NCBI GenBank assembly: GCA_014801985.1 | Contig: JAAVDD010000016.1 | Location: 12,202 to 44,464, forward strand | Direction of reading: 5' to 3' | From: Bacteroides sp. | GTDB lineage: Bacteria; Bacteroidota; Bacteroidia; Bacteroidales; Muribaculaceae | DNA length: 32,263 bases | Shown: in pieces, positions 1 through 32,263 of the stretch | Layout: every line of letters starts with the position of its first letter | Numbering within the stretch: the first letter of the stretch is position 1 | Notes under the pieces: model-generated | Told to the model about the DNA's origin: nothing | The model's database searches: none | What the model saw: only the letters and a program-made list of their open reading frames with translations | Program-made: the position numbers and the translations under genes

Positions 1-251
1 CCCGAATCAGCATCATGTTCAAGATGGCCAACATCGGTGATGTTGCGAACATAACGCACCTTATATCCTAAATGTTGCAGATAGCGGAAAAGGATATCGA
101 ATGTGATAGCCGGACGTGCATGACCCAAATGAGCGTCGCCATATACGGTTGGGCCACACACATACATACCGACATGCCCGTCGTGAAGTGGCCTGAAAGG
201 CTGTTTCACGCGGGCAAGCGAATTGTATATGAAAAGATTATTATCCTTCAT
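1..251 (-). CDS. cysS: Cysteinyl-tRNA synthetase, N-terminal part (runs off the window)
   Basis: This enzyme charges tRNA-Cys with cysteine in the cytoplasm. Only the first 83 codons are present; the gene continues beyond position 1. The ATG is at 251-249. Reading back, the class I signature is clear: [16 protein letters not shown] at residues 29-44, with the zinc-ligand Cys32 and the HIGH-type motif in the form HLGH (41-44), followed by the conserved stretch around [13 protein letters not shown]. The gene starts one base after the stop of the upstream DUF3467 gene, so the two are almost certainly co-transcribed. The identification is firm. Nothing can be said about the catalytic KMSKS loop or the anticodon-binding domain, which lie outside the window. 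Confidence 0.93.
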
Positions 252-252
252 A

Positions 253-534
253 TTAGTTATTTCCGGCAGCAGTGCGAGGCATGATCTCGCCAAACTGTGC
301 CTCATATTTCTTGATATTGTCGGTGAGCGCGAAGAGAAGCTGCTTTGCATTCTCAGGGCTCATGATTACGCGGCTCACTACAGGTGCCTGAGGCATGCCG
401 GGAGCAGCGAAGATGAAGTCCATAAGGAATTCGTTGGGGCCGTGGCCAATCATAGCGAGGTTGCTGTATTTACCGTCGGCCATGTCGGGACGGAGCTGAA
501 TCTGAAGCTGGTTTTTGTTTTCTTTGTTTTCCAT
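253..534 (-). CDS. DUF3467 family protein
   Basis: This small cytoplasmic protein of 93 residues matches the DUF3467 pattern, a family widespread in Bacteroidota with no established function. Recognisable parts are the start [20 protein letters not shown], the central [15 protein letters not shown] block, and [27 protein letters not shown] near the C terminus. There is no signal peptide or membrane segment. It lies 65 bp downstream of the LolD-like ATPase gene and one base before cysS, so it probably belongs to the same long minus-strand transcript. The ATG at 534 gives the usual family length of about 100 residues. The family call is by recognition of the pattern; no biochemical role is claimed. 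Confidence 0.8.
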
Positions 535-599
535 TTTCTTATGTTATTATAAATTAGTTTATCATTTTTCGGCCAATTGAGGCGAAACGTTTTGCGAAT

Positions 600-1295
600 T
601 TAATAAATAAAAGTGGAATTATCAAATTTTGCAACAGTTTCGATTCCCACGATGCGGCCATCTGCCATATTCACCACCCTGTCGGCAATGCGTGCTATTG
701 AAGGATCATGGGTCACAATCACAAAGGTCTGACCCAATTCAAGTCGCAACTTGGAGATCACGGAGCAGATTTCATCGCGGTTACGCGAATCGAGACTACC
801 TGTCGGTTCATCAGCGAAGATCACCGAAGGATCGTTGATCAATGCTCTGGCAATCGCAGCCCTCTGACGTTCTCCGCCCGACATTTGAGTGGGTTTATGT
901 CGCAGACGGTCCGAAAGTCCAAGCAGGTCGAGAAGTTCTCCGGCACGCTTCATCGCCTTCCTCCTCGACACTCCGGCTATGAGAGCCGGAAGAGCAACGT
1001 TCTCCTGCGCCGAAAACTCAGGCAGAAGCTGATGAAACTGGAAGATGAAGCCGATATTGCTGTTGCGGAATTCCGATAGACGGCGGTCGCTCAAAGAGGT
1101 GATCTCCGTTCCGTCATAGCTCACCGAACCCCGGTCGGGGAGATCAAGCGTGCCGGCAATCTGGAGGAGTGTGGTCTTTCCTGCTCCACTCGGACCGACG
1201 ATAGTCATTATCTCATGGTCGGCGATGGATAGCTCTATATCCTGCAACACTTCCAGAGATCCGTATGATTTGGATATCCCTTTCAGTTGAATCAT
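600..1295 (-). CDS. LolD-like ABC transporter ATP-binding protein
   Basis: This 231-residue ABC ATPase belongs to the LolD/MacB type that powers lipoprotein release or macrolide-type export complexes. Visible motifs are Walker A GPSGAGKT (34-41), the Q-loop glutamine at 86 in FIFQFHQLLPEFSAQENV, the signature MSGGERQR (138-145), Walker B VIFADEP (158-164) and the switch histidine 196 in VIVTHD. An ATG at 1448 would add 51 residues, but that stretch is the reading-frame shadow of the upstream HMA gene, so the start at 1295, four bases after the HMA stop, is preferred. No LolC/LolE-type permease gene is next to it, which makes it an orphan ATPase within a copper-handling operon. It may pair with a permease encoded elsewhere. 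Confidence 0.85.
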   Translation of the reverse strand: MIQLKGISKSYGSLEVLQDIELSIADHEIMTIVGPSGAGKTTLLQIAGTLDLPDRGSVSYDGTEITSLSDRRLSEFRNSNIGFIFQFHQLLPEFSAQENVALPALIAGVSRRKAMKRAGELLDLLGLSDRLRHKPTQMSGGERQRAAIARALINDPSVIFADEPTGSLDSRNRDEICSVISKLRLELGQTFVIVTHDPSIARIADRVVNMADGRIVGIETVAKFDNSTFIY

Positions 1296-1299
1296 GGCA

Positions 1300-1524
1300 T
1301 CAATATCCGGTCTGCGGCATCCATGTGCCTTTGAATCCAGTCTCAGCCACAGCTGCCTCCACCTCGCGGGCACGGGTCTCATCGTCAGGGACACCATGCA
1401 TTTCAAGCACCTTGTCGCTGTTCTCAAGGTCGAGACTCCAGTTTTCATTTGGGAATTTGCTCTGAAGATGATTCAGAATGGTTGTCTTGCAACCGCCGCA
1501 TTTGGCATTTGTCTTAAATTTCAT
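1300..1524 (-). CDS. Small HMA-domain metal-binding protein (CopZ-like)
   Basis: This 74-residue protein consists of a single heavy-metal-associated fold. The metal site is Cys9-Gly-Gly-Cys12 in the sequence AKCGGCK near the N terminus. The rest fits the ferredoxin-like beta-alpha-beta layout, ending around VEAAVAETGFKG. It sits 19 bp downstream of copA and four bp upstream of the LolD-like ATPase. A cytosolic copper chaperone feeding CopA is the natural reading, by analogy with CopZ. CGGC is less common than the GMxCxxC form, and the Met before the motif is missing, so metal preference is open. No signal peptide is seen. Confidence 0.8.
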   Translation of the reverse strand: MKFKTNAKCGGCKTTILNHLQSKFPNENWSLDLENSDKVLEMHGVPDDETRAREVEAAVAETGFKGTWMPQTGY

Positions 1525-1543
1525 AATATTTATATTTTAAAAG

Positions 1544-3748
1544 TTATATCTTCATTTTGTTAAGACGGAGTGAATTGCCTACCACGCATACCGATGACAG
1601 AGCCATCGCCGCTGATGCGAACATCGGATTGAGCATTAAGCCAAGAGGAAAGAGCACTCCGGCTGCCAAGGGGATACCTATGATATTATATATAAAAGCC
1701 CAGAATAGATTCTCGCGTATCACCTTAAGCGTGGCTCGCGCTAATCCGACAGCCTTTGGAATCGACGATAGTTTTCCGCCTGTGATAGTGAGTTGGGCTG
1801 TCTCGATGGCAATATCCGAACCGCTTCCCATCGCGATTGCCACGTCGGCCTCAGCAAGAGCCTGCGTGTCATTGATACCGTCGCCGGCCATTGCCACAAT
1901 ATCCCCCTCCTTCATCTCTCTCTTCACGAAGTCCTGCTTCCCGGCCGGAAGCATCTGCGCCTCTATATGGTCAATGCTGGTTTGGGAAGCAATATGTCGT
2001 GCTGTAGAGAGTCGGTCACCGGTGAGGAGGACAGTCTCGATTCCTAATTTTTTCAGGATTGTTATTGAAGTGGCCGCATCCGGACGCACCTTATCCTCCA
2101 CTCGGAAGATGAGTCTTATTTCATCTTCTTTATACACAGCCACCAATCCGGCTCCCTCTGCAAGCCATTTCTCTCCCTCAGTTTTCATCTCGGCCGACTC
2201 TTCGGCTCTCTCGGCAGAGAAAGCCCCGATTTCATATCTATTCCCGTCGTAGGAGCATATAATCCCCTTGCCGGGAATATAGTCGAATTTATCAGGAGCA
2301 ATGGCCTTGATACCCTCCGAAGAGATATAATCGCAAAGGGCCTCCGAGAGAGGATGGATGCTATTCTGCTCCGCTCCCAATGTCAGAGCAAGCAATGTAG
2401 TCTTTTCATTCTCAGAAAGACTCTCTGCAAACAGAGTGGCTGTTACCCTTGGTCTACCTTCAGTAAGCGTACCGGTCTTGTCTATGGCAAGGAGATTTAC
2501 TTTAGCCAAACGTTCAAGAGCCGCTGCATCCTTAACAAGGATACCATTTCGGGCACCGCGTCCGATCCCGACCATCATTGCAGTGGGAGTGGCAAGCCCC
2601 AAAGCGCAGGGACAAGCAATCACCAATACGGATACGGCGGCCACAATCCCAACCGAAACATTTCCGATAAAGATCCATACAATTAACGTGAGGATGGAAA
2701 GAGCCATGACTGTCGGCACAAACACAGCACTGATTTTATCTACCAGTCGCTGCACCGGTGCCTTTGAACCTTGTGCTTCACGGACAGCTCGGATTATCCT
2801 TGATAACTGCGTTTCAGCTCCGACTTCCGATGCACGCATCACAAAGGAACCGATACCGTTTATAGTTCCAGCTGTCACCTTGTCACCGGGACGTTTCTCC
2901 ACTTTCACCGGTTCGCCGGTAAGCATACTTTCGTCTACGCCGGAAATCCCTTCTGTAACAATACCGTCGGCAGGTATCTTCTCTCCGGGACGCACTGCAA
3001 TTAGGTCTCCTTTCTTTATCTGCGAGATATCTACGACCCTGCGTTCTCCGTCTGGGGTGATAAGCATTGCTTCTGTAGGCTGTAGACCCATCAGAGCCTT
3101 CAATGCGACCCCTGTGTTATGACGCGAGCGTGTCTCCATAAGTTTTCCTGTAAGCACAAAAGCAATAATCATCGCCGCCCCCTCATAATAAAGGTCGGCA
3201 TTGAGTCCATGTGCCGTTACGAATTCCGGGAAGATAGTGACGGCCAAAGAATAGAGGAAGCTTACGGCCGTGGATACAGCCACCAGCGAATCCATATTGG
3301 GGGCCTTGGAGATGAGCGCCTTGAAGCCGCGGCGATAAAATCCGGCTCCGCAGAAGAGCATCACTGCCAAAGTAATCACCATATAGACCCAGGCATCACC
3401 GGGGAAATGAATGTGGAGCATACATAGGGCTGAGAGGGGTATTGTCAACACCCATGCCAGTATTGTCTTGCGCTTCATGGAAAGATACTCCTCTTCATCA
3501 GCACGTTCCTTCTTTTCCACAGCTTCCTTCTCCGACTTTTCGATGATCATGTCGTATCCGGCCTCACGAATAGCCTCCGCCACTTTTTCAGGGGATGTCT
3601 CTTTCGGATTCCATTCGAGAGAAAGGGAGGAATTGGCGAAATTCACTTCCGCTGAACTGACTCCGGGTTGAGAGGCCGCGGTTTTTTCCACAGTATTGGA
3701 ACAGACGGCACACATCATTCCGGTGATTGGAAATATACCTTTCTTCAT
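1544..3748 (-). CDS. copA: Copper-exporting P1B-type ATPase
   Basis: This 734-residue inner-membrane pump uses ATP to export copper(I). The order of domains is an N-terminal HMA domain with Cys13 and Cys16 in GMMCAVC, a set of transmembrane helices starting near residue 95, an actuator domain with TGEP (277-280), the metal-transport motif CPC (379-381) in the membrane, the phosphorylated Asp423 in DKTGTLT, the SIHPLSEA motif (His465-Pro466) of P1B pumps, and GDGIND (622-627) in the P domain. CPC together with the N and MxxS-type residues in the last helices fits the CopA (P1B-1) group. It has one HMA domain where many homologues have two. It follows the methyltransferase gene by 21 bp and precedes the small HMA protein by 19 bp. 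Length is normal for the family. Confidence 0.93.
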
Positions 3749-3769
3749 GTATAATTTATATTTTCATTA

Positions 3770-5035
3770 TTAAAGATTCCTTATCCTCCATTCTGAGGGA
3801 TAGAGGTTATTGGCTCTCTGACCTATATTTTTTACAAACCCCAGCGGGAATCCTTTGAATTTAATCACTACAAATCCCTTGCCGATTTCCGGAGGAAGAT
3901 GAAGCGCCTCGTGGCGGAGATAGGAGAGGGCAGTGGCTTCATCCACTTCAATCCCCTCAAATTCTTCGCTTGGGAAATCCGAGGATAGAGCCCATTGCGA
4001 ACAAGGCACCATATCCCGACCTTTCTGTTCGCGTTGCGGCACTCCGTCGGCAATCACTTTTACATTTTTACGCAGCCACTCCTTTAGTTTCGGGAGTGGG
4101 ACCGTGCGTTCCTCATGATCGATTTCTTTTCTCATCACTGCCACGAAAAGACCTTCACCACGTGTGCGGTGAGGCATAAAGCGGAAACAGGGGTAGGGGG
4201 TATCTATGCCGCCATGAATTTCCCAATCATCGGGAAATCCGGGATCAAATGGCACCATGCCCTTCTCCTCGACAAGCCATTCCACCTGACGCTCATTCTC
4301 TTCCCGATTGAATGTGCAGGTGGAATAGATCATGAATCCTCCCGGCTTAAGAATATCGCAGGCATTTTCAAGAATCTCCCTTTGAAGCGCGGCACATTGT
4401 TTCACGAGCGATTCACTCCATTGCTGACGTGCCACCGGTTCTTTCCGCATCATTCCCTCTCCGGAACAGGGTGCGTCGACGGCAACTATGTCAAAAGCTT
4501 TACCTGCTTTGGCAAGCCGGTCGACTGAGGAATTGGTTACCATTATTTCAGGGTATCCCCATTTAAGAAGATTCTCTTTCAGAGCTCCGGCTCTTTGAGG
4601 AGTGAACTCATTGGCCACGACAAAAATCCCGTCGGGGATGGCGTTGATAATAGATGTGGTCTTTCCTCCCGGAGCAGCACAAAGGTCGATCACGGCCGGA
4701 GTGCGCGAAGTGTCGAAAGCCATAGGTATGATGCGCTCGACGATGGTTTCATATATCATCGATGATGCTTCCTGAACATAGAATGTCCCTGCATGGAGAA
4801 GCGGGTTAAGGGTGAATTTGGGTCGGGAAGGAAGATAACGTCCCGAAGTGCACCACATCACAGCTTCCATGTCGTTGTAACCAATCGGTGTGTCATCTGC
4901 AAGCTTACGGCGGTTAAGCTTGATTGATACCTGTGGCTCACGGTCGAGAGCCTCGAAAAGAAGATCAGCCTCTTCTGGAAGAAGGGCTCGCATTTCATCC
5001 ATAAAACCTTGCGGCAGTGGGGCGGTAATGGCCAT
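3770..5035 (-). CDS. RsmB/NOP-family rRNA (cytosine-C5) methyltransferase, RsmF-like
   Basis: This 421-residue enzyme transfers a methyl group from S-adenosylmethionine to C5 of cytosine in rRNA. The SAM-binding motif is DLCAAPGGKT (117-126). The two catalytic cysteines of the family are seen: Cys190 in DAPCSGEGM and Cys240 in YSTCT. After the catalytic domain a C-terminal part of about 130 residues ends in GFPLGFVKNIGQRANNLYPSEWRI, like the PUA-type tail of RsmF and YebU proteins, which supports RsmF rather than RsmB. The exact target base cannot be read from sequence. It is the first gene of the minus-strand run and has its own promoter upstream. Confidence 0.87.
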   Translation of the reverse strand: MAITAPLPQGFMDEMRALLPEEADLLFEALDREPQVSIKLNRRKLADDTPIGYNDMEAVMWCTSGRYLPSRPKFTLNPLLHAGTFYVQEASSMIYETIVERIIPMAFDTSRTPAVIDLCAAPGGKTTSIINAIPDGIFVVANEFTPQRAGALKENLLKWGYPEIMVTNSSVDRLAKAGKAFDIVAVDAPCSGEGMMRKEPVARQQWSESLVKQCAALQREILENACDILKPGGFMIYSTCTFNREENERQVEWLVEEKGMVPFDPGFPDDWEIHGGIDTPYPCFRFMPHRTRGEGLFVAVMRKEIDHEERTVPLPKLKEWLRKNVKVIADGVPQREQKGRDMVPCSQWALSSDFPSEEFEGIEVDEATALSYLRHEALHLPPEIGKGFVVIKFKGFPLGFVKNIGQRANNLYPSEWRIRNL

Positions 5036-5063
5036 AATTCACAAATAATTGATATACTCTTAG

Positions 5064-5071
5064 CAAAATTA
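5064..5071 (-). promoter_or_regulatory. Promoter -7 element for the rRNA methyltransferase operon
   Basis: The minus strand reads TAATTTTG here, a match to the Bacteroidota TAnnTTTG element, about 29 bases before the ATG at 5035. A second overlapping match, TATTTTTG, lies just upstream. No clean -33 box stands at the ideal distance, so the exact start site is uncertain. It lies back to back with the promoter of the RsmI-like gene. Confidence 0.5.
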
Positions 5072-5116
5072 ACAAAAATAAGCAAATAAAGAGGTGAGGA
5101 ATTGGTGAATATTTCA

Positions 5117-5124
5117 TAAATTTG
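5117..5124 (+). promoter_or_regulatory. Promoter -7 element abutting the RsmI-like start codon
   Basis: TAAATTTG matches TAnnTTTG. A TTGG near 5102 is a poor candidate -33 box because it is too close. The element ends only four bases before the ATG at 5129, so transcription would begin at or next to the start codon. Confidence 0.5.
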
Positions 5125-5128
5125 TATT

Positions 5129-5857
5129 ATGGAACTTAAAGCGGCTTTATATCTGATACCTGTCAATATCAGCGACGCACCTCTCGACGACGCTATTCCC
5201 TTGGGAAACCTAAACGTGGTGAAGGGGATACGTCACCTAATAGTGGAAAATATACGTACGGCCCGGCGCTTTCTCAAGCGCTGGGATAAATCTTTCGATA
5301 TAGATAGCATAAACTTTTATGAACTTAACGGTCACACCGATATGCGAGACGTATCGGCGTATCTCGATCCTTTGCGTAAAGGTGATCCGGTCGGAGTTAT
5401 GAGTGAGGCAGGTTGTCCGGCCGTGGCCGATCCCGGTTCCACTGTGGTGGAGATCGCACAGAGAGAGGGGTTAAAGGTTATTCCTATGGTAGGTCCTTCA
5501 AGCATACTGATGTCGCTTATGGCTTCCGGTTTCAATGGTCAGGGATTTGCTTTCAATGGCTATCTGCCGATTGATGATAAAGAAAGACTCCGCACTATCC
5601 GCGAGCTGGAGAATATAGCCGCCAAGAGAGGACAGACTCAGATATTTATTGAGACTCCTTACCGAAACAATAAGATGGTAAGGTTTCTTGCCGAGAATCT
5701 TCGACAAGATACACTTCTTTGCGTGGCTTGCGATATATCTGACCCTGAAAAGGAGAGCATACACACCCGTCGTGCCTCGGCTTGGAAAAAGTGCTCGTAT
5801 GATTACGACAAGCGCCCGGCCATCTTTCTGATACATCGGGAAGGAGGTGGAAGGTAA
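5129..5857 (+). CDS. SAM-dependent methyltransferase of the RsmI/tetrapyrrole methylase family
   Basis: This 242-residue protein belongs to the family that contains RsmI, the enzyme that 2'-O-methylates C1402 of 16S rRNA. Supporting blocks are LYLIPVNI at the start, the SAM-loop region GDPVGVMSEAGCPAVADPG (usually SDAGTPGISDPG in RsmI), and GPSSILMSLMASGFNGQGFAFNGYLP. The position GC in place of GT and VAD in place of ISD mark it as the divergent Bacteroidota paralogue, so the substrate may differ from C1402. The end overlaps the next gene by one base (TAATG), so translation of the two is probably coupled. Length is somewhat short compared with E. coli RsmI. Confidence 0.8.
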   Translation: MELKAALYLIPVNISDAPLDDAIPLGNLNVVKGIRHLIVENIRTARRFLKRWDKSFDIDSINFYELNGHTDMRDVSAYLDPLRKGDPVGVMSEAGCPAVADPGSTVVEIAQREGLKVIPMVGPSSILMSLMASGFNGQGFAFNGYLPIDDKERLRTIRELENIAAKRGQTQIFIETPYRNNKMVRFLAENLRQDTLLCVACDISDPEKESIHTRRASAWKKCSYDYDKRPAIFLIHREGGGR

Positions 5858-6891
5858 TGAGTAAGATAGTTTTTAATCATCCTAAGATCCCTTTCGAGGA
5901 ATTTGCAGCCGACAACGACTATAACAATAAAGAGGAGGAACCTAAAAGTCCCCCTGCCCCTGGATCGAGAGAACGGAAACGTACCTCTCCCGGTCGTCGG
6001 CCGTCATCGGATTTGAAATCGGATTCCTCCGACGGATTTAAACCTGCGGAAGACCGCAGAATGTTTTATGTCTCTTTCGGTTCGGGGTCAAGCGGCAACA
6101 GCTGTTATGTCGGCACAGCAAAAGGAGGAATAATAATCGATGCCGGTCTTAAGGCAGAGGATATAGAAAGAAAACTGCTTGAAAACGGTGTGCCGATGAG
6201 CCATGTCAAAGGTCTTTTCCTTACCCATGACCATTCCGACCATGTAAGATATTCATATAATCTACTGAGGAAATATCGACATATACGATTGTTCTGCACT
6301 CCACGTGTGCTAAATGGTATTCTCCGCCGTCATAGCATCTCGAAGCGAATCAAGGAATATCATGAACCTATCTTCAAGGAGATTCCAAAGAAAATATTGG
6401 ATATGGAAATCACCGCTTTTGATGTGCCCCACGACGGGACAGACAATATGGGATTTTCCATTGAATTTGCCGGCAAGCGTTTCGTGTTAGCCACCGATTT
6501 GGGTGCTGTCACCGAGCGTGCACGCTATTATATGAGCAGGGCCAACTATCTCGTGATAGAGGCTAACTACGATGCGGATATGCTGCGTTTGGGGCGCTAT
6601 CCCGAATATCTCAAGGCAAGAATCATGACCGAACGTGGTCACATGCAGAATGAGGCGACCGCTGCTTTCCTTAAAGAGATTATCAATCCCGAACTTCAGT
6701 ACATCTTCCTATGTCATCTTTCGCAAGACAATAATACTCCGGCCAAGGCTCTTAAGGCGGTTAAGACGGCTCTTGAAGAGGCGGGGAAGAAAGTGGGCAA
6801 TGCAGAGGAGACGATTACCGATCGTCAGGCTGATGTGCAATTGATGGCGCTTCCGCGGTTCGATTCGAGCCGATGGTTTGTATTTTTATAG
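5857..6891 (+). CDS. MBL-fold metallo-hydrolase, YycJ/WalJ-like, with N-terminal extension
   Basis: This 344-residue protein has the metallo-beta-lactamase fold of the YycJ group, putative metal-dependent nucleases or phosphoesterases. The core begins at about residue 69 with FYVSFGSGSSGNSCYVG, and the metal-binding motif THDHSDH is at 123-129. Further ligand-bearing blocks are FDVPHDGTDNMGF and the late IFLCHLSQDNN. The first 68 residues are rich in Pro, Ser, Lys, Arg and acid residues and look disordered. Homologues generally start near the Met at residue 69 (position 6061), which would give 276 residues, so the upstream start is the less certain choice. I keep it because it overlaps the preceding stop by one base, a common coupled arrangement. 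No signal peptide is seen. Confidence 0.83.
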   Translation: MSKIVFNHPKIPFEEFAADNDYNNKEEEPKSPPAPGSRERKRTSPGRRPSSDLKSDSSDGFKPAEDRRMFYVSFGSGSSGNSCYVGTAKGGIIIDAGLKAEDIERKLLENGVPMSHVKGLFLTHDHSDHVRYSYNLLRKYRHIRLFCTPRVLNGILRRHSISKRIKEYHEPIFKEIPKKILDMEITAFDVPHDGTDNMGFSIEFAGKRFVLATDLGAVTERARYYMSRANYLVIEANYDADMLRLGRYPEYLKARIMTERGHMQNEATAAFLKEIINPELQYIFLCHLSQDNNTPAKALKAVKTALEEAGKKVGNAEETITDRQADVQLMALPRFDSSRWFVFL

Positions 6892-6922
6892 TTGTATTAT
6901 GGAATTGCCGACGGCACTTTGG

Positions 6923-7504
6923 CTATTGCTGTTCGGGTGCGTTGGAGGTGGCTATGATGGTCATGAGAGGGCCCTCCTTTCCTGTCGGTGTGAGGGCAGT
7001 GCGTGTCTCGAAGATGAGATAGCCTCCTTCGAAATGATATATCGTCAATTTGTCGAGATCATCTTTCCTGAATTTTGAGGTATCGACCACATGAGAATTG
7101 TCGAGGCCGAAGCTCTGCACTATGTATGTCTCAAGAGCTTCCGGTAGGAGGTCGCCCAAATATAGATTCTTTATTGATACAGATACAGGGGATTTGACTT
7201 TTACCGACCATACTCCGGGAGCACCCTGCACATCGGTATATAGCGGACGTCCTGTCCCGTCGGTCAGCACTCCATTGAAATCATATTCAAGCGAATCAAG
7301 TTCCTCTCCCTGATTGATTGCATCTGCGATGCTGCGGAGGGTCATGGCGATGTCGTTGTCGGCCTGAAAGCTGTCATCTTGGGAGAAACTCATTGTAGAA
7401 TCAACGAGCGACTCCCTTTCAGTCATACCCTCTCTCTTGCCATTTCTGAAGCAGGAGGTGAGAAGCAATGCGCTCCCCAAAAGAAGACAGATGAATAATC
7501 GCAT
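6923..7504 (-). CDS. DUF4738-like lipoprotein
   Basis: This predicted lipoprotein of 193 residues has no known function. The start at 7504 gives a clean signal peptide, MRLFICLLLGSALLLTSC, whose lipobox LTSC places the lipidated cysteine at residue 18. An upstream ATG at 7549 would add 15 polar residues before the signal and is less likely. The mature part is mostly polar, with a domain containing GVWSVKVKSPVSVSIKNLYL and ending in LIFETRTALTPTGKEGPLMTI. It resembles Bacteroidota DUF4738 proteins, but this assignment is by general pattern only. The gene converges on the metallo-hydrolase gene, with 31 bp between the stops, and stands alone on the minus strand. Confidence 0.65.
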   Translation of the reverse strand: MRLFICLLLGSALLLTSCFRNGKREGMTERESLVDSTMSFSQDDSFQADNDIAMTLRSIADAINQGEELDSLEYDFNGVLTDGTGRPLYTDVQGAPGVWSVKVKSPVSVSIKNLYLGDLLPEALETYIVQSFGLDNSHVVDTSKFRKDDLDKLTIYHFEGGYLIFETRTALTPTGKEGPLMTIIATSNAPEQQ

Positions 7505-7616
7505 AAAGACTTTTATGGCCTTTCTTTCATCCGAAAAAACTGTGTCCATTTGATATTCGGTTAACGTGCCTGGAGGATATCCGACCGGCGTTTAAGTTAA
7601 TTTTTCTAAACGACTG

Positions 7617-7624
7617 CAAATATA
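7617..7624 (-). promoter_or_regulatory. Promoter -7 element upstream of the lipoprotein gene
   Basis: The minus strand reads TATATTTG, matching TAnnTTTG, with TTGG about 20 bases further upstream as a possible -33 box. The implied 5' leader to the ATG at 7504 is about 108 bases. Confidence 0.4.
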
Positions 7625-7713
7625 TCTAATGTTTTTGAATTATGCCAATAAATGTGAAGAAAAGTTAAGCAACACCCTGAAAAATATCCCTAATCCCTAA
7701 TCCGGAAAAGAAT

Positions 7714-7749
7714 AATCTCCGGAAAGAGAAGGCCTCTATTCCGGAGATT
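7714..7749 (-). terminator. Hairpin downstream of the tricorn-like peptidase gene
   Basis: AATCTCCGGA (7714-7723) and TCCGGAGATT (7740-7749) are a perfect 10-bp inverted repeat with a 16-base loop that can itself pair AGAG with CTCT. On the minus strand it lies about 70 bases after the peptidase stop and is followed by a T-rich run, which fits a terminator. The rest of 7625-7818 shows no gene. Confidence 0.55.
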
Positions 7750-7818
7750 AAATTCTATGATTCTTAATTCTTAGCAACTACTTTGTAAAAAATATATCGA
7801 TTAATTTTTAGTAGCTAC

Positions 7819-10800
7819 TTATTTAAGATCGTTGAGAAGAGTTCTTACAGCTGTTTCAAGCTGACGGTCATGTCCGGCGACGATATCCTCCGGAGTATTG
7901 GCTACTTTTACATCAGGTTCAAGCTGAGTATTTTCAAGAATGGTTCCATCCTCTGTGCGGAACGCCACTACAGGCACACCGAAAAGGAGGTCGGGATTCT
8001 GAAGGTCGATCCAGTTGACACTTGACATTGTGCCGGGCACGGGCATTCCGACGAGTTTGCCGAGTCCCTTATGTTTATAGACCCAGGGAGTGCCATGGGC
8101 ATTTGAGTAGTTGGCCTCGCAGATAAGCATGATGCTCGGTTTGTTCCAGCGGCGTGAAGGCATCTCGGATGATTTCTTTCCGTGGATTTCCTGCGTGAGA
8201 TATTTCTCTCCGCTGAACAGCACTTCTATATCCTCATGCAGACGTCCGCCGCCATTCCAGCGTGTATCGATTACGATACCCTCTTTATCCACAAACTTAC
8301 CCAGAAGTTTAGAATATACCTCACGGAATGAATTATCATCCATCGCGCGGATATGAACATAACCGAGTCGACCGCCTGAGAGGGAATCGACCGCTGCTTC
8401 GCAGTTCTTCACCCAACGACGGTATAGGAGTTCGTTCTGAGCTCCGGATAAAGTCGGAAGCACAACTTCATCCCATTTTTCTCCGGCTGGAGAGGTGAAA
8501 GAGACGAGGGTTTTCTTGCGGGCTGCTCCATTCAAAGCTTTCGTATAGTCCTCCATATTACGGAGCTCCTTGCCATTGATGGCCGTCACGCGCGAGCCGG
8601 CTTTTACTTTGGATGTGGCACGGTCGAAGGGACCGCCTGTAAGAACTTCCGACACTGTAAGGCCATCCTTATTATCGCCCATATCGAATAGGAGTCCCAA
8701 ATATGCTGTCTGATCGTTGGCTCCGGCAGGGAAATAGCGTGCTCCGGAATGCGATACGTTAAGTTCTCCAAGCAATTCCGCGAGTAGGTCGGAGAAATCA
8801 TAACTGTTGTTGATATGAGGAAGGAATTGGCGGTAGTTTTCAACGTATGCTTCCCAATCCACCGGCATTTCAGGGAGATAGAAACGTTCCTTAGCTTCAT
8901 TCTTTACAAAATCGAGCATCGCTTCGCGCTCCTTGTCTGCATTTAATTTCATACGGGTGGATATAGCCACATTTTTCATGTCGCCACCTTTGGGTATGAA
9001 TTTCTTCACCGAACGACCCACCAGGAATAGGTTGCCGTCATTATCAGGAATAAGAGAGGTCGATTTGGCATCGAGTTTCTTCACCAGCGACACATCACCC
9101 TTGCGAAGGTCTTTCTTCCATAAATCATACCCTTTTTCGAAAGCCGAGAGGTAGTAGAGTGTCTCGCCGTCGGAAGATAGCACGAAATCACTCAACTCGG
9201 ATGAATTCGGAGTGAGGCGAACGATACGGTCGGCAAGTCCTTCGCGTTCTAATTTCACCTTTTTCTCCTCCTTGGGTTGATCCTTGTCATCCTTTTTTGA
9301 TTTCTTATTTTTCTTTGAATCCTCCTTGGATTTCTCGGCATCCTTCTTCTGCTGTTTCTCTACTTCCTGAAGCAGTGCATAATCCTCTTCAGAAAGACGG
9401 AACTTGTCATAGCTCTCCTTATTTAAGAACACCATCATTACGTCATTTTCCGATCCCCATGAAGCATGGTTACGCATTCCGTAGCGTTCGGAAGCGAAGA
9501 GGAGTGCATTACCATCGGGACTCCAGCGAGGTTGCTGGTCGAAATATCCGGATTCTGTCACAGGGATGAACTCTCCGCTTTCAAGATCGATGATGGAGAT
9601 ATCTCCATATGGTTCGTGAAGCGGATTCATCACCTCCAGAGCGATGAAACGGCTGTCGGGCGACCAGTCTACAACGAAACCACCTGAACGGTAGTTGGTG
9701 ATGTTACTTCCGTCGAGGGCGGTCACTTTCTTTGTTGCGAGATCCATCACGCGAAGTTTCGTACGATCTTCAACGTATGCGATCTTCTTTCCATCCGGTG
9801 ATATATTGGGGTATGAGCGTTCTACTCCATCCTCCGGAAATACTGCCTCTTCCTTGATAAGGGTGGCATTGGAGAAGTTGGGATCGTCGGAACGCACTAT
9901 GGATGCCTTGTAGATATTGGAGCGGCCGGAACGTCTTGAAGCGTAGTATAGCGTACGCCCATCTTTGCCCCATGAAAGCCCCTCTTCAATGGCCGGAGTC
10001 TCTGTTATCTGTTTGGTGGAATTGTATTCCGTGGATGTAACGAACACTTCTCCGCGTGAAATGAATGCCACTTGCTTACCATCGTGAGAAGGCATGGCTT
10101 CATCTGCCGACGAAATGTTAACAAACTCATCCTCGGCGGGTGCTTCATCAGTTACGGTGAGGTTGAGAGCCACAGGTTTCTCTCCTTTGCGCATTGTGTA
10201 AAGCTCGCCATTGTAGGTGAAAGCCATCAGGCCGTTTGTGCCTGCGCTTAGGAACCTGACCGGATGGGAAGTGAAGGAGGTTAATGGAGTGGGGGTTGCT
10301 CCGGGAGAGGAGATAGGCATTGCATAGACGTTGAAACTTCCTCCGTTTCTTTCACTAAGGAAATAGAGTGTTTCATCACCGGGAATCACTGCCGGCGAAC
10401 GATCCTCTCCATCATGGGCTGTAAGATTGGTATGTTTACCGGTGGAGGGATCAAAAATCCATATGTCACGTGTCACGGAGGAAGTATGGTGCTTACGCCA
10501 TTTATCTTCCATTCCCTTTATATCTTCATATAGAAGACGACCGTCGGGAAGCACACTGATATTCACCGCCGGAGTGGGGAGTACCTGCCGCGGATTTCCA
10601 CCCTCCACAGGGACTGCGTAAAGCTCCGTGAGAAGTCTGCTTGGGAAGAGAGGGCTGGAGGCGGGGTCCTGTATGTGTGCCGAGAAGAGTATTTCAGATC
10701 CATCTTTGGTGAAGGCCTCCGGGGTCTCTGAATTTGAATGGAATGTGAGGCGTGTCGGCGCTCCGCCGTTGGAGGACATTACATATATATCCTTCCCTCC

Positions 10801-11055
10801 GTTCCTGTCGGAAGCAAAAGCTATCTTTTTTCCATCCGGACTCCACACCGGAGTGGATTCGTAGGAGGAATCAGAGGTTAATCTGACAGCCTGTCCTCCG
10901 CCGGAGGGCACTGTGTATATGTCTCCTTTATAAGTGAAAGCGATCTTGGAGCCGTCGGGTGAGATCTTTACATCGCGAACCCAGAGCGGGTTGACGGCAG
11001 AAGCGGAAACGGCTGCCGCCAAGAAAGCGGCAGCCGTGATATAATGCTTATTCAT
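7819..11055 (-). CDS. Tricorn-like S41 peptidase, secreted
   Basis: This 1078-residue protein resembles archaeal tricorn protease. The first 20 residues form a signal peptide ending ASA, so it works in the periplasm. Residues 25-300 and 320-540 hold repeated TolB-type beta-propeller motifs (ISPDGSKIAF, WSPDGKKIAFASDRNG, ISPDGKKIAYV, WSPDGNALLFASER). A lysine-rich linker spans about 566-603. A C1-type region holds Ser768-His769 in LNVSHSG, matching the tricorn Ser-His pair. A PDZ domain covers about 785-865. The S41 domain contains GIVIDTRWNGGG (926-937), the likely nucleophile Ser984 in NYSNAHG, and a probable catalytic Glu near LENTQLEPD (1040-1048). It lies 27 bp downstream of the POT transporter gene, which suggests joint handling of peptides. 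The final step in tricorn is peptide release; the substrate here is not known. Confidence 0.88.
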   Translation of the reverse strand: MNKHYITAAAFLAAAVSASAVNPLWVRDVKISPDGSKIAFTYKGDIYTVPSGGGQAVRLTSDSSYESTPVWSPDGKKIAFASDRNGGKDIYVMSSNGGAPTRLTFHSNSETPEAFTKDGSEILFSAHIQDPASSPLFPSRLLTELYAVPVEGGNPRQVLPTPAVNISVLPDGRLLYEDIKGMEDKWRKHHTSSVTRDIWIFDPSTGKHTNLTAHDGEDRSPAVIPGDETLYFLSERNGGSFNVYAMPISSPGATPTPLTSFTSHPVRFLSAGTNGLMAFTYNGELYTMRKGEKPVALNLTVTDEAPAEDEFVNISSADEAMPSHDGKQVAFISRGEVFVTSTEYNSTKQITETPAIEEGLSWGKDGRTLYYASRRSGRSNIYKASIVRSDDPNFSNATLIKEEAVFPEDGVERSYPNISPDGKKIAYVEDRTKLRVMDLATKKVTALDGSNITNYRSGGFVVDWSPDSRFIALEVMNPLHEPYGDISIIDLESGEFIPVTESGYFDQQPRWSPDGNALLFASERYGMRNHASWGSENDVMMVFLNKESYDKFRLSEEDYALLQEVEKQQKKDAEKSKEDSKKNKKSKKDDKDQPKEEKKVKLEREGLADRIVRLTPNSSELSDFVLSSDGETLYYLSAFEKGYDLWKKDLRKGDVSLVKKLDAKSTSLIPDNDGNLFLVGRSVKKFIPKGGDMKNVAISTRMKLNADKEREAMLDFVKNEAKERFYLPEMPVDWEAYVENYRQFLPHINNSYDFSDLLAELLGELNVSHSGARYFPAGANDQTAYLGLLFDMGDNKDGLTVSEVLTGGPFDRATSKVKAGSRVTAINGKELRNMEDYTKALNGAARKKTLVSFTSPAGEKWDEVVLPTLSGAQNELLYRRWVKNCEAAVDSLSGGRLGYVHIRAMDDNSFREVYSKLLGKFVDKEGIVIDTRWNGGGRLHEDIEVLFSGEKYLTQEIHGKKSSEMPSRRWNKPSIMLICEANYSNAHGTPWVYKHKGLGKLVGMPVPGTMSSVNWIDLQNPDLLFGVPVVAFRTEDGTILENTQLEPDVKVANTPEDIVAGHDRQLETAVRTLLNDLK

Positions 11056-11082
11056 ATTGCTATTGATATATTGAAGTGGGAT

Positions 11083-12627
11083 TTACTGAGTCACTCTTTC
11101 AAGCCATTTCACCATTCCGAGCATAACACCCATTGAAATGGCACATACTCCGAAGAAGACTGCCCAAGCCACCCAGATTGGGCAAGCGTTGTAGATCAGG
11201 GGGCCGATCCAGAGCAGTAGGTTACCTACAGCTGTTGCGCCAAGCCATAGACCCTGACACAAACCTTGCAGATGCTTGGGAGCCACCTTTGATACGAAGG
11301 AGAGTCCGAGCGGAGAGATGAAGAGCTCTGCAACAGTCATGAAGAAATAGTAAAGGATAAGAACCCAGGGACCAGATTTCACTACATTGGCTCCACGAGT
11401 GATCATGTCGCGGAATTCTGTTCCGGAGGGATAATCCATGAATAGGGAGTAGAGTGTAAGGAATAGATAGCCGAGTCCGGCGATACCCATACCGATTGCA
11501 ATCTTACGGGGAGTGGAAATCTCCTTGCCGCGTTTTGAGAGTGAACCGAAAATCATCATGATTATCGGTGTGAGCACGATAACGAAGAATGGATTCACCG
11601 ACTGCCATATTTCAGGTGCGATTGTGGAGGTATCCACGAAGTCGCGGGCGAAAAGCGACATTGAAGTTCCATTCTGATGGAAAGAGAACCAGAAGAAGAT
11701 GGCAATTCCAAGCACTGCGAAGAGGGCATACATTCTCTGTTTGATCTCTCCGGCCATGGCAGCCTTCTCTTCCTGAGTGTATTGAACAGTCTCCTGCTTC
11801 TCTTTCTTTGCTGGAGTGGGAAGACCCTTCTTTGTAGCGATGAAGATGCAGAGTGAGATTAGCATCGCAGCCACAGATGCGATGAAGGAGTAGTGTATAC
11901 CGGTGTTGAATACATTGAGATATTCCGAACAGAAAGCCTGCAGACCATGCATATTCTGGAGACCGTGTGCGCCTACCTCAGCTGCGTGTGCGCTTACGAG
12001 GGCATAAAGCTCATTGATATTCTCCATGCTCATACCGTCGGTCACGCTGAGCACCTGATGAGCCATTGCAGGGAAGGAGGCATCGTATGTCATGCCGTTC
12101 ACGCCAAGCCACCAGCTACGGAGCATCGGAGCGATGAATGGAGCAATCAGACCGCCGACATTGATGAATACATAGAAAATCTGGAAACCGGAATCGCGCT
12201 GGGCAGCATACTTAGGATTATCGTAGAGCTGACCTACGATTGCCTGAAGGTTACCTTTGAATAGACCGTTACCGAAGGCAATGAAGAAGAGGGCCACGCA
12301 GGTGAGGGTGAGAAGCCATGAGGTGTTCTCATTGGTGGCAAGGATTGGGAAAGCAAGCACCACGTATCCGAGCGTCATGATGACAAGACCCCAGATGATG
12401 GTCGACTTGTAGTTCTGTGTCTTGTCGGCGATAAGACCTCCCACAAGAGAGAGCACGTAGATGCCGGCGTAGAAGAATGAATAGACGAGCGTGCTGGTCT
12501 CCTCCGAGAGTCCGAATTTCGAGCAGAGGAAGAGCACGAGCACCGCGTTCATAATGTAATAACCGAACCGTTCGCCCATATTACTGAGGGCGGCGGGAAT
12601 CAGTCCTTTAGGTTGATTCTGGAACAT
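11083..12627 (-). CDS. POT-family proton-coupled oligopeptide transporter
   Basis: This 514-residue inner-membrane protein of the major facilitator superfamily imports di- and tripeptides with protons. It opens with PKGLIPAALSNMGERFGYY, the signature region of helix 1, then shows about fourteen hydrophobic segments. The long cytoplasmic loop near residues 265-290 is rich in Lys and Glu. In the proton-coupling motif ExxERFxYY the first Glu is replaced by Asn16, while Glu19 and Arg20 are kept. Related Bacteroidota proteins may share this, from memory. It lies between sufE (57 bp upstream) and the tricorn-like peptidase gene (27 bp downstream). The pairing with peptidase genes supports a peptide substrate. 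Confidence 0.88.
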   Translation of the reverse strand: MFQNQPKGLIPAALSNMGERFGYYIMNAVLVLFLCSKFGLSEETSTLVYSFFYAGIYVLSLVGGLIADKTQNYKSTIIWGLVIMTLGYVVLAFPILATNENTSWLLTLTCVALFFIAFGNGLFKGNLQAIVGQLYDNPKYAAQRDSGFQIFYVFINVGGLIAPFIAPMLRSWWLGVNGMTYDASFPAMAHQVLSVTDGMSMENINELYALVSAHAAEVGAHGLQNMHGLQAFCSEYLNVFNTGIHYSFIASVAAMLISLCIFIATKKGLPTPAKKEKQETVQYTQEEKAAMAGEIKQRMYALFAVLGIAIFFWFSFHQNGTSMSLFARDFVDTSTIAPEIWQSVNPFFVIVLTPIIMMIFGSLSKRGKEISTPRKIAIGMGIAGLGYLFLTLYSLFMDYPSGTEFRDMITRGANVVKSGPWVLILYYFFMTVAELFISPLGLSFVSKVAPKHLQGLCQGLWLGATAVGNLLLWIGPLIYNACPIWVAWAVFFGVCAISMGVMLGMVKWLERVTQ

Positions 12628-12684
12628 AGGTTACTTTGGAATTATGGTTAAATACTTGTTTGCGAAAATAGATTCACATGGTTT

Positions 12685-13122
12685 TTATCCTTTGGCAGCC
12701 TGTCGGGCTTTATACGCAAGCGCGTAGTTGTGAATTTGCTTCACCATCGAGACAAGTCCGTTGGAACGTGTGGGGGAGAGGTGTTCCTTCAGTCCGATTT
12801 TGTCGATGAAATAAAGGTCGGCGTCAAGAATTTCATCGGGGGTGTGGTCGGAAAGCACACGCAGTAGGAGCGCAACTATTCCTTTCACGATCAGAGCGTC
12901 TGAATCCGCTTCGAAGAGCAGTTTGCCGTCGCTATCCTCTTTGGCGTCGATCCAGACGCGGCTCTGACATCCCTCTATCAGGTTGTCGGGAGTCTTGAGA
13001 TTATCGGGAAACTCAGGAAGAGTGTTGCCTAAATCGATTATATAGGCATAGCGGTCCATCCAGTCGGTCATCCCTTCAAACTCCTCTATTATCTCGTCTT
13101 GTGTCTGATTAATAGTCATCAT
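12685..13122 (-). CDS. sufE: SufE-family cysteine desulfurase activator
   Basis: This 145-residue cytoplasmic protein accepts persulfide sulfur from the cysteine desulfurase SufS during iron-sulfur cluster assembly. The active Cys52 is in the typical block IEGCQSRVWI, preceded by LPEFPDNLKTPDNL. The later stretch LIVKGIVALLLRVLSDHTPDEI and the C-terminal LSPTRSNGLVSMVKQI are also typical. Length matches the family. No sufS or sufBCD gene is adjacent, which is common in this phylum. It is the first gene of the sufE, transporter, peptidase series and has a possible promoter just upstream. The start could be either of two adjacent Met codons. Confidence 0.9.
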   Translation of the reverse strand: MMTINQTQDEIIEEFEGMTDWMDRYAYIIDLGNTLPEFPDNLKTPDNLIEGCQSRVWIDAKEDSDGKLLFEADSDALIVKGIVALLLRVLSDHTPDEILDADLYFIDKIGLKEHLSPTRSNGLVSMVKQIHNYALAYKARQAAKG

Positions 13123-13541
13123 TTAAAATATTATAATTTTAATGTTGTAAAGTTAATAAAAATTCGGGGATTATCAACATAACTAAAGAAAAAGAGGATT
13201 AAATTTGTTATATCAGATAAAAAGAATTAACTTTGTCGCGGAAAAAGGAAGAGAGGCTGCCAAGCACGCTCTCCTCCAAAAAAGACAAAACGCCACAAAA
13301 GGATCTTTTTTTGCCGGGTCTCATCGCGAGATGCCGATTATCGAAAAAGGACTCCTTTATTTTTTACACTCTTTCGGGGGCGACACCTTCGGTGAATGTA
13401 AGCGGCGTGAGTCTTTCAACGCATCACGGATGTTCGGAGCAGGCTCTGTCTGTTCCGAGCATTTGTCTTAAAATATGAGTTAATCTAATCAAATTATAAT
13501 ATCACACCTCTCCAAAGAGAGAGTCTAAGTAAAAAACAATT
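13123..13541. promoter_or_regulatory. Intergenic region with the greA leader and the sufE promoter
   Basis: These 419 bases hold no convincing gene. For sufE (minus) the strand reads TAACTTTA at 13155-13148 with GTTG 19 bases upstream, a fair promoter. For greA (plus) TTTG at 13204-13207, 20 bases, and TAACTTTG at 13228-13235 form a strong Bacteroidota promoter, so transcription would start near 13240, leaving a leader of about 300 bases. The leader includes A- and T-rich runs near 13310-13365, the small hairpin CACC-TTC-GGTG near 13384-13394, and a longer hairpin listed separately. The only open frames begin with TTG and overlap the promoter, so I do not call a leader peptide. Confidence 0.6.
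13431..13461 (+). terminator. Hairpin in the greA leader
   Basis: TGTTCGGAGCA (13431-13441) and TGTTCCGAGCA (13451-13461) pair over 11 positions, two of them G-U, around a nine-base loop. The stem is followed by TTTGTCTTAAAA. It lies about 80 bases before the greA ATG and could be an attenuator or an RNA stability element; the T run is too weak to call it a full terminator. Confidence 0.4.
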
Positions 13542-14006
13542 ATGGCAACATATCTGACACAGGAAGGTTACGACAAGAAGATGGAGGAACTCGCTGCCCT
13601 TGAGGCGCAGCGCCCGGCCATCAAGCAGGCAATCGCTGAGGCTCGCGATAAGGGAGACCTCTCCGAGAATGCCGAATATGATGCAGCAAAGGAGGCTCAG
13701 GGTATGCTTGAGATGAAGATAGCGAAACTCAAGGAACTTGTAGCTACCGCACGTATAATTGACGATAGCAAACTCAACACCGAGGAAGTACAGCTTTTGA
13801 ATACCGTCACCATCAAGAACGTGGCAAACGGCATGACTATGGCATACACCATCGTGACCGAGAGCGAGGCAAACCTCCGCGAGCATAAGATTGCTTCAAA
13901 CACCCCCATCGCACAGGCTCTTCTCGGCCATAAGGTGGGCGAGACTGTAAAGGTGCAGGCACCCGCCGGAGTGATGAATTTTGAAATCGTGAAAATCGAA
14001 ATCTGA
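13542..14006 (+). CDS. greA: Transcription elongation factor GreA
   Basis: GreA enters the secondary channel of RNA polymerase and stimulates cleavage of backtracked RNA. This 154-residue protein has the expected two parts. The N-terminal coiled coil carries the tip motif RDKGDLSENAEYDAAK (35-50), with the metal-coordinating acid residues Asp39 and Glu42. The C-terminal FKBP-like domain ends with SNTPIAQALLGHKVGETVKVQAPAG. Length is normal. It is followed after 7 bp by the HIT hydrolase gene, and a strong terminator closes the pair. The long leader upstream is unusual for such a gene. Confidence 0.95.
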   Translation: MATYLTQEGYDKKMEELAALEAQRPAIKQAIAEARDKGDLSENAEYDAAKEAQGMLEMKIAKLKELVATARIIDDSKLNTEEVQLLNTVTIKNVANGMTMAYTIVTESEANLREHKIASNTPIAQALLGHKVGETVKVQAPAGVMNFEIVKIEI

Positions 14007-14013
14007 TTCAGTC

Positions 14014-14406
14014 ATGACAATATTCTCACGTATTATAGCCGGCGAGATTCCTTGTTATAAGGTGGCTGAGAATGATAAGTTCTTCGCTTTTCTCGATATA
14101 AATCCAGTGAACTGGGGCCATACTCTCATTGTGCCAAAGAAGGAGGAGGATTATATTTTTGATATCTCCGACGAGGATTTGGGCGAGATGATGGTGTTTG
14201 CAAAAAAAGTGGCAAAAGGAATAAAGAAGGCGATTCCCTGCCGTAAGGTCGGGGTCACGGTGCTTGGCCTTGAGGTACCCCATGCTCACATTCATCTCGT
14301 GCCTCTCCAGAAGGAGGGGGATATGGATTTCAAGGTGAAGATTGACAATCCTGATCCGGAAAAGATGAAGAAAATAGCTGAAGAGATCGCCTCCAACATT
14401 GAATGA
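14014..14406 (+). CDS. HIT-family nucleotide hydrolase
   Basis: This 130-residue protein belongs to the histidine triad family, Hint-like enzymes that split nucleoside phosphoramidates or adenylates. The triad is HAHIH (90-94), giving His90, His92 and His94, in VPHAHIHLVP. The N-terminal block IFSRIIAGEIPCYKVAENDKFFAFLDI is typical, followed by GHTLIVPKK. It lies 7 bp downstream of greA and shares its terminator, an arrangement that looks like a stable operon. The precise substrate is unknown. Confidence 0.92.
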   Translation: MTIFSRIIAGEIPCYKVAENDKFFAFLDINPVNWGHTLIVPKKEEDYIFDISDEDLGEMMVFAKKVAKGIKKAIPCRKVGVTVLGLEVPHAHIHLVPLQKEGDMDFKVKIDNPDPEKMKKIAEEIASNIE

Positions 14407-14429
14407 GGTCTTAAATATAGGTTTTAATG

Positions 14430-14471
14430 GATTGCCGCGCAAACAAGAATGCGCGGCAATCTGTTTTTATT
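14430..14471 (+). terminator. Rho-independent terminator of the greA-HIT operon
   Basis: GATTGCCGCGC (14430-14440) and GCGCGGCAATC (14451-14461) form a perfect 11-bp GC-rich stem with a 10-base loop, followed by TGTTTTTATT. It starts 23 bases after the HIT stop. Its position also argues against starting the next gene at the in-frame ATG at 14427. Confidence 0.93.
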
Positions 14472-14510
14472 AATGTGGATTCCACTCATATAAAGAAAAA
14501 AGAAAATTCC

Positions 14511-15692
14511 ATGGAAAATTTTGTATATTATTCCCCCACCGAGTTTATCTTCGGCAAGGGCACCCAGAAAGAGACAGGTTCGGCATTGAAGCGTTATGGC
14601 GCAGGAAAAGTGATGATAGTCTATGGTTCCGACCGTATTGAGCGAGAGGGACTGATGAAAGAGATCACCGACTCTATTGAGAAAGAAGGTATGGAATATG
14701 TGAAATTCGGAGGCATCAAACCTAATCCAACAGCCGAAAGTGTGTATGAAGGTATTAGAAAAGCGCGCGAGGAGGGTGTGGATTTCCTTCTTGCCGTAGG
14801 AGGCGGTTCGCCGATTGATGCTGCAAAGGGTATGGCACTCGGAATCCCTTATGAAGGGGATTTCTGGGATTTCTATTCCGCAAAGGCTAAGCCTGAGAAG
14901 GCCCTTCCGGTGGGAGTGGTGCTGACGATTCCGGCTGCTGGATCGGAAGGTAGCGGTAATTCTGTCATAACAAACGAGGAGACTCATCAGAAGATTTCCG
15001 TGAGGTATCCGATGGTGCTTCGCCCGCGCTTTGCTGTCATGAATCCGGAGCTCACCATGTCGCTCCCATGGAATCAGACTGCAAACGGAATCGTGGATAT
15101 GATGGCTCATATCTTCGAGCGTTATTTCTCCAATACTCCCGACACTCAGCTTGTGGATGCATATTCTGAGGCTATCCTCCGCGACATTGCAGACCAGGCT
15201 CTAACGTTGCGGCTCACTCCCGATAATTATGCAGCCCGTGCGGATGTGATGTGGGCCGGAACGCTCGCCCATAATGGTCTCTGCGGAGTAGGAAAAGAGG
15301 AGGATTGGGCTTCCCATCGTCTGGAGCATGAGATCTCGGCTTTCTATGATGTAGCTCATGGTGCGGGATTGGCTGTAATCATTCCCGCATGGATGAAATT
15401 CTGTGCTCCTCTTAATCCCGATAAGCTATGGAGATTCGCGATAAACGTCATGTCGGTGAATCCTGCCGGAAAATCTACCGAGGAGATAATCGAGGAGGGT
15501 ATTTCAGAGCTGAAGCATTTCTATCATGACCTTGGCATGACCACTAATCTTCGTGAACTTTGTGGTTGTGACCCGGATATAGATAAGATGGTGAAGAGTC
15601 TGCATAGAAATATGGGCGACACGCTTGGTTGCTATGTGCCTCTCTCGATGGATGACTGTCGCGAGATTTATAAACTTGCTCTCGAAGGGTAA
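14511..15692 (+). CDS. Iron-type (group III) alcohol dehydrogenase, YqhD/butanol dehydrogenase-like
   Basis: This 393-residue cytoplasmic enzyme reduces aldehydes to alcohols with a nicotinamide cofactor. The start at 14511 places MENFVYYSPTEFIFGKGT at the N terminus, as in YqhD and butanol dehydrogenases. An upstream ATG at 14427 would run through the terminator and is rejected. GGGSPIDAAKG (97-107) binds the cofactor, and Gly39-Ser40 in place of an acid residue favours NADPH. The four metal ligands fall at YqhD spacing: Asp196, His200, His269 and His283. The region PAAGSEGSGNSVITNEE (141-157) is typical. The acyl-CoA synthetase gene follows after 48 bp. Confidence 0.9.
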   Translation: MENFVYYSPTEFIFGKGTQKETGSALKRYGAGKVMIVYGSDRIEREGLMKEITDSIEKEGMEYVKFGGIKPNPTAESVYEGIRKAREEGVDFLLAVGGGSPIDAAKGMALGIPYEGDFWDFYSAKAKPEKALPVGVVLTIPAAGSEGSGNSVITNEETHQKISVRYPMVLRPRFAVMNPELTMSLPWNQTANGIVDMMAHIFERYFSNTPDTQLVDAYSEAILRDIADQALTLRLTPDNYAARADVMWAGTLAHNGLCGVGKEEDWASHRLEHEISAFYDVAHGAGLAVIIPAWMKFCAPLNPDKLWRFAINVMSVNPAGKSTEEIIEEGISELKHFYHDLGMTTNLRELCGCDPDIDKMVKSLHRNMGDTLGCYVPLSMDDCREIYKLALEG

Positions 15693-15705
15693 TGAAATCA
15701 GTCTT

Positions 15706-15737
15706 ATAACCCCATAACCTCATAACCCCATAAACTT
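15706..15737. repeat. Four imperfect 8-bp tandem units
   Basis: The units read ATAACCCC, ATAACCTC, ATAACCCC and ATAAACTT, directly before the acyl-CoA synthetase ATG at 15741. A near copy in the opposite orientation lies at 20452-20471. Confidence 0.7.
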
Positions 15738-15740
15738 CCA

Positions 15741-17405
15741 ATGATAAAGATTGAAAACTTCATAAAGCTTTATGAAAAGAGCTTCATAGAGAACTGGGAT
15801 CTCCCTGCGCTGACTGATTACGTCAGTCAACGCACCCTGACCTATGGCCGCGTGGCTGCGACGATTGCCGAGATACATTTGTTTTTCGAAACCAATGGTA
15901 TAAAGCCCGGCTCCAAGATTGCACTCTGTGGAAAGGATTCCACCAGTTGGGTATTGATATATATGGCCACTGTGACCTACGGAGCGGTAATCGTTCCGAT
16001 TCTTCAGGAATTCAATCCTGTCGATGTGACGCATATCGTGAATCATTCAGAAGCTGAGATACTCTTCATTGACGAGCATATCTTTGAGCATATAGAGCCT
16101 GATGGACTCCTTAATATAAAGGGGGTGATGACGATAGGTATTGAGACCAGAGTGCTTCATGAGAAGGAGGGTTCCAATTTCAGCAATAATCTCCGTTTGT
16201 TGCGTCGTCGCTTCCGTCGTCGCTATCCCAATAAGTATTCGGCAGATGATGTGAAATATATCGATCGTGACAATAAGGAATTGGTGGAGATAAACTATAC
16301 TTCCGGCACCACCGGATTCTCCAAGGGGGTTATGCTCACAGGAGAGAATCTGGCGGGTAACGTATGCTTTGGGCTCGACACTGTTCTTCATTTCCGTAGT
16401 TCGAGGGCCTTGGCATTCCTTCCGTTGGCACATGCCTATGGCTGTGCGTTTGATATGCTCACACCTCTGGCTGCCGGCTCGCATGTCACTCTTTTGGGAA
16501 AGATTCCCTCACCGCGCGTGCTTATAAAGGCATTGTCGGAAGTGAAGCCGCATCTGGTAATATGTGTTCCCCTGATTCTTGAAAAGATATATAAGAATCA
16601 GATTCTGCCGATGATATCGAAAGGTACGATGCGTTGGACTCTCGCTGTCCCCTTGCTCGACACCTTTATATATTCAAAGATACGCAAGAAGCTAATCGAT
16701 GCGTTTGGAGGAGAATTTGAGGAGGTGATAGTAGGCGGGGCTCCGCTCAACCATGAGGTGGAGGATTTTCTTCATAAGATAAAGTTCCCCTTCACAGTGG
16801 GGTATGGCATGACGGAATGCGGGCCCCTTATTTCATATACTCCGTGGCGCGAATTCATACCCGGCTCGTCAGGCCGCACGCTTCCCATCATGGAGACAAA
16901 GATTGATTCTCCGGATCCTGAGAATATTCCGGGTGAGATATGCGTGAAGGGTACAAATGTGATGCAGGGTTATTACAAGAATCCGGAGGCCACCAAAGCT
17001 GTCTTTGACAAGGAGGGTTGGCTTCGCACCGGGGATATGGGTACCCGTTCTTCCGATGGTACTCTCTTCCTTCGTGGCCGATCCAAGACGATGATTCTTT
17101 CCGCATCGGGCCAGAATATATATCCGGAGGAGATCGAAGCCAAGCTTAACAATATGCCTTTTGTGGCTGAGAGTCTTGTAGTGGAGCGTGACGGCAAGCT
17201 CGTTGCTCTCGTCTATCCAGATTATGATGCTCTCGACCGTATCGGGGTTTCCGGGGCTGATGCCGCTCCCACCATGGAGAATATAAGGGAGGAACTTAAC
17301 AAGCTTGTGGCTCCCTACGAGAGAATTGCTAAGATTATTCTTGTCCCCCATGAATTTGAAAAGACTCCTAAGAGATCAATCAAACGTTTCCTTTATACCC
17401 AATAG
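15741..17405 (+). CDS. Long-chain acyl-CoA synthetase (AMP-binding family)
   Basis: This 554-residue enzyme activates a fatty acid with ATP and joins it to coenzyme A. The family motifs are present: the P-loop YTSGTTGFSKG (186-196), GYGMTECGP (354-362), GWLRTGDMG (426-434), GRSKTMILSASGQNIYPEEIE (446-466), and a C-terminal KTPKRSIKR segment (541-549) where the catalytic lysine is expected. The protein lacks long extensions and resembles the FadD15-type synthetases of Bacteroidota. Membrane association is likely but no membrane helix is evident. The preceding alcohol dehydrogenase is co-directional; a shared pathway is possible but unproved. A double hairpin follows. Confidence 0.88.
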   Translation: MIKIENFIKLYEKSFIENWDLPALTDYVSQRTLTYGRVAATIAEIHLFFETNGIKPGSKIALCGKDSTSWVLIYMATVTYGAVIVPILQEFNPVDVTHIVNHSEAEILFIDEHIFEHIEPDGLLNIKGVMTIGIETRVLHEKEGSNFSNNLRLLRRRFRRRYPNKYSADDVKYIDRDNKELVEINYTSGTTGFSKGVMLTGENLAGNVCFGLDTVLHFRSSRALAFLPLAHAYGCAFDMLTPLAAGSHVTLLGKIPSPRVLIKALSEVKPHLVICVPLILEKIYKNQILPMISKGTMRWTLAVPLLDTFIYSKIRKKLIDAFGGEFEEVIVGGAPLNHEVEDFLHKIKFPFTVGYGMTECGPLISYTPWREFIPGSSGRTLPIMETKIDSPDPENIPGEICVKGTNVMQGYYKNPEATKAVFDKEGWLRTGDMGTRSSDGTLFLRGRSKTMILSASGQNIYPEEIEAKLNNMPFVAESLVVERDGKLVALVYPDYDALDRIGVSGADAAPTMENIREELNKLVAPYERIAKIILVPHEFEKTPKRSIKRFLYTQ

Positions 17406-17431
17406 GGTGTAAGAATATTATAAGGATATAG

Positions 17432-17489
17432 ATTTTATCCCTTATAGGGTATAAAATAAGATGCGTATCATTTATTTGATGCGCATCTT
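17432..17489. terminator. Double hairpin, bidirectional terminator
   Basis: The first hairpin pairs ATTTTATCCC (17432-17441) with AGGG and ATAAAAT (to 17457) with one bulge. The second pairs AAGATGCGTATCA (17458-17470) with TGATGCGCATCTT (17477-17489), 13 pairs with one G-U, around a six-base loop. T and A runs flank it on both sides. It separates convergent genes and can serve both. Confidence 0.8.
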
Positions 17490-17520
17490 TCTTTAGGTAT
17501 AGCTAAAATCAGGTTCCTTC

Positions 17521-19179
17521 TCATTCAGAAGGAATGAGGAAATGATCACCTGTCTCTTTAACTATATTTTCGTAATATTTCTTGTCATAGCCGGGGAAAG
17601 TGGGGTAGGCCGGTATCCCATACTCGGTAAGTATGAAATTCCCGTTCTCATCCGTTTTCTTTTGGTTGCCATCCATGAACTTCACTAAGAGATAAGTGGC
17701 AAGATTACGGTAGGCATCGGTTGCCTCCTTCGCTATCTCCTTACCTTCCTTGTTCACTGCTGCACGGTATGCATCCATATCCCCATTGTTTACTAACAAT
17801 GAAAGCTCCTTTTCTTTATCGGCACGGGAGGATTGATATTTATCTTCCAATGCACCCTGCACCTTGCGGATGTCGGGAATCATCATATCGTAACGGTTGT
17901 AGGCCTGATTTGCCACCCAGTTTGTCATCCAGAAATTTGCATCCATATCGAAGGTATTGATATCCCCCTTATCGAGCTGGGATGGTATTTCCGTCATGCC
18001 GCAGTAGAAAGGCATATAGACGGAGGTATTTGTGTCGTCAGTGCCAAACCAAAGGACTCCGCCCACCGGGTCGGGAAGGGAATCGCGACTCTGGCTCACA
18101 AAGCTCCAGCCGGTCTGCTGAGTGGCTATGGCGCGCTCCATACAATATTTTTTACCATCCACTTCATACTCCATAGGGCGCCAACGGTAGGGGACATGGT
18201 TGGGACCTGCACCGACATCCTGAGTCATATCAAAGGGAGTGCCTTCAAAGTGGTCGCGCATACTCCACTGCATATCTTTAAGTGAAACCTTTTTCTCAGG
18301 AATCACATAAAGAGGCATCGGATCGTCGGATTCACCTGCACACCATGCGTAATATTTATCGGTTTCAGGGGCAAAGCGACGGAAATAGCTCCACACTCGT
18401 GCATCGCAGCCACGACGGGTGGCGACGTCATGCTCGCCATAGGCATCGGCAAAAGAGAAATCTTCATCCTTGCCATTGAAATAACCTTTCTTTCTTGCAA
18501 AGGAGATAACATCCTTGGAGGCCATCACATTCTCCTTATCCTTCATATTGACTTTACGGATACGAGGTTCGTTGGCATGTCCTGAGATAGCATCATCGGG
18601 AATGCGGACTGCGATCCACACGGCACCTTTCTCAGCGCCCTTGCCGATCATCTCCATAACCCACACCTCATTCTTATCGGCGATGGAGAAAGATTCTCCT
18701 TCGGAGGCGTAGCCATATTCATTCACAAGGTCGCCCATGAGTTTGACGGCTTCGCGTGCCGTCTTGCAACGTTCAAGGGCAATCTGAATAAGAGAGCCGT
18801 AGTCGATGATGGCTTGGCCTGTGGTGTCGGCCAGTTCATGACGTCCTCCCCATGTGGATTCACCGATGGCGAGCTGATGCTCGTTGATATTTCCCACCAC
18901 ATTATATGTCTCTGAGGGCTGGGGGATTTCACCAAGGAATTTGTTTGAATCCCAGTCGATCACTTTTCTCATGGCCCCCTTCTCATGTTTTGCAGCAGGG
19001 GTATGAGTGAGCATACCGTAAAGGTTATGGGAGTCGGCGGCGTAGGTCACCATGACAGATCCGTCGGTGGTGGCTTTTTTCCCGGCGATAAGATTAGTGC
19101 AAGCATCAGCTTGGAGGGAGAGTGCCAGAGCCGCAATAGCGGATAAGGTGAAAGATATCTTCTTCAAATTTCGTTTCAT
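17521..19179 (-). CDS. C69-family dipeptidase, secreted
   Basis: This 552-residue enzyme belongs to the peptidase C69 group (PepD-like Ntn hydrolases) that cleave dipeptides. A signal peptide covers about residues 1-26 and ends in ADA. Cys27, in ACTNLIAGKKATTDGS, is the expected catalytic nucleophile, exposed when the leader is removed. Other family blocks are VMVTYAADSH, GNINEHQLAIGESTWGGR, YASEGESFSIADKNEVWVMEMIGKG and RRGCDARVWSYFRRFAP. The last 100 residues are charged and helical. With the POT transporter and tricorn-like peptidase nearby it suggests peptide use. A good promoter lies just upstream. Confidence 0.9.
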   Translation of the reverse strand: MKRNLKKISFTLSAIAALALSLQADACTNLIAGKKATTDGSVMVTYAADSHNLYGMLTHTPAAKHEKGAMRKVIDWDSNKFLGEIPQPSETYNVVGNINEHQLAIGESTWGGRHELADTTGQAIIDYGSLIQIALERCKTAREAVKLMGDLVNEYGYASEGESFSIADKNEVWVMEMIGKGAEKGAVWIAVRIPDDAISGHANEPRIRKVNMKDKENVMASKDVISFARKKGYFNGKDEDFSFADAYGEHDVATRRGCDARVWSYFRRFAPETDKYYAWCAGESDDPMPLYVIPEKKVSLKDMQWSMRDHFEGTPFDMTQDVGAGPNHVPYRWRPMEYEVDGKKYCMERAIATQQTGWSFVSQSRDSLPDPVGGVLWFGTDDTNTSVYMPFYCGMTEIPSQLDKGDINTFDMDANFWMTNWVANQAYNRYDMMIPDIRKVQGALEDKYQSSRADKEKELSLLVNNGDMDAYRAAVNKEGKEIAKEATDAYRNLATYLLVKFMDGNQKKTDENGNFILTEYGIPAYPTFPGYDKKYYENIVKETGDHFLIPSE

Positions 19180-19197
19180 AAAGAATTAATGTTTTTG

Positions 19198-19228
19198 CAA
19201 AAATAGCAAATATAATTTTATTTTGCAA
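19198..19228 (-). promoter_or_regulatory. Promoter of the C69 dipeptidase gene
   Basis: On the minus strand TTGC (19228-19225), 19 bases, then TATTTTTG (19205-19198) match the Bacteroidota promoter form, giving a start about 15 bases before the ATG at 19179. A second TAnnTTTG match lies just upstream at 19214-19207. Confidence 0.65.
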
Positions 19229-19267
19229 TTAGTTGGATATGCTTATAAATTCCAATTATAATTGCTT

Positions 19268-20017
19268 TCAATTCCTCCTAACTATTGTGGATCCATTTGC
19301 CTGATGTGTTGCGAGAATAAGCATCTCAGCTATCTGGACATGTCCTGGAGCCTGTGCTGCATATAAGGCAGCATCAGCGATGTCGTCGCCGGTAAGAGGT
19401 GTAATTCCTTTATATACGTTGTCGGCGCGGTCTTTATCTCCGTGGAAGCGGACATTACTGAAATTCGTCTCCACAAGACCGGGTTTTAGAAGAGTGACCC
19501 TGACTTCGGTGTGAGCTACGTCGATACGCAATCCGTCGGTGATGGATTTCACGGCCGCCTTTGTGGCGCAATACACATTGCCGTTGACGTAGGCGGCGTC
19601 TCCGGCCACCGAACCAATGTTTATCACATGCCCACGGTTTCGAGCCACCATCTCTGGAACTATCAAGCGTGTCATGGTCAACAGCCCTTTGATATTGGTG
19701 TCGATCATAGTGTCCCAGTCGGTGAAATCACCCTGATATTCCGGGTCAAGTCCGAGTGCCAGTCCGGCGTTGTTGATGAGCACGTCTATCTCTTTCCAAT
19801 CTTCCGGTAAGGATGAAACGCACTTTTCCGCGTCATCGCGATCACGTACATCAAAAACCAAGGTGAGCAGATTATCCCCGAACTCTTCTTTAAGTATATC
19901 GAGTTTTGCCCTGTTTCTGCCTGTGGCTATTACTTTATATCCGGCATTAAGGAACCTGCGGACACACGCTTCTCCGATTCCGCTTGTGGCTCCCGTAATC
20001 ATTGCTATCTTTTTCAT
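19268..20017 (-). CDS. Short-chain dehydrogenase/reductase (YdfG-like)
   Basis: This 249-residue oxidoreductase has the classical SDR layout. The cofactor loop is TGATSGIG (8-15), with ATGRNRAKL at 31-39 favouring NADP. NNAG is at 82-85, Asn109, Ser136, Tyr149 and Lys153 form the catalytic set, and KPGLVETNFSNVRFHGD follows. The overall pattern resembles YdfG, which oxidises 3-hydroxy acids and serine, but the substrate is not proved. The start overlaps the end of the upstream nucleotidyltransferase gene by 71 bp in another frame. Confidence 0.9.
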   Translation of the reverse strand: MKKIAMITGATSGIGEACVRRFLNAGYKVIATGRNRAKLDILKEEFGDNLLTLVFDVRDRDDAEKCVSSLPEDWKEIDVLINNAGLALGLDPEYQGDFTDWDTMIDTNIKGLLTMTRLIVPEMVARNRGHVINIGSVAGDAAYVNGNVYCATKAAVKSITDGLRIDVAHTEVRVTLLKPGLVETNFSNVRFHGDKDRADNVYKGITPLTGDDIADAALYAAQAPGHVQIAEMLILATHQANGSTIVRRN

Positions 20018-20321
20018 AAATCAATTTTTTAGTATTATCAAGTTCTTTTCTAAAATAATGATTGGTTATACCGTCTTCAATCACCATATCGATCCTGCGA
20101 CCGAGAAGTTGTTCAAGATCATGTATAAAATCAAAGAATAGGTCAGCCCAATCAGTCTTATCTTTTTCAATTTTTTCCTTATCGAAATCTACTGCAAAAT
20201 CAATATCACTTTCTGAATTGAAGCGATCTGTCAGGATTGAACCGAAAACATAAAGGCATTTCACTTTATATTTCTTGCAAAGTGAAGCAATCTTATCTAT
20301 ATTTAGCTCTATCAATTTCAT
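19947..20321 (-). CDS. MNT-type nucleotidyltransferase domain protein
   Basis: This 124-residue protein has the minimal nucleotidyltransferase core found in MntA-type antitoxins. The motif GSx10DxD is complete: Gly27-Ser28 and Asp39, Asp41 in FGSILTDRFNSESDIDFAVD. The third acid residue is Asp78 in GRRIDMV. The family usually ends near the LIYE seen at 100-103. Here the frame runs on for about 20 more residues inside the SDR gene. Such proteins are normally encoded beside a HEPN toxin whose RNase or nucleotide-binding role they block by AMPylation, but no HEPN gene adjoins this one. The start at 20321 follows a strong promoter with a short leader; a TTG at 20384 would lie inside that promoter. 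Confidence 0.78.
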   Translation of the reverse strand: MKLIELNIDKIASLCKKYKVKCLYVFGSILTDRFNSESDIDFAVDFDKEKIEKDKTDWADLFFDFIHDLEQLLGRRIDMVIEDGITNHYFRKELDNTKKLIYEKDSNDYGSHKRNRRSVCPQVP

Positions 20322-20353
20322 ATTATTGTTGTATGGATTCTTAGTATTTTCCT

Positions 20354-20384
20354 CAAAGTTAAGGAAAATAGAATAAAATTGCAA
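20354..20384 (-). promoter_or_regulatory. Promoter of the nucleotidyltransferase gene
   Basis: On the minus strand TTGC (20384-20381), 19 bases, then TAACTTTG (20361-20354) fit the Bacteroidota form. Transcription would start near 20350, about 29 bases before the ATG at 20321. Confidence 0.7.
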
Positions 20385-20451
20385 GATTCGTTTTAAACTT
20401 ATTTTTTGGGATTGCCGTTAGAAATTATAGAAATCAACTTCGCAAGTCTCC

Positions 20452-20471
20452 TTATGGGATATGAGGTTATG
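20452..20471 (-). repeat. Inverted near copy of the 15713-15733 repeat
   Basis: The minus strand reads CATAACCTCATATCCCATAA. It agrees with the plus-strand sequence at 15713-15733 apart from one base missing and one changed. Confidence 0.5.
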
Positions 20472-20507
20472 CATAGCCCATGATAGTTTGTAGCTGAATT
20501 CCAGTAG

Positions 20508-20527
20508 GGACGCTCCATGGAGCGTCC
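20508..20527. repeat. 20-bp perfect palindrome (REP-like)
   Basis: GGACGCTCCATGGAGCGTCC is its own reverse complement and is flanked by TAG on the left and GCGGAG on the right. It lies between the nucleotidyltransferase promoter and the GNAT gene. Such GC-rich palindromes occur as dispersed intergenic repeats in many bacteria. Confidence 0.65.
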
Positions 20528-20575
20528 GCGGAGTTGGATAACGGCAGGTGATTAAATTATTAAAAATCATAGATT

Positions 20576-20872
20576 ATGGAATTTGTAGTAGAAAAAGACA
20601 GGATATATGCAGAAGATTCCGATGGAAAATTATTGGCCGAAGTTACATTTCCTACAAAGGGATCGGTGTCAACAATCGACCATACATTTGTGGATGATTC
20701 GTTGCGTGGTCAGGGGATAGCCGGGAAATTGGTTAAGATGGCAGCCGATACAATCCTGTCTGAAGAGAATAAAATAGCAGCCACGTGCCCATACGCCGTC
20801 AGTTGGTTTGAGAAGCATCCGGAATATAAGGTGATCTATCCCGCAGCCCCGGCTTGCAGGGTAGGCAAGTAG
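20576..20872 (+). CDS. GNAT-family N-acetyltransferase, YjdJ-type
   Basis: This 98-residue protein resembles the small GNAT group of YjdJ type (COG2388). The acetyl-CoA-binding segment is RGQGIAGKLVKMAADT (44-59), preceded by STIDHTFVDDSLRG and followed by ATCPYAVSWFEKHPEYKVIY, both typical. Its substrate is unknown. The ATG at 20576 gives the normal family length. It stands alone among repeats, 49 bases after the 20-bp palindrome, and no clear promoter of the usual form was found. Confidence 0.85.
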   Translation: MEFVVEKDRIYAEDSDGKLLAEVTFPTKGSVSTIDHTFVDDSLRGQGIAGKLVKMAADTILSEENKIAATCPYAVSWFEKHPEYKVIYPAAPACRVGK

Positions 20873-20904
20873 AAAGATGAAGTTGACCCATCTCGGTTTT
20901 AAAA

Positions 20905-20920
20905 TTTCAATTAATTGAAA
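20905..20920. repeat. 16-bp AT-rich palindrome after the GNAT gene
   Basis: TTTCAATTAATTGAAA is a perfect palindrome 33 bases after the GNAT stop. It may help end the transcript, but no T run follows. Confidence 0.4.
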
Positions 20921-20991
20921 AATAGAGAGGGAAGTTTTAACAGTTTTAATTTTAAATTTCTTAAAAGATCTTTCTTGCAGAACTTAAAGTA

Positions 20992-21232
20992 TAAGTAGCT
21001 GTTCAAATTAAACGGCTACTATATTTAGCCAAATTAATAAGCTGCCCCCATACAATCTGCTTGTTCTTTTTGGCGCTTTTGCTTCCGTTAATCAGTCGCA
21101 TAGCACGCTATGCTCCCTCTTCACATAAGCAAAATCCCTCAAAATTGAAAATCAACGAGTTTCCTTAAAAAGAAACTATGACGAGTCAAATAACTGCGCA
21201 TATTGTATGTGTTTAATTTGAACAGCTACTTA
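20992..21232. mobile_element. MITE-like element with 22-bp terminal inverted repeats
   Basis: The ends 20992-21013 and 21211-21232 are perfect reverse complements over 22 bases (starting TAAGTAGCTGTTCAAATTAA). The outer TA at each end could be a target duplication, leaving a 237-bp body that opens AGTAGCTGTT and ends AACAGCTACT. Nested inside are further inverted pairs: CATACAAT (21049-21056) with ATTGTATG (21202-21209), and GCATAGC-AC-GCTATGC at 21098-21113. No coding frame of useful length is present, so it would need a transposase in trans. TA duplication would fit an IS630/mariner-type source. It fills about half of the gene-free stretch 20873-21347. Confidence 0.75.
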
Positions 21233-21234
21233 AC

Positions 21235-21278
21235 ATTTTGACGTAATAAAAATGGGGGTATAAACTTATCGTCAAAAT
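21235..21278. repeat. 9-bp inverted repeat next to the MITE
   Basis: ATTTTGACG (21235-21243) and CGTCAAAAT (21270-21278) are perfect reverse complements around a 26-base centre containing GGGGG. They start two bases after the MITE and are followed by a T-rich run at 21279-21288. The remaining bases up to the helicase ATG show no clear promoter. Confidence 0.45.
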
Positions 21279-21347
21279 CATCTTTTTTCATAGATTAAAT
21301 GAAAAACAAGATATTTTACGTTATAACAATAGATAGAAATTACAAAT

Positions 21348-23450
21348 ATGGAAATAAAAAACGAAAACTTAGAGGAAAATATAGACGTGACTAATCCTGA
21401 AGTCAGCCTTGAAGAAGTGGTGGAAACCCCCGAAGAGATCACTGAAACTGTTGAACTACCGGAAGAAGTCGCTGAAATGATAGAGAGTGTAGATGACATT
21501 GAGGATCTCAATACAGCCGTAGCCAATGCTCCCGCAGAGGAGGTGATTGTAGAGAGCGAGCCGGAAGGCACTAAATTCGCCGATCTCGGAATTAACGAAG
21601 ATCTGCTGAAGGCAATCACCGATATGGGATTCGAGAATCCGATGCCTATTCAGGAGATGGTGATTCCTCATCTTATCGAGAAAGAGGGAGATGTTATAGG
21701 TCTTGCTCAGACCGGAACAGGAAAGACAGCCGCCTTCGGTCTCCCCGTGCTTCAGCGTGTAAACCCGGAAGAACGCGTGCCCCAGGCTTTGATCATAGCT
21801 CCTACCCGCGAGCTGTGTCTGCAGATTGCCGGTGACTTGGCCGACTTCTCAAAATATCTTCCCGATATAAAGATTCTGCCTGTATATGGAGGTTCGAGCA
21901 TCGAAAGCCAGATTCGCACCCTCAAAAATGGAGTGCAGGTCATTGTAGCCACTCCGGGTCGTCTCATAGACCTTATCAAGCGTGGCGTTGTGAAGCTGGA
22001 GAAAGTGAATACCGTGATTCTCGATGAGGCCGATGAGATGCTGAACATGGGCTTCCTCGACGATATCGATGAAATCCTTTCCCATGTGCCCGACAACCGC
22101 AAGATGCTTATGTTCTCGGCCACAATGCCGAAAGAGATTGCCGGCATCGCGCGCAAATATATGAAGGATCCGGTAGAGTTTGTAGCAGGTAACCGTAACG
22201 AGGCATCGAAGAATGTGCGTCATATATATTATATGGTGAAAGCACACGACAAATACCTTGCCTTGAAACGCGTGGTCGATAACAGTCCTAACATATACGG
22301 TATCATCTTCTGCCGCACCAAGAAAGAGACTCAGGAAATTGCCGACAAGCTTATCAACGATGGATATAATGCCGACTGTCTGCATGGCGACCTCTCCCAG
22401 AGCCAGCGCGACTTGGCGATGAAGAAATTCCGCGATCACGTGACGCAGCTCCTTGTCGCTACCGATGTCGCAGCCCGCGGTCTTGATGTTGACGACCTTA
22501 CACACGTTATCAACTATGGCTTACCCGATGATCCGGCCACATATACCCACCGAAGCGGTCGTACGGGACGTGCCAATAAGACGGGCGTGTCAGTGGCCAT
22601 AATTCATTCGCGCGAGAAGAGTAAGCTCCGCGAGATCGAGAAGAGAATAGGAAAGACATTTGAATACCGTAAGGTGCCGACTCCGGAGCATATCATAGAG
22701 AAACAGCTTTATAATCTTGCCGACCGTCTGGAGAAAGTGGAGGTGGATGAGAAGGAGATAGCAAAATATCTGCCCGGAGTGAAGAAAAAACTCGAATGGC
22801 TTTCTGAGGCCGACCTTCTGAAGCGTGTGCTCTCACTGGAATTCAACCGACTTCTGGAATATTATCGGAATATGCCTGATATCGACCTCAATGCCGATGG
22901 TAAGGAGAAAGGCACCAGAGAGAAAGGGGAGCGCAAGAAAGGGGATGCACGCAAGAATAAAGACCGCCGCACGGCAGAAAACGGTTTTGAGCGTCTAATG
23001 GTCGATATAGGCAAGGGCGCCGGATTCTTCCCCGGTAATCTTATGGAGCTTGTCAATAAGAATGTCCCCGGCCATAAACCTGAGATAGGGCGTATCGACC
23101 TCCTTCCTGATTACACTCTCTTCGATGTCCGCAAGGAGGATGCACGCCGGGTGCTCGACGCTCTTCGTCATGCCGAATTCTATGGACAGCCCGTGAATTG
23201 CGAGATAGCCACCGACCGCGACTATTCTGCAGATGCACGCAAGAGAGGTAAAGGGAAGAAAGGCGCTCCCAAGGATAAAGGCGCCAAGGAGAAGAAAGGG
23301 AAAGGAAAGCGCGTTTCGTATGGCGGTGATCCCTTCGCTCTCGTAGAGGCTGCCGGCAGAAAACCAAAGAAAGAGAAGAAGGCCAAGGCCGCGAAGAAGG
23401 ATAAGGAGCCGAAATATAACGGCAACTATGATATCTTCATGAAGAAATGA
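21348..23450 (+). CDS. DEAD-box ATP-dependent RNA helicase with DbpA-type RNA-binding domain
   Basis: This 700-residue helicase remodels RNA and probably aids ribosome assembly or cold growth, like DeaD/CsdA. An acidic, low-complexity extension fills residues 1-73. The core follows: Q motif FENPMPIQ (95-102), Walker A AQTGTGKT (120-127), PTREL (152-156), DEAD (226-229), SAT (257-259), ARGLD (376-380) and HRSGRTGR (401-408). A charged linker near 515-545 leads to a DbpA-type RNA-binding domain (about 546-622). The tail from 629 is rich in Lys and Gly. The long acidic head is unusual for the group. The DUF3256 gene starts 7 bp after the stop. Confidence 0.92.
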   Translation: MEIKNENLEENIDVTNPEVSLEEVVETPEEITETVELPEEVAEMIESVDDIEDLNTAVANAPAEEVIVESEPEGTKFADLGINEDLLKAITDMGFENPMPIQEMVIPHLIEKEGDVIGLAQTGTGKTAAFGLPVLQRVNPEERVPQALIIAPTRELCLQIAGDLADFSKYLPDIKILPVYGGSSIESQIRTLKNGVQVIVATPGRLIDLIKRGVVKLEKVNTVILDEADEMLNMGFLDDIDEILSHVPDNRKMLMFSATMPKEIAGIARKYMKDPVEFVAGNRNEASKNVRHIYYMVKAHDKYLALKRVVDNSPNIYGIIFCRTKKETQEIADKLINDGYNADCLHGDLSQSQRDLAMKKFRDHVTQLLVATDVAARGLDVDDLTHVINYGLPDDPATYTHRSGRTGRANKTGVSVAIIHSREKSKLREIEKRIGKTFEYRKVPTPEHIIEKQLYNLADRLEKVEVDEKEIAKYLPGVKKKLEWLSEADLLKRVLSLEFNRLLEYYRNMPDIDLNADGKEKGTREKGERKKGDARKNKDRRTAENGFERLMVDIGKGAGFFPGNLMELVNKNVPGHKPEIGRIDLLPDYTLFDVRKEDARRVLDALRHAEFYGQPVNCEIATDRDYSADARKRGKGKKGAPKDKGAKEKKGKGKRVSYGGDPFALVEAAGRKPKKEKKAKAAKKDKEPKYNGNYDIFMKK

Positions 23451-23457
23451 TTATATA

Positions 23458-24132
23458 ATGATAAGAAAGCTGATTATAAAGATTATGGCGACAATGGCAG
23501 TGATTTTCTCTGCCATTGTCCCTGCTTATGGAGCGGAGATAGCCGTCGATAGCGTATCGGCCGGGGATGTCTTCGTGAATCTCCCTCTCAAAACACTCGA
23601 TATTCTCAGTCGCTCACGCCGCATGGATATGCTCGACTATTATGCCGCCGACAGTATCTATAAGGCTCCAAACGGCATGGAGGGGCTTTCGGAACTTGTG
23701 AAAGTCACCCCGGATTACCTCAAGGTGAAGATCACTCCTGTCACTGACATGGATATCCTTATGCTGCGTTCCCCAAAAAAGGCTCTTGCAGTGGTTTTGT
23801 ACACAATAGGAGGTGATGGACAGGCAGCCGATACAGATGTAACTTTCCTTGACGACCGGATGCAGGAACTTCCGAGAAAGAAGTATCTGGAATATCCGGA
23901 TGTGCTCGACTTTTTCAATCTTCCAGATAAGGAAGTGAAGGAAAAGATTGAGGAGATTATCCCTTTTCCAACTATTGAATTCACAGCCGATCCCTCTTCC
24001 ACAACACTGAGTGCCACCCTCACGGTGGGGGAGTTCCTGGGGAAAGAGAACTTTGAATATATAAAGAGATATATGAAAACCTCACCGCTTCAGTTCCGCT
24101 GGAATGGGAAGAAGTATGAACCGGTGAAATAA
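23458..24132 (+). CDS. DUF3256 family secreted protein
   Basis: This 224-residue protein matches the DUF3256 family of Bacteroidota, whose function is unknown. A signal peptide covers residues 1-25 (ending YGA). The mature part begins near AVDSVSAGDVFVNLPLKTLDILSRSRRMDMLDYYAADS, a family hallmark, and ends with FQFRWNG-like LQFRWNGKKYEPVK. No lipobox is present, so a soluble periplasmic form is likely. It is 7 bp downstream of the helicase and likely shares its transcript. Confidence 0.82.
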   Translation: MIRKLIIKIMATMAVIFSAIVPAYGAEIAVDSVSAGDVFVNLPLKTLDILSRSRRMDMLDYYAADSIYKAPNGMEGLSELVKVTPDYLKVKITPVTDMDILMLRSPKKALAVVLYTIGGDGQAADTDVTFLDDRMQELPRKKYLEYPDVLDFFNLPDKEVKEKIEEIIPFPTIEFTADPSSTTLSATLTVGEFLGKENFEYIKRYMKTSPLQFRWNGKKYEPVK

Positions 24133-24141
24133 TAAAAAAAC

Positions 24142-24199
24142 GATAGCGCATGTCGGCTTTTTGGCAAGTTCTTTGCTTATACGGCCGAAATGCGCTATC
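24142..24199. repeat. 16-bp inverted repeat spanning the gltX promoter
   Basis: GATAGCGCATGTCGGC (24142-24157) and GCCGAAATGCGCTATC (24184-24199) are reverse complements at 15 of 16 positions, with a 26-base centre. It starts 9 bases after the DUF3256 stop and could end that transcript, but the right arm also covers part of the gltX -7 element. Confidence 0.7.
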
Positions 24200-24203
24200 T
24201 TTG
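24172..24203 (+). promoter_or_regulatory. Promoter of gltX-waaA
   Basis: TTTG (24172-24175), 20 bases, and TATCTTTG (24196-24203) fit the Bacteroidota form very well. Transcription would begin near 24209, about 14 bases before the gltX ATG. The -33 box lies in the centre of the inverted repeat. Confidence 0.8.
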
Positions 24204-24222
24204 CGGAAAAATAGAACGAAAA

Positions 24223-25746
24223 ATGGAAAACCGTAAAGTCAGAGTGCGGTTCGCACCGTCGCCCACAGGCCCTCTTCACATCGGAGGGGTGCGCACTGCT
24301 TTATATAATTATCTCTTTGCCCGTCAGAATGGCGGTGATATGATTCTACGTATCGAGGACACCGATAGCCGTCGTTTCGTGCCCGGTGCAGAGGAATATA
24401 TCCGCGAGAGTCTTGAATGGCTCGGAATAAAATTTGATGAAGGAGAGGGATATGGCGGCGACTTCGGCCCTTACAAGCAGAGCGAACGTCGCGACATATA
24501 CCGCAAATATACCCAGCAGCTTCTCGATGCAGGAAAGGCTTACATTGCCTTTGACACTCCCGAAGAGTTGGAGGCTGCCCGTGCGGAGATTCCCAATTTT
24601 CAGTATGACGCCTCCACACGCGGACGTATGCGCAATTCCCTTACAATGCCCGAAGAGGAGGTGAAGCGTCTGATCGATGAAGGTAACCAGTATGTGGTTC
24701 GTTTCAAGATCGAGCCTAATGAGGATGTCGTGGTCGACGACCTCGTGCGTGGAAAGGTAACAATCAATTCGAGCATTCTCGACGATAAGGTTCTTTACAA
24801 GAGTGCCGACGCTCTCCCCACTTATCACCTTGCCAACATTGTCGATGATCATCTGATGGAGGTGAGCCATGTGATTCGTGGAGAGGAATGGCTTCCTTCT
24901 GCTCCACTCCATGTGCTTCTCTACCGCGCTTTCGGTTGGGAAGATACTATGCCTCAGTTTGTACATCTTCCCCTTCTACTGAAGCCTGTGGGGAATGGTA
25001 AACTATCCAAGCGTGATGGTGACAAACTCGGTTTTCCCGTATTCCCTCTCGAATGGCATGATCCTAAATCGGGCGAGATCTCTTCAGGATATCGGGAGAA
25101 GGGTTATCTTCCCGAAGCCGTTGTTAATTTCCTTGCGCTTCTGGGATGGAATCCCGGCGATGACAGCGAGGTGATGTCGATGCAGGAACTCATAGATAAA
25201 TTCTCTTTCGCACATTGCTCGAAAGCCGGTGCCAAGTTCGATTATAAAAAGGGTATCTGGTTCAATCATGAGTATCTGATGCAGAAATCCGATGAGGAGC
25301 TGTGTCGTCTTTTCAAACCTATCTTGGAAGAGAAGGGTATCGAAGGCTTCTCCGATGAGTACGTAGGTCGTGCACTCGGAATGGTGAAGGGTCGTGCTAA
25401 CCTTGTACCCGATCTTTGGGAGCAGGCTGATTTCTTCTTTGTAGCTCCGGAAAGCTATGCCGAGAAGGATGTAAAGAAACGTTGGAGTGAAGATACTCCC
25501 CGGATTATGGGTGAGCTTGTGGAGGTGTTGAAGGGAATCGATGACATGACCTCTGCAAATGCCGAGAAGATTGTGCTTGATTGGATTTCCTCCAAGGGTT
25601 ATCATTTAGGTAACGTCATGAATGCATTCCGTCTGGCAGTGGTTGGAGCTTGCCGTGGCCCGCACATGTTCGATATCACTGAAATCATGCCTAAGGAGGA
25701 AGTGATTGCCCGTATAGAGAGAGCAGTCGAAAAGATTGGAAAATGA
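24223..25746 (+). CDS. gltX: Glutamyl-tRNA synthetase
   Basis: This 507-residue class I enzyme charges tRNA-Glu (and in many bacteria tRNA-Gln, later amidated). The N terminus reads [22 protein letters not shown] with the HIGH-type motif HIGG at 19-22; [10 protein letters not shown] follows, and the KMSKS-type motif is KLSKR (260-264). A C-terminal anticodon-binding part completes the protein. The start at 24223 is chosen because an in-frame ATG at 24190 lies within the promoter. The gene overlaps waaA by 4 bases (ATGA), indicating coupled translation. Confidence 0.95.
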
Positions 25747-27071
25747 GTATTCCAAAAAATAAAGGAATAAGAGGTTTTATGGCGGAGGCGTGCCGGCGGT
25801 TGCTGGAACGCCCCCTCTATTCTTTCGGCATATCAGCCTATGGTGCGGGGGTAAAGGTTGCAGCCTTGAAAAACCGTAAGGCAGCGCTTCTTTCAGCCGG
25901 TCAGAAGGAGATCTGGGAGCTGCTCGACCGTAAGATTGATCCTTCTGCCAGATATATATGGATTCATGCGGCATCCCTTGGTGAATTTGAGCAAGGGAGA
26001 CCTCTTATTGAGAAATTGAAAAAGGAACGCCCTGAATACAAGGTGGTGCTCACTTTCTTCTCGCCATCCGGCTATGAAGTGAGGAAGAATTATGATCTTG
26101 CCGATTGCGTGTGCTATCTTCCGTTTGACACTCCTGAGCGTGTGCGTCGATTCCTTAATAGAGTGAATCCGCAGATGGCGATTTTTGTGAAGTATGAGTT
26201 TTGGCGGAACTATCTTGAAGAACTTAACCGTCGCCGGATTCCTACTTATCTTATTTCCGCTGTCTTTCGTAGCGATCAATTCTTCTTTAAGAAGTGTAGC
26301 GCATGGTATAGCAATTGGTTGCGCTGGTACACTCGTATCTTCGTTCAGAACGAAGATAGCCGTCGTCTGCTTGCCGGGATAGGGATTGATTGTGTGGATG
26401 TATGTGGCGATACTCGTTTCGACCGTGTGGCCGATATCCGCAGCAAAGTGCGTGAGATTCCATTGCTTCAGCGCTTCACCCGACGCGGTGAGCCGGACCA
26501 TCTTCCCGTGATGATGGTCGGCAGCTCGTGGCCTGCTGATGAGAAGGTATATTCCGGTTGGTTTGAGAAGCATGGTGATGCTAAGTTGGTCATCGCTCCT
26601 CATGAGTTTGATTCCGAAAGACTTCGTAAATTGAAGGATCTTTTCGGTGAAGGGTGTGTGCTTATGAGCGAGGCGGAGAAGAATCCATCGATTGTGGATA
26701 ATGCCAGGATAATGGTGATTGATTGCTTCGGTCTGCTCTCCTCCGCATACGCTTATTGTGATGTGGCCTTCGTTGGGGGTGGATTCGGAGCAGGCCTTCA
26801 TAATATCAACGAAGCTGCAGTTTATGATGTGCCTGTGATATATGGGCCAAACAATTCAAAATTCATAGAGGCGCGTGAGATGGCAGAGGCCGGAGGTGGC
26901 TTCCCGATTTCTTCAAAAGAGGATTTCGAGCGAATAGCTGATAAGCTGATGCTTGACACTGCTTCATCTGCAGCCGAGCGTGACCGGACCGGAAAGAAAG
27001 CAGGTGATTACATACGTTCCAAACTTGGAGCCACAGACAGGATATATAAGATAATATTCGAAAATAGTTAA
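25743..27071 (+). CDS. waaA: 3-deoxy-D-manno-octulosonic acid (Kdo) transferase
   Basis: WaaA (KdtA) adds Kdo to lipid A at the inner membrane during LPS synthesis. This 442-residue protein has the family's two glycosyltransferase B lobes. The N-terminal block [21 protein letters not shown] contains the probable catalytic Glu in GEFEQ. Next come [28 protein letters not shown] and [29 protein letters not shown]. The C-terminal lobe has [18 protein letters not shown] and the nucleotide-binding [17 protein letters not shown]. Length is normal. A hairpin terminator follows. It confirms a Gram-negative outer membrane. Confidence 0.93.
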
Positions 27072-27089
27072 TCTCGATTATAATTGACC

Positions 27090-27125
27090 ACAGGCGGCTC
27101 AATATCTCTAAACCGCCTGTTTACG
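27090..27125 (+). terminator. Terminator of gltX-waaA
   Basis: ACAGGCGG (27090-27097) pairs with CCGCCTGT (27113-27120), a perfect 8-bp GC-rich stem with a 15-base loop, followed by TTTACG. It begins 18 bases after the waaA stop. Confidence 0.75.
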
Positions 27126-27126
27126 T

Positions 27127-27177
27127 ATAAAAACCGTGCAAATTAAAAGTACAACTTTTAATTTGCACGGTTTTTAT
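27127..27177. repeat. Long perfect palindrome, copy 1, at the 3' side of the AAA_14 gene
   Basis: Two 24-base arms (27127-27150 and 27154-27177) are perfect reverse complements around the three-base loop ACA. The core, CCGTGCAAATTAAAAGT and its complement, is identical to copy 2 over 45 bases. It overlaps the TAA stop of the ATPase gene (27174-27176) and should act as a strong terminator on the minus strand. Confidence 0.92.
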
Positions 27178-28340
27178 TCCTCGTTATATTTCCATAAATC
27201 ACGTACATTTATAGCCAATGAGGGGAAGGTATCTCCATCATATATCACGATACTCTTTTTGATTGTAAAATTTGAAATATTCTTTTTCAAGTAGTCCAGA
27301 TTCTTTTTGAAATCTTTAGAAAATGTCTTAGAGGCCTTGACTTCATATAAGTTAAGGTTTAGGCCGTTCTCTTCTACAATATCAACTTCTCTTCCCGAAT
27401 TTTCTCGATAAAAGAATAATTTTGGCATCTTTCCTAAATTATATTTTTCCTTCATCATCTCGGTTACAACTAGATTTTCAAAAATAGCTCCTCGAAGAGG
27501 GTGGGTCATGAGTTGATTGGGGTTTTCAATGCCTAAAAGAAAACACAGAAGGCCTGTGTCGAAGAAGTAAAGCTTGGGCGATTTAGTGAGTCGTTTATTT
27601 ATATTGGTAAAAAATGGATAAAGTGTGTAGGTAATGTATGAGGCGTTAAGGAGTGAAAGCCATTCCTTTATAGTCGGTGCACTCACACCTGTTTCGACAC
27701 CCAAAGAAGAATAGTTGAGTTCCGATCCGGTTCTTCCGGCACAAAGGCGCATGAATGTTTCAAAGGTATTTAAGTTTTTCAGCTGACTTATTTGTCGGAT
27801 GTCACGTTCAACATACGTAGAATAATAATTGGAATAGAACATCTCCGGAGGAGTCGCTTTAGTGAAGATGGCAGGATAGAAGCCGTTATACATTATATCC
27901 CTTATTCCTGAAGATTCCACATAATTATTTATTTCTTTGAATGAGAGGGGAAGAAGTGTAAATAATGCAGCTCTTCCCGCCAGAGATTGGGTTATATTAT
28001 GAAGTAATGAAAAGTTGGAACTTCCCGTGATTACGTACTTTAGTTCCGGGTTTTCATCTACTTTGATTTGAATATACGACAGAATTTCAGGGACATTCTG
28101 CACCTCATCAATAATAGCTTTCGGACCTAATCCATCAACAAATCCCTCTACATCATCAAGAGCAAATTGTTTTTCTGTGGGACGCTCTAAATTCACATAT
28201 CTAAAGTCGGCAAAAAGATGTCGGCAAAGTGTTGTTTTCCCAACCTGTCGAGGACCTGTGATAACTATAACCGGATAAAATGGAATAGCTTTCTGTATAG
28301 CCTCTGTGATGCTTCTCTTTATGTAGCCTTCTATTTTCAT
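27174..28340 (-). CDS. AAA_14/DUF4143 ATPase
   Basis: This 388-residue protein belongs to the large AAA_14 plus DUF4143 group, common and multicopy in Bacteroidales, of unsettled function. The ATPase part shows Walker A GPRQVGKT (29-36), Walker B AIIDEVQ (75-81) and the sensor-like ITGSSNF (104-110), followed by LAGRAALFTLLPLSF. The C-terminal DUF4143 half includes a possible winged-helix region (205-235) and a PD-(D/E)xK-like pattern, Asp320 with Glu333-Val-Lys335, in REVDIVEENGLNLNLYEVKAS. It could therefore combine ATP binding with a nuclease-like fold, but activity is not shown. It is a lone gene flanked on both sides by the same 45-base palindrome. Confidence 0.88.
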   Translation of the reverse strand: MKIEGYIKRSITEAIQKAIPFYPVIVITGPRQVGKTTLCRHLFADFRYVNLERPTEKQFALDDVEGFVDGLGPKAIIDEVQNVPEILSYIQIKVDENPELKYVITGSSNFSLLHNITQSLAGRAALFTLLPLSFKEINNYVESSGIRDIMYNGFYPAIFTKATPPEMFYSNYYSTYVERDIRQISQLKNLNTFETFMRLCAGRTGSELNYSSLGVETGVSAPTIKEWLSLLNASYITYTLYPFFTNINKRLTKSPKLYFFDTGLLCFLLGIENPNQLMTHPLRGAIFENLVVTEMMKEKYNLGKMPKLFFYRENSGREVDIVEENGLNLNLYEVKASKTFSKDFKKNLDYLKKNISNFTIKKSIVIYDGDTFPSLAINVRDLWKYNEE

Positions 28341-28360
28341 ATACTATATGATTATTTGTC

Positions 28361-28391
28361 CAAAGTTAAGAAAAAAAGCAAAACCGTGCAA
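28361..28391 (-). promoter_or_regulatory. Promoter of the AAA_14 gene, -33 box inside palindrome 2
   Basis: On the minus strand TTGC (28391-28388), 19 bases, then TAACTTTG (28368-28361) match the Bacteroidota form. Transcription would begin near 28357, about 17 bases before the ATG. The -33 box is part of the palindrome arm. Confidence 0.7.
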
Positions 28392-28424
28392 ATTAAAAGT
28401 ACAACTTTTAATTTGCACGGTTTT
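28380..28424. repeat. Long perfect palindrome, copy 2, at the 5' side of the AAA_14 gene
   Basis: Two 21-base arms (28380-28400 and 28404-28424) pair perfectly around ACA. The 45 bases are identical to the core of copy 1. The copies bracket the gene at 27174-28340 and lie about 1.25 kb apart. Confidence 0.92.
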
Positions 28425-28510
28425 AAAAGACATTAATAAGAGTCAAAGTAAGATAAATGGAGATTTTAATTAACTTAAAAGAAAAATTATGTTTTTTTGA
28501 AAAAATTTTC

Positions 28511-28518
28511 TAATTTTG
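28511..28518 (+). promoter_or_regulatory. Promoter -7 element of the candidate RNA
   Basis: TAATTTTG matches TAnnTTTG and would start transcription near 28524. No good -33 box is seen at 19-20 bases upstream. The 28425-28510 stretch is AT-rich and holds nothing else I recognise. Confidence 0.5.
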
Positions 28519-28523
28519 TGCTG

Positions 28524-28877
28524 TAGAATTCTTTTGCAGAAGCCTTATAGAAGGCTATGTGGGAGGGTCTGCACAAACCCGCAATTAACAATATAATTGT
28601 GGATAGTGATAATTTTAGATGCGTTTACTCGACGCTCTTTCTTGACGTTCTGAAACTTCGCAACTTTCAAGGTATGGTCAAGAATGCAGCAGGCAGTAGA
28701 TGCCTTGTGGGTATGTTTATTCCACCTATGGCAAGCGCGAGAGCGTTAGCCATTGGTGTAGTTATACATATTCTGCGTGAGGCTTCTGCATGTTTGCTCG
28801 TTCTACCATATCGGGCAATGCGAAGGCCTCAGAACGTGGAACGGGCAACAGTATGGCTCTCGCGCATTTTTATTTTT
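28524..28877 (+). ncRNA. Candidate structured RNA, about 350 nt, unknown class
   Basis: The stretch can fold extensively. TGCAGA (28535-28540) pairs with TCTGCA (28568-28573), enclosing AGCCTT/AAGGCT (28541-28556). GTGGG (28559-28563) can pair with CCCGC (28578-28582) as a pseudoknot. CAATT/AATTG (28582-28599), TTCTTGAC/GTCAAGAA (28639-28646, 28677-28684) and AGGCA/TGCCT (28691-28705) follow. GAGGCTTCTGC (28779-28789) pairs with GCGAAGGCCTC (28820-28830), continued by TTGCTCG/CGGGCAA; the loop GTTCT (28800-28804) can pair with AGAAC (28831-28835). GCGCGAGAGC (28735-28744) closes with GCTCTCGCGC (28856-28865), followed by ATTTTTATTTTT, a terminator. An open frame passes through, but its sequence looks non-protein. 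It does not resemble tmRNA, RNase P RNA, SRP RNA or 6S RNA. Confidence 0.55.
28856..28877 (+). terminator. 3' arm and U tract closing the candidate RNA
   Basis: GCTCTCGCGC pairs with the arm at 28735-28744 and is followed by ATTTTTATTTTT. The long distance between arms suggests a closing stem of a domain that also serves as terminator, 37 bases before the next ATG. Confidence 0.55.
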
Positions 28878-28913
28878 ATGCCGTTAGGAGAGCAACGGCG
28901 TAGTGAAATACTT

Positions 28914-29303
28914 ATGATAGACGAAAAACTTAAATCCCACTTTTTAAGTCTATACTGTATGATTGTAGCCGATGGAGATGTGGCTATTTGCGAATTAGAT
29001 GAAATGTATCGTATTGCTCGAGAATATTATGGGCTTACCCAAGAAGAAATCAATAAGGCTGTTCTATCCGGAGGGTCAGCCTTCTATATTCCTGAAACAG
29101 CTGAGGAAAAAGTTCGTTATTTATATGACTTAGCTCTAATAGCCGTGGCCGATGGTTTGGAGGAAGCAGAGATTGTCTTGTTAAAGAATTATGCAATTAA
29201 ATTTGGTTTTCTTGAAGAAAACATAGATGATCTTGTGGATGTACTACTAGAATATGCTCAGAGAAAAGCTTCCCCGGAAGAAGTTTTGGCTTTATCAGAA
29301 TAA
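28914..29303 (+). CDS. TerB-like protein
   Basis: This 129-residue cytoplasmic protein resembles the TerB/TerB-N group, all-helical proteins first linked to tellurite resistance and membrane-associated stress responses. It shows an internal repeat: LYCMIVADGDVAICELDEMYRIAREYYGL (13-41) and LALIAVADGLEEAEIVLLKNYAIKFGF (73-99), each with the VADG motif and acid residues (Asp20, Asp80) thought to bind metal in TerB. The frame is open upstream to 28557, but that part lies in the candidate RNA and its terminator, so I start at 28914. A membrane protein gene follows after 27 bp and a vWA-like gene after that; the three form an apparent operon. Confidence 0.72.
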   Translation: MIDEKLKSHFLSLYCMIVADGDVAICELDEMYRIAREYYGLTQEEINKAVLSGGSAFYIPETAEEKVRYLYDLALIAVADGLEEAEIVLLKNYAIKFGFLEENIDDLVDVLLEYAQRKASPEEVLALSE

Positions 29304-29330
29304 TGTTGTAAAGAAAGCTAACAACCTGCC

Positions 29331-30527
29331 ATGGATAAAATAAAGAATCTTTTTAAGACCAAGGATGCCCTTAACCCTGCGGATGCTCAAATTGTGGCAC
29401 GCGGATCAAATGTAAAGGAGGTAGAAGAAACATATCGTGCCTGGGGTGTCCGTTGGAGTGGGAATGCCGGAGGTAATATCAATGCGTTAAATCCAGCACT
29501 CCAGTCGTGCTATACGCAGAATGTGAATGAACAGAATCAGAATCAAGAACTTCAAGAAAAGAATCAAAGTAACATTCAAAAGCAAATAGCCACAAAGCAG
29601 AGCCAACGAGATGGCTTGCAAGTTCAGATTGATTCAAAAATAAGACATAAGGAAAGATTAGAAGAAGAGATTCAATCATATAGAGATAAAATAGATGAGA
29701 TTAATAGCAATGATAAGGTAAATATCATGGCAAAAGTTAATTTCTCTATTGGGTTGATAATAACAGCTCTTTTAGCAATATATTTGTTTGTATTCTATAG
29801 TTCTGCTTCTTTCTCTGCATTCTTCGGTAATAATGATATATCCGGAGCTGGAGAGGCTATATTTGATGCTCATTGTTATTCAGAGGCTGTAGCAAATGGG
29901 TTAGGCCAATTGCTATTCATCCTTCTAATGCCTGTAATATTTTTAGGGTTAGGTTTCCTGATTCATCAATTTGGCGATGTTGAAAAAGGTTGGAGTAAAT
30001 TCATCAAGATTGGAGCCTTGTATGTGGTAACTTTTATTTTTGATGCATTACTTGCCTTTGAGATTTCTCAAAAAGTGTATAATTATACAGTTTTATCGGA
30101 GGAACCTTATACAGTTTCAATGGCTTTTAATTCTCCTAACTTTTGGATTGTAATTTTTTCCGGTTTTGTTGCGTATGTGATATGGGGTCTGGTCTTTGAT
30201 TTTACATTACAGCATTTTGATAATATGAATTCCCATACTAAAGAGATCAAAGTATTGGAGGATAAGATTTCTAATTCAAAACAGCAAGTGGATGTAATAA
30301 AAAAACAAATTGATCAGATCCAGATTCAAATTAACAATTTGGAAACAGATATAGCAGCTTTAAATACTCAACTTCAAAACAAATCACTTATAGATAAAAA
30401 TATTCTTAAACAAGCATTGAGCGAGTTCTTCACGGGTTGGCTCTCTTATATGCATTTAGCCGCTAAATCTGAGGGAGATCAGAATATTGCCACTGATACA
30501 TACAATACATTCATAACACAGTTATAA
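29331..30527 (+). CDS. Four-helix membrane protein with two coiled coils, unknown function
   Basis: I do not recognise this 398-residue protein. The N-terminal 60 residues are polar. A Gln/Asn/Lys-rich coiled coil runs from about 65 to 128. Four membrane helices are predicted near 137-157, 189-211, 225-245 and 270-290. A second coiled coil spans about 300-352, and a short amphipathic tail ends the protein. Both coils should lie on the same side of the membrane, since the helix number is even, most likely in the cytoplasm, where they could meet the TerB-like protein. Base composition is notably AT-rich. The next gene starts 3 bp after the stop. Confidence 0.75.
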   Translation: MDKIKNLFKTKDALNPADAQIVARGSNVKEVEETYRAWGVRWSGNAGGNINALNPALQSCYTQNVNEQNQNQELQEKNQSNIQKQIATKQSQRDGLQVQIDSKIRHKERLEEEIQSYRDKIDEINSNDKVNIMAKVNFSIGLIITALLAIYLFVFYSSASFSAFFGNNDISGAGEAIFDAHCYSEAVANGLGQLLFILLMPVIFLGLGFLIHQFGDVEKGWSKFIKIGALYVVTFIFDALLAFEISQKVYNYTVLSEEPYTVSMAFNSPNFWIVIFSGFVAYVIWGLVFDFTLQHFDNMNSHTKEIKVLEDKISNSKQQVDVIKKQIDQIQIQINNLETDIAALNTQLQNKSLIDKNILKQALSEFFTGWLSYMHLAAKSEGDQNIATDTYNTFITQL

Positions 30528-30530
30528 AAT

Positions 30531-31370
30531 ATGAAAAAATTTCTTTTAGTATTAGGACTCATTGTTGTTATTGTCACTATAGTATGGGTGGGTTGTCGCT
30601 CATCAAATACAAAGTCAAAGGCAGAGACAGAGAAAATAATGGCAGAGCAAAAGGTGCCTATAAATATTACTGTCTTTTTAGATCTATCTGATCGTATAGA
30701 GAAAAAAAAGGACAATATTATTCAATTTGAGAAGGATACCGCCATTCTCAATGGTCTTATAGATTTGTTCATTAAAAAACAGGATAAGGAAGGATTTCAA
30801 AAAAGCAGAGATAATTTTCAAGTTGTTTTTTATCCTGCTCCTTCTGGTGCTAATGAAATAGCAAAAAGTTTATCTCTGGATTTAGCTAAGATTGAGGGAC
30901 CCAAGAAAAAAGCTCTCCTTAATTTTAAGAAATATCATAGGGATAATATAAAGTCATTGTACGATAATGCTTTACAGGCTAAAGACTATTTCGGTTCTGA
31001 CATTTGGGGGTACTTTGAGAAAGATAAAGTTGCGGATGTAATAAAGAAAGGGTATCGTAATATATTCATCATATTCACTGATGGATATATTTATGATGAA
31101 AATAACGTCAGAGAGGAGAACGGCTACTACAGCTATATTCTCCCCAAAGTTATTCAATCACAAAAGGGATTGATTCCATGTAAACTCTCTAATGCAGATT
31201 TCGAATTATACTTGGTTGAGTGTAATCCTTATAAAAGTGATGATTCAAAAAGAATGAGGGAATTACTTAATTCTTGGTTTTCTGAAATGGGTATAAAATC
31301 AATAGACATTCAAGAAACTGATTTACCAAACACAACGCTTAATCATCTGAAAAGTAAAATTTATGATTAA
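30531..31370 (+). CDS. Membrane-anchored vWA-like protein
   Basis: This 279-residue protein starts with a hydrophobic segment (3-20) and Cys22 in WVGCRSS, which could be a lipidation site although Trp at -3 is not standard. The outer part has a vWA-like arrangement: beta strand INITVFLDLSDR (45-55), with Asp51 and Ser53 as a DxSxR variant of the DxSxS MIDAS motif, and FIIFTDGYIY (179-188) with the Thr183-Asp184 pair. Such domains often bind divalent metal and other proteins. The third gene of the apparent operon, it could be the periplasmic partner of the membrane protein. The function is unknown. A hairpin follows. Confidence 0.72.
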   Translation: MKKFLLVLGLIVVIVTIVWVGCRSSNTKSKAETEKIMAEQKVPINITVFLDLSDRIEKKKDNIIQFEKDTAILNGLIDLFIKKQDKEGFQKSRDNFQVVFYPAPSGANEIAKSLSLDLAKIEGPKKKALLNFKKYHRDNIKSLYDNALQAKDYFGSDIWGYFEKDKVADVIKKGYRNIFIIFTDGYIYDENNVREENGYYSYILPKVIQSQKGLIPCKLSNADFELYLVECNPYKSDDSKRMRELLNSWFSEMGIKSIDIQETDLPNTTLNHLKSKIYD

Positions 31371-31390
31371 GGTTGCAGTTGATGCAAAAA

Positions 31391-31422
31391 TAATATGGCA
31401 TCGGAATTTCCGAGCCATATTA
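31391..31422. terminator. Bidirectional terminator between the vWA-like and DUF2461 genes
   Basis: TAATATGGC (31391-31399) pairs with GCCATATTA (31414-31422); inside, TCGGA-ATT-TCCGA extends the stem by five pairs with one bulged base. The AT-rich flanks (CTTATTT on the right, A run on the left) fit use from both sides of convergent genes. Confidence 0.75.
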
Positions 31423-31494
31423 CTTATTTAGGAGTTTATCGGACAAATTTCTTGTTAACACTGATTTATATTAAAAATAGTACGTTATCGATAC

Positions 31495-32196
31495 TTATTT
31501 TCTTGGTCGGCAAGTTGCCAGTTCGGGATGCTCCTCTAAGGTGAAGTTGAAGAAATCGTTGTAGGGTTTGAGTAGTCTGAAAAGAGATATGATTTTATCC
31601 GCGATATCTTTCGAGCAAAATTCACGGTCGGTGAATGTTTTTCCAACAGTGAAACTGCGTGGCTTCAGCAAGTCGATATGCTCCCAATCTTTCGGAAACC
31701 CTTTAGGGGCTGTCTTCAAGGGTTCTGTCCATAAAGCCTGATAATTGGAGGCAAACTCCGGATTCTCCATTATCTCCAAATATTCCTCTACATTATTGTA
31801 GATCTCGCTACGATACTCCTTCAACAATGGAGCAGGAGGATACCACGCTCCGCCACCCACCAGACAGTTGCCCGGCTCGATATGAATGTAATATCCGCAG
31901 AATTCACTTTTCTTTCCTCCGGTGTAGATTCCGCGTGGATTAATATAGATGCCGATATGAGTCTTGTAGGGTGTCTTATCGGCAGAGAAACGTGTGTCTC
32001 GGTATATGCGATAATGGCAGTCGGCAGGTGAGAGGTGCACAGCATCCGGCTCTATGGAGGCCAGACCCTCGATCAGCACGGCGGTGAATTCATCTATACT
32101 CTTCTTTACTTTCAGATATTCATCCTTGTGAGCATTAAACCACTCACGGTTATTATTGGCAGCAAGCTGCTTCAAAAATTCAAGTGTATTTTTCAT
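31495..32196 (-). CDS. DUF2461 family protein
   Basis: This 233-residue cytoplasmic protein matches DUF2461, a family of unknown function. Typical parts are LEFLKQLAANNNREWFNAHKDEY near the start, the stretch HYRIYRDTRFSADKTPYKTHIGIYI, and the central YYIHIEPGNCLVGGGAWYP. The start at 32196 places MKNTLEFL at the N terminus, as in most members; an upstream ATG at 32214 would add six residues and cannot be excluded. The gene converges on the vWA-like gene across a terminator. Its composition matches the genes left of 27 kb, so it marks the return to the chromosomal backbone. The last 49 bases of the window contain nothing I can name. Confidence 0.85.
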   Translation of the reverse strand: MKNTLEFLKQLAANNNREWFNAHKDEYLKVKKSIDEFTAVLIEGLASIEPDAVHLSPADCHYRIYRDTRFSADKTPYKTHIGIYINPRGIYTGGKKSEFCGYYIHIEPGNCLVGGGAWYPPAPLLKEYRSEIYNNVEEYLEIMENPEFASNYQALWTEPLKTAPKGFPKDWEHIDLLKPRSFTVGKTFTDREFCSKDIADKIISLFRLLKPYNDFFNFTLEEHPELATCRPRK

Positions 32197-32263
32197 TTTA
32201 TCAGTACATGTCATAGTTGATGGATGTGACTTGGAATTCCGTGCGTCTATTGATTTGATCGGC

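Follow-up and report, generated by a model that had tools for sequence, protein, structure and literature searches.

A large structured RNA, probably a gene leader, dispersed among the Muribaculaceae and other Bacteroidales

Upstream of a gene for a TerB-like protein, the stretch of Bacteroides sp. DNA analysed here (the window, 32,263 nucleotides of a Muribaculaceae genome) holds a region, positions 28511–28877, that can be read in two ways: as part of an over-long protein, encoded by a frame open from 28557 to 29303, or as a structured RNA. The earlier note on this DNA had favoured a hidden RNA of about 350 nt, and had pointed to covariation among homologues and to conservation of the frame as the places to look for an answer. 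That the region forms a conserved, folded RNA of roughly this length now appears virtually certain from comparison with its relatives. The minimum free energy of the 365-nt RNA (28521–28885) is −146.3 kcal/mol, whereas shuffles average −103.1 (z = −7.7; 0 of 100 shuffles equal it), and this, with strong covariation among homologues (by pair counts, not R-scape), bears the proposal out. The crossing frame is present in the window and is not conserved among copies: all three forward frames are stopped in 136 of 155 copies, leaving no codon frame kept in most of them, and a frame is continuous into the downstream gene in 4 of the 155, window included. At least one forward frame is open through the core in 19 of the 155 copies, where mononucleotide shuffles predict 2.7. 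Despite this excess of open frames over shuffles, the reading of the region as protein-coding, or of its structure as chance, is refuted by the covariation and by the stops in most copies, and we dismissed it. The first gene likely starts at 28914 rather than 28557 and encodes a protein of 129 amino acids (28914–29303) with a weak match to Pfam TerB (E 0.0011; 19.7 bits, below the curated cut-off of 24.4).

The fold was delineated on an alignment (A4) of 40 of the 89 copies then collected, picked by similarity and an intact loop A, a choice that favours structure. Nine helices comprising 68 pairs were named on it, and 95.7% of the cells in these pairs are standard-paired, compared to 83.4% in shuffles. 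Two-sided changes number 359 cells versus 107 in shuffles, and the covariation score is 0.410 versus 0.178 in shuffles and at most 0.091 in slid versions, over which the structure has an advantage in being derived from the same copies. In the window copy (all features on the plus strand) the RNA opens with a 5′ domain hairpin at 28522–28573 (outer arms ~28522–28527 and 28568–28573), drawn from the fold and the alignment of relatives rather than from pair counts. It is followed by a small hairpin, GCGU-UUACUCG-ACGC, at 28621–28635 (helix 1, 98.1% of cells paired, zero two-sided changes), and by hairpin H1 at 28639–28684, whose arms, 28639–28644 and 28679–28684 (helix 2, 96.3% paired, one pair changed on both sides), enclose loop A. 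Stem P4 at 28709–28773 (28709–28716 with 28766–28773) surrounds a variable hairpin, capped by GAGA in the window; helices 6 and 7 here are 95.6% and 81.9% paired. Helix 7, the variable arm inside P4, shows two-sided changes in all nine of its nine pairs and, in 28 of 40 rows, is closed by a GNRA loop, a cap that suggests a further contact. Hairpin H2 occupies 28794–28848, its arms 28794–28803 and 28839–28848 (helix 9, 98.5% paired) enclosing loop B (28804–28838). The terminator-like stem T joins GCGTGAG (28775–28781) to CTCGCGC (28859–28865), with 98.2% of cells paired and two-sided changes in three of seven pairs (helix 8), and a U-rich tract follows directly (28866–28879), with T in 82%–95% of copies at its first four positions and in about half by the tenth.

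Much of what had been noticed in the letters survives in this model. The stems proposed earlier are present in the sequence, as is the U tract right after stem T; the estimate of about 350 nt is roughly right, the conserved unit being somewhat wider and taking in a further hairpin at 28880–28899. A suspected GTTCT/AGAAC pseudoknot proves real as a piece of block 1 of a far larger loop-loop interaction. In its companion, GTGGG/CCCGC, the CCCGC (28578–28582) lies in a stretch (~28573–28612) that is gapped in most of 35 aligned rows. The 10-bp GC-rich long-range stem, ~28734–28743 with 28856–28865, is there in the window and is peculiar to that copy, the only row of 40 to reach nine pairs; with 39 of 40 rows below nine, it is ruled out as a conserved feature.

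The two hairpin loops pair with each other. H1 and H2 bear loops A and B, of about 30 nt each, which are joined by helices of 9, 7 and 8 bp (24 bp). Block 1 of loop A, ACGTTCTGA (28645–28653), pairs with 28829–28837 (helix 3, 98.9% paired, two-sided changes in seven of nine pairs); block 2, CTTCGCA (28656–28662), with 28819–28825 (helix 4, 99.3% paired, five of seven, no G-U); and block 3, GGTATGGT (28671–28678), with 28805–28812 (helix 5, 96.9% paired, seven of eight). The helices vary as whole blocks, block 2 and its partner reading CTTCGCA/TGCGAAG, CCTGGAA/TTCCAGG or TCTGGTA/TACCAGA in different copies. In the A4 pair table, G-U pairs fill 12 of 931 cells of the loop-loop helices, 41 of 400 in H2 and 24 of 240 in H1. 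A comparison independent of the alignment agrees: across 89 copies, loop A with its own loop B averages −34.1 kcal/mol against −23.9 with foreign partners, and the own partner ranks first of 89 in 43 copies and among the top three in 75, the others falling as low as 77th. A compact A:B duplex is found in 148 of 155 copies and is absent in seven. The family offers a natural data set for the evolution of a large kissing-loop contact nearly without G-U pairs.

To join two closed loops of one molecule by 24 bp, the helices would have to bend at the internal loops; otherwise the contact would form between molecules, and the covariation would fit pairing in cis or in trans alike. Block 1 and block 3 each come in about 100 kinds among 152 copies, and full codes differ in 210 of 215 within-genome pairs, so that each RNA would mostly recognise only itself. 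We give little credence to the far-reaching idea that the loops act between molecules as a locus-specific 24-bp "barcode", in which loop A pairs with the loop B of a second molecule to give homotypic dimers or rings; were it true, the leader would count its own transcripts and switch its gene through RNA self-assembly. Avoidance of code sharing within genomes is without support: in the window's genus the sharing of a full code is if anything higher within genomes (5 of 134 pairs) than between them (28 of 2947).

A second long-range pseudoknot, PK5, is proposed between GCAGAAGCC near the 5′ end (28536–28544) and GGCTTCTGC (28781–28789), the 5′ strand being complementary to GGCUUCUGC, which adjoins stem T. 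By energy, the own partner beats 2000 of 2000 permutations (n = 146); by a cruder count of paired bases, own and permuted partners do not separate (126/145 versus a permuted mean of 129). Because this count fails to tell them apart, PK5 would seem a supported but weaker and less certain 5′–3′ contact than that between the loops. The same count, which had missed PK5 itself, lent no support to a longer PK5 reaching into stem T as an antiterminator (own 110/145, permuted mean 119).

The RNA does not fall into a family that Rfam describes. At the gathering score, Rfam 15 gave no match anywhere in the window, and a scan of 28380–28960 relaxed to E values up to 10 left the element without a family; this accords with the earlier impression of a molecule unlike the known large housekeeping RNAs. 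Applied to 40 related loci, the same library gave three hits, to a tRNA, an L13 leader and abiF, none overlapping the element. A tRNA or tmRNA identity is excluded, ARAGORN giving no match. The whole Rfam library was scanned, which presumably contains the OLE, ROOL and GOLLD models, and neither the window nor the 40 loci matched any of them. Large riboswitches and leader attenuators such as the T-box and cobalamin RNAs share with this RNA the 5′ leader position, a pseudoknotted domain, a stem followed by a U tract and an alternative pairing of the last strand. Unlike them, it is without an Rfam match, it precedes genes of many families, and its two big loops pair over 24 bp in a sequence that varies by copy. 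OLE, ROOL and GOLLD are ornate large RNAs with conserved kissing loops (PMC12286853), and resemble it in their several hundred nucleotides, kissing loops and multi-pseudoknot fold. They differ in that the present RNA is coupled to the sequence before a gene, has a 3′ domain found up to 16 times per genome and, in the copies scanned, matches no Rfam model. Bacteroidales-1 RNA (RF01693), marked as an RNA in PMC2864571, belongs to the same order and has no match in the window or the 40 loci. The candidate RNAs from human microbiomes in PMC8040213 include, in its accessible part, short Bacteroidetes ones, some upstream of genes; unlike the leader RNA, those examples with stated lengths span 38–132 bp, and an unnamed fragment of it may be among the entries of the tables. 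PMC11109978 and PMC8632094 make no mention of Bacteroid-, Prevotella, Muribacul- or Porphyromonas, and a search of titles and abstract openings, with subscription papers and supplements outside its scope, returned no account of the leader RNA. By sequence comparison it appears to be a new class within a known kind, the large structured leader RNAs.

Its distribution was followed with DNA searches and with a covariance model (R1) of the 3′ domain, 106 positions built from 33 copies (alignment A1). In the window's own draft genome R1 finds ten distinct places (12 rows, two being opposite-strand echoes). Filters were stricter wherever a search covered more than 40 genomes, so that the following genome counts are lower bounds: similar DNA occurs in 55 of 101 genomes, that is, 53 of 61 of the same genus (its own included) and two others of the order, while R1 matches 90 of 99 genomes of the Muribaculaceae (72 of the 77 good-quality ones; a single genome has as many as 16 matches), 55 of 393 genomes and 31 of 207 genera of the order, and 2 of 395 genomes in a sample of the phylum, both from the window's order. 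A large and elaborate RNA class has thus remained without an Rfam family despite a 3′ domain in 72 of 77 good-quality genomes of one bacterial family. A pattern scan of named genomes, whose loci do not enter the copy counts, found at least 116 stretches. Among the 80 listed, nearly all bear Bacteroidales-type names (Segatella copri, Paraprevotella xylaniphila, Bacteroides caecigallinarum, Prevotella, Duncaniella, Paludibacteraceae, Salinivirgaceae and others), and three Firmicutes-type names and one plain "bacterium" are probably binning errors. Six named genomes, four strains and two MAGs, have 6, 9, 4, 4, 6 and 5 R1 matches, and the 3′ domain is carried by cultured Segatella copri, Paraprevotella, Prevotella and Bacteroides strains. 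Excluded from the locus sets were 12 + 9 opposite-strand echoes, repeats of the same place, one identical element, and six loci of named genomes (L219, L224, L230, L237, L241 and L245; four already listed for G078).

A wide spread through phages or plasmids was considered and set aside, as there was a single partial phage record and no plasmid match, and one strict pattern found three viral contigs. On one viral contig (L215) the leader, at 532–634, is followed after 13 nt by a large ORF in which a translation-factor-like GTPase motif, GHVGHGKTTLTAAITT, was recognised by eye; on two viral contigs (L216, L217) it precedes closely related proteins of 835 and at least 524 amino acids that begin MYKISWDYETGG. 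In L037, an unverified phage record, a frame that looks partly similar by eye follows the copy at about 390 nt.

What does this RNA do? Its relation to the flanking DNA is informative. The element TAnnTTTG, which we take to be the Bacteroidetes promoter element, had been noticed earlier and is present in the window as TAATTTTG (28511–28518). Of 142 copies, 128 have it 60–220 nt upstream of loop A, compared to 11.5 expected from mononucleotide shuffles, and 88 of those 128 also have TTG 15–25 nt further upstream; in the window no TTG is seen at that distance. We infer from this enrichment that the RNA would start at the box, and on the estimated +1 its full length to the end of stem T is about 280–370 nt (median 308). 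Behind the leader, 143 of 149 copies have a same-strand ORF of at least 60 amino acids, at a median of 57 nt; six do not, and at one of these loci (L014) the next long frame runs in the opposite direction. Such ORFs also follow 88 of 111 random plus-strand flank positions and 40 of 72 on the upstream minus strand, and because they are common in the flanks it is the narrow distance, not mere ORF presence, that is telling: a start falls 38–70 nt behind the leader in 81 of 149 copies, compared to 16 of 111 and 4 of 72 in the two controls.

The RNA is further tied to the gene by a downstream pseudoknot. The stem T strand GGCUCUC pairs copy-specifically with the pre-start sequence GAGAGUC and its variants, none of 2000 permutations being as good (n = 152). 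The own partner is the single best in 7 of 152 copies and among the best five in 23, ranks that are low because many copies share the same sequence. In the window the 5′ strand is GCTCTC (28856–28861), which shares 3 nt with stem T, and its complement is GAGAGC (28888–28893) in the loop of the pre-start hairpin GCCGTT-AGGAGAGC-AACGGC (28880–28899), 20 nt upstream of the ATG at 28914. The narrow start distance and the copy-specific pre-start pairing, together with the promoter box and the U tract, weigh strongly for a cis-acting leader over a free RNA, and we consider it likely that the RNA is such a leader, which would probably control the gene behind it. A regulatory role, one of the two kinds of large RNA that its pairing had brought to mind, is supported in this way, whereas a catalytic one has no support.

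The genes so placed are diverse. The position upstream of the TerB-like operon had been correctly seen, but the RNA is a dispersed family before many genes and is not tied to that operon. In a Pfam search of 78 of the 83 first downstream proteins (five doubtful or near-duplicate ones left out), 13 of the 78 matched BspA-type leucine-rich repeats (LRR_5); 49 families were matched in all, and among the 25 listed, those other than leucine-rich repeats have one to three members each. As the downstream proteins belong to many families, they suggest no ligand. A crude home-made test finds a signal-peptide-like start in 80 of 143 first proteins, compared to 23 of 110 other long ORFs at the same loci. 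The leader family would point to a shared layer of regulation that acts on accessory proteins of gut bacteria, many of them secreted. Behind the TerB-like gene in the window, 29331–31370 encodes two proteins that lack a Pfam match above the curated cut-off: judged by eye, one of 398 aa is a coiled coil and one of 279 aa starts like a lipoprotein. Upstream of the leader promoter, between it and the AAA ATPase gene, a long near-perfect inverted repeat (AAAACCGTGCAAATTAAAAGT and its complement, 28384–28432) is probably a terminator separating that gene from the leader-borne one.

We favour, with a probability of about 0.55, a leader that acts chiefly as a fold-dependent terminator in cis. When the RNA folds fully, the loop-loop contact would unite the arms of stem T, 77 nt apart; once stem T had formed, transcription would halt at the U tract. 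If folding were disturbed, whether by a ligand, a protein, an RNA or a physical condition, polymerase would read through, and the last strand of stem T could then be captured in part by the pre-start hairpin, a capture that may also tune translation. The U-rich tract directly behind a GC-rich stem of about 7 bp in most copies speaks for termination. The downstream pseudoknot, with its 3-nt overlap with stem T and a pairing supported by permutation, is the candidate antiterminator; as its partner lies past the U tract, it forms only there and is not an antiterminator in the simple sense. Weighing against the terminator reading are also the low rank of own partners in this pseudoknot, the negative result for an extended PK5 and the base count on PK5 itself, the six copies that lack an ORF behind them, the excess of open frames over shuffles, and the genes' want of a common pathway.

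The same gene-proximal features could be read as control of translation, with the U tract a mere linker and ribosome access set by the pre-start hairpin and the stem T pseudoknot. We hold this to be rather unlikely: it would account for the copy-specific pairing before the start codon, the most gene-proximal feature of all, and for the tendency of the start codon to a narrow distance, but it leaves aside the retention in most copies of a U-rich tract after a GC-rich stem, as in intrinsic terminators, and Bacteroidales depend little on Shine-Dalgarno pairing. The size, the pseudoknots, the RNA's own promoter box and the terminator-like end would all suit a free-standing RNA in the manner of OLE, ROOL and GOLLD, ending at the U tract with the gene a read-through passenger; the following ORF is missing in 6 of 149 copies, and the ornate RNAs of PMC12286853 likewise use conserved kissing loops. 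The preferred start-codon distance, the copy-specific pairing between RNA and pre-gene sequence, and the many copies per genome with different genes behind them make this an improbable reading.

The variety of genes behind similar leaders could also reflect a mobile or cassette-like element that jumps or serves as a recombination site for gene exchange. Among 22 pairs of copies with cores at least 88% identical over at least 220 nt, the downstream genes have no mutual BLAST match in 12, are related in eight and are undecidable in two; one genome (G030) has three copies, 95%–98% identical, before unrelated genes. For L286 and L287, which lie in one genome, identity extends from just before the promoter to near the start codon, and L289 shares the upstream gene of L290 and L291 but has a different one downstream. 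In L015/L261 and L017/L252 the shared stretch extends further upstream. By eye, the ORF lists of a few contigs showed no recombinase or transposase, no constant target or terminal repeats are evident in five aligned pairs, and homologous recombination or gene conversion between copies gives the same pattern. Mobility thus seems to us very improbable, and recombination between copies would be the simplest explanation of similar leaders before unrelated genes; for the leader itself we return to the fold-dependent terminator.

Two further observations concern the arrangement of copies on contigs. Two leaders on L288 (7084–7919 and 10581–11183) lie 3.3 kb apart with about 200 nt or more of shared upstream DNA, each preceding its own gene or genes in what resembles an array of leader-gene units. 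Contigs 37 and 38 of one genome (G045; L010 and L272) start inside the element, which makes it probable that assemblies of these bacteria break at the repeated leader.
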